Virus record (IMG/VR): IMGVR_UViG_3300023103_000067
Coordinates: 1-41,713 of that record
Source: a virus
Direction: 5' to 3' (one strand)
DNA length: 41,713 nt
Part shown: piece by piece, positions 1 to 41,713 of the stretch
Layout of the letters: each line of letters opens with the position of its first letter
Numbering within the stretch: the first letter of the stretch is position 1
Notes under the pieces: generated by a model
What the model saw: the letters and a program-made list of their open reading frames with translations, nothing else
Databases searched by the model: none
What the model was told of the DNA's origin: nothing
Program-made: the position numbers and the translations under genes

Positions 1-534
1 ATGATCGAATTTTTGCCGCTGCTGCTGACGATCGCCGCCACTCTCGCTGCAATTCAACTGGTTTTGGTCTGGTCGAAGTGCTGGGCGAGCGACCTTTTGG
101 TCGCCAACGAGATTTTGGATGAGCATTACAAGGCGGCCAACGCCCTCATCCAGGACGAAAAGACTCCTGATAGCGTGGTCCGCTTTGTCGGTTTTGCGTC
201 GCAGCAGGCCGCCCACCCGGCGCTTGCGCGCCGGTTCGCTTCGCATGTCATTACGGGGCGCCTTCGCAATCCGCGACCACATGGTCCGGAAGCCGTGAAA
301 TTCGCCGCCGACCTCAATTCGCTGTCGCCGGAAGGCCGGAAGCAGTTCGCTTCCTTCCTTTCGACCGCCATGATCTCGAGCGCGGCCTCCGATCCGATTT
401 TTTCGCGCGTGTACCTGATGGTCGCCAGCGCGTTCCTGTCGACCTCAGGACGGGCTGACGACCGGACGGTGTCCGCAGAGCGGGCCGAAACTGCTGCTGT
501 CGATCTCAGCGATAATCTTTTCGCCTGCGCCTGA
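1..534 (+). CDS. Hypothetical protein with N-terminal membrane anchor (177 aa)
   Basis: I do not recognise the family. The first 25 residues are strongly hydrophobic (MIEFLPLLLTIAATLAAIQL), which suggests one membrane segment or an uncleaved signal anchor. The remainder (residues 30-177) is soluble-looking and rich in Ala, Ser and Arg, with no motif I can name. The gene begins at the first base of the window, so its ribosome binding site cannot be seen. It points right and converges on the leftward lysis genes, with a terminator hairpin between them. It may be a prophage accessory gene or a host gene at the prophage edge; the sequence does not decide this. Confidence 0.6.
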   Translation: MIEFLPLLLTIAATLAAIQLVLVWSKCWASDLLVANEILDEHYKAANALIQDEKTPDSVVRFVGFASQQAAHPALARRFASHVITGRLRNPRPHGPEAVKFAADLNSLSPEGRKQFASFLSTAMISSAASDPIFSRVYLMVASAFLSTSGRADDRTVSAERAETAAVDLSDNLFACA

Positions 535-543
535 AACGACGAA

Positions 544-571
544 AGCCCGCCACCCCGAAGGATGGCGGGCT
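544..571 (-). terminator. Intrinsic terminator closing the lysis cassette
   Basis: A perfect 9-bp inverted repeat (AGCCCGCCA / TGGCGGGCT) with a 10-nt loop lies 40 bp beyond the o-spanin stop codon. Read leftward, the stem is followed by TTCGTCGTTT, a moderately T-rich tail. It sits between convergent genes, so it may stop transcription from both sides, but the tail is better in the leftward direction. The same stem core (CCCGCC/GGCGGG followed by TTTCG) recurs at 25640-25668. Confidence 0.65.
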
Positions 572-610
572 CGATAGCGGAGCCTTTCGGCTCGAACGCT
601 AGGATCAGGT

Positions 611-907
611 CTACCCCGGCTTCGGCGGCGGTTTGGGACAGTCGAGCCCCTTCATCTTCAGGGCGTCGAAGAACCGGCACAGTCGGCCGACTTGAGCCCA
701 TCCCGTCTCGCCCCAGGCCTCGACGGCGTTGTCGTACCGTTCGCCGGCAATGCGGCTGCTCAGGACGTCGTCGGGCGGGACCGGCTTAGGCTGGACCCTC
801 AAGTCCGTCGCAGGCGGGAAGGCGGCGCCCGGCGTCTCGCAGCTGGCGACAGCGGCGCCTAAGCTCACGATCATCAGGCAGGCTGTCAGGGATCGTTTCA
901 GCGGCAT
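611..907 (-). CDS. Outer-membrane spanin lipoprotein (Rz1-like)
   Basis: A 98-residue protein with a lipoprotein signal: a Lys/Arg start, a hydrophobic core (LMIVSLGAAV) and a lipobox ending in Cys23 (AVASC). After lipidation the mature part is short and Pro-rich, with a C-terminal PKPPPKPG. This matches o-spanins, which join an inner-membrane spanin to disrupt the outer membrane in the last step of lysis. The ATG at 907 has a strong Shine-Dalgarno (AGGAGAG) about 5 bases upstream. The first 122 bases overlap the end of the i-spanin gene in another frame, the classic nested Rz/Rz1 arrangement. The function is inferred from architecture and place, because spanins diverge greatly in sequence. 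Confidence 0.8.
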   Translation of the reverse strand: MPLKRSLTACLMIVSLGAAVASCETPGAAFPPATDLRVQPKPVPPDDVLSSRIAGERYDNAVEAWGETGWAQVGRLCRFFDALKMKGLDCPKPPPKPG

Positions 908-1124
908 GGTCTCTCTCCTGTTGCCGGGTTTGAATGGTCTGGGCGTCGGCCTGGCGCTCATCGGCGGCGACCTCGCGCGCGGGCGCGGCGCGGGCCTCGA
1001 CCTTGGCGACGCGACGGTCATCCGCAGTGGAGGCGCACCAGCCGAGGACGCACAGCAGGACGATCAGGGTGAAGATGGCGGCCCAGGCCGTGGCGGTGAT
1101 CGACCGCAGCAGGTCGCGGATCAT
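786..1124 (-). CDS. Inner-membrane spanin (Rz-like)
   Basis: A 112-residue protein with one N-terminal membrane segment (about residues 12-31, AAIFTLIVLLCVLGWC), then a highly charged, Ala/Glu/Arg-rich stretch (about 38-80) able to form a coiled coil, and a C-terminal tail with two Cys (RRRCRQLRDAGRRLPACDG). This is the layout of an i-spanin spanning the periplasm. The ATG at 1124 overlaps the stop codon of the upstream gene (ATGA), so translation is probably coupled. The o-spanin gene lies partly within its 3' end. A holin is not in this cassette; candidates are at 4732-5630. Confidence 0.8.
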   Translation of the reverse strand: MIRDLLRSITATAWAAIFTLIVLLCVLGWCASTADDRRVAKVEARAAPAREVAADERQADAQTIQTRQQERDHAAETIPDSLPDDRELRRRCRQLRDAGRRLPACDGLEGPA

Positions 1125-1513
1125 TTGGCTTCCTCTAGGGGCGGGAAAACCGACAGGTCGATGTAGGTCCAGGATCTGATCCACCACGCCCAGCATTGGC
1201 GACCGTGCGGCCGCACCGCGCTCGGATGGGTGACGGGCGTGACCTCGCCGAGGATCGGGTAAAGCTTGTCGACGACTTCGCGCAGGCTGGCGGCCAAGGC
1301 CTCGGCCGGATAAGCGCGGTCTGTCCACGGCACAGCAACCAGGTCGATATCGCGCTCGAGGCTGCCGTGGACGCAAAGCGCATAGCCGAGAGCCTTGGCG
1401 CGCTCGCGCAGCGGCCGGATGATGCGGCGGGCCAGCGCCTTGACCATCTCGGGATCGACGGCGTCGGTGGACAGGCCGCCATTGTGGACCTTGCGGGGCT
1501 CGACACCCCTCAC
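1121..1513 (-). CDS. Small nucleotidyltransferase-like phage protein in the lysis cassette
   Basis: A 130-residue protein carrying HGSLERDIDLVAVPW at residues 49-63. A Gly-Ser turn followed by a D-x-D pair is the active-site signature of the polymerase-beta-type nucleotidyltransferase fold. Proteins with a nearly identical GS..RDIDLVAVPW motif are common but uncharacterised in phages of alpha- and gammaproteobacteria. The start is GTG at 1513, overlapping the endolysin stop; its own stop overlaps the i-spanin start. It is thus locked into the lysis operon. The fold call rests on the motif, and no substrate can be inferred. Confidence 0.75.
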   Translation of the reverse strand: MRGVEPRKVHNGGLSTDAVDPEMVKALARRIIRPLRERAKALGYALCVHGSLERDIDLVAVPWTDRAYPAEALAASLREVVDKLYPILGEVTPVTHPSAVRPHGRQCWAWWIRSWTYIDLSVFPPLEEAK

Positions 1514-1989
1514 GACAGCACCAGCTCATAGTGGCCGAGGTCGCTTTCGCCCTTTTCCATCAGGACGCCGTCGCCGTCCCAATCGATGCCGGCGCGGATC
1601 TTTACGTCCTCGGCCTTCGCCGCGGCGGACATGGCCAGCCAGATCGCCCGATACTGTTTGGCGTCACCGCCGTATGGGAAGGTCCCAAGGTCCACGGCAT
1701 GGCCGAAGCCGTCGTCCATCACGCGGTGATTGGACATCAGCGGGTCGTTCAGCCAAGTCACCTTGGCCTCGCCCGGCATAGCGTACTTTACCGGGACGCC
1801 CTTGGCGCCGCACTCGGCGCGGGTCCGGCCCTTGCCGTAGTTGGCCCACATCTCTTCCTTGGTTCGCGTGCCCTGCACGACCATGAAGTCCTGGGTGGTC
1901 AGGGCGATCGCGCGCTTGATCACCCGGACCAGGTCGGGATGGACGCCGTGAAGTTCGGCAAGGCTCCGCTGGCCCAGCGAATAGGTCAT
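1510..1989 (-). CDS. M15-family endolysin (peptidoglycan peptidase)
   Basis: A 159-residue protein of the zinc-dependent peptidase M15 family (VanX/T5-endolysin/CwlK-like), expected to cut the L-Ala-D-Glu or a related peptide bond in peptidoglycan. Visible features are the N-terminal LAELHGVHPDLVRVI typical of this phage group, the zinc site SNHRVMDDGFGHAVDL (His88 and Asp100) and the C-terminal GHYEL (His153). There is no signal peptide, so export should depend on a holin. The ATG at 1989 is chosen over upstream starts because GGAG lies about 7 bases before it and the family sequence begins there. It heads the lysis cassette. Confidence 0.88.
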   Translation of the reverse strand: MTYSLGQRSLAELHGVHPDLVRVIKRAIALTTQDFMVVQGTRTKEEMWANYGKGRTRAECGAKGVPVKYAMPGEAKVTWLNDPLMSNHRVMDDGFGHAVDLGTFPYGGDAKQYRAIWLAMSAAAKAEDVKIRAGIDWDGDGVLMEKGESDLGHYELVLS

Positions 1990-2134
1990 GGTAGTCTCCG
2001 ATTTCAGGGATGCCGCCGGCGTGCGCCGATTGAGGACGACAGGTCCAACGACCGGCGCTTTGCCGCAGTAGGCCAAGTCCTGTTAAGCAGAGGGCTTCGC
2101 GCCACGTGGTGAACGATTGTTCTGGAGATGCCCA

Positions 2135-2935
2135 TTGCCCCCTCGCCCAACTGAACCGGTCCGCTATCTGTTCGTGGACGGAGGGTCTCTGGCCAAAACG
2201 ATGCAAGCGTTCAGCAGACAGTTCTGGTCGGACAAGAAGTTGGAAATCGACTTCGTTGCCCTCGGCGAAGGTTTCAAGAAGAAATTCTACTACGATGCCT
2301 ATCCGGTGGCGCGGGAGGATCAGGTTCCGGACCTTGAAGCCAAGATTGAGGCTCATGACTTCTTAATTGACCGCGTCGGTACCCAGCCGGGATGGCATGC
2401 CTACGCAGGGGAGGCCAGGTACAGGAGGCGCCAAGGTGGCCTCGAACAGAAGATGGTCGACATCATGATCGCAGTGGACATGATGAGAAGCGCTTTCGAT
2501 GGCGTGATGGACGAATGCACGCTGTTGGCCAGCGACCTAGACTTCAAGCCACTTCTCGACGAACTCGTGCGTCAAGGAATGACTGTTCACCTCTGGTATG
2601 AGCCACGCGCCACGAGCCGCGATCTGATCCGATCCGCTGACCACGCCAGGCCGTTTGATCTCGACACAGCTTACAGGCTTCTAACTCCAGCCTCGCGCGC
2701 CCAGGTTCCGGCATTGCCTGATCTGAGCGAACACCCGGATCCGGTGCCCGCTCCAGATCATCCCCTGATCGAAGAGGGGTCATTTCATGACGGCCCTTGG
2801 CGTCTCTACGAGAAGCCAAACGGATTTTTGTTGCATTACGGGTCGCCGGAGCGACGCGCTAACTATGTGGCGCTTGGGACGGACAAGGCCTTTCTGTTTG
2901 CATACCTCGCTCATCACGGGTGGCAGAGGCTGTGA
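2135..2935 (+). CDS. NYN (PIN-like) domain protein, putative RNase; accessory gene
   Basis: A 266-residue protein whose N-terminal two thirds match the NYN/LabA (DUF88) branch of the PIN nuclease fold. RYLFVDGGSL near the N-terminus supplies the first Asp, QKMVDIMIAVDMM the second acidic cluster, and LLASDLDFKPLLDELVRQG the ASDLDF motif. NYN proteins are metal-dependent RNases or RNA-binding relatives. The C-terminal 70 residues are unrecognised. I chose TTG at 2135 because GGAG lies about 8 bases upstream; TTG at 2117 is possible. It points right, against the surrounding leftward phage genes, with less GC-rich codon use, so it is probably a cargo gene. An anti-phage role is conceivable but unproven. 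Confidence 0.75.
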   Translation: MPPRPTEPVRYLFVDGGSLAKTMQAFSRQFWSDKKLEIDFVALGEGFKKKFYYDAYPVAREDQVPDLEAKIEAHDFLIDRVGTQPGWHAYAGEARYRRRQGGLEQKMVDIMIAVDMMRSAFDGVMDECTLLASDLDFKPLLDELVRQGMTVHLWYEPRATSRDLIRSADHARPFDLDTAYRLLTPASRAQVPALPDLSEHPDPVPAPDHPLIEEGSFHDGPWRLYEKPNGFLLHYGSPERRANYVALGTDKAFLFAYLAHHGWQRL

Positions 2936-3130
2936 CGGCCAAGGCGAATCCTGCCGTCTCACCCCAGCGGCGGCAGGAACAGCACCTCCGGGATGCGGGC
3001 CAACCGCTATCCTCCGGCCTGTGACTGGGACACGGCGCCAATAGGCGTCACGAACGAAGATCGCCAGGCTGACTCTCTGCGGCGTGGCGTGGGCCTTGCG
3101 CCGGGGAAAGGCGCCTCCTACATCGCATCC
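2936..3130. other. Non-coding stretch downstream of the NYN gene
   Basis: Positions 2936-3130 and the short stretch 3287-3314 contain no convincing gene. The open frames here are short, lack ribosome binding sites and show no protein-like pattern. I see no clear promoter for the structured RNAs that follow. Confidence 0.5.
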
Positions 3131-3211
3131 GCTGCCAGTTGCGGTCGGTTAGGTTCCAGCTTCACCTGAGCTGTGTCGTGAGCCCGGTGCAACCCCGGGG
3201 CGACTGGCAGC
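3131..3211 (+). other. tRNA-like cloverleaf fragment, probably a degenerate tRNA
   Basis: A 12-bp near-perfect outer helix (3131-3142 with 3200-3211, one G-T pair) encloses a perfect 5-bp stem with a 7-nt loop (3183-3199, T-arm size) and another 5-bp stem with a 7-nt loop (3157-3173, anticodon-arm size, loop TCACCTG). No D-arm forms, and T33 and the purine at 37 are missing, so it is unlikely to be a working tRNA. It lies 4 bases before the tRNA-Arg. It could be a decayed tRNA or another structured RNA. Confidence 0.4.
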
Positions 3212-3214
3212 GTA

Positions 3215-3286
3215 GGCCCATTATTTTATCGGTCAGAATGTCTGCCTACGAAGCGGACGGGCCGGGTTCGATTCCCGGATGGGTCG
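3215..3286 (+). tRNA. tRNA-Arg (anticodon ACG), phage-carried
   Basis: A cloverleaf can be drawn. The acceptor GGCCCAT pairs with ATGGGTC (7 bp, one wobble). The D-arm is weak (three pairs) with GG in its loop. The anticodon stem TCTGC/GCGGA holds the loop CTACGAA, giving anticodon ACG. The variable loop is 4 nt, and the T-arm is CCGGG-TTCGATT-CCCGG. The anticodon arm is almost identical to the usual proteobacterial tRNA-Arg(ACG). The discriminator is G and CCA is not encoded. The mismatched first D-stem pair and AT-rich D-arm suggest a diverged phage copy rather than the host gene. Confidence 0.72.
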
Positions 3287-3314
3287 CAGAGGTTCAAGGC
3301 CGAGGCAGGTTGCC

Positions 3315-3593
3315 TCAGTCGTCGATGATGGGCCACTCCGGCGTCTCGACCACGACCGCGCCAACCCGCAGCGCGGCGCAGGACGCAGGCTCGGCGAAGT
3401 CGTCGGCGACCATGTAGAACCATGGCGGACCCAGCAGCGGAACGGTCCAGTTGCCGTTCCTGTCCTCGCGCACGATAGCCCAGACCGCATCGGGCTCCGA
3501 CGTCAAAGCCTCATACTGGGCGGCGCATTCGGCATTGTAGGCGTCCGCTCCGGCCTTGTCGGCGGCGGGCCATTTGCAGAACAGCGTAGACAT
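3315..3593 (-). CDS. Small hypothetical protein, last gene of the tail-fibre block
   Basis: A 92-residue acidic protein, Trp-rich for its size (PEWPIID at the end), which I do not recognise. The start codon shares one base with the stop codon of the LamG-like gene (TGATG), so the two are probably co-translated. A short protein directly after a fibre or receptor-binding gene is often a fibre-assembly chaperone or a small structural part; that is inference from position only. It ends the leftward late operon, about 30 bases from the tRNA region. Confidence 0.65.
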   Translation of the reverse strand: MSTLFCKWPAADKAGADAYNAECAAQYEALTSEPDAVWAIVREDRNGNWTVPLLGPPWFYMVADDFAEPASCAALRVGAVVVETPEWPIIDD

Positions 3594-4360
3594 CAGGCGA
3601 TCCCTCCTCGGGCTTTGAGATAGGCCATCATCTGCGCGGCCTGGGCCGTGTTCAGGATGGCGGTGACGGCGATCAAGGAAATGACCCCCTGGAAGAAGTT
3701 GGCTGCCGTGGTGGAGCTGTTGGCCCCCAGGCGAACACGGGTGACGTCAGTGGCCGGAACGGCCGCAGCGGTTGTGGCGGTGGCCCCGTCGATCGCGGCG
3801 GAGACGTCGGTCGCGGTCACTACGCCCCTCAGGACGTGGCGCCCACTCAGATCAACGAGGCTGTCGGTCGCCGTCACGGACACTGTGCCGTTGCCGGCGT
3901 CGGCCCGGCCCCGGTTCACCCCGGTCACGACCGTGCGGCTCAGCGCGCGGCGGAGGGTCGAGCCCGCACCATAGCTGGCCGTCATGCGGTTGGACGTATC
4001 TGCAGGAAGGGCCGTTTGATCGACCAGCGCCCAGATCTCGGAGGGCGTTGCCCCGGTGGGGAAGACACCGACCCCGGCGAAAGTCAGCTCGTCGTCCGAG
4101 CCGTCGAAGGTGACGCCAGGGCGACCGTTGAACGATGTAGCCGAATAGGCGGGCCGCGACGCACCCACGCCTTGCGCGGCAGAATAGCCGTTCTTCGCCG
4201 ACGCCCAGGCCGTCACGGCGGCGCCGGAGAGCGTCAGCTGGGCAGCCCGCTCTGCGTCCCACATGTCATATAGCGATCCGCCGAGGTCCAGAGGCGTCCA
4301 GGCCGCCGCCTTGGCGCCCTTGTTGAGACCGAGGCGAAGGCCAAGGGAAAGACCGGGCAT
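3593..4360 (-). CDS. LamG/ConA-like virion surface protein
   Basis: A 255-residue protein. After an N-terminal 25 residues come YDMWDAERAAQLTLSGAAV and WASAKNGYSAAQGVGASRP, then FNGRPGVTFDGSDDELTF and later IDGATATTA. These repeat-like beta-strand patterns are typical of concanavalin/LamG-type jelly-roll domains found on phage tail or head fibres. Such domains bind carbohydrate or decorate virions. It overlaps its neighbours by single bases on both sides (TGATG), consistent with one translational unit with 4360-4689. The exact ligand and position in the virion cannot be told. Confidence 0.72.
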   Translation of the reverse strand: MPGLSLGLRLGLNKGAKAAAWTPLDLGGSLYDMWDAERAAQLTLSGAAVTAWASAKNGYSAAQGVGASRPAYSATSFNGRPGVTFDGSDDELTFAGVGVFPTGATPSEIWALVDQTALPADTSNRMTASYGAGSTLRRALSRTVVTGVNRGRADAGNGTVSVTATDSLVDLSGRHVLRGVVTATDVSAAIDGATATTAAAVPATDVTRVRLGANSSTTAANFFQGVISLIAVTAILNTAQAAQMMAYLKARGGIA

Positions 4361-4689
4361 CAGGCGGTCCGGACCGCGATCTTCTGGGCGGCGTCGGCGC
4401 CGAACTCGCGGGTCGTTCCGGACATGACCAGATAGCCGCCGGCCGTTTCGATAGATGCGGCCGGACCCGCCGTCTGGTTCCCGTCGCCGAACTCGACCCA
4501 GTGGTCGGCGTCGCGCGCCGTGACGATCCAGACTTCGCCCTCGCTGGCGACCAGGTCCGCATCGGCGGCTGAGGTCGCCGAGGTCGTCAGGGTCTTCGCG
4601 ACCCGCGTCTTCGCCGGGGGGATAGGCAGGGTCGAGCCCGTGACGGCGCGGTCCGAAACCGAGGCGATCACGACATGCAGCGTGGCCAT
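4360..4689 (-). CDS. Small virion-associated protein (109 aa), unknown
   Basis: A 109-residue Thr/Ala-rich protein with beta-strand character: VWIVTARDADHWVEFGDGN in the middle and GGYLVMSGTTREFG near the end. It resembles short fibre- or tail-associated proteins that precede LamG-like surface proteins in related phages, but I cannot name a family. ATG at 4689 has GGAGACTATCC upstream as a Shine-Dalgarno. The start of the following gene overlaps its stop. A copy of the dispersed 13-bp palindrome (4719-4731) lies just upstream. Confidence 0.65.
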   Translation of the reverse strand: MATLHVVIASVSDRAVTGSTLPIPPAKTRVAKTLTTSATSAADADLVASEGEVWIVTARDADHWVEFGDGNQTAGPAASIETAGGYLVMSGTTREFGADAAQKIAVRTA

Positions 4690-4718
4690 GGATAGTCTCC
4701 AGATTAAAGTGAGGGTGG

Positions 4719-4731
4719 CGAACCGGGTTCG
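4719..4731. repeat. Dispersed palindrome copy 1 (CGAACCGGGTTCG)
   Basis: Exact 13-bp palindrome. It is the only copy outside a gene, lying between the 142-residue membrane protein stop and the 109-residue protein start. Confidence 0.85.
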
Positions 4732-5160
4732 TCAGTCCGACTTGCCGGGTGTGTAGGGGTCGGGGCTCGCCGCAAGATCCTTGAAGACCTGCGGGATGCC
4801 GGCATCCACTGCGGGCGGAACAGCCGCCTCAACAGCGGCTCTCATGTCCTGGACATCGGCGGCCCGGACCTCGGCGACGACGATCCGGCCGTCGTGCACA
4901 AACATGCTGATGAGCATGACCGTCGAGGTGACTGCACACAGGATCATGAAACCGGCGACACCGTCCGGCAATGTCGCCCCGCCGCCGATCTCGAACGCGA
5001 CAAAGGCGGCGGCGAGGGCCGTCGCGTCCATCAACAGGCGAACAAGCACGTTGCTGGCGTAGGCGCTCTTCACGCGTGGCTGCAGAAGTTCGGCGCGCGC
5101 GAAGACCGTCAGACCCGTGACGATCGCGCTGCCGAGGGCGACGGCGTCGAGGATGGTCAT
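4732..5160 (-). CDS. Three-span membrane protein, holin or holin-partner candidate
   Basis: A 142-residue protein with three predicted membrane segments (about residues 1-22, 40-62 and 68-90: AVALGSAIVTGLTVF, ATALAAAFVAFEIG, FMILCAVTSTVMLISMF). A soluble, charged C-terminal tail follows and ends in PYTPGKSD. The start overlaps the stop of the upstream four-span protein (ATGA), so the pair is co-translated. The lysis cassette at 611-1989 lacks a holin, and this pair is the only multi-span late product close by, so one or both may be the holin/antiholin. That is inference; no holin family motif is visible. Confidence 0.65.
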   Translation of the reverse strand: MTILDAVALGSAIVTGLTVFARAELLQPRVKSAYASNVLVRLLMDATALAAAFVAFEIGGGATLPDGVAGFMILCAVTSTVMLISMFVHDGRIVVAEVRAADVQDMRAAVEAAVPPAVDAGIPQVFKDLAASPDPYTPGKSD

Positions 5161-5630
5161 GCCTTGGACCCCATGGAGGTCAGCCACCGGATGGCGAGGT
5201 CTCGGAGGGTGGCCGGGTTGGAGAGAAGCTTGAGGGCGCCGAACAGGCCGGGCGCGAACCGCCAGGCCGCCATGCCGATGCCGAATCCGACGGCGCGCAG
5301 ATCCGACGCCGTCGCCCCTTCGAAAAACCGCGCGGCCTGCGGACCGAGATAACCGGCCATGATTGCGCCGACCAGAACCGCGAACAGGCCCTCGATCAGG
5401 GCGCGCACCATCTCTCGCCGCCCGACCGGCTCCGCGCCCAGCGACACCACGCCAATGTGAACCAGGGCAGACACCAGGCCGCCCGCTGCGCCCGCGACGG
5501 CGACCCATTCAGGATCGACCGCCCGAGGGCTGATCACCCCGGCATAGGCCGCCATGCTGACGGTCAGGTTCAGGACGAACCCGATCCCGAGGGCGGAGCA
5601 GGGCTCCAGCCACTTCATGACGCGATCCAT
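5157..5630 (-). CDS. Four-span membrane protein, holin candidate
   Basis: A 157-residue protein with about four membrane segments (residues 12-34, 43-66, 77-97 and 114-137), short loops and a basic C-terminus (LRDLAIRWLTSMGSKA). Its size and topology fit large phage holins or small membrane proteins encoded next to tail fibres. The start at 5630 has GGAG about 8 bases upstream; Met5 is an alternative. It follows the tailspike gene by 29 bases and is coupled to the three-span protein. I infer a role in lysis timing from topology and the missing holin elsewhere. Superinfection exclusion is an alternative. Confidence 0.65.
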   Translation of the reverse strand: MDRVMKWLEPCSALGIGFVLNLTVSMAAYAGVISPRAVDPEWVAVAGAAGGLVSALVHIGVVSLGAEPVGRREMVRALIEGLFAVLVGAIMAGYLGPQAARFFEGATASDLRAVGFGIGMAAWRFAPGLFGALKLLSNPATLRDLAIRWLTSMGSKA

Positions 5631-5659
5631 GGGCGAACTCCGCGCCGAAGGGTGGAAAC

Positions 5660-8068
5660 TCAGAGCCCGCTAGGCTTGACGGAGACCTTCGAGATCGTGC
5701 CCTTGAAGGTCGATCCGGCCTTGAGGCGCAGCATCCCGGCCCCGGTCCGGGCTGGGGCGCGCGCGAAGATGATGTAGTCGCGGTCTGCCTGAATGGTCGC
5801 GATCTGCACCAGGTCGTTGCCGGCGGCGTCGCACAGCCACATCGGCGCGCTCCCGCCGCCGGCGTTACCGGAACAGCTCAGGCGGATTTCGTGCATCTGG
5901 CCGGGTGGAAGCGGGAAGACCTGGCTGAGTTGCGCCTGAACCCCGCCGGTCCCGGTCGCCTTGGTGATGCTCGCTCCGCCCACCGCCGCCGTCCAGGCTG
6001 TGCCGTAGGTCCAGGGCGTGCCACTGGCCGCATTGAACACCGGGTCCAGCATGTTGCCCACGTCGTTGATGCCCGGCAGGCGCTTCAGCTGCAGGTCGGT
6101 CGGCGTCTTGGCCAGGTCGAACGGCGTCGCCACCGCCGAGAGGTCCAGCCCGTCGATTTCCAGCAGGCCGATCGCATCGTCGGCCGCGTTGGTCTGAACC
6201 CCGATCTTGACCGAGGCGTCGATCTTGCCGCCACCGATGCGGATCTTGGTCAGGGTGGTCCCAGCAGGCTTGCTGAGGCTCAGCAGGACCATGTCGCCGA
6301 GGTACGGGTGATTGCCGGGCGCGTCGATGAAGACCCCGGCGCCGTTGTCGACGTCGATGCGGCCGATGTTGACTTCTTCCACCGGCGCCTCGGCCGATCC
6401 GACGATCCGGATGAGGCGAGCGAGCACTGGCCCCAGCGCACCGACGCCGTCCCACGTCTGATTGGAGAACAGGGCGACCTTCAATCCGCGGATCGAGATG
6501 CGTTCGATGAAGATGCGGCGGAAAGACTGAAGGGTGATCAGGCTGGCTTGCGACTTACCGGCGATGAAGCTGTCGATCAGTTCGAGATGCTCGATGTAGA
6601 GGTCCTGCTTGGCCTCCGAGGCGCAATAGACGACGCCGCCCGTGCCGCTCTTGCGTTCGCCGGGGTTATCGACCTGTTCGAGGTCGCCCCCGTGGCCCTT
6701 GATCTTAACGTGGCCTGCCCGGACTTCGGTCCCGATCCACCATCCGGTGGCGCCGCCATAGCCGTCCGTGTTCTCGATGAAGACCGACGGGAAATAGCAG
6801 TCGTAGCCACGCGGTGAGGCGATCCCGCCCGACGATGCCGGGTCCATATAGGTGGCGCCTTCCCACCCGCCCTTCAGCGCCCACGCTCCCTCGAACGGGC
6901 CGCAGTTGCGCAGGGTCAGGCTGGAAACCGTGGTCGCCAGCATCTTCTGATAGAGGCCGGAGGTGTCATATCGGCGGATCGACCGGATGCCGTCGCAGAC
7001 GATGCTGCCGATCTGGTTGTGCGGCGTGAGGATGCGCACGCCTTCCAGCTCGGAGTTGGCGGGGTTGGCCCCCGGCCGGATGGTGCGGGCGTCATAGAGG
7101 TCGGACACCAGCACCCGGTCAAACTCGATGCCGCCCACGTCCGTCAGGGTCTGGGCGTTGTGGTCGTTGACGCCGATGATCAGGCCCGAGCCCACGCCGC
7201 TGGCCTTCATCCGCCCGTCAGAGAAGAAGTAGGCATCGGCGTTCGGGATGCGGATGCCGTTCCAGGTGAAGCCGACGACCCGGCCCGCCTTGACCGGAGC
7301 GCGGATATGGACTCCGCACAGGCCGCCGTCACCGATCACATCGCTGAGGTTCAGCCATTTGATCCGATAGCCGAGGCCCGGATAGGTGACGTTGACCAGC
7401 ACGGGCGTCTGCAACGCGCCCTCGTGCCGCCAGCCCTCAAGGTCGAGGATTTCGATGTCGCCGGTGACTGTGTCCACCGATTGCAGCAGCGACAGATTGC
7501 GGGTCGTGATGCCCCGGAACACCAGCCCGGCTCCGGCCCCGGCGAAGTCGAATAGGGTGACCACGGCGGCATCCGGATCGCTGATCGAAGCCGTACCGCC
7601 GTCGAAGATGACCGAGCCGTCGGCCGGACCGACGAACCGCAGAACCTGGCCGGTGATCGTGTATTTCGTCCAGGCCGAGACATCGACCACGACCGGACGG
7701 CGGAAATAGACCGGACGGCCGGTCTCCGAGGCGTACTGAACACAGGCCGAGAACGAGCCCAGTTGCTCATAGGTGACCTCGTCCTCGGCGATCTCCCACC
7801 ACGCGCCTTGAATGTCATCCGTGCGCCATGGTTTGGCCGGGCCAGCATCGACGCGGGCATAGTCGGCCTGCCCCACGCCCGGCTCCGTCCGGCCAGCCGT
7901 GCGAATGCGGTCCACACCGACCGGAAACGCCTGCGCCTCGATCTGTTCGAACGCGCCGGTGCTCTCGCCAGTCCCGCCTGGGTCACCCTTCGGGCCGCCA
8001 CCAACCTTGGCGCCGACGTTGACCGAAAGGACCTGAGCCCGGACGGTCTGAACGATAGCTCCGCTCAT
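5660..8068 (-). CDS. Tailspike/tail fibre with predicted beta-helix, putative depolymerase
   Basis: An 802-residue protein. The N-terminal part has a short collagen-like stretch (GPKGDPGGTGES, about residues 22-33). It is followed by FSACVQYASETGRPVYFRRP, the pattern that opens pectate-lyase-like right-handed beta-helices in phage tailspikes, then roughly 500 residues of short beta-strand repeats. The C-terminal 130 residues look like a separate jelly-roll trimer tip. Such spikes bind and often degrade surface polysaccharide. The ATG at 8068 overlaps the upstream stop (ATGA); longer versions reading into the previous gene are not justified. No catalytic residues can be assigned. Confidence 0.8.
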   Translation of the reverse strand: MSGAIVQTVRAQVLSVNVGAKVGGGPKGDPGGTGESTGAFEQIEAQAFPVGVDRIRTAGRTEPGVGQADYARVDAGPAKPWRTDDIQGAWWEIAEDEVTYEQLGSFSACVQYASETGRPVYFRRPVVVDVSAWTKYTITGQVLRFVGPADGSVIFDGGTASISDPDAAVVTLFDFAGAGAGLVFRGITTRNLSLLQSVDTVTGDIEILDLEGWRHEGALQTPVLVNVTYPGLGYRIKWLNLSDVIGDGGLCGVHIRAPVKAGRVVGFTWNGIRIPNADAYFFSDGRMKASGVGSGLIIGVNDHNAQTLTDVGGIEFDRVLVSDLYDARTIRPGANPANSELEGVRILTPHNQIGSIVCDGIRSIRRYDTSGLYQKMLATTVSSLTLRNCGPFEGAWALKGGWEGATYMDPASSGGIASPRGYDCYFPSVFIENTDGYGGATGWWIGTEVRAGHVKIKGHGGDLEQVDNPGERKSGTGGVVYCASEAKQDLYIEHLELIDSFIAGKSQASLITLQSFRRIFIERISIRGLKVALFSNQTWDGVGALGPVLARLIRIVGSAEAPVEEVNIGRIDVDNGAGVFIDAPGNHPYLGDMVLLSLSKPAGTTLTKIRIGGGKIDASVKIGVQTNAADDAIGLLEIDGLDLSAVATPFDLAKTPTDLQLKRLPGINDVGNMLDPVFNAASGTPWTYGTAWTAAVGGASITKATGTGGVQAQLSQVFPLPPGQMHEIRLSCSGNAGGGSAPMWLCDAAGNDLVQIATIQADRDYIIFARAPARTGAGMLRLKAGSTFKGTISKVSVKPSGL

Positions 8069-8451
8069 CCCTCGACTCTCCGAAGCTTGTAGATCACTGC
8101 GCCCTCGGCCCAGCAATTCTGATCTCCATTCGGGCTGGTCAGGAGAAGGCCCCAGACGAAGTGAGCGTCCTCGCCCTTCTTTGCGGGGCCAGGCAGGCCC
8201 TGAATGGCGGCGCGACTGATCCTGACTTCGACGCCGCTTGCCGATCTGACGATCTGGCTCCCGCCCGCCGCAGTCGTCGTGATACTGATAAGCGCCGCAC
8301 CGTCCTGCCCGGGATATTGGCGAACCTCGGCTTTGGCTCCCCACGCCGTCATGTCGATCGGCGCGTCGGTCTCGTCGGTGAAGACGATGGGCAGCCGGAA
8401 CGGATTGTCATCGCCGCGCAGGATGAGCGTGACGTCGATAGGGACGATCAT
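8065..8451 (-). CDS. Baseplate/tail-tip accessory protein with Ig-like N-terminus (128 aa)
   Basis: A 128-residue protein starting IVPIDVTLILRGDDNPFRLP and continuing DETDAPIDMTAWGAKAEVR. This opening resembles the short beta-sandwich domain of BppU-like proteins that attach receptor-binding proteins to tail tips. A C-terminal Trp/Cys-containing segment (WAEGAVIYKLRRVEG) ends the protein. It is directly upstream of, and translationally coupled to, the tailspike gene, which fits an adaptor holding the spike. The family link is tentative. Confidence 0.68.
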   Translation of the reverse strand: MIVPIDVTLILRGDDNPFRLPIVFTDETDAPIDMTAWGAKAEVRQYPGQDGAALISITTTAAGGSQIVRSASGVEVRISRAAIQGLPGPAKKGEDAHFVWGLLLTSPNGDQNCWAEGAVIYKLRRVEG

Positions 8452-8494
8452 GTCGCGCCTCCGTTGAAGATGTCGGGGACCGGCAAGCCGGTGA

Positions 8495-9082
8495 TCAGCG
8501 GAAGGCCGTGACTTTCAGCGCAACCGAGTTGTTGGCGCCGACGGCGAGCTGAGGCCGGATGAAGCCCACGCGCGCCCAGCCACTTTCTGTGCAACCGATC
8601 GTCCAGCCGCCGTATCCAGCAGGGGTTATGGCCGTCGGCTGGATCGTCAGCGTGTCGGTCGTCCTCAGACCTGCGCAGGCTAGGCGTTTGGTGTCCGCGC
8701 CCGGGAGCAGGCCCAGCACGTAGGCGTCAGGCAGGGTGAGCAGGTATTCCGTCTTCGAAAGACCAGGGTTGGCCGCCATATAGGTCGTCACGGCCGCGAG
8801 GATCTCGGCTGAAGTAGGGGCTCGGCCCGGCGCTGGCGGGTTCGCCGTTAGATAGGCCGCTACCGCCGTTGCGATCTGTTGCGGCGTGGCGTCCTTGCCG
8901 TCGTTCGGAGACCGGGGGACGTGGATTACATACGGGTCGGCCTGTAGCCAGCCGCGCCCCCGGAACTGGCCCATGGCGCTGCTGGTCTTGGTCTGGCTCA
9001 GCGTGAGCCGAAACCCGCCGTCGGTACCGGTGTCGAGCCCGATGAAGATAATCGGGTCAGGGCGCATAGCGTTGCCGGACAA
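8495..9082 (-). CDS. Tail-fibre-associated protein (195 aa), unknown
   Basis: A 195-residue protein. It has an N-terminal beta-rich segment, then a repeat-like helical segment that occurs twice with variation (QIATAVAAYLTANPPAPGRA and EILAAVTTYMAANPGLSKTE). These tandem short modules resemble connectors in phage fibres. The start is TTG at 9082, because a near-consensus AGGAGG lies 5 bases upstream; the ATG at 9067 would be too far from it. It sits between the tail-tip protein and the baseplate-like protein, so a distal tail role is likely. Confidence 0.65.
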   Translation of the reverse strand: MSGNAMRPDPIIFIGLDTGTDGGFRLTLSQTKTSSAMGQFRGRGWLQADPYVIHVPRSPNDGKDATPQQIATAVAAYLTANPPAPGRAPTSAEILAAVTTYMAANPGLSKTEYLLTLPDAYVLGLLPGADTKRLACAGLRTTDTLTIQPTAITPAGYGGWTIGCTESGWARVGFIRPQLAVGANNSVALKVTAFR

Positions 9083-9092
9083 CGACGCCTCC

Positions 9093-11345
9093 TCAGACTG
9101 GCGGGAAGTATTTGGCGGTGAAGATGCCGATGATGTTGCCCGGGTCGGTCGGCGCGGACAGGATCATTCGAACACGCCGTGCGCCTGTGGTGTCGACATC
9201 GCCGGTCTTGTCCCCGACGAACGTAAACTCGGTCGGTTCAAACCCGTCGGTCGTGTAGGTCCCTTCGCAGAGAAGCTCGCCGGTTGCGCCGGTGTCGGTC
9301 GGCCCCTGTTCCCAAACCTGCCAGTTACCAGTGGCCCCCGCTGCGACCTGAAGGCTGAGGTTGTCCCGAGCCCCGAGCGTGAACTCCCAGACACCGCCGG
9401 CAGTCACCGTTGCGAAATCCAGCGAGAGCGACCCCGTGGTTGAGATCGTTCCGCTCACCCGCTGGGACGAGACGGTGTCCCCGCCCATTCCCGGGAAGGT
9501 GTAAGAGCCGGCGGTGACCGGTCCCAGCTCAAGCGGCGAGCTGACGTTGTTGCCACGTCGATAAGACACCGCGCCGTCGTACTGGGTCCCGGCCGTGAGG
9601 CCGGTCACCTCCTTGCGGGCAACGGTTGGTCCCTCGATGCCCGCTCCTGCCCAGGCTGCCCCGACACCATGCGGTCGATACTCAAAGATCACAGCATCGG
9701 CCGTCGCGTTGTCGACGTCCCCGGAGAAGACCAGCGCCGGGATCGAGACCCCATTGTCTGTGAAGGCCGTGCCCGCAAGCGTCCACTCGTCGATGGCTGG
9801 CGGTGCGATATAGCGCGGATCGACCGGCGTCAGGACGGGCGGGACGGGGACGACAGGGGATTGTCCAAGGGCAAACGCATATTTGGCGTCGGTCTCGCTG
9901 ACGAACGACACCCGGACGACGCCCGTGGACTGGTCATAGTCCGTGTTGAGGCACAGGCATTTGACGCCGTTCAGCACGAAGTCCTGTTCGTGGATCGTGA
10001 AGGCGTCGCCCGGCCGGATGCGCTGAAGGTGCGGCTTCAGCGGGATGACGCCCGCGATTCCCTCGCGGGTGTTGGCGATCTGGAGCGCGGCCAGCTGGGC
10101 GGCCTGAACCGGGTCGCTGACGTAGGAATATGTGATGCCTCGCGACCGCTTGCCGCCGTCTTGGATCTGATAGGCGCTGGCCGTCACCTCGGGCAGGGCC
10201 GTCAGCTGCCAGCGGTGTGCCTCCGACCAGTAGGTCGGCACGATGGTGTTGATGCGGTCGATCCTGCTGGCCGCCGTGTCGATCTCCAGGGGGCCGGCGG
10301 TGTCGGCGCCGGTGACGGTGACGATGCTGGTCCGCGGCGCGGCGCGCTGGATGCAGCTGATCTTGCCCGCGCGCTGCGCATAGGTGGCGCCGCCCGCCTG
10401 CAGGAAGCTGTCCAGCACCTGCGCCTTGTCGTCGTCCGTGGTCGGATAAGCCGCGACCGTCCACCCATTGGCGTCCGCGACGTTGGCGGCGGCGACGAAG
10501 GCGGGCACGTCTATGCCCGACAGCTTGGCGCCGATGCCGCCGACCTGCTGATCGACCTGAGGCGCCCCCTTGCCGGTCGGACCTTCCCACAAGCCCAGAG
10601 ACCACTTCAGCGCCCACAGGATGGGGTTGGTCAGATAGACCCAGGTCGAGGGCGTATCGAGGCGGCAGGACCCCGACCCGCCGGGATAGGTGCTGTCCTG
10701 TCGCGGGTCCCAGCCATACAGCCCCAAGTGCGTGACCATGGGCTTGATCTCGCCGGTCGGGAACGCGGACCCTTTCGAGTTCTCGCCCATGACCAGCATG
10801 TAGCTGGCCTTGCCGGACAGCTTGTTCGCCGAAGTCCAGCCCGGCAGGGTCGCTCCGTTCTTCAGGCCCGCGGGCGTCGTCAGGGCCGCGTCAGGCTGCG
10901 CGCCCAGGCGCGTCGTCCGGAACAGCTCGCCTTCATACTGGCTGGTAATCGCCTTGCCGGCGCTGTCGAAGACAACGCTCTCATCGTCGGCAAGGAAGCT
11001 CTCGTAGCCGTGGATCGGCCCGGCGCCCGAGATCACCGAGACGATCCCGTAATACATCAGGTCCGGACCGAAGGTCTCTCGATAGACAGCCGAGCCCGCG
11101 ACGCCGATCCGTCCAGCCGAGAAGGGGATCGGGCCGTTGGGGTCCAGGGTCCATTCGAAGGTGCGGCCCGCCGCCCCGACCTGCGGCTGCAACGCCGCCA
11201 TGGCCGCCGAGATCGCGACGTTCATCAGCACGTTCGTCGCCACCGTCGTCAGGGTCGCGGCCACCGAAGCGGTCGCGGCCGAGGCGACGACTGCGGGGGC
11301 GGCTGCGGCCATGGCGGTCGCGGCGGCGGGAAGGGCGAATGGCAT
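9093..11345 (-). CDS. Tail tip / host-specificity protein (gpJ-like)
   Basis: A 750-residue protein. Residues 1-50 are an extremely Ala-rich hydrophobic helix. Then come GPIPFSAGRIGVAGSAV and a long beta-rich body with RPGDAFTIHEQDF and fibronectin-like repeats toward the C-terminus (TGLTAGTQYDGAVSYRRG). Order and composition match the large tail-tip (lambda J/GTA-type) protein that closes the tail tube and carries receptor-binding parts. It follows the DUF6950-like gene with a one-base overlap (TGATG), as in other siphophages where a cysteine-peptidase-like gene precedes the tip. The exact Pfam family is not certain. Confidence 0.8.
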   Translation of the reverse strand: MPFALPAAATAMAAAAPAVVASAATASVAATLTTVATNVLMNVAISAAMAALQPQVGAAGRTFEWTLDPNGPIPFSAGRIGVAGSAVYRETFGPDLMYYGIVSVISGAGPIHGYESFLADDESVVFDSAGKAITSQYEGELFRTTRLGAQPDAALTTPAGLKNGATLPGWTSANKLSGKASYMLVMGENSKGSAFPTGEIKPMVTHLGLYGWDPRQDSTYPGGSGSCRLDTPSTWVYLTNPILWALKWSLGLWEGPTGKGAPQVDQQVGGIGAKLSGIDVPAFVAAANVADANGWTVAAYPTTDDDKAQVLDSFLQAGGATYAQRAGKISCIQRAAPRTSIVTVTGADTAGPLEIDTAASRIDRINTIVPTYWSEAHRWQLTALPEVTASAYQIQDGGKRSRGITYSYVSDPVQAAQLAALQIANTREGIAGVIPLKPHLQRIRPGDAFTIHEQDFVLNGVKCLCLNTDYDQSTGVVRVSFVSETDAKYAFALGQSPVVPVPPVLTPVDPRYIAPPAIDEWTLAGTAFTDNGVSIPALVFSGDVDNATADAVIFEYRPHGVGAAWAGAGIEGPTVARKEVTGLTAGTQYDGAVSYRRGNNVSSPLELGPVTAGSYTFPGMGGDTVSSQRVSGTISTTGSLSLDFATVTAGGVWEFTLGARDNLSLQVAAGATGNWQVWEQGPTDTGATGELLCEGTYTTDGFEPTEFTFVGDKTGDVDTTGARRVRMILSAPTDPGNIIGIFTAKYFPPV

Positions 11346-11770
11346 CAGACCCTCCAGGCCGCGACGAACAAGTGAGGGATCATGGGTTCGATCAGGCCGG
11401 ATGCCGGGTTCAGGGCCAGCACCCGCCCGTTGTCCAGGGCGACCGCGAGCGAGCAACCGAACCCGTCGCCGTCAGCAGAGGGCAGGGCGATGATATCCCC
11501 GGGCAACGCCGCTGCCGGAGCGATGCGGGCCATCCCCATGGCGTCGACCAACTCGACCAGGGACGCGAACCCGGTTCGCCGGATATAGCGCACAGCGCCC
11601 GCCCAGGACGTGTGACGCGAGGCGGTGATCAGCTTCGCCGGGCGGCCCATCTTGTGCATGGCGTGGGCGGCCAGCTTGCCACAGTCGCGCCGTCCGGGCT
11701 GGACTGTCGTGAACGCGAACCGGTCCATGCAGGCCTGCGTCGCGGCCTGCCTCTTGAGCATGGAATGCAT
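11345..11770 (-). CDS. DUF6950 / NlpC-P60-like tail protein
   Basis: A 141-residue protein with GRRDCGKLAAHAMHKMGRP (Cys30 as a possible catalytic cysteine at the start of a helix) and a C-terminal beta core (LPGDIIALPSADGDGFGCSLAV, ending in AWRV). This is the pattern of phage DUF6950 proteins, relatives of NlpC/P60 cysteine peptidases placed between hub and tip genes. In siphophages these may open peptidoglycan locally or only serve structurally. An exact dispersed palindrome (11566-11578) falls inside the gene and encodes part of RRTGFA. Confidence 0.72.
   Translation of the reverse strand: MHSMLKRQAATQACMDRFAFTTVQPGRRDCGKLAAHAMHKMGRPAKLITASRHTSWAGAVRYIRRTGFASLVELVDAMGMARIAPAAALPGDIIALPSADGDGFGCSLAVALDNGRVLALNPASGLIEPMIPHLFVAAWRV
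11566..11578. repeat. Dispersed palindrome copy 2 (CGAACCCGGTTCG)
   Basis: Exact copy inside the DUF6950-like gene, read as part of RRTGFA. Confidence 0.85.
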
Positions 11771-11779
11771 CGCGCCGCC

Positions 11780-12415
11780 CTATGCGTTGGAAAGGGGGAC
11801 GAACATGTGCAGCAGACGCTTGAACAGGCCCGGGTTCTCCGGACGCGAGCGCCATTCCTTCTTTCGGGCGACCCCGTCCACGAAGATCAGACCAAGGTCG
11901 CCGACCCAGACCGTTTGCTGGAAGGCGTCGTTCAGTCGCCAGTCGGCGTTGGGCTCCAGCTGGCGTTCGGCCTGGGTGCCGCATTCGAGCGTCAGCACCC
12001 AGCTGGCGCCGACCTGAAACCGGGGCTTGTCGATCTCCCCATCGAATTTCAGTTCGGGCTGGCCGATCAACTGACCGCTGGCGTGATCAATGGCGCCTTC
12101 CCACCACTGGACGCGCGTTCCCTGCGTCGAGGGCGACGCGAGAGCGGCAACGGCGACGTCGCTGGGCGGCAATACGCCGATGTCGATACGCGTGGTTTGG
12201 GCCTCGGCCCCATCCTTGATCGAACCGATACTGTCCAGCGACCCATAAACGGGGTGGGGGTCGAGATAGAGTTCGGGGCCGTCACCCTCGCCGGCGTCGA
12301 AATAAACGAACCCGCCATCAGTCAGGCAGATGGCGCCGCCGGCCATGTCGAAACGGACCAGGGTCGCCTTGATCGGAGCGGGCTTCTGGAATGCCGCGAC
12401 CAGGGCGCTATCCAT
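11780..12415 (-). CDS. Tail protein (211 aa), distal hub region
   Basis: A 211-residue protein beginning MDSALVAAFQKPAPIKATLV, then AICLTDGGFVYFDAG and RIDIGVLPPSDVAVAALA. In gene order it occupies the place of the DUF2163-type/hub proteins of alphaproteobacterial phages and gene transfer agents, and its opening segment is like theirs, though I cannot confirm the family. It starts 8 bases inside the previous gene and precedes the peptidase-like protein by 9 bases. A structural role in the tail tip is inferred from synteny. Confidence 0.68.
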   Translation of the reverse strand: MDSALVAAFQKPAPIKATLVRFDMAGGAICLTDGGFVYFDAGEGDGPELYLDPHPVYGSLDSIGSIKDGAEAQTTRIDIGVLPPSDVAVAALASPSTQGTRVQWWEGAIDHASGQLIGQPELKFDGEIDKPRFQVGASWVLTLECGTQAERQLEPNADWRLNDAFQQTVWVGDLGLIFVDGVARKKEWRSRPENPGLFKRLLHMFVPLSNA

Positions 12416-13007
12416 CGCCAGGCTCTTCGATGCTGAACGACAGGCCGACCTCGCGCGCGAAATCGGTAGTCCAGATAGAGGGGTCGAAGATGGCGAACCC
12501 TTCGATGGTCGGGTCGCCAACCTCGATCAGGTCGCCATCCGATGGAGGCACGCCCAGCATGGTTTCCAGCGGGATGGTCATCTGGCCCAAGTCGTTGGCC
12601 TGGGCCTCCTCGACACAGCAATAGATCCGGCGCGGCCCGGTCACCGGGAAGTGGGTCAGAAGCTGCCCCTGACGCATGGCATAGGCAGGCGTGAACCCAT
12701 CCGCGTCGAGGCTCGCGCCGGCCTGTCCCGCGCCGTTCACGCGGATGACGGCGCCCGGCGTCCCGATCTCCAGATCGTGCTGGGGAACCCGGATCGAGAC
12801 CAGGCCGTCTTCGCTGCGAAGCCGGATGAAGGCCAGGCTGTCGGAATAGCCCATGCGCGGCATGACGAAATCGAACGCGTAACGCGAGCCTTTGCGGCCG
12901 ATCCGCTTCAGGTTTCCCCCGACGGCGGAGCGAAGTTCATTGCGCGTCGAGATCAAGCGCGGGGTGGCGCCGTCCGGTTCGGGAAGGGCCGGCAAGGCGA
13001 ACGTCAT
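12408..13007 (-). CDS. Distal tail protein (199 aa)
   Basis: A 199-residue protein directly downstream of the tape measure, the usual place of the distal tail protein (Dit-like or DUF2460-like). It is beta-rich (FVMPRMGYSDSLAFIRLRSE, HDLEIGTPGAVIRVNGAGQ) with Arg-rich N-terminal strands, as expected for a hexameric ring at the tail end. The start overlaps the tape-measure stop (ATGA). The family name is not certain; the assignment is positional plus composition. Confidence 0.68.
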   Translation of the reverse strand: MTFALPALPEPDGATPRLISTRNELRSAVGGNLKRIGRKGSRYAFDFVMPRMGYSDSLAFIRLRSEDGLVSIRVPQHDLEIGTPGAVIRVNGAGQAGASLDADGFTPAYAMRQGQLLTHFPVTGPRRIYCCVEEAQANDLGQMTIPLETMLGVPPSDGDLIEVGDPTIEGFAIFDPSIWTTDFAREVGLSFSIEEPGDG

Positions 13008-15355
13008 CGGCGACCCCGTCCATACTTGCGCTGCAGGCCCATGTCGCGCAGCGCCGCCGTCCGGCCGTACTCGCCGCCAGCGGCCCCTGCCCGGAGCGAA
13101 ACATCTGCGGCGTGCGCCTTCAGTTCCCCGACCAGACCGGCCGCCAGAACCGCGCCTTCGGCATGCACGATGAAGGTGTTTCCGCCCCCGGCGCCGCCGC
13201 GACCCAGCGCCGCCGGGACCCGCATGGCCTGCGCGACCTGGGCGGCCGGGATAACCCGCGTTCCGCCGGCCATATTGGTCAGCACCTCACCCTGGTGGAC
13301 ATAGGCCAGACCGGCGGGGGCGCTGTTCGTGCCCGAGGCGAAGCCCGGGATACGCCCCTTGAACGCGCTGAGCGCCGCCGACAGCAGGCCGCCGCCACCC
13401 TTGCCGCTGCCCATCAACGCATCCGTCACGGCGTCGGCCAGATTGTCTTTCAGCCGATCGCTGACCCGATCAAAGATGCCGCTGAGGACGCCTTCCAGCC
13501 CGCCGTCCTGCAAGTCCTCCAGCATGCCCCGGACGCCGTCCCGGAAGCCCGCGCGCGACCGGGCGGCGATTTCCTCGTCGACCTCTTTCGACGCCTGACT
13601 GATGCCCGCGCCGAAGTTCCAGCGATTGTCGCCCTCGATCTGACGGGCACGCTGGCGGATGGCGTCAGCCCGCTCCAGTTCGCGCACGCGCGCCCGGTCG
13701 CCGTCCAGCCGGGCGAGGGTCAGCTGATGCTCCGCTGCGGCGTCGGCGAGGACGCGCGCCTGAACCCGAACCCGGGCTTCGTCGATGTCCCGCTGGTTTG
13801 CCTTGGCGGTGCTGGTAGCAGTGACCAGATCGAGGCCCTTGGCCATCAGATCGTTGATCGCGGCTTCCAGCTCGTTTTCGCGCTCCAGGACAAGGGCGTA
13901 CGCTTCATTGCCCTGTAGGCGCTGTTGCTCGACCCCGACCGCCCGTTGAGCCGTCCGCAGCGCCCGGTCGTTGGCGTCCTCGCGCGCCTCATCCAGTTTG
14001 ACCTGATCCGCCGCGGCCCTTGCTGTGGCGGCGGTCAGGGTCAGACCGGCATCCTGATAGGACTTGATCCGGCCCGCGATGTCGTTCTCGCGCTCAAGCG
14101 ATCGGACCAGCTCCTGATTGTTGGTCAGGCGAGCGATCTCGATCGCCAGCGTCCGCTCCAGTTGTGCCCGACGGTCCGCCAGCTCTTTGGCGGATGGCCC
14201 GGTCTTGCCCCGGCTCGGCCCGCCGACGTCCTTCAGCTCCTCGTCCGGCTTGTCTCCGCCCGGTGCCGGATCTTTCCGGCCCGCTAGCTCAGTCGCGATG
14301 GCTTCCCGCTGGCGGTTGATTTCGCCAAAGCGCATGCGGGCGCCGGGGTTCATCTGGCTGGGCGACCCTAGGCGGTCGATCAGACCTTTCTGTTCGCGCG
14401 CGAGGCGTTGATCCTGCCGCCGCAGCGTATCGTCCCCGCGCTGTTCAAGGCTGCGCCAACTGGCCGCTACGTCGCTCAGCCCTCGCGCGAGCCAAGCGAC
14501 GAAGCCCATCAAGGTAACGATGTGCGGGCCTAGGTCGACGATGGCGCTCTTCAGGTTCACGTCGATGACTTTGGCCATCGTCTCGAATGCCTGATTGGCG
14601 TCGGCGCCCTTCTTGACCAGCTCGGCGTCCATGATGATGCCGAGACTGCGCGCCTTCTCACGCAGCTCATCCAGCCGCCCGGCGCCCTCCCGCGCTAGAG
14701 ACACCATGGGGCCGAGGCCCAGCTTTTCGGCCACGGCGGCGCGCTCGGCCTCAGTCCCCAGTTTGGAGATCCGGTCCAGAACCTTGTTCAGGCCGTCTTC
14801 GGTGCTGTCGAAGGCCCTCAGGTCGTCGCCGCCGAAGCCCAGCCGCTCGAACCACTTCTTGGCCTTGCCCCCGGCCATCCCCTCGCCGAGCTTTTTCTGG
14901 AACCCTTCAATCGCGGCGTCGGCGTCCTTGGCCTCCCCGCCGACTTCGGTCAGGGCGAACCGGTATTCCTGCAGGGCCTCGGTGCCGATGTTCAGCTTCT
15001 GGGCGGTGTCGTCGATCTCATCGGCGAAGCGCATCGCCTGGATCGCGCCCGTGACCGCCAGGGCAGCGGCGCCGACGCCGGCAGCGGCGGCGAACCCGGC
15101 GGGACCGAGGGCTTCCAGTGCATTGCCGAAGATCGGGATGCGCGCCGACCCGGCTTCGAAAGCAGCAAGCCGGCTCCGATCAAACGTCTGATCCAGGAAC
15201 TTGCCGACGTCGACCTTGCCGATGGCCTTGTATCGGCTCTCGATCTTGTTGGCCGTGCCGTTGACGTTGGCGATAGCCTTGGCGTTCTGCTTCTCCAGCG
15301 TGCGGATGTCGGCCGACATCTGCCAGACCAGTTGCTCGAGATCGGTGCGCGCCAT
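13004..15355 (-). CDS. Tail tape measure protein
   Basis: A 783-residue protein. It has an N-terminal coiled coil (about residues 1-60), a hydrophobic Ala/Gly-rich segment (AGFAAAAGVGAAALAVTGAI, near residue 90), long charged helices with heptad-like repeats across the middle (about 300-560), and a C-terminal motif ASGTNSAPAGLAYVHQGEVL typical of lambda-type tape measures. It sets tail length and is ejected with the DNA. It lies just after the frameshifted chaperone and is the largest helical protein of the late operon. ATG at 15355 has GGGAG upstream. Confidence 0.9.
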   Translation of the reverse strand: MARTDLEQLVWQMSADIRTLEKQNAKAIANVNGTANKIESRYKAIGKVDVGKFLDQTFDRSRLAAFEAGSARIPIFGNALEALGPAGFAAAAGVGAAALAVTGAIQAMRFADEIDDTAQKLNIGTEALQEYRFALTEVGGEAKDADAAIEGFQKKLGEGMAGGKAKKWFERLGFGGDDLRAFDSTEDGLNKVLDRISKLGTEAERAAVAEKLGLGPMVSLAREGAGRLDELREKARSLGIIMDAELVKKGADANQAFETMAKVIDVNLKSAIVDLGPHIVTLMGFVAWLARGLSDVAASWRSLEQRGDDTLRRQDQRLAREQKGLIDRLGSPSQMNPGARMRFGEINRQREAIATELAGRKDPAPGGDKPDEELKDVGGPSRGKTGPSAKELADRRAQLERTLAIEIARLTNNQELVRSLERENDIAGRIKSYQDAGLTLTAATARAAADQVKLDEAREDANDRALRTAQRAVGVEQQRLQGNEAYALVLERENELEAAINDLMAKGLDLVTATSTAKANQRDIDEARVRVQARVLADAAAEHQLTLARLDGDRARVRELERADAIRQRARQIEGDNRWNFGAGISQASKEVDEEIAARSRAGFRDGVRGMLEDLQDGGLEGVLSGIFDRVSDRLKDNLADAVTDALMGSGKGGGGLLSAALSAFKGRIPGFASGTNSAPAGLAYVHQGEVLTNMAGGTRVIPAAQVAQAMRVPAALGRGGAGGGNTFIVHAEGAVLAAGLVGELKAHAADVSLRAGAAGGEYGRTAALRDMGLQRKYGRGRR

Positions 15356-15368
15356 CCGTCGATCTCCC

Positions 15369-15997
15369 TCAGGCTGATGGCTTGCGCCGCCTCGCCAGCG
15401 CCCGTTCGGTGCGCTCGCGGTGTTCGTCCATGGAAGGGGCGGGCGCCTTCGCCGGCCCGGCGTTGGCGCGGTTGAAGCCCTCGACCATCACGCCCAGCTG
15501 CCAGGGCGTCATGTCCGCGACGTCGCGGGCGCTCAGTCCGAGGACGGCGCCCTGCCCGTAGAACCAGCCCCATCGGAACCGTCCGTCGGCGCGCCGCGTC
15601 GGGTCCGGCCCGCCCGACGCGGCGCCGGTTTTTTTGCCTTGTCCTTCGCGTCGTCGGCGTCGCCGATGATGAAGGCTCGCAGGACGGACGACGCCAGAAT
15701 GGCGCAGCGTCCGATGTTGCCGGGGACCAGTTCTCGCTGAACCAGCCGCGTCGCCGCGTCCCGGTCCATGCCCCCGCCGATCAGGCCGTGGCGGAGGGTG
15801 GAACGCAGATCCCCGACCAGAAACGTCCCGGTGGACAGGCGGGTGAACACCGCCATGAGGCTGGCCTGACCCGCGTCGAATCCCCGCTTGCGCAGGTCCT
15901 CGGCGCGGGCCTCTTCCAGTTCCTCGGCGGCTCCGATGGTCAGGAGGAAGGCTTGATCCTTCTCCCCGAACAGTTCCTCAACGACGCCGGTCGACAT
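15369..15997 (-). CDS. Tail assembly chaperone, -1 frameshift fusion (gpGT analogue, 209 aa)
   Basis: Reading slips back one base at the A7 run 15629-15635, after codon 123. Translation then continues for 86 codons to the stop at 15369-15371. The extension contains FRWGWFYGQGAVLGLSARDV and DMTPWQLGVMVEGFNRANAG. The latter is the conserved segment of the second tail chaperone domain seen as a separate small gene in alphaproteobacterial phages and gene transfer agents. It has no good start of its own except an internal ATG at the DMTPW Met, without a clear Shine-Dalgarno. By analogy with lambda, the fusion links the tape measure to the tube protein. Confidence 0.8.
15533..15997 (-). CDS. Tail assembly chaperone, short form (GTA gp10-like; gpG analogue)
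   Basis: A 154-residue protein matching the GTA-gp10 type tail chaperone: EELFGEKDQAFLLTIGAAEE, LEEARAEDLRKRGFDAGQAS and LRHGLIGGGMDRDAATRLVQ. The last 40 residues after the run of lysines become low-complexity Arg/Gly/Ser, which fits an out-of-frame tail past a programmed slip site. It lies between the tail tube and the tape measure, where lambda has gpG/gpGT. It chaperones the tape measure during tail assembly. The start shares one base with the tail tube stop. See the fusion form at 15369-15997. Confidence 0.85.
   Translation of the reverse strand: MSTGVVEELFGEKDQAFLLTIGAAEELEEARAEDLRKRGFDAGQASLMAVFTRLSTGTFLVGDLRSTLRHGLIGGGMDRDAATRLVQRELVPGNIGRCAILASSVLRAFIIGDADDAKDKAKKPAPRRAGRTRRGAPTDGSDGAGSTGRAPSSD
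15591..15637 (-). promoter_or_regulatory. Programmed -1 ribosomal frameshift site with stimulatory hairpin
   Basis: In the zero frame the codons are GCA AAA AAA CCG, so the heptamer A AAA AAA (complement of 15629-15635) allows tandem slippage by one base. Three bases downstream begins a perfect 13-bp GC-rich stem (15613-15625 with 15591-15603) with a 9-nt loop, an ideal ribosome-stalling structure. The -1 frame then stays open for 86 codons. Confidence 0.85.
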
Positions 15998-16443
15998 CAG
16001 CTGAAGTCGATATTGAAGTCGCCGGTCGTCGCGATCGTGATGTCGAACGCCTGGTCCTCGCGGTGCGCGCCGCCCAGGCCGATGTTCTCGATCAGCCACG
16101 ATCCATCGATCTCGAAGCCGCCATTCTCGGCGTCCTGGACGATCTGTCCGTTGAACGGCAGGCCGGTCTGCCAACGCTGGATCAGGGCCTTGGCCGAGGC
16201 GGCGTCCGCCATGCCCGAGCCGGTGAACTTCACGTCCTGACCCTTGACCCGGCGCGTGGTCTTGCTGGGCTTGGACGGGTCCGTGCAGTTTGCGCGGCTG
16301 CCGGTGAAGATGTCGGACGTCAGGTCCAGTTTCGAGTTGGTGTTGATCGAACAGCTGGCGGTGAAGGTCTCGGGTCCGGAGCCGGAGCCGAACAGGAAGA
16401 CCAGCTTTTCGCCGGCCACGTTCTCGGAATAGACATCGGTCAT
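15997..16443 (-). CDS. Major tail tube protein
   Basis: A 148-residue beta-rich protein. Its N-terminus (DVYSENVAGEKLVFLFGSG) and the pattern FTASCSINTNSKLDLTSDIF followed by KFTGSGMADAASAKALIQRW and a C-terminal TIATTGDFNIDF match the tail tube proteins of TP901-1/GTA-type siphophages, which polymerise as hexameric rings. The ATG at 16443 has a strong AAGGAGG 5 bases upstream, as expected for a highly made structural protein. It lies between the tail terminator and the tail chaperone. Confidence 0.85.
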   Translation of the reverse strand: MTDVYSENVAGEKLVFLFGSGSGPETFTASCSINTNSKLDLTSDIFTGSRANCTDPSKPSKTTRRVKGQDVKFTGSGMADAASAKALIQRWQTGLPFNGQIVQDAENGGFEIDGSWLIENIGLGGAHREDQAFDITIATTGDFNIDFS

Positions 16444-16488
16444 GGCGACCTCCTTGGGATTGGCGTCCGTCAGGATCGCCGGTGGCGG

Positions 16489-16914
16489 TCAGCTGGTCTG
16501 CTGAACCGAATAACGGATGCGGGTGACGACATGCTCGATGCCCGACGACGGATCGCCGACCGGGGCCGAGCCCTCATCGTCCCAGCTTGAGATGCGCCAA
16601 CCCTCCAGCGTCAGGCCGGTCGCCAAGGCCAGGGTAGCCAGGTCGGCCAGCGCGGGCGCGGTCAGGGAGCAGTCGGGACCACGGGTCCAGCTGTGGAATG
16701 TGACGACCAGGTCGCCAGAGCGCCCACACGAACCCGACCGGGGCAGCCATTGCGGCGTCTCCAGAACCAGCCGCGGAAACACCTTGTCGAAGGTCTGGCC
16801 GACTGCGAACACCGCAGGCCCGTCCGACGACGGCGCGACCATGGCGACGACGGGAGCCGAGGCCAGAAACCGGGCCGACACGGCAATCTGCATGGCGACC
16901 TGAGGCGCGCTCAT
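16489..16914 (-). CDS. Tail completion/terminator protein (DUF3168-like)
   Basis: A 141-residue protein with APQVAMQIAVSARFLASAPV, VFPRLVLETPQ, VTFHSWTRG and the C-terminal EHVVTRIRYSV. These follow the DUF3168 (gpU-like) pattern, in which a conserved hexameric ring protein stops tail polymerisation and joins the head. Its place, after the HK97 gp10-like gene and before the tail tube, is canonical. The start overlaps the upstream stop (ATGA). Confidence 0.82.
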   Translation of the reverse strand: MSAPQVAMQIAVSARFLASAPVVAMVAPSSDGPAVFAVGQTFDKVFPRLVLETPQWLPRSGSCGRSGDLVVTFHSWTRGPDCSLTAPALADLATLALATGLTLEGWRISSWDDEGSAPVGDPSSGIEHVVTRIRYSVQQTS

Positions 16915-17414
16915 CGGACAGCCGCCACGGCCTTCGCGGCCTTGTTGGATTCACGGACCATTTTGGATTTCACCGGCTTTTTCTTCGCCCGAATGGTCGG
17001 ATAGAAGTGCGGCTGGGCAGGCGTCCCGACGTGGGCCTGTTTGTTGGTCCGGGTCTTCCCCTTGGCGTCTTTGTAAGTCCCGGCGGGAGCGTCGGCCGTG
17101 CCGAACTCCACCCAGCGCGCCTGAATGGCGTGCTTGCCGCCCTCATAGACCGACACCTTCAGGCCGGCGGCGGACATAGCCTTTCCCCGCTCGCCGGGCG
17201 TCTTCGCAGGCTTGAAGGTCGCATCGTCGGGAGCCTCGCCATAGGTCCAGTTCACCGACGCTTCCAGGTCGCCCCGGTCCACCGGGATCACCCGCTTGAT
17301 CCCCTGAACAATGTCCTCCGCGCCGCCGCCCATGGCCCGGCTGGCGGCCTCGATCTGCAAGCGAGGGATGGCGGCCAGCTGGCGGTTCAGCCGATCCAGA
17401 CCCTTAGTCGCCAT
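16911..17414 (-). CDS. HK97 gp10-like head-tail joining protein
   Basis: A 167-residue basic protein with GLDRLNRQLAAIPRLQIEAA, IPVDRGDLEASVNW, WVEFGTADAPAG and a C-terminal PAQPHFYPTIRAKK. The 'T/PVDTG-L..S' and 'FGT...PFF.P' pattern marks the HK97-gp10/putative tail-component family. I chose ATG at 17414 over 17423 because AGAGG lies 9 bases before it, whereas it abuts the other. It lies between the head closure protein and tail terminator, as usual. Confidence 0.85.
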   Translation of the reverse strand: MATKGLDRLNRQLAAIPRLQIEAASRAMGGGAEDIVQGIKRVIPVDRGDLEASVNWTYGEAPDDATFKPAKTPGERGKAMSAAGLKVSVYEGGKHAIQARWVEFGTADAPAGTYKDAKGKTRTNKQAHVGTPAQPHFYPTIRAKKKPVKSKMVRESNKAAKAVAAVR

Positions 17415-17778
17415 CGCCGCCATCCTCTTCGCAGAGCATGTTCAGCCAGTCGGCGCCGCCCTCGACGGGAGCGATCGAGCGGATGTTCCAGACCCGGGCC
17501 GTGGAGCCCGAAAGCGGATTGACCTCAACGGCCCGGTCGTCGGTCGTCAGGGATCGGGTTTGCGAACAAGACCGCACGGTGATCTCGGCCGGCCCGGTCC
17601 CTTGGGTCCGGGCCGCCAGGACGCCCTCGCCGCCCAGGCGCGGTAGCACTCGCGAGGATCGAACGATGCGCAGAGCCGCCCATTCCGTTTTGACGACGCC
17701 GCCGACGTTGCCCTGCCCGCTGCGGCGTTCGAACGAGACCTTGGTCTTCAGTTCAGCCGGGGTCGGTATCAGCGCCAT
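17404..17778 (-). CDS. Phage head closure / head-tail adaptor protein
   Basis: A 124-residue protein that starts MALIPTPAELKTKVSFERRS and continues with VVKTEWAALRIVRSS and ARTQGTGPAEITVRSC, then RVWNIRSIAPVEGGADWLNM. This is the pattern of the SPP1 gp16/HK97 head-tail adaptor family (short beta-barrel ring that seals the connector). Its position, after the capsid-connector block and before the gp10-like gene, supports it. It overlaps the preceding 72-residue gene by 26 bases. Confidence 0.82.
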   Translation of the reverse strand: MALIPTPAELKTKVSFERRSGQGNVGGVVKTEWAALRIVRSSRVLPRLGGEGVLAARTQGTGPAEITVRSCSQTRSLTTDDRAVEVNPLSGSTARVWNIRSIAPVEGGADWLNMLCEEDGGDGD

Positions 17779-17971
17779 GGTCGCCCCCTTTGCCAGCGCG
17801 CCCGCGCCGCGAAGGCGCCGGTATGCGTTCAGCCACCCCGGCGGCCACGGCGGCGTTCGCGCAGGCCGCCTTGACCGAAACGGAAGCCCCGGCCCGGAAG
17901 CCCAGTTTCATCAGGCGCGGAACGCCCGGTACCCGCCACTTCCAGTCCGAGGTGAAGCGGACCCAGGCCAT
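17753..17971 (-). CDS. Small conserved-type phage head protein (72 aa)
   Basis: A 72-residue basic protein: MAWVRFTSDWKWRVPGVPRL and KLGFRAGASVSVKAACANAA. Short proteins with an FT.D.D/KW start and an Ala-rich 'V..ACA.AA...G.A' segment are common just after the capsid/connector genes in alphaproteobacterial siphophages, with no known function. It is read in a different frame from the overlapping adaptor gene and starts 9 bases after the DUF2190-like gene. It is probably real because of the start position and the pattern. Confidence 0.68.
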   Translation of the reverse strand: MAWVRFTSDWKWRVPGVPRLMKLGFRAGASVSVKAACANAAVAAGVAERIPAPSRRGRAGKGGDHGADTDPG

Positions 17972-17980
17972 CGGACGAAA

Positions 17981-18388
17981 TCAGTTCGCGGTGCCGGACG
18001 CCTGGATATCCAGGCCCAGAACCGTGGTGCTCTTGGCGAGGCCCAGCAGGACGACATATTCGCCCGTGCCGACGTCGGCGGCCGGGCAGATGCCGCCCGG
18101 CGTGTCGCTGAGGTAGTAGGCGACCCCCGGCGCCAGGGTCGCGCCGATGGTGATGTCGCCATCGGTCTGGACCACAACCGGCTGACCCGTAGCGGCGCCG
18201 TTCATCGCGATGCCCTCGACGGCCCGCAGCGCAGGGGCACCGTTGCTGTCAGCCAGCTTGTAGGTGTTCGTCACGGCGTCCAGGTATACGACCTTGCCGG
18301 CAGCGAGCGCTTCTCCGGCATTGCCCGATTTCAGGCCGGGGCGCTTGCCCGAAAGAACGTTGGCGGCAGTTATGGTCAGATCAGCCAT
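17981..18388 (-). CDS. DUF2190-like capsid decoration protein
   Basis: A 135-residue protein with a beta-rich, Gly/Ala-rich sequence: LTITAANVLSGKRPGLKSGN, GKVVYLDAVTNTYKLAD and TIGATLAPGVAYYLSDTPGG. The 'AGE.L.AG..VY.D' and 'PG..YY.S..PGG' pattern is typical of DUF2190-type capsid decoration or trimer proteins. The ATG at 18388 has GGAG 6 bases upstream; the longer start at 18400 lacks a site. It lies in the head-connector block. Confidence 0.78.
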   Translation of the reverse strand: MADLTITAANVLSGKRPGLKSGNAGEALAAGKVVYLDAVTNTYKLADSNGAPALRAVEGIAMNGAATGQPVVVQTDGDITIGATLAPGVAYYLSDTPGGICPAADVGTGEYVVLLGLAKSTTVLGLDIQASGTAN

Positions 18389-18416
18389 GAGAGGCTCCAA
18401 TCAAGATGAATGTCGA

Positions 18417-18962
18417 TCAGACGCGACGGCGTCGGATGGGTGAAAGCAGGGCGTCACGCGACGCTTCCAGCGCGGCCAGCCGCTTATCCTCGGGCTGGTC
18501 GTAGAGGATCTTGATCTGCAGCATCAGCGCCGAGCGGATGCCCTTGGGCAGCTGGCCGATTTCGAACCCGGCCTTATAGGTCACTCGGGCGAAGGGCCTG
18601 GCCATGGGCCACGCGAACCCGGTTCGCCAGCGCACGCAGGAACCTTCCAGTATGTAATCGGACGGATCTACCGTCTGTTCGACGCCAGCCAAGTTCATCC
18701 ACTTGACGCTTTGGACCTCGATAACTGGTCCGCAAGGCAAGTCGGCGACGACACCGTTGCGTCCGTCCCAGGCGGCCATCAGGACCTGCGGCCCCAGCGC
18801 CATGCCGAGGACGCCAGACGGCCCATCGGCCCATGCGACTGCTGCGTCGACCGCGTCTTGGATGACAGTGTCGTAGTCGCTCGTTTCCACCTTCAGATGC
18901 GCCTTTGCATCCGCCAGCGAGATCACCTCGCCGGAGATGGGCGTGACGACTACGACCCGCAT
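18417..18962 (-). CDS. Head-tail connector protein (HK97 gp6-like)
   Basis: A 181-residue protein of the gp6-like family: ISLADAKAHLKVETSDYDTV, then IQDAVDAAVAWADGPSGVLG, and a C-terminal helical half with YKAGFEIGQLPKGIRSALML. The motif 'L.dAK.HLrv...deD..I...i.aA...vE' and the terminal 'lP.....iA.l.l...y' are characteristic. It forms the ring that attaches to the portal. One dispersed palindrome (18614-18626) lies inside and encodes WRTGFA. Confidence 0.86.
   Translation of the reverse strand: MRVVVVTPISGEVISLADAKAHLKVETSDYDTVIQDAVDAAVAWADGPSGVLGMALGPQVLMAAWDGRNGVVADLPCGPVIEVQSVKWMNLAGVEQTVDPSDYILEGSCVRWRTGFAWPMARPFARVTYKAGFEIGQLPKGIRSALMLQIKILYDQPEDKRLAALEASRDALLSPIRRRRV
18614..18626. repeat. 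Dispersed palindrome copy 3 (CGAACCCGGTTCG)
   Basis: Exact copy inside the gp6-like connector gene, read as part of WRTGFA. Confidence 0.85.
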
Positions 18963-18964
18963 GA

Positions 18965-19270
18965 CTAGTCGGCCTTCTGGGCCGGGTCTTCGGCTTGCGG
19001 CTTCGGACCGGCGCCCTGTTCATGCAGGGCGCGTTCGACGGCGACCTTGCCGTCGATAGTCGGATCGTTGAAGTCGATCTGGTTGCTTTCCGCTGGCAGG
19101 CCCTTGCGAGGCTGGTCATCCACGGCCGGGTGGGACGTGTCGATGCGCTCCGAGATCTCAGGTTCCTGCAGGGCGCCGCTGGGCTCGACCGCGGTCGCGG
19201 GGGACAGCTTGTCGGGCTCGGCGGCCGGAGCGGCGGCGGGGGCCGCCGGGGTGGTGTTGGACTTGGTCAT
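18965..19270 (-). CDS. Small Pro/Ala-rich hypothetical protein (101 aa)
   Basis: A 101-residue acidic, Ala/Pro/Glu-rich protein with no recognised domain. The first 30 residues are an Ala/Pro linker (TTPAAPAAAPAAEP), and a short ordered-looking part follows (IDFNDPTIDGKVAVERALHE). The start has AAGGAG about 7 bases upstream. It lies between the capsid gene, behind a hairpin, and the connector gene. It could be a minor head protein; nothing in the sequence proves it. Confidence 0.62.
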   Translation of the reverse strand: MTKSNTTPAAPAAAPAAEPDKLSPATAVEPSGALQEPEISERIDTSHPAVDDQPRKGLPAESNQIDFNDPTIDGKVAVERALHEQGAGPKPQAEDPAQKAD

Positions 19271-19332
19271 GGATGTCTCCTTGGGTTTTCCCGGCTTGCC
19301 GGGACGGACGGCGATGCATCCATCCGGGAAAG

Positions 19333-19357
19333 CCGGGCCAGCGTGTTGCTGGCCCGG
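19333..19357 (-). terminator. Hairpin behind the capsid gene (attenuator/terminator)
   Basis: A perfect 10-bp stem (CCGGGCCAGC / GCTGGCCCGG) with a 5-nt loop begins 13 bases after the capsid stop. Read leftward it is followed by CTTTCCCGG, only a short T-run. It may partly reduce transcription into the connector genes or protect the capsid mRNA 3' end. A second, smaller inverted repeat (CCCGG...CCGGG) follows at about 19287-19300. Confidence 0.5.
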
Positions 19358-19369
19358 GTCCGGATCGCC

Positions 19370-20671
19370 CTAGGCGGCGATCTTGTAGTAGCGGAGCACG
19401 TCGGGGTTCTGGATGCCGCCGCCCACCCGCTTGGTGGTGTAGAAGGTCACGTAAGGCTTGTTGGTGTACGGATCGCGCAGGACGCGGACGCCCATGCGAT
19501 CGATCACCAGGTAGCCGCGCTTGAAGTCGCCGAACATGATCGGCACGGCGTTGGCCGCGATGTCCGGCATGTCCGGCACCTCAGTGATCGGATAGCCGGC
19601 TAGGGTCTGCGGCTGACCCAGAGCGAAGCTCGGCTGCCAGATGTAGTTGCCTTGGCCGTCCTTCAGCTTGCGGTGCGCGCCGATGGTCTTCCGGTTGGCG
19701 ATGAACCGCGCATCGGGAATATAGGCCGACGGCAGGTCGTTGGTCAGGCTGATGATGCCGTCCGCCGTCGTGGCAGACGCGTTGCCCGAGTTGACCGTGG
19801 CCACCGGACCCCAGGGGTGGACGGTGTTGTCCACGTAGGTCAGCAGACCTTGGGGCTTGTTCGTGCCGTTGCCGCTGACGAAGGCGATGCCTTCCTGACG
19901 GGAGAACTCGGTCTCCACCTCGGACGCCAGCCATTCCTCGATATTGATCTCGGAATCGTCCAGCAGGTCCTGGGTCGCGGCCGGGTTGGCGTAGATGGTG
20001 CCGACGCCGAAGGCGAGCGGGTAGAGGCCCGGGGTCGCCGTTTCGGGACGGGCGGCCGTTTCACCCACCCAGCCGGAGCCGATGTTGCGGTCGTTCAGCA
20101 GCTTGGTCCAGCCGCGCTTGGTGGTGTTCACGACCTGCGAGATCGAGCGGATGGGCGACACCAGCTTCAGGCGGTCCACGATGGTCCGGTCCCATTCGAC
20201 CGGCACGGTGTAGCCGCCGTTCGCGGGCACGCCTTCGGAAAGCGCGGCGCGGACGCCCACCTTCTGAGCGGCGCGAAGTTCGCCCTCGTGGTCGCCGCCC
20301 GCGAAGTAGCCGCGGAAGTGTTCGGCGTAGGCGCGTTCGTCGGCCGAAACCTCCGGATCGTCGCCACCGCCTGCCGTGATGCGGGCGTTCAGTCCGTCGA
20401 TGATGCCCTGATAGTTGGCCAGGGCCGCATCGATCTTGTCCAGCTTTTCGGTCACGACGACGTCGTCGACCTTGGACTTCAGCTGAACGTCGATGGTGTC
20501 CTTGTATTCCTTGAAGGCCGCATTGACCTGGGCGAGCATGGCGACGGGATCGTTCACGTCGGCCTTGATTGCACCGCAGACGGCTTCAGGGCGTTGGGCG
20601 GCGGCGACAGCGGCGAGGCCGGCGAGCGCCGTCGAGCCCGCCAGAAGGCGGGACGTCGGGGTATGCTTCAC
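19370..20671 (-). CDS. Major capsid protein, HK97 fold
   Basis: A 433-residue protein. Residues about 40-115 form a charged coiled-coil delta/scaffold domain that the prohead protease should remove. The capsid fold follows: GVPANGGYTVPVEWDRTIVD, SPIRSISQVVNTTKRGW, EINIEEWLASEVETEFSRQE, and GLLTY, AGYPITEVPDMPDIA, FGDFKRGYLVIDR, all signatures of HK97-type capsids. The start is GTG at 20671, because AAGGAG lies 6 bases upstream; no in-frame ATG fits. It follows the ClpP-type protease by 10 bases. The N-terminal hydrophobic stretch (TALAGLAAVAAA) is part of the removed segment. Confidence 0.92.
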   Translation of the reverse strand: MKHTPTSRLLAGSTALAGLAAVAAAQRPEAVCGAIKADVNDPVAMLAQVNAAFKEYKDTIDVQLKSKVDDVVVTEKLDKIDAALANYQGIIDGLNARITAGGGDDPEVSADERAYAEHFRGYFAGGDHEGELRAAQKVGVRAALSEGVPANGGYTVPVEWDRTIVDRLKLVSPIRSISQVVNTTKRGWTKLLNDRNIGSGWVGETAARPETATPGLYPLAFGVGTIYANPAATQDLLDDSEINIEEWLASEVETEFSRQEGIAFVSGNGTNKPQGLLTYVDNTVHPWGPVATVNSGNASATTADGIISLTNDLPSAYIPDARFIANRKTIGAHRKLKDGQGNYIWQPSFALGQPQTLAGYPITEVPDMPDIAANAVPIMFGDFKRGYLVIDRMGVRVLRDPYTNKPYVTFYTTKRVGGGIQNPDVLRYYKIAA

Positions 20672-20681
20672 GTTGTTCTCC

Positions 20682-21554
20682 TTAAGAACGAAGCGTTTCG
20701 AGGAGTCCGGACAGTCCGGACCAATCCGCGCCGGCCTGCGGCGGGATGGGGGTGGGCGCACCGGCCGTGGCCTGAGTGCGCACAAGGCGTTCGCGGGCGG
20801 CGGCGAGCGTCAGCCCGCCAGCAACCAGCCGCATTTCTTCAGCGTGCAGATGCGCGATCTTCTGATCGTCGGCGCGGGCCTTCTCATCGACCACGACCTT
20901 GTCGGCGGGCAGCAGCGCATCGGCGAGCCCGACCTCCACCGCCCGTGAACCGGACAGATAGGTCTCGGCATCCATCCAGGACGCGATGTCCTTGACGGGC
21001 TGGCCGCTGCGGTCCGCATAGACGTCGGCCATGGCCTGGTCGAACGGTTCAAGGAAATCGGCGGTAGCCCGCATGTCGTGGCGATTGCCGACGGCGATGA
21101 CCCAGCAGTTGTGAATCATCAGAAATGATGCGGCCCCGACCTCGACCTGATCGCCAGCCATCGCGATGATGGACGCGGCGGACGCGGCCATTCCCATGAC
21201 CTTCACCGTCACCGCCTGCGAGTGTTCGCGCAGGACGTTGTAGATGGCGATCCCCTCGAACATGTCGCCGCCGCGCGAGTTGATCTGCACCTCGACCGGC
21301 CGATCGCCGATGGCGCGCAGCTGGGAAGCGACCTTCTTGGCGGTGACGCCGCCACCCGACCAGAAGTCCTCGCCAATGGTTTCGAACATGGTGATGACGT
21401 TGTCGCCGACCTCCAGCGCGCGAACGCCTGCGGCGTCGGTCGCCCAGCGCTCGGAAACGTTCGCGCGGGTGAATGCCTGAACATCGACCCGGGCGGGCTG
21501 AGGCAGGGCGGCGGGGCGCGCCATGGCGAACACCCGGGTCGGGTTTGCGGACAT
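20682..21554 (-). CDS. Prohead protease, ClpP/SppA-type serine peptidase
   Basis: A 290-residue protein. VEVQINSRGGDMFEGIAIYN (about residues 88-107), KVMGMAASAASIIAMAGDQV (Ser125 as the nucleophile in GxxAS) and AASFLMIHNC (His148) are the ClpP fold motifs. In HK97-like phages with this gene order it removes scaffold domains from capsid proteins. The C-terminal 70 residues are Ala-rich and probably self-cleaved. The gene begins just after the portal stop and precedes the capsid gene, as expected. Confidence 0.9.
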   Translation of the reverse strand: MSANPTRVFAMARPAALPQPARVDVQAFTRANVSERWATDAAGVRALEVGDNVITMFETIGEDFWSGGGVTAKKVASQLRAIGDRPVEVQINSRGGDMFEGIAIYNVLREHSQAVTVKVMGMAASAASIIAMAGDQVEVGAASFLMIHNCWVIAVGNRHDMRATADFLEPFDQAMADVYADRSGQPVKDIASWMDAETYLSGSRAVEVGLADALLPADKVVVDEKARADDQKIAHLHAEEMRLVAGGLTLAAARERLVRTQATAGAPTPIPPQAGADWSGLSGLLETLRS

Positions 21555-21555
21555 G

Positions 21556-22845
21556 TCAGGCTCCGTTGTCGTTGGCCGGCGGCGCCTTGGCGGCGGCGCT
21601 ACCGCGGGGGATTTCGTTGCTGGACGGGTGCGGATCGTCGGGCTGATCGCTGATCCGGCGGATCTGGTTTGGCGTCATCCAGCCCGGTTGACCGCCTGAG
21701 CCCAGCGCTTTGGCGAAGAAGTCCGCCTGTTCCGTCAGCGAGCCCTGCAGAAGCGCGCCGGTATTGCATTTGACCTGCAGGCGGCCCTTCTCGTCCGGCG
21801 CCAGCATCGAGCGTTCGAGGCCTTGCTCCCAGGCCGTGGTCCAGGGGTTCAGGCCATAGGTGACAAAGAACTGGCCGAGGGCACGGACGCCCGTTCCCCA
21901 GTTCGTTTCATCAACCATCAGCAGCGGCCGGGGCACGCCGGTGAAGCGGCCCACCTCTTCGATCTGCATCTTGCGCAGTTCGATTAGCTGGGCGTCGCGG
22001 GCGGTCTGGCCGACGCCCTCATAGGTCGTGCCTTCCTCAAGGATAGGCGTCTTCCCGGCGTTGGCGAGGCCGCTGTAACGCTCGTTCCAGTCTGCCTTCA
22101 GTCGGTCGAATGCAGTGTCGCTCAGGCCGTTCGGCGTCTTCAGGTAGCCGTCCAGGAAGCTGCCGTTCTTGAACAGCTTGCCGGCCCCCAGTTCGGCAGC
22201 GAGGGCAAGGCCGAGCGCATCCCGCGCCTGCTTGACGATCGACAGGCCGTGGATGCCATCCAACGACAGGCCGCGAAGGTGGAAGATTTCGTTCGAACGA
22301 TAGAACCGGGCTGGCCCTGACGCGGGCTGGTATTTGTATGACAGCGACCAGTCGGCGGCCTGGGTTACCGTGACGCGGTCGCTGTCCAGCGGAATCAGTT
22401 GAACGACCTCGTCACGGCCGCTGCGGATCTGGCGCGACCGGATGATGAGCGCATAGGCGTCGCCCTTCACCAAGGCGCGAAGCTGCATGAGTGTGCGAAA
22501 ATCGAAGGCCGTCTGGAAGCTGTTCGGCTCGCGGTGCAGCAACCGATACAGCGGGTGATCCTTGGCGTGTTCTTTGGTTTCGGCGTCGATCAGGTGGAAG
22601 GGGAAGGTCCCCATCGCGTAGGAGATCAGGCTGAGCGCCCGGAACATGGCCGGGTTACGCATCGCGTTTTCGACCGACACGACGACGCCGCTGGACGATT
22701 CATGGCCGATCCGCAGGAACTCGATCAGCCGCGGATCGCCGAAGTCCATGAAGTCGGCGCCGTCGGCATGGACGCGAACCGGGTTCGCGCGACGGTTGGC
22801 GCTCGGCTCATCGCCCGTTAGCACCATGGGTCGATAGTTCGACAT
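21556..22845 (-). CDS. Portal protein (HK97 family)
   Basis: A 429-residue protein with features of the phage_portal family: VENAMRNPAMFRALSLISYA, HPLYRLLHREPNSFQTAFDF, YRSNEIFHLRGLSLDGIHGL and EEVGRFTGVPRPLLMVDETN. The last is the conserved segment toward the C-terminal half. It forms the dodecameric DNA gate. ATG at 22845 is used; the open frame continues upstream but runs antisense through the terminase. A dispersed palindrome (22775-22787) lies near the N-terminus and encodes RRANPVRV. Confidence 0.92.
   Translation of the reverse strand: MSNYRPMVLTGDEPSANRRANPVRVHADGADFMDFGDPRLIEFLRIGHESSSGVVVSVENAMRNPAMFRALSLISYAMGTFPFHLIDAETKEHAKDHPLYRLLHREPNSFQTAFDFRTLMQLRALVKGDAYALIIRSRQIRSGRDEVVQLIPLDSDRVTVTQAADWSLSYKYQPASGPARFYRSNEIFHLRGLSLDGIHGLSIVKQARDALGLALAAELGAGKLFKNGSFLDGYLKTPNGLSDTAFDRLKADWNERYSGLANAGKTPILEEGTTYEGVGQTARDAQLIELRKMQIEEVGRFTGVPRPLLMVDETNWGTGVRALGQFFVTYGLNPWTTAWEQGLERSMLAPDEKGRLQVKCNTGALLQGSLTEQADFFAKALGSGGQPGWMTPNQIRRISDQPDDPHPSSNEIPRGSAAAKAPPANDNGA
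22775..22787. repeat. Dispersed palindrome copy 4 (CGAACCGGGTTCG)
   Basis: Exact copy near the 5' end of the portal gene, read as part of RANPVRV. Confidence 0.85.
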
Positions 22846-22853
22846 CGGACCCC

Positions 22854-24581
22854 CTAAACCATTCGAAGGCCACGGGTCTCGTAGACCGACCGTTGCGGGC
22901 CGACGTCCTGAGCCGCGATGCCGAGCGCCATTGTCAGCGCCGCGATGCCGTCGATCCGCTGTGTCGAATACTTCTTCGACGGCTTGATGTTGCCAGCCGC
23001 GTCCTGTTCGACTGCGACCGCTTGGGCGTGGCGACGAAGCACCGGGTGTCCGCCGTGGTGGAAGCCGTTCGACAGGACCAAGCGCTCCAGCTCTTTCGCT
23101 GGTCCGGACATGGACACGAAGCCTTGGCCGAACGGCACGACCGGCAGGCCTTCGCCGTCCAGCTGGACGATGGTCTCGGTCGCGTCGAACCGGTCGATCG
23201 CCAATCCGCCCTGGTGGGCCTCGCGCTTCTCGCCATAGAAGGCGACCTTGAACTTGCTGGCGTCCGCGATGACCTGCGCCCGGATGGCGCCGTGGTCGAT
23301 CACATTGCCCGGCGTCGTCAGCAGAGCGCCCTGGGCGACCAGGTCGGCATAGGGGACCTTGTCCCGCACGCCGTGCGCCTTGATCAGATCGCGTGGTTTC
23401 CAGAACCGCGACAGGACGATGGGGACGTCGATTCCGTCCTGTACGGGGAACCACCATTCCAGCGCAGACAGATCCTGTGTCGCCGACAGGTCCAGCCCGC
23501 CGAAGCATCGCTTTCCCAGCAGCTTCGCTTCCAACTCATTCCAGGGCGTCGGCCCCACGCAGTGATCCCAGCCAAAGCGTCGGCCCTCGTCGTCGACGCC
23601 GTCGATGGGAAGCCAACGCACGGCTTGGTCGGTCCACTGGTTGAGGCGATAGCGGCGGAAGTCGTTTTCCAGACGCGGGGATGACCGGGCGCGATTGAAG
23701 TCCTCGCGGAAGATGTCGGCCTTGACCGACTTGTCCCAGTTGGGGTTCGCCTTCTTCCAGGTCTCCTCGTCTTCCCAGTTGTCGTCGTTCGCCGCGGCGT
23801 AGATGACGACCAGCGTCGCCGGATCGTCGATCTCACCCGAGAGGATCGACTGGCACTCGGCATAGACTTCCTCGCCATGCGAGCCCTTCACGCCCGCCGT
23901 CGAGATCATGACCTCCAGCGGCTGACGGCGCGCAGCGGCGCTGTCGTGCACGAAGGTATAGAGGTCGCCGGACTTCCATTCGTGGACTTCGTCCCCGACG
24001 AGGCCCGACATGTTCAATCCGTGCTTGCCCTGCGGCTTTCCCGACAGCGCCCGGAACGAGGCGTTCAAGGCAGGGCAGTAGATGGCGGTCTTCAGCGTGT
24101 CGATGTGCTCGCCCAGCTCGGGCGAATAGGCCACCATGGCGGTGGCCTTGTTGAACACGATGCTGGCCTGTTCCTTCTCCGATGCGATCGAGAAGACCTG
24201 ACCGCCCATCTCGCCGTCGCCAAGCAGCATCAGCAGGGCGATGCCGGCGGCCAGTTCGGTCTTGCCGTTCTTGCGCGCCACCCAGATGTAGCATCGGCGA
24301 TATCGGCGACTGCCGTCCGCGCGCTTCCAGCCGAACAGCGGACGGACGATGTCGTGTTCCTGCCAGTCCTCCAGGATGAAGGGACGTCCTGCCCACTCCC
24401 CCTCGGTCAGCCTCAGGCGTGTGGCGAAGAACCGGACCGCAGCGTCGGCGGCCTTTTCGTCGTACCAGTAGTCGCCGATCCGCCAGACGCCGGCGGCCTC
24501 GTCGAACCATGCGTCGCGGTACAGTTTCCGCTGTAGCGCCAGCGGCCTCTCCGGTTCCGCCCACTTCCTCGCGGCGGCCAT
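22854..24581 (-). CDS. Terminase large subunit
   Basis: A 575-residue ATPase-nuclease. The Walker A variant VARKNGKT is at residues 101-108, Walker B LVGDEVHEW has the catalytic Glu198, and the nuclease part has GGLDLSATQDLSALEWWFPV with Asp364 and Asp370, plus a third acidic residue in STQRIDGIAALT near the C-terminus. This is the HK97/Terminase_1 type. It packages and cuts concatemeric phage DNA. It follows the small subunit by 4 bases and precedes the portal. Confidence 0.94.
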   Translation of the reverse strand: MAAARKWAEPERPLALQRKLYRDAWFDEAAGVWRIGDYWYDEKAADAAVRFFATRLRLTEGEWAGRPFILEDWQEHDIVRPLFGWKRADGSRRYRRCYIWVARKNGKTELAAGIALLMLLGDGEMGGQVFSIASEKEQASIVFNKATAMVAYSPELGEHIDTLKTAIYCPALNASFRALSGKPQGKHGLNMSGLVGDEVHEWKSGDLYTFVHDSAAARRQPLEVMISTAGVKGSHGEEVYAECQSILSGEIDDPATLVVIYAAANDDNWEDEETWKKANPNWDKSVKADIFREDFNRARSSPRLENDFRRYRLNQWTDQAVRWLPIDGVDDEGRRFGWDHCVGPTPWNELEAKLLGKRCFGGLDLSATQDLSALEWWFPVQDGIDVPIVLSRFWKPRDLIKAHGVRDKVPYADLVAQGALLTTPGNVIDHGAIRAQVIADASKFKVAFYGEKREAHQGGLAIDRFDATETIVQLDGEGLPVVPFGQGFVSMSGPAKELERLVLSNGFHHGGHPVLRRHAQAVAVEQDAAGNIKPSKKYSTQRIDGIAALTMALGIAAQDVGPQRSVYETRGLRMV

Positions 24582-24585
24582 GCCG

Positions 24586-25143
24586 TCAGTTCAAAAAGCC
24601 GGTCGGCGCATCCACAGGCGCCGCCGGCTCGGCGGCAGGCGTCGCCCCGGCAGGCTTGTCCGCAGGCTGATCGAACAGCCCGCCGGTCCCATGGACCGCG
24701 CGCGCCGCAATGATCCGCTGCCGTTCTGCCGGGTTCAGGCCGAACCGATCCTCTACGGCCAGCAGCTGCCGTTCCAACCGGTCCGCGATCAGGAAGTTCG
24801 GGTCCGCCCGACGCAGCGTCCCGCCGGTCGTGGTTGAAGCGTCATAGGTGAAACCGTCCTTGTCGAGCGACTTACGCAGTTTCAGCCAGGCGGCGAAGTT
24901 CCGGCAGTAGCGGGCGAAGGCCATTTCGTCCGGAGCCTGCAACAGACGCGCCGCGCGGAGCCCGGGGGCCATGCGCTTCCAGATCACCAGGCCTTCGCCG
25001 GTAAGCCATGATGGCGCCGAACCCTTGGCGTCTTCGACGACAACGGCGGCGGACGCGACGGCGGGTTTCGGTTCCCGCACGCTGCGGACCGCGGCCTTCT
25101 GCGATTTCACTGCGCCTGCTGCTGGCTTGGGTCCGCGCGTCAT
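24586..25143 (-). CDS. Terminase small subunit (P27 family)
   Basis: A 185-residue protein. The basic N-terminus (MTRGPKPAAGAVKSQKAAVR) is followed by the helical core: WLTGEGLVIWKRMAPGLRAA and DEMAFARYCRNFAAWLKLRK, then GTLRRADPNFLIADRLERQL and FGLNPAERQRII. The 'R.nP....l......l....eFGltP.sR.ri' arrangement is that of P27-family small terminases. It binds the packaging start site. ATG at 25143 is preceded by GGGGAGGG 5-6 bases upstream. It lies between the HNH gene and the large subunit. Confidence 0.88.
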   Translation of the reverse strand: MTRGPKPAAGAVKSQKAAVRSVREPKPAVASAAVVVEDAKGSAPSWLTGEGLVIWKRMAPGLRAARLLQAPDEMAFARYCRNFAAWLKLRKSLDKDGFTYDASTTTGGTLRRADPNFLIADRLERQLLAVEDRFGLNPAERQRIIAARAVHGTGGLFDQPADKPAGATPAAEPAAPVDAPTGFLN

Positions 25144-25199
25144 GGTCACCCTCCCCAACAAAAAAAGTTTCCGGAAACTCGTGAAAACCTGCGCGTCAC

Positions 25200-25619
25200 T
25201 CACCCGCCGGTCCGGAGCATGGGGCTCCCAGACTTTTGACCCCCCCACCCCCTCAGGGGTTCGAGGCCGAGGCGGACCGCGAGGTCGTCGAGGGCCATGC
25301 GGCTCTTGCGTTCGAGGCGCTGTTTCCACCCGTCGTGGCAGGGCTTGCAGCTGCTGATCCAGTACGTCCGATTCCAGAACACGGCTTGGTCGCCGCGATG
25401 CGGATAGAGGTGGTCGGTCAGCGTCGCGGGCTCGACCTCGCCCGCCAGCTCGCAATACCGACAGAGCGGATGATGCGAGAGGTGACCGGCTGAGGCCTTG
25501 TCCCATCGTGAGGTGTAACCACGCTCCCGAGCCGAACCGCGACGGTCGTCCGCCGCTTTGTTCGAAGCAGCGCGATCGACGCGACCCGCAGGCCTGAAGC
25601 GTCCGGGCATGTTCCCCAT
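25200..25619 (-). CDS. HNH endonuclease, packaging-associated
   Basis: A 139-residue protein with zinc-binding pairs CRYC (53/56) and CKPC (91/94), and the HNH core with His70 (LTDHLYPH), Asn83 and His95. It is next to the terminase genes, as HNH nucleases are in HK97-like phages, where the nuclease assists terminase in DNA cutting. Several starts are possible (25637, 25619, 25610). I chose 25619 because the GGGGG stretch is about 7 bases ahead and the N-terminus MGNMPGRFRPAG has the basic character of this group. It is the first gene of the late block. Confidence 0.85.
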   Translation of the reverse strand: MGNMPGRFRPAGRVDRAASNKAADDRRGSARERGYTSRWDKASAGHLSHHPLCRYCELAGEVEPATLTDHLYPHRGDQAVFWNRTYWISSCKPCHDGWKQRLERKSRMALDDLAVRLGLEPLRGWGGQKSGSPMLRTGG

Positions 25620-25639
25620 GCCGACCCCCAGACACACGA

Positions 25640-25668
25640 AACCCGCCTCGGCTGGGCCAGGGCGGGTT
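25640..25668 (-). terminator. Terminator between early and late leftward operons
   Basis: An 8-bp perfect stem (AACCCGCC / GGCGGGTT) with a 13-nt loop lies about 50 bases after the stop of the 310-residue gene. Read leftward it is followed by TCGTGTGTCT. It has the same stem core as the hairpin at 544-571. It separates the early operon from the HNH/terminase block, so a late regulator may have to overcome it. Confidence 0.6.
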
Positions 25669-25719
25669 CGCGACGCAGTTCGTGCTGTGGGCTGAAGGTG
25701 CTGTTATCGAGCCGGTCTG

Positions 25720-26652
25720 TCAAGCGTCTCTGGCGACCCTGTCCCCAAGAAGGCTTAGGGCGTCCCTCAGCTTCGACGTCAGAAGAGCACGCCGCGAGGA
25801 AGAGGTGGTCAACGTCGAGACCGACCGCGCCTCGCCAGCGACCGCCCTCAAGGCGAACAGGGCATCGGACCCGAGGGCCACGCTCACCATCCCTTCCCAC
25901 TCCCGCACCTTGCCGTTGAGGGCGGCGGCGCGCTGGGCTCGCCGCGCATCGGCGTACATGTCGCGCTGGGTCTGGACCCGGTCCGTGTCCGCCAGGCAGG
26001 ACTTGAGCGAGGACGCAGCCAACTCGAACCGGTCGCGATAGCGGAGCCCTACGGCCAGCAGCCGCGCCGCCTCCTGTCTCGCCGCCTGATCGCGGCGCAC
26101 CGCATCGTCATGATCCCGAGGCGTGAAGCTGCCCCGCTCATGCAGCAGCTTGAGACCGTCCCGTGCGCGCAGGCGGGGCTGGACCTGACCGCGCCGCTTC
26201 TCGACCAGCGAACCGGGTTCGTCACCTTCGCGCAGGGCGTCCAGCGTCTGGGCCTCGGCCATCCGAATGGCGGCCTGCCGCTCGGCCAGCGCCTTGGCAC
26301 GCTCGGTCTCGACCGCATGCCGCATCCCATAGGCCCGACCCAGATCGGCGAGAGCGGTCTGGCGCATGACGGGCGTCCGGTCCGGGCGGATCAGAGCGGC
26401 GCGCGCCTTGGCCTCCAGCGCGTCGGCGTCCTTCAGCGCCTTGGCCTGCGCCTTGGTCGGCGCCGCGACCTCCTGGCCGTCGTTCAGGGCGGCGATGCGG
26501 TGGCGGTCCAGCTTCGCCCGCTTGCGCAGTTCGGCGGCCTTGGCCCTCGCCCGGGCCGCCGGCCCGAACTGGACCAACTGCCCCTCAGGGGCTCCGGTCT
26601 GAGGACCGGTTTCGTTTTCAACTCTTTTGATGGCTTGAGCCATTTTCAACAT
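25720..26652 (-). CDS. Highly charged helical protein at the early/late boundary (310 aa), unknown
   Basis: A 310-residue protein I cannot assign. It is rich in Ala, Arg, Glu and Lys, with long helices (ARARAKAAELRKRAKLDRHR, ALKDADALEAKARAALIRPD) and a C-terminal segment (VREWEGMVSVALGSDALFAL, LRDALSLLGDRVARDA) distantly like DUF6456-type regulators of alphaproteobacteria. It is the last gene before the terminator and late genes, the position where many phages keep a late-gene activator or antiterminator; I suggest that role only as a hypothesis. ATG at 26652 or 26643. A dispersed palindrome at 26209-26221 encodes DEPGS. Confidence 0.6.
   Translation of the reverse strand: MLKMAQAIKRVENETGPQTGAPEGQLVQFGPAARARAKAAELRKRAKLDRHRIAALNDGQEVAAPTKAQAKALKDADALEAKARAALIRPDRTPVMRQTALADLGRAYGMRHAVETERAKALAERQAAIRMAEAQTLDALREGDEPGSLVEKRRGQVQPRLRARDGLKLLHERGSFTPRDHDDAVRRDQAARQEAARLLAVGLRYRDRFELAASSLKSCLADTDRVQTQRDMYADARRAQRAAALNGKVREWEGMVSVALGSDALFALRAVAGEARSVSTLTTSSSRRALLTSKLRDALSLLGDRVARDA
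26209..26221. repeat. Dispersed palindrome copy 5 (CGAACCGGGTTCG)
   Basis: Exact copy inside the 310-residue unknown gene, read as part of DEPGS. Confidence 0.85.
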
Positions 26653-26790
26653 CCAAACCCCTGAAAGGGGACACACTCGAAATCGCCGCCGAAACGCACC
26701 GCACTCCTCACCCCGACCCACCTCCGGACAGACACAGACGAACAGACCCGTCCGCATCCAACCCGCTCCGCGCCGGGGCGCACCCGCTCG
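26653..26790. other. Non-coding leader of the 310-residue gene
   Basis: This 138-bp stretch holds no gene that I can support. A small hairpin (CCCCTGAAAGGGG, 26658-26670) lies just upstream of the start at 26652 and could affect translation. No clear promoter was found. Confidence 0.4.
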
Positions 26791-26985
26791 CTAGGTCCCC
26801 AACACCGGCGGAAGGTCTGGACTGTCTGGACTGTCTGTCACGTCAACAAAATCAATGACTTGCCGACAGACGGTTACAGGCCGACAGACAGTCGCCTTTG
26901 TCTGTAATCGCGCGCCGGGCGGGCGGGGGCCTTCTTGCTCGACCGGCGGAAGGTCTGGACTGTCTGTCACTGTCTGTTCCTTCAT
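26791..26985 (-). CDS. Possible 64-residue peptide coupled to the helicase
   Basis: An open frame beginning at an ATG that shares a base with the helicase stop (TGATG). The product MKEQTVTDSPDLPPV ... VTDSPDSPDLPPVLGT repeats the peptide TDSPDLPPV near both ends because the DNA itself carries a direct repeat. I recognise no domain. It may be a genuine small coupled gene, or the open frame may be a by-product of a repeat-bearing regulatory or replication region. Confidence 0.35.
   Translation of the reverse strand: MKEQTVTDSPDLPPVEQEGPRPPGARLQTKATVCRPVTVCRQVIDFVDVTDSPDSPDLPPVLGT
26804..26976. repeat. 25-bp direct repeat with CTGTCTG iterons next to the helicase gene
   Basis: The 25 bases at 26804-26828 recur exactly at 26942-26966. 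Each copy ends in ACTGTCTG and is followed by another ACTGTCTG (26830-26837 and 26969-26976). One inverted copy, CAGACAGT, lies between them at 26885-26892, beside several CGACAGAC units. The array lies just downstream of the primase/helicase genes. It has the look of an iteron or regulator-binding array, but no AT-rich unwinding element was found. Confidence 0.65.
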
Positions 26986-28733
26986 CAGTCGAAAGGGGTG
27001 TCGTCGTCGGGCGGGAAATAGCCGCCGGTCGAACCGCCGCCGGCGCCCGACCCCGAACCCGGTTCGTCATCGGTCGAGGACCGCGCCCGCTTGTCGTCCT
27101 CCAGTTCCTGCGCCGTCTTCAGCCGCGCGCCCTTGCGCAGCACCCGGCCCGCACCATCCAGCCCGTCGCGCAGGATCTGGCGCTCGCCCAGGGCGGTACC
27201 GAAGGCGCGCTGGGTCATCACCTTGGCGTCGGGGTCCTGCCCGGCCATCCACGCCTTGAAGGAATCGTAGAACTCGCTGGCCAGTGTCCGGGCCTGAGGC
27301 TCCACCACCACGCGGTCGGCCAGCCATTCGCCGAACGGCGACGATCCCTTGCGATAGTCCTCCAGCGCCTGCGCCACCCGCGTCGGCGGATCGAGCCCCT
27401 TGGCCAACCAGTCGCCGACGCCCGCCAGCAGCCAGTTCAGGATGCCCGGCCCTTCGTCGTGGGCCAGGATCTTGTCGAAGTCCTTGATCCGGTCCTTGGG
27501 CGCGACCCGGACCTCCCACAGCACGATGTTGACGCGCCGCCAGATGCCTTCGTCATCGCCCTTGATCACCGGCCGGGTGTTGCACTCCAGCTGGACCTTG
27601 CCCTTGGGCATGAACTCGAACTGTTCCTGCCGCAGGCGTCGGGCCGTCAGCGGCGCGCCCCCGGTGAAACTCTTGATCATGGCCTCGGCCAGCTTCGCCC
27701 CGCGGGGCGGTTCGGCCGTGCACACCATCCGGGTTTCGCCGGCCAGTCGCGCGACGTCCGATGACGCATCCGATCCCGATCGCTGGCCGGTGTCGAGGAA
27801 GGTCTTCACATCGGCCGTGGCGGCATAGTCCCCGACCGTTCGCCGGATCGCCCCGATGAAGGTCGACTTGCCGTCGCCGCCCAGCCCCTGGTGAATGAAG
27901 AAGGCCTGTTCCGAGGTGTCGCCGGTGACGCCGTATCCGCTGATGCGCTGCAGGAAGGCGCGCATGGCCTCCGTGGGCTGCCATTTGGCCAGCGCCGCCT
28001 CCCAGCGCTTCGCCGTCGCGCCGGGGTCGTAATCGACCTCCATCAGGCGGGTGATCCGGTCGGCGGGATCATGGGCGCCGCGGAACCGGACGGCCCAGCC
28101 TTCCGCCCCCTTCACATAGCGCAGCGTGCCGTTGCGCACGTTGAACGACAGGGGATCGCAGTCGAACACGTCCAGTTCGACCAGCAGGTAGGATTCCGCC
28201 TGCCGCAACATGGCCTCGGTCCGCCCGGCGTTGCCGCTGGACCGCGCGAACTCATAGAATTCGGCGACCAGCGCCGGGACCTTGTCCTTTTTGCCCGACC
28301 GCTCGGCCCCGGCGTCCAACAGGGCCTCGCGCCGGTCGGCCTCGGCCTGATCGGCGGAGGCTTCGCCCCCAACCGTCGCCGACGCAGACGCCGCATCCGG
28401 AGGCGCAGCCTTCCCCTTCTTTCCCGCCGCGTGCTCGGCCATGGCCTGAGCCTGACCGAACAATCCCTCGGCCACCTTGTGCGCCAGCTTGCGCGCCAGC
28501 GACGGCCCATGCGCCAGGTTCCAGCGGCGCCCGTCGAACGCGATCCAGCCGTGGTCGCGCAGGTACAACAGGCGCGCGCCGTCCAGCACGATCTCCCCGT
28601 CGTCGCCGAACACCCCTCCGGCATAGCGGATCAGGCGCTTGGCGTTGCCCAGGTCGTTCAGCTCAAACCACATCAGTTCGCGCGGGTTCGGCGCCTCGCC
28701 CAGACCCGCACCTATGTTTGCCCCGGCGCTCAT
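26985..28733 (-). CDS. P4/D5-type replicative helicase-primase
   Basis: A 582-residue protein. An N-terminal region (about 25-110) is D5_N/DUF3854-like, and the SF3 helicase core has Walker A GLGGDGKST at 283-291, then a Walker B-like segment and TAEPPRGAKLAEAMIKSFTG. Next come FEFMPKGKVQLECNTRPVIK and RRVNIVLW, which are characteristic of the phage/plasmid primase P4 C-terminal family. The C-terminal tail is Gly/Asp-rich. The start overlaps the Toprim gene stop. It would open and unwind the phage origin. A dispersed palindrome (27054-27066) in the tail encodes DEPGS. Confidence 0.9.
   Translation of the reverse strand: MSAGANIGAGLGEAPNPRELMWFELNDLGNAKRLIRYAGGVFGDDGEIVLDGARLLYLRDHGWIAFDGRRWNLAHGPSLARKLAHKVAEGLFGQAQAMAEHAAGKKGKAAPPDAASASATVGGEASADQAEADRREALLDAGAERSGKKDKVPALVAEFYEFARSSGNAGRTEAMLRQAESYLLVELDVFDCDPLSFNVRNGTLRYVKGAEGWAVRFRGAHDPADRITRLMEVDYDPGATAKRWEAALAKWQPTEAMRAFLQRISGYGVTGDTSEQAFFIHQGLGGDGKSTFIGAIRRTVGDYAATADVKTFLDTGQRSGSDASSDVARLAGETRMVCTAEPPRGAKLAEAMIKSFTGGAPLTARRLRQEQFEFMPKGKVQLECNTRPVIKGDDEGIWRRVNIVLWEVRVAPKDRIKDFDKILAHDEGPGILNWLLAGVGDWLAKGLDPPTRVAQALEDYRKGSSPFGEWLADRVVVEPQARTLASEFYDSFKAWMAGQDPDAKVMTQRAFGTALGERQILRDGLDGAGRVLRKGARLKTAQELEDDKRARSSTDDEPGSGSGAGGGSTGGYFPPDDDTPFD
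27054..27066. repeat. Dispersed palindrome copy 6 (CGAACCCGGTTCG)
   Basis: Exact copy in the 3' end of the helicase gene, read as part of DEPGS. It is about 80 bases from the iteron-like array. Confidence 0.85.
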
Positions 28734-29959
28734 GCGCACTCCCCCAGATAATCGTTGAAATCCATGCCGGCGGGCGGGGCGATCACACGAACCGGGTTCG
28801 CCCCCGCCGCCTGCCAATGCTGTTGCGCCAGGGCGCCGCTGATCCGCGCCCGGTCGTCGGCGTCCAGACGCCGCTGGACCGAACGCCCGCCGGGGCCACG
28901 CGCCGCCACCTCGACCGGGCTCATGTCCCGATCGACGGCCAGCAAGACCTCGCCCGCGTCGGGCCAGGTAAAGGCGGGCGCATCCAGATCGGCGGACGGC
29001 GCGTCGACGTCGTACCGGTTGCGGCTGTCGCTCGACCATCCGCCGGATAGGGCGCGCAGGCTCAGCGCCGCCGTCATCCGGGGCACGACGCCGTGGTCGC
29101 GAAAATGGAATTCGGCGGCCGATCCGACCGTCTCGATGCCCTCGCCATTGATCAGGGGGCGGGCCAGCCAGTCTCCCGTGTTGGGCGACAGCCAGGCCCC
29201 GCCGGGGCGGCCATGACCGGTCTGGGGACCCAGCATCATCTTGGCGCGCTTGACCCGCGCCTTGCCTGATCCGTCGGCCTTCAGGAAGGTCGCGTGAACA
29301 CCGCCGGTGCGGCCCTGCGGCGTTCGCGGCGCCGCCAGCATCCCGGGCAGCACCAGACCCCGGCGACCGCCTGACAGGGGGATAGTGCGCATATCGGGCG
29401 AAAGCCGCTGCCACATCTCATCGGGCACGACGCCATAGAAGATTTCGGGGTGATAACGCAGCTCGGCGCACATGACCCGGCGCACGGCGTCGCCGATGCC
29501 CCGCGCGGCCAGGTACCGATCGACCAGCGACCCGGGGCTGATGTCGCGCGCTTCGCGCCACAGCTTCGCCGCCGTCTCGGCCTTGCGCGCATCGTCCTGG
29601 TCGGGCGTCCGTTCTCGACGGCCATCGGCCTTGTGCACGATCTCGGCCCGGGCCGGCGGCGTGTATCCGGGGCCGGCGAAACGTTCGGCGATCTCGCGCG
29701 GCGTCCCGCCCCGCAACAGCTGCTCCAGACGGATCGCATCGCCGCCGCGCGCGCATTCGCCCGACCCCGCGAAACAGCCCCAACGTCCCTTGTGGTCGTC
29801 GACCCAGAACGGGCCGTCCTTCAGCTTGCCCTTGCCCGCCTTGCACACCGGGCATGACCCACGCAGCCGCGTACCGACCTTGCCCAGTTTCCCGCCGGCG
29901 ACGTCGGACACCCTGACGGCCTCACGGGCCTTGTCGAACAGCTCGGACAGGTCGGTCAT
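28730..29959 (-). CDS. Zinc-finger Toprim primase
   Basis: A 409-residue protein. An N-terminal CHC2-like zinc ribbon uses Cys36, Cys39, Cys62 and Cys69 (CPVC...C...C), followed by a linker and a DUF7146/Toprim-like domain with NGEGIETVGSAAE (Glu near 273) and VLLAVDRDMSPVEVA (DxD). It should make RNA primers for replication, working with the helicase encoded next to it. ATG at 29959 overlaps the methyltransferase stop (ATGA). A dispersed palindrome at 28788-28800 encodes GANPVRV near the C-terminus. Confidence 0.9.
   Translation of the reverse strand: MTDLSELFDKAREAVRVSDVAGGKLGKVGTRLRGSCPVCKAGKGKLKDGPFWVDDHKGRWGCFAGSGECARGGDAIRLEQLLRGGTPREIAERFAGPGYTPPARAEIVHKADGRRERTPDQDDARKAETAAKLWREARDISPGSLVDRYLAARGIGDAVRRVMCAELRYHPEIFYGVVPDEMWQRLSPDMRTIPLSGGRRGLVLPGMLAAPRTPQGRTGGVHATFLKADGSGKARVKRAKMMLGPQTGHGRPGGAWLSPNTGDWLARPLINGEGIETVGSAAEFHFRDHGVVPRMTAALSLRALSGGWSSDSRNRYDVDAPSADLDAPAFTWPDAGEVLLAVDRDMSPVEVAARGPGGRSVQRRLDADDRARISGALAQQHWQAAGANPVRVIAPPAGMDFNDYLGECA
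28788..28800. repeat. Dispersed palindrome copy 7 (CGAACCGGGTTCG)
   Basis: Exact copy near the 3' end of the Toprim primase gene, read as part of ANPVRV. Confidence 0.85.
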
Positions 29960-30684
29960 GCCGCCACCATCGTGACGTTTTCGGCCAGCCGTCGGCGAGC
30001 CGCTTCAGCCATAGCGGGATCGATCTCGGCGCCCACATATTGGCGGCCCAGCATCTTACAGGCCTCGCCAGCCGAGCCTGACCCAGCGAAGAAATCGCCA
30101 ACGAGCCCACCGGGCGGGCAGCTTGTCCGGATCAGAATCTCGAGGAACGGGACCGGCTTTTCGGTCGGGTGGATCGCCCGGCCGTGCATTGACCGCATGG
30201 GGATGACCGACCGCATGATCCGCGGGCCGCCATCGACGCTTTCGAATGGGGCGGCCTCGATCTGGCCCATCTGTGTGGGGCGGGTCTTGCGCCGACGGAC
30301 CGACTTGCGTTCGGCATCGGCCGTCGTCTGAACCTCGTTGTAGACGGCGGACCAAGGGCTGTCGGCCCGGTAGAACTGAACGGCATGTTCGTGAACCCGC
30401 TTGAAGCGGTCGGCGTGGAACCCAGACCCATTGTGCTTTTCCCAGATGAGGTCCTGGGCCAGGCGCCAGCCTGCGGGCGTGCCGGTGCGCAGGAAATACC
30501 GCATAGACCCGAACACCCACATCGAACCCGTCGGCTTCAGGCATCCGCGCGCCACGGTCTCCCAGCCTCCGACAATCCGATCCCATTTCAGGGACGTGTC
30601 GCCGTAGGGCGGATCGGCGATGATCAGGTCGAACGGGCCTTGGGCGGCCATCAGGGCGCGGCAGTCGCCGGTCAGCACAGTCAC
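29956..30684 (-). CDS. Beta-class DNA adenine/cytosine-N4 methyltransferase
   Basis: A 242-residue enzyme with the motif order of beta-class amino methyltransferases. The catalytic DPPY (residues 24-27, IIADPPYGDTSLKWD) comes first and the SAM-binding FFAGSG (198-203, GDFFAGSGSAGEACKMLG) is near the C-terminus, preceded by HPTEKPVPFLEILI. The start is GTG at 30684, overlapping the HNH stop. No restriction partner is clearly recognisable, so it is probably an orphan enzyme protecting phage DNA or changing host methylation. The recognition sequence is unknown; GANTC, the host CcrM site, is only one possibility. Confidence 0.88.
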   Translation of the reverse strand: MTVLTGDCRALMAAQGPFDLIIADPPYGDTSLKWDRIVGGWETVARGCLKPTGSMWVFGSMRYFLRTGTPAGWRLAQDLIWEKHNGSGFHADRFKRVHEHAVQFYRADSPWSAVYNEVQTTADAERKSVRRRKTRPTQMGQIEAAPFESVDGGPRIMRSVIPMRSMHGRAIHPTEKPVPFLEILIRTSCPPGGLVGDFFAGSGSAGEACKMLGRQYVGAEIDPAMAEAARRRLAENVTMVAA

Positions 30685-31037
30685 GCCCGCGTTCCCTCGA
30701 CATAGAGGTCCGGCTGACCCTTCGTCCGGTGACGGGTGATCGCGGCATTGTGGGCGTGCTGACGGGCGTCATAGGTCAGATGGCAGCGCTGGCACATGGC
30801 GCGCAGGTTCGGCCGGTCACCCGGCTCGCCGTTGTTCTCGGGGTCCTGATCCAGATGCGCGGTCGTCAGCACGACATTCGATCCGGTGACCGGATGCGGC
30901 TGGCCATGGGCGGCGCGGCAGTCCGGGTAAAAGCCGGGCGAGCCTTCGCAGCGCCATCCGGCGCGCGTCCGCACTTCCTCGCTGATGGACTTCCAGTCCG
31001 CGGGATAGCGCGCTTTCTCTGAGGCTCGGATCGGCAT
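30681..31037 (-). CDS. HNH endonuclease (early operon)
   Basis: A 118-residue protein with a zinc-ribbon HNH arrangement: Cys30 and Cys40, then VLTTAHLDQDPENNG (His61), RPNLRAMCQRCHLTYD (Asn77, Cys82, Cys85, His86). The Asn and final His complete the nuclease core. It precedes the methyltransferase with a 4-base overlap. An HNH nuclease beside a methyltransferase can be a restriction pair, a replication-associated nuclease or a homing-like enzyme; the sequence does not decide. It differs from the packaging HNH at 25200. Confidence 0.82.
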   Translation of the reverse strand: MPIRASEKARYPADWKSISEEVRTRAGWRCEGSPGFYPDCRAAHGQPHPVTGSNVVLTTAHLDQDPENNGEPGDRPNLRAMCQRCHLTYDARQHAHNAAITRHRTKGQPDLYVEGTRA

Positions 31038-31046
31038 GGTCTGAAC

Positions 31047-31073
31047 GGCCCCGGCGGATCACCCGCCGGGGCC
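31047..31073. terminator. GC-rich hairpin between DUF2303 and HNH genes
   Basis: A perfect 11-bp stem (GGCCCCGGCGG / CCGCCGGGGCC) with a 5-nt loop fills the 43-bp gap between the two genes. There is no T-run on either strand, so it is more likely an attenuator, an mRNA stabiliser or a Rho-assisted pause than a strong intrinsic terminator. Confidence 0.45.
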
Positions 31074-31080
31074 TCTCTCG

Positions 31081-31908
31081 TCAGATGCGGCCGAAGTAGG
31101 CGGGTCGGTCGGTTTGGTCCGCGGCCGACAGGACTACGTCCTTGAAGACGGCCTGGCGGACGTGTTCGCGGTTGTGCAGCCTGATCCCCAGTTTCAGCCC
31201 CTCGCCCTCTTCCAGACGCCAGCGCAGGAATGCGCCGATGGAATAGGTCGTGCCGCCGAAATAGACCGGGATGCGCAGCATGAACTTCGTCGGGATCTCG
31301 ACGCCGCCGCGACGCGTGCCGGCGGTCGTCTCGTCCGTGTATTCGAAGTTCTCGTTGTCCGACGACGTCCGGACCGCCTTGGTGAAGTTGACCTTCCGGT
31401 TGGCCTGCAGATCGCGGCACGTCTCCAGCAGGTCGGCGGCGTCGGGCGCCTCGATGTCGGCGCTGTTCTCTTCCAGGAACCGCGCGAAATCGAGCTGGCC
31501 CATCATGACGCCGTCGATCTTGGTCCAGGTCTGCCATTCGATCGAATAGGGCAGGTCCATCGTGACCTTGTGGCCCACGCGCCCGGCGTCCTCGCCTTCG
31601 TGATAGTCGATCAGGCCGACGATGCGGTTGTGATCGATATCGGCGAACAGGGTGGTCGGCTTCGTCTTGAACCGCTCCAGGTAGTCCACCAGGGAGTCGA
31701 CGGTCTGGACGACCACGGCCTGCTTGATCCACTCGGCGGACGCCGTCGGGATCTTGCCGGGCTCAGTGACGTCCTGCGACACGGCGCCGCCGCTGGCGGT
31801 CGGCAGGATCAGGAACTCGCGACCGCTGCTGGTCACGACGACTTGGGGAACGGTGACGCCGTTGCGGGCCAGTTCGGCGATGGCGTCTGCGTTGGTCCTG
31901 TCTTCCAT
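31081..31908 (-). CDS. DUF2303 (YfdQ-like) phage protein
   Basis: A 275-residue protein of the DUF2303 family: LVDYLERFKTKPTTLFADID, LIDYHE, DLPYSIEWQTWTKIDGVMMG, FARFLEENSADIEAPDAADL and IPVYFGGTTYSIGAFLRWRL. Members are found in early operons of many temperate phages, often near recombination genes. Their function is not established. ATG at 31908 has AGGAGACC before it. It is followed by the hairpin and the HNH gene. Confidence 0.85.
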   Translation of the reverse strand: MEDRTNADAIAELARNGVTVPQVVVTSSGREFLILPTASGGAVSQDVTEPGKIPTASAEWIKQAVVVQTVDSLVDYLERFKTKPTTLFADIDHNRIVGLIDYHEGEDAGRVGHKVTMDLPYSIEWQTWTKIDGVMMGQLDFARFLEENSADIEAPDAADLLETCRDLQANRKVNFTKAVRTSSDNENFEYTDETTAGTRRGGVEIPTKFMLRIPVYFGGTTYSIGAFLRWRLEEGEGLKLGIRLHNREHVRQAVFKDVVLSAADQTDRPAYFGRI

Positions 31909-31980
31909 GACAGGTCTCCTTCAGGTTTCAGGTGTGGCTGATGGGTGCGCCCGCGCGCCACGGGACGGGCACTGGGTGGA

Positions 31981-32310
31981 TCAGGCCTCGACCGCCCGCG
32001 GGCGGCCCGAGCCTTCGGCCTCGGCGAACAGGCCGCGCTGGTCGGGGTCCTCGCGGACCAGGTCGCCGTCGGCGGTCGAGAACATGACCGCATCGGGCGT
32101 GTCCTTGCGGGGCAGGGTGGTGCTGATGGCGGTGGCCAGCGTCTTCTCCCACCCGCCATCCTTGGACGGCTTGACAGTGATCTTCATGGTCAGGACGGCG
32201 GCCTTGTTGGTCTCGTCCACGGCCTTGACGCACTCGGCCAGGGCGTCGGTCATGTCCTCGACGACACGGCCCCGGCGCATTTCGCGCAGGACATCGGTGA
32301 TGGGTCTCAT
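31981..32310 (-). CDS. Early phage protein partner of DUF2303 (109 aa)
   Basis: A 109-residue protein, MRPITDVLREMRRGRVVEDM then LTMKITVKPSKDGGWEKTLA and PDAVMFSTADGDLVREDPDQ. Short proteins of this pattern precede DUF2303 in other phages, and the two are likely co-expressed. I do not know a function. It is separated from DUF2303 by about 70 bases and from the HTH gene by 16 bases. Confidence 0.72.
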   Translation of the reverse strand: MRPITDVLREMRRGRVVEDMTDALAECVKAVDETNKAAVLTMKITVKPSKDGGWEKTLATAISTTLPRKDTPDAVMFSTADGDLVREDPDQRGLFAEAEGSGRPRAVEA

Positions 32311-32326
32311 GGTCAGTCTCCGGTTT

Positions 32327-32521
32327 TCAGGGGTGGGCAGGCGAAGTGCGTTCGAACCGGCGCTTGGCCGCGTCAGCGGTGAGGCCGAGGTTGCGGCCGA
32401 TGGCAGCCCAGCTCATCCGCAGACGTCGCCAGCCTGCGACCTGGGCGACCACGTCGTCGGTCACCGTCTCGATCGGGTTGGCGCGCTGGCGCGGCAGGCT
32501 CCAGTTCGTGGGGATCGGCAC
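32327..32521 (-). CDS. Small helix-turn-helix protein (64 aa)
   Basis: A 64-residue basic protein with a likely DNA-binding helix-turn-helix: VVAQVAGWRRLRMSWAAIGR then NLGLTADAAKRRFERT, similar to GcrA-like or Myb/SANT short regulators ('W..IG..LG.s..a...R'). The start is GTG at 32521, 4 bases before the end of the preceding gene. A regulator of the early operon is possible but unproven. It is real in my judgement because it fills the operon exactly. Confidence 0.65.
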   Translation of the reverse strand: MPIPTNWSLPRQRANPIETVTDDVVAQVAGWRRLRMSWAAIGRNLGLTADAAKRRFERTSPAHP

Positions 32522-32525
32522 GGGC

Positions 32526-32915
32526 TCAATCCTCCCGGTACGGCAGGCGCGGGGAGGCGGCCTCGACCCGCACAGAGGCGACCGGCGAACCCGGTTCGGG
32601 CTGCGCGGCCAACAGTTCGTCCGCCATCCCGGCGGTCTCCAGCATGATCGCCTTCAGCCGGTCGCCGCGCGCCCCGCCGGGCGAGCGCGCCCAGGCCCAG
32701 GCCGAGGTGGCGAACAGGCTGCAGGCGACGCCGTCGGGATAACCGGCGACCGGCGTCCACTGGTTTCGGGCCGTGTTGGCCAGGTCGCCCAGTTCGCGCA
32801 CCGTCATCCGGCCCTCGCCGGCCGCCACCGCATGGGCGTCGCGGATCAGCCCGGACCAGCGGCCCCGGTCGCGGTTGTGGTCGATATCTGGCGCGGTCAG
32901 GGCGCGGCGGGTCAT
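32526..32915 (-). CDS. Hypothetical early protein (129 aa)
   Basis: A 129-residue protein I do not recognise. The N-terminal half is ordered (DHNRDRGRWSGLIRDAHAVA and GRMTVRELGDLANTARNQW), and the end is Pro-rich (SPVASVRVEAASPRLPYRED). ATG at 32915 has GGGGGAG about 4 bases before it, so it could be translated with or without the upstream gene. A dispersed palindrome (32586-32598) encodes PEPGS. Confidence 0.65.
   Translation of the reverse strand: MTRRALTAPDIDHNRDRGRWSGLIRDAHAVAAGEGRMTVRELGDLANTARNQWTPVAGYPDGVACSLFATSAWAWARSPGGARGDRLKAIMLETAGMADELLAAQPEPGSPVASVRVEAASPRLPYRED
32586..32598. repeat. Dispersed palindrome copy 8 (CGAACCCGGTTCG)
   Basis: Exact copy inside the 129-residue early gene, read as part of PEPGS. 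Confidence 0.85.
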
Positions 32916-33349
32916 TCGGCTCCCCCGGCGACCGGGGCGCTGTCGCCGACCGACGACTCAGCGTCTTCTCCGCCCTGCACCCCGACGGAGAGATCGCGAT
33001 AACCGACGAACCTGTGAACGCCATGGATCAGTGGCGCGTCCGCACTTACGCCGAGCCCGGGGAAACCGGCTCTGCCAAGGTCAGGCTCAGACTGACCAAC
33101 CTCGCCTATGGCGACCTGCCCGACATCTTCGTCGTGGTGGACTGGGCTCCGGGCGTCGAGTTGGCCGACGCTGAGGCTTTGGGCGCCCACCTGGTCGCCC
33201 AAAGCCTTCACTTCCTCAGCCGTGACCTCTTGGCCCACGGCATCGCTCTGAAAGCGTCTGGCGTAGCTAGCAGCAAAGACCTTCGTTAGGACCGCGCCAC
33301 GGCAATCGACCGTCGCGATGGCCTCGGCCATGTCACGCAGGGCGCTCAT
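32912..33349 (-). CDS. Hypothetical early protein (145 aa), coding strand uncertain
   Basis: A 145-residue frame that overlaps both neighbours by exactly 4 bases (ATGA at each end), strong support for an operon gene. Its first 50 residues look protein-like (MSALRDMAEAIATVDCRGAV), but the rest (ARSPVHHDEDVGQVAIGEVG) resembles an antisense translation. A rightward frame at 33014-33289 on the other strand has better third-position GC and protein-like patterning (LPDIFVVVDWAPGVELADAE) but no clear ribosome binding site. I therefore list the leftward gene with modest confidence. Confidence 0.45.
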   Translation of the reverse strand: MSALRDMAEAIATVDCRGAVLTKVFAASYARRFQSDAVGQEVTAEEVKALGDQVGAQSLSVGQLDARSPVHHDEDVGQVAIGEVGQSEPDLGRAGFPGLGVSADAPLIHGVHRFVGYRDLSVGVQGGEDAESSVGDSAPVAGGAE

Positions 33350-33789
33350 TGGACGGTCGCCGGCCCGGGGATCAGGGCCATGGCCAGGGCGTGCGCCTCC
33401 TGCGCCTCCCTCAGGGTGGCGGTCGCCTTTTTCTGAACGGTGCGGATCTCGGCCTGGGTGCGTTTGCCGTCGGCCTCCATGGCATGGACGGCGCCCATGG
33501 CCTCGGCGCTGGCGGTCACGGCCCCGACCATGGCGGCGGTCAGGCTTTCATCGACCTCGCCCTTGATCGCCTGCGCCATGGCGCTGCTGACGATGGGCTG
33601 TTTGGCCACCACCTCCAGCGCCATGATCTGGCGCAGGCTGGGGATGTCGGCATTGCCGGGCGACTGCATCAGCGAGACGCGCTGATGCTTGATGCCGAGG
33701 AAGATCCCGGCGGCCTCGACGCCGCCCACGGCCTTCACCAGCTGCCAGAACAGGGCCTTGATCTCGCCGTCGGTCAGGGCGCGGCTCAT
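33346..33789 (-). CDS. CII-like phage regulatory protein
   Basis: A 147-residue protein. Residues about 8-60 form a helix-turn-helix-like region (IKALFWQLVKAVGGVEAAGI, FLGIKHQRVSLMQSPGNADI), similar to phage CII-type or regulatory proteins with a 'GG...AA..LG.s...vS...s' pattern. The C-terminal half is a charged helix suited to oligomer formation (TQAEIRTVQKKATATLREAQ). It is the second gene of the leftward early operon, overlapping the Cro-like gene by 4 bases, the place where lambda has cII. It is probably a transcription activator. Confidence 0.72.
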   Translation of the reverse strand: MSRALTDGEIKALFWQLVKAVGGVEAAGIFLGIKHQRVSLMQSPGNADIPSLRQIMALEVVAKQPIVSSAMAQAIKGEVDESLTAAMVGAVTASAEAMGAVHAMEADGKRTQAEIRTVQKKATATLREAQEAHALAMALIPGPATVQ

Positions 33790-34112
33790 TGCAAAGCTCC
33801 GATTTTTGCACCGGCGCCAAGCGCCTCCGCGGGCGCCACAACGGAGGCGTCAACCGCACAGGGACCGCCGCCATGCTCCAGACCAGCCGAACCGGGTTCG
33901 CCATCGACGGCACGAAGCTCGGAGTTGACGCTCGCTGCGGTAACCGCGCCGCCACTCCAGCGCTCAATCTTCAGGGCCAGCCGAAGCGACGCGTCGCGCT
34001 TGCCGTTCTCGATCTCGGAGAGCCATCCGACAGACTTGTCGGACAACCCGAGTTCGGTCGCAGCTTGGGCGAGGGTGAGGCCTCTGGCCTTGCGGTGATC
34101 GGAGAGGAGCAT
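33786..34112 (-). CDS. Cro-like XRE-family regulator
   Basis: A 108-residue protein whose first 60 residues are an XRE helix-turn-helix: LSDHRKARGLTLAQAATELG, LSDKSVGWLSEIENGKRDAS, LRLALKIERW. The rest is low-complexity. It is divergent from the repressor gene with a 93-bp operator region between, so it is the Cro counterpart that opens the leftward early operon. A promoter (TTGACG, 17 bases, GAACAT) places transcription start close to the ATG at 34112. A dispersed palindrome (33888-33900) encodes GEPGS in the C-terminal part. Confidence 0.82.
   Translation of the reverse strand: MLLSDHRKARGLTLAQAATELGLSDKSVGWLSEIENGKRDASLRLALKIERWSGGAVTAASVNSELRAVDGEPGSAGLEHGGGPCAVDASVVAPAEALGAGAKIGALQ
33888..33900. 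repeat. Dispersed palindrome copy 9 (CGAACCGGGTTCG)
   Basis: Exact copy inside the Cro-like gene, read as part of GEPGS. Confidence 0.85.
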
Positions 34113-34205
34113 GCCTCATGTTCACCTCAAGTGAATATTCCGTCAAGGCGCCATTTTCACTCTCGGCTTACAGACAGTGGAAGCCTGTTTTCACATGATC
34201 TGAAC
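34113..34205. promoter_or_regulatory. Immunity switch: divergent promoters and two operators
   Basis: The leftward early promoter reads TTGACG (complement of 34141-34146), 17 bases, then GAACAT (complement of 34118-34123). Operator 1, TTCAC-CTCAA-GTGAA with perfect arms (34121-34135), lies in its spacer. Operator 2, TTCAC-ATGAT-CTGAA (34190-34204, 9 of 10 arm bases), abuts the repressor start codon. A rightward repressor promoter may be TTACAG (34168) with TCACAT, a weak match. The repressor lacks a clear Shine-Dalgarno and may be leaderless. Confidence 0.72.
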
Positions 34206-34529
34206 ATGGCAGCCCCCGACCGCCCCCTTTGGTACCTGCAGGAATGGTTCGCGACGCAGCGGATGATCCAGCGCGACCTGATCACCAAGCTCGACTGGCT
34301 GCCTGCCAAGGCCAACAAGGTCTGGCATGGGGTCCAGATTGCGAAGCTGGACGAAGTCGCTGACATCGCGGACCTGCTGCAGATCGCGCCTTGGGAACTC
34401 TTGATGCCCCCGGAGGAAGCAATGAAACTTCGCCGGCTGCGATCGGTGCTGGCCGAGGTCGTGGCGCCAGACTTGGTTGAAGCGCCCCTCTCAGCCCCCG
34501 CAGCCCGTCGATCAGGGACCGATGGATGA
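34206..34529 (+). CDS. Phage repressor (CI-like), small HTH protein
   Basis: A 107-residue protein. LQEWFATQRMIQRDLITKLD and WLPAKANKVWHGVQIAKLDE, then VADIADLLQIAPWELLMPPE give a helix-turn-helix with the supporting helix and the 'L.I.PWELL' ending of XRE domains. A short C-terminal helix follows, without a LexA-like peptidase domain, so it is probably not cleaved in the SOS response. It is divergent from the Cro-like gene and is the only rightward gene facing the operators, hence the lysogeny repressor. It is co-translated with the TonB-domain gene (ATGA overlap). Confidence 0.78.
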   Translation: MAAPDRPLWYLQEWFATQRMIQRDLITKLDWLPAKANKVWHGVQIAKLDEVADIADLLQIAPWELLMPPEEAMKLRRLRSVLAEVVAPDLVEAPLSAPAARRSGTDG

Positions 34530-35413
34530 AGGCCGCAGCTCTCGGCCTGGCAATGGCCATTGCCCTTACTTCAAGCGTTCCGGCGAGCGCCGACGATTGG
34601 CCAAGTTCGGGGGCGTTCGACGTTGTCGAGGTGGAGAATGGCTGCGCCATGGCCGGCGAGTTCGCTTTCGACGGCCGTTCGGATGTGAAGTTCTTCCTGG
34701 TTTACGCGGGCGCGGATCTCTCCATTTCCTTCACCAGCCTGGACTGGTCAAAGGCCGCCGATGATACGGAGGTGGCCTACCTCTTTCTTGACGGATCGCG
34801 TGACGTGGCAGACGGCTTCACGGCGTCGGTTAAAGGCATAACGCTCGACACGATCTATGACGGCTTCGTCGCCAAGTTCACCGAAGATGTTCTGCCGCCT
34901 TTTGCGCACGCGGCATCGCTCTTCGTCCGGTCTGGGGACACCACGATCACCCACATCAACCTGCGAGGATCTGCTGCAGCCGTCGAAACGCTGAGGCGGT
35001 GCAAGGCTTCGGTGGAGAGGCGAGAGAGCGCCCAAGCAGCGGCCGAACGCCGCTTTGACTACATCGAGCGTGATCCATTCAGCCCGCCCGCCTCGGACGG
35101 TTCGTCCGTCGGCGTCGATGAAGCCCGCCCGTCAGTTTTGACCAACCCTACATGGGCAAGCCCAATCCGGGCCGACTTCCCCGAGCGGGCTTTGTCGCGG
35201 GAGATCCGCAACGGGTCCGTGAGCCTTGAATGTACCGTCAGCGCCAACGGGTCGGTATCCAGCTGCACCATCCTTTCGGAGACGCCCGCGGGCGCCGGGT
35301 TCGGAGCCTCCGCCCTCTCAGCAGCGCGGAGGGCGCGCCTCTCGCCCGCCAGTGTTGACGCGCTTGCCGCCGGAGGACGTGTGCGATTTACCGTCCCATT
35401 CGAGGCCCATTAG
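34526..35413 (+). CDS. Secreted protein with TonB C-terminal domain; lysogeny-expressed accessory gene
   Basis: A 295-residue protein with a typical signal peptide (MKAAALGLAMAIALTSSVPA, cleavage after ASA near residue 22). Its central part is unrecognised, with two Cys. The C-terminal domain of about 90 residues (TWASPIRADFPERALSREIR, GSVSLECTVSANGSVSSCTI, GAGFGASALSAARRARLSP) matches TonB_C. It lacks the membrane anchor of true TonB, so it should be periplasmic. Coupling to the repressor means it is made in lysogens. It could alter a TonB-dependent receptor, for example to exclude related phages; this is inference. Confidence 0.8.
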   Translation: MKAAALGLAMAIALTSSVPASADDWPSSGAFDVVEVENGCAMAGEFAFDGRSDVKFFLVYAGADLSISFTSLDWSKAADDTEVAYLFLDGSRDVADGFTASVKGITLDTIYDGFVAKFTEDVLPPFAHAASLFVRSGDTTITHINLRGSAAAVETLRRCKASVERRESAQAAAERRFDYIERDPFSPPASDGSSVGVDEARPSVLTNPTWASPIRADFPERALSREIRNGSVSLECTVSANGSVSSCTILSETPAGAGFGASALSAARRARLSPASVDALAAGGRVRFTVPFEAH

Positions 35414-35646
35414 GCGGCCTCACTAGGCACGTCGCCAATCGTCGCTAGCACCTCGACCTCAGTCCACTGGTCGCCGCTCGCACTCGTCTCGATACGATAA
35501 AACACGATGCCCGCGATGCGTGGAGCCATGCGCTTGCCCAGCTTGAAGGCGTCCGCCTCTGTCTCGCATCTCACCATATCCGCAGGCTCAAGCTCGCCGC
35601 TTCGCCGCACGAACGGCTGGACGATGAATTCTTCGTCGTCGGCCAT
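35410..35646 (-). CDS. Small hypothetical protein (78 aa)
   Basis: A 78-residue acidic protein, MADDEEFIVQPFVRRSGELE, CETEADAFKLGKRMAPRIAG, VFYRIETSASGDQWTEVEVL. The 'A...G.......aGvvay...' arrangement is common in small phage and proteobacterial proteins of unknown function. ATG at 35646 has TTGGAGG 4 bases upstream. It converges on the TonB-domain gene with a 4-base overlap of stop codons. It starts 80 bases from the operator array at 35729 and may be controlled there. Confidence 0.72.
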   Translation of the reverse strand: MADDEEFIVQPFVRRSGELEPADMVRCETEADAFKLGKRMAPRIAGIVFYRIETSASGDQWTEVEVLATIGDVPSEAA

Positions 35647-35728
35647 AGCGCCTCCAAAAGTTAACACCTGACTGATTCCGCCACGGTGAACAGGAGTCCA
35701 GCCCGCCCGCGCCAATATCGGACGTATA

Positions 35729-35783
35729 TTCACTAGAAGTGATCTTTTCACTTGACGTGAATATTCACCTGAGATGACTATGG
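35729..35783 (+). promoter_or_regulatory. Rightward early promoter with three operator-like sites
   Basis: Three TTCAC-N5-GTGAA-type sites lie at 35729-35743 (GTGAT arm), 35747-35761 (perfect) and 35764-35778 (weaker, ATGAC arm), spaced 17-18 bases apart. The promoter TTGACG (35752-35757) with TGACTA/GACTAT 17-18 bases downstream lies among them. The sequence from 35752 onward is nearly the same as the leftward early promoter (complement of 34111-34146), differing at a handful of bases. The same repressor probably controls both. Confidence 0.72.
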
Positions 35784-35845
35784 GGTGTCCGCATCGGAAC
35801 GGCAGGGTAAACCGACCCCCACCGAGCCCCTGCACGACGCCCCAT

Positions 35846-35867
35846 CCCGCCGCGTGAGTATGGCGGG
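35846..35867 (+). terminator. Possible leader hairpin before the rightward operon
   Basis: CCCGCC (35846-35851) pairs with GGCGGG (35862-35867), 6 bp with a 10-nt loop, followed by TTCCGG. It lies between the promoter at 35752 and the first gene at 35903, so it could be an attenuator. The stem core matches the terminators at 544 and 25640, but the T-run is missing. The other bases between 35784 and 35902 hold no gene. Confidence 0.35.
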
Positions 35868-35902
35868 TTCCGGTGCGGACGCCCCTTTGACCGGAGCGTC
35901 CC

Positions 35903-36400
35903 ATGTCCGCCGAACCTCTCGCCCACAATGTCGTGCCGCTGTTCGGCGCCCTGAGCGCCCAGACGCGCGACACGACTGCCATGCCGCCGCTGGACTACCG
36001 GCCCGATCCCGACGCCGAACTGGTCTCCGAAATCCTGATCCGGATGGAGCGGCCCCTGGCCGTCATCGTCGTCAGCCGCGCCTGCGACGACGTCTGGGTG
36101 GCGATCAATGACGAAGCCGCCCGCCTGACGCCCAGACAGGCCATGGCCGCCGCCCACTGCCTGTTCACGGAACAGGCCTTCGCCGGCTGCGGCGAGGTCG
36201 CGGCCCAGCTGATGGAAACCGCAATTGAGATCGACCCCTCAGTCGCCCGGGGACATCGGTTCACCCCCCGCCGTCCCGGCCGCGCCGAACGCATCCACGC
36301 CGGGCGAACCGGGTTCGCCTCGACCCTCGGCCTCGCCGCCCTGATCGTCGCCGCCTACGCCCTCGCGGGCCTGTCGCCCTTCCTGCACGGCGTCGGCTGA
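35903..36400 (+). CDS. Membrane-anchored hypothetical protein, first gene of the rightward operon
   Basis: A 165-residue protein. It has an N-terminal soluble part (DAELVSEILIRMERPLAVIV, LTPRQAMAAAHCLFTEQAFA), an Arg-rich linker, and a C-terminal membrane segment (about 139-160, STLGLAALIVAAYALAGLSP). It is a tail-anchored arrangement with the bulk in the cytoplasm. ATG at 35903 has GGAG 6 bases before it. I do not recognise the family. The dispersed palindrome at 36305-36317 encodes AGRTGFAS just before the membrane segment. Confidence 0.7.
   Translation: MSAEPLAHNVVPLFGALSAQTRDTTAMPPLDYRPDPDAELVSEILIRMERPLAVIVVSRACDDVWVAINDEAARLTPRQAMAAAHCLFTEQAFAGCGEVAAQLMETAIEIDPSVARGHRFTPRRPGRAERIHAGRTGFASTLGLAALIVAAYALAGLSPFLHGVG
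36305..36317. repeat. Dispersed palindrome copy 10 (CGAACCGGGTTCG)
   Basis: Exact copy inside the rightward membrane-protein gene, read as part of GRTGFA. Confidence 0.85.
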
Positions 36401-36942
36401 TGCGCGACCTGATGCAGGATGTCGAAACCCTGGGCGTCCGCTCGGGCAGCGTCCTGCCCGCCCTAGGCGCCGCCTTTTTCGACGCCGAGACGGGCGAGAT
36501 CGGCGCGACCTTCTATCGCGAGATCAACATCGCGTCGTCGCTGGCGCTCGGCGCCACGACGGATGCCTCGACCCTCGACTGGTGGAAGAAACAGAAGCCC
36601 GAGGCCCAGGCCCTGATCTTCAACACCCTGTCGGGCGGTGTGTCGCTGACCTGTGCGCTCGCCGACTATCGCGAGTTCATCGCCGCCCACTGCCCGCTCA
36701 AGAGCGTTCGCATCTGGGGCAACGGCGCCGACTTCGACCAGGCGCTTGTCGCCGCCGCCTATCATCAGGTCGGCCAGCAGCCCCCTTGGACGCCGTGGAA
36801 CAGCCGGTGCTTCCGAACCCTCAAGAACCTCTACCCCGGCCATGAGCCGACGCGTGAGGGCGTCCACCACAACGCGCTGGCCGATGCCCTGCATCAGGCG
36901 AAATGGGCCGTCGCCATCCTGCGCAACCGGCGGGCTGTCTGA
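36400..36942 (+). CDS. DEDD-type 3'-5' exonuclease (Rv2179c-like)
   Basis: A 180-residue protein of the 3'-5' exoribonuclease Rv2179c-like family. QDVETLGVRSGSV has Asp7 and Glu9, WGNGADFDQALVAAAY has Asp111, and HHNALADALHQAKW has His157 and Asp162, giving the DEDDh quartet. Phage members lie in recombination or early operons and may process DNA or RNA. The start overlaps the preceding stop by one base (TGATG) and the stop overlaps the next gene. Substrate preference cannot be judged from the sequence. Confidence 0.84.
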   Translation: MRDLMQDVETLGVRSGSVLPALGAAFFDAETGEIGATFYREINIASSLALGATTDASTLDWWKKQKPEAQALIFNTLSGGVSLTCALADYREFIAAHCPLKSVRIWGNGADFDQALVAAAYHQVGQQPPWTPWNSRCFRTLKNLYPGHEPTREGVHHNALADALHQAKWAVAILRNRRAV

Positions 36943-37379
36943 TGGCCACCGCTACCCGCAACGGCGAGGTCGTCAAGTTCACGACCCGGGCCGAGGCTGA
37001 GGCCATCGCCCGCGCCGCCCAGCCCTCGGCGCCGCCCGAACCGACCCCGGCGCCTGTCGAGGCCGCGCCCGCTCCCGGCCCGCGTCAGCCGCTGCTGTGG
37101 CTCACCGACCGCGACGACGACGTCGAGGCCTTCGACGATCTGGAAGGCCTAGCCCGCCGGGTCCACGAACTCCGGGGCCGGGGCGGGCTGGACGTTACCC
37201 GTGCGGTCGCCACGACCGGCGCCGATCCCTTCGGCGGACTGCTGATCTGGAGCGCCGCCGCCGGTGACGCCGCCCGCCGTTGCCTCGCCTTCGTCGCCGG
37301 CCCCGGCCTGCGCACGCCCGACGACCTTCTGACCGTCCTCCAGCGCACACGCCCCGCCCCGCGCGCGGCCCAGGCCTGA
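36942..37379 (+). CDS. Hypothetical protein (145 aa) between exonuclease and ParB-like gene
   Basis: A 145-residue protein with a Pro/Ala-rich linker (PSAPPEPTPAPVEAAPAPGP) separating a short N-terminus from a folded part: LLWLTDRDDDVEAFDDLEGL, TGADPFGGLLIWSA and AFVAGPGLRTPDDLLTVLQR. I do not recognise it. ATG at 36942 shares one base with the exonuclease stop codon. Co-expression with the exonuclease is likely. Confidence 0.68.
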   Translation: MATATRNGEVVKFTTRAEAEAIARAAQPSAPPEPTPAPVEAAPAPGPRQPLLWLTDRDDDVEAFDDLEGLARRVHELRGRGGLDVTRAVATTGADPFGGLLIWSAAAGDAARRCLAFVAGPGLRTPDDLLTVLQRTRPAPRAAQA

Positions 37380-37405
37380 CCCCCAACCCTCAATCGGAGC
37401 CTCCG

Positions 37406-41713: not shown

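Follow-up and report, generated by a model that had tools for sequence, protein, structure and literature searches.

A probable lambda G/GT-type -1 frameshift in a GTA-gp10-like tail assembly chaperone gene of a viral genome record

In virus record IMGVR_UViG_3300023103_000067 (positions 1 to 41,713, the whole stretch of 41,713 nucleotides being called the window below), the gene flanked by those for the major tail protein and the tape measure protein is, with high confidence, a lambda G/GT-type tail assembly chaperone gene with a programmed -1 frameshift, as judged from its sequence and that of its relatives. Two proteins would be made from one start because some ribosomes would slip at a run of seven A residues (A7) before a strong hairpin. 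Most ribosomes would read the zero frame and release a 154-aa short protein. Others, fewer in number, would be held by a 13-bp stem while two tRNA-Lys occupy AAA AAA, and would slip back one base on A_AAA_AAA, yielding a 209-aa fusion. On the lambda model, the short protein would serve to coat the tape measure protein and the extension to recruit the major tail protein; how efficiently ribosomes slip would set the ratio of short protein to fusion. That ribosomes slip, how often they do so and what each product does is what we infer here. The features of the locus were as follows.

15997..16443, minus strand: major tail protein gene (phrog_13196 major tail protein, 1.5e-8; PF06199 under the cut-off)
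15533..15997, minus strand: zero-frame ORF, predicted short tail assembly chaperone (G-like), 154 aa (PF11836, 1.5e-12, above the cut-off; phrog_8985, 5.7e-19)
15629..15635, minus strand: A7 slippery heptamer in the frame A_AAA_AAA (shared at this place by 20 of the 133 distinct relatives, a count that includes the window)
15626..15628, minus strand: spacer CCG, 3 nt (family peak 5 nt)
15613..15625, minus strand: 5' arm of the 13-bp stem
15604..15612, minus strand: loop, 9 nt
15591..15603, minus strand: 3' arm of the 13-bp stem
15369..15629, minus strand: -1 frame extension (putative T-like domain), 86 aa plus stop (phrog_18467, 1.4e-6; no start codon ahead of the conserved core; pN/pS 0.22 among relatives)
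13004..15355, minus strand: tape measure protein gene (matches to several tape measure PHROGs, phrog_8125 being the best with a name, 3.9e-16)

The whole element (ORFs, A7, stem and tail genes) was located on the minus strand, which the initial annotation of this DNA had left unstated; the coordinates it gave for A7, and its zero-frame reading of GCA AAA AAA CCG, were exact. Genes were arranged in the order major tail protein, chaperone, tape measure, as in lambda. The stop of the major tail protein gene overlapped the chaperone ATG (TGATG), and the tape measure gene started 13 nt past the -1 stop. The -1 ORF ended at 15369, and the 86 extra residues previously read in that frame were recovered in a computed slip product of 209 aa, comprising 123 shared and 86 new residues. 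Because the zero frame reads GCA AAA AAA CCG, A7 lay in the frame A_AAA_AAA, a slippery heptamer of the form X_XXY_YYZ in the correct frame and inside the ORF overlap. When the codons were resampled synonymously from the phage's own codon usage, an in-frame A_AAA_AAA appeared in 0.2% of the resamplings and any of the listed heptamer types in 1.1%. The sequence AAGGA (15642-15646, minus strand), 6 nt before A7, might act as a weak Shine-Dalgarno-like stimulator, although its presence cannot be told apart from codon constraint. Across the family, predicted Shine-Dalgarno-like pairing upstream of the heptamers averaged -6.2 kcal/mol vs -3.9 kcal/mol in the gene body; a stimulator of this kind is not claimed, since the purine-rich acidic linker confounds the signal. 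Elsewhere in the window, an ORF on the plus strand (40613-41713) reached the final base of the record and was tyrosine recombinase/integrase-like by eye, suggesting a temperate phage.

The short protein scored 47.8 bits against PF11836 (Phage_TAC_11, GTA-gp10), for which the curated cut-off is 27.8. No Pfam family matched the window extension, PF09550 (Phage_TAC_6) included, and PF09550 was matched by the extensions of only 2 of 67 relatives (best E 0.0042). When the extension was compared with the separately encoded second chaperones of gene transfer agents (GTAs), hhalign returned an E-value of 5e-4 and a probability of 31%, a weak hint of relationship in the expected direction. The window extension and 64 of 67 aligned members matched phrog_18467, a family of unknown function that appears from these matches to be the frameshift-encoded second domain. 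PF11836 and phrog_8985 carry the name tail tube protein, yet their members lie next to a distinct major tail protein and make up a chaperone pair. AlphaFold2 models of both domains were confident and mostly helical. Viral fold matches of the first domain included proteins named tail assembly chaperone, with weak E-values; the extension model had no significant match among viral structures, and PDB profile and fold searches returned no credible homologue.

A five-member alignment was made from phage records, and genome and virus collections then yielded 160 relatives; each domain was given its own profile, and both profiles were run against all three forward frames. With the fusion protein alone as query, viral contigs gave no match, the five-sequence alignment being the query that succeeded; the tape measure protein as query brought up no relatives. 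Both domains were present in 154 loci. In 146 of these the second lay in an overlapping ORF read in the -1 frame, in eight it was fused to the first without a change of frame, and in none was it in +1; the seed alignment included -1 members, though the second domain was sought in every frame. All four relatives found only via the major tail protein showed the same layout. The -1 loci comprised 133 distinct regions, and many loci were from Rhizobiales; locus counts are not independent events because of shared ancestry.

A candidate slippery heptamer was present at a fixed place, a median of 29 nt past the first domain, in 127 of the 133 distinct -1 loci. The heptamers were G GGG GAG (46), G GGA AAA (37), A AAA AAA (20), G GGG GAA (10), G GGA AAG (8) and six others. 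The overlap held 76 canonical motifs and 72 G GGG GAR in 4,217 positions, vs none and two, respectively, in 11,127 codon positions of the first-domain body of the same genes. The enrichment over the gene body was 400-fold for canonical motifs and 76-fold for G GGG GAR, the latter count being partly post hoc because the class was recognised on these same loci; G GGG GAR is independently known as a slip sequence. By eye, five of the six loci without a heptamer (L112, L121, L137, L157 and L162) carried NNG GAA AAG where the heptamer usually lies, making this another candidate slip sequence.

The variety of slip sequences bears on two other readings of A7. In one, RNA polymerase adds an extra A within the run, and the altered mRNA is read into the extension to give a near-identical product. 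A7 itself and the longer runs of a few relatives (e.g., GGA AAA AAA AAG in L007) would suit such slippage; most relatives, however, show the same -1 layout with G GGA AAR or G GGG GAR, whose runs are short, and an RNA stem near +5 downstream suits ribosomal frameshifting, so that we regard slippage of the polymerase as distinctly unlikely. The other reading takes A7 as a sequencing or assembly error in a gene that is really one continuous ORF. Homopolymers are error-prone and eight relatives are fused in one frame, but the two-frame layout is the family rule across many different slip sequences, leaving this explanation barely credible. Only one pair among the eight in-frame fusions had a slip motif (L093 and L094, identical in the junction stretch). 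Their two domains share a frame through an A run (CCT AAA AAA AAA AGC), and one A fewer would restore the usual -1 layout; the junction may reflect an indel or a sequencing error, or be a site of slippage.

In the window, no ATG, GTG or TTG was found in the -1 ORF before the conserved core, bearing out the earlier remark that the extension lacks a proper start, and 125 of 127 loci had no start codon between slip site and domain. These absences weigh against the extension being a separate gene with its own initiation by coupled re-initiation, as in GTAs. The second chaperone is indeed a separate ORF in true GTA clusters, as the initial annotation had said of related elements, and the annotation of phage 16-3 includes a separate downstream ORF, p016; but the annotated p016 start falls inside the conserved domain, and a separate gene would leave the heptamers unexplained. 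We consider this arrangement very improbable for the window. Taken together, the family appears to encode the domain pair in three ways: frameshifted, fused in one frame, or as separate genes in GTAs.

Frameshifting into the extension, the preferred reading, was also examined through selection on the -1 frame, the comparison for synonymous excess that had been proposed earlier. Among 66 pairs of relatives, pN/pS of the extension was 0.22 in the -1 frame vs 1.54 for the same DNA in the first-domain frame, a descriptive ratio since the pairs overlap, and changes were mostly at codon position 3. On this comparison, the -1 domain is under purifying selection.

The hairpin downstream of A7 had been described as flawless, and its 13-bp stem, starting 3 nt past the heptamer and closing a 9-nt loop, was indeed 100% complementary (-32.9 kcal/mol). 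A 13-bp stem was reached in 11 of 5000 dinucleotide shuffles of the downstream 52 nt; the MFE z-score was more modest in this GC-rich DNA (-1.6 for 81 nt and -3.1 for 50 nt). The 3-nt spacer is shorter than the 5-nt family peak, a point against the frameshift reading. Among 126 loci the window stem was the strongest, so its supposed unusual strength held; it was not unique, being the extreme case of a family-wide stem. When loops were limited to 12 nt, long stems looked rare, and when longer loops were allowed the recurrent stem appeared. The best stem after the slip site was stronger across the family than in dinucleotide shuffles (stacking of -16.8 vs -12.3 kcal/mol, p = 1.4e-16), its start peaked at 5 nt after the heptamer, and the effect held with regional composition kept (p = 1.7e-17). 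Swapping 3' halves between loci weakened the pairing to -13.3 (p = 3e-11, a statistic that ignores relatedness), showing that the two arms of each locus are fitted to one another. Formal covariation within two subfamilies was weak in RNAalifold because the stem pairs hardly vary, which also counts against the frameshift reading. An Rfam search returned chance-level matches only.

Read on the plus strand, 15591-15635 was the best terminator-like site of the region, with 12 GC pairs and then CGGTTTTTTT, antisense to the tail genes. The inverted repeat and T7 might accordingly be an intrinsic terminator on that strand, unrelated to translation. The tail genes sit on the minus strand, though; relatives with G GGG GAG or G GGA AAA, hence no T run, have the stem at the same distance, and a terminator would leave the conservation of the -1 domain unexplained. 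We give this reading almost no weight. A7 and the hairpin could alternatively act both ways, as a -1 frameshift signal in the sense direction and as an intrinsic terminator stopping antisense transcription into the chaperone gene. Such a double role is unlikely; were it true, the unusual strength of the stem would come from the double demand.

The programmed -1 frameshift proposed in the initial annotation is thereby strengthened: the -1 relation, the slip site and the stem recur across the family, and the extension appears to be under purifying selection. Locus anatomy, conservation, selection in the -1 frame and the missing start of the extension are read off the nucleotide sequences themselves. 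For GTA-gp10-like chaperones in phages and prophages of Alphaproteobacteria, they add up to a comparative case for G/GT-type frameshifting that is well supported. Frameshifting of this type in tail genes is a known phage strategy; what is new is this GTA-gp10-like locus. The result also corrects database annotation, in which the first domain is called 'tail tube protein' and the second is unnamed or missing, and public annotation usually misses the frameshift in this branch of Alphaproteobacteria phages. Downstream stems are described as rare at phage tail frameshift sites in a passage of PMC3091744 that cites Xu 2004, and a recurrent stem in this family gains its interest against that statement.

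Lambda is the closest parallel. Its slip sequence is G_GGA_AAG, and the gpG/gpGT frameshift was reportedly the subject of work by Levin in 1993 and by Xu, Hendrix and Duda in 2004. As with gpG/gpGT, the window locus is flanked by the major tail protein and tape measure genes, would shift in the -1 direction and would give a short protein and a C-terminally extended fusion. Unlike lambda, it has A_AAA_AAA, a very strong stem 3 nt downstream and different domain families. The parallel to lambda G/GT drawn earlier stands; the different slip sequence is no oddity, A7 being one of several interchangeable sequences in the family. Tail chaperone frameshifts are widely conserved in long-tailed phages, and in lambda the G part has the tape measure protein as its binding partner, while the T part has the major tail protein (PMC5009743).

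RcGTA-type g10/g10.1 (PF11836, PF09550) shares the Pfam family of the first domain; unlike in the window, the second chaperone is a separate ORF in the GTA clusters examined. Rhizobium phage 16-3, RHph_TM3_3_14B and Bradyrhizobium ppBeUSDA76-1 have the same two domains, the second overlapping in the -1 frame, with slip sites of G GGG GAR or an A run (ppBeUSDA76-1); their records carry no annotated frameshift. G GGG GAA is documented in roughly a thousand motifs of SEA-PHAGES, with G:U re-pairing as the explanation (PMC10885494), and the tail chaperone of corynephage phi16 shifts at GGGGGAA (PMC5506516). The hosts of these phages are Actinobacteria, and their kind of slip sequence differs from the A_AAA_AAA of the window but is that of 56 of its 133 distinct relatives.
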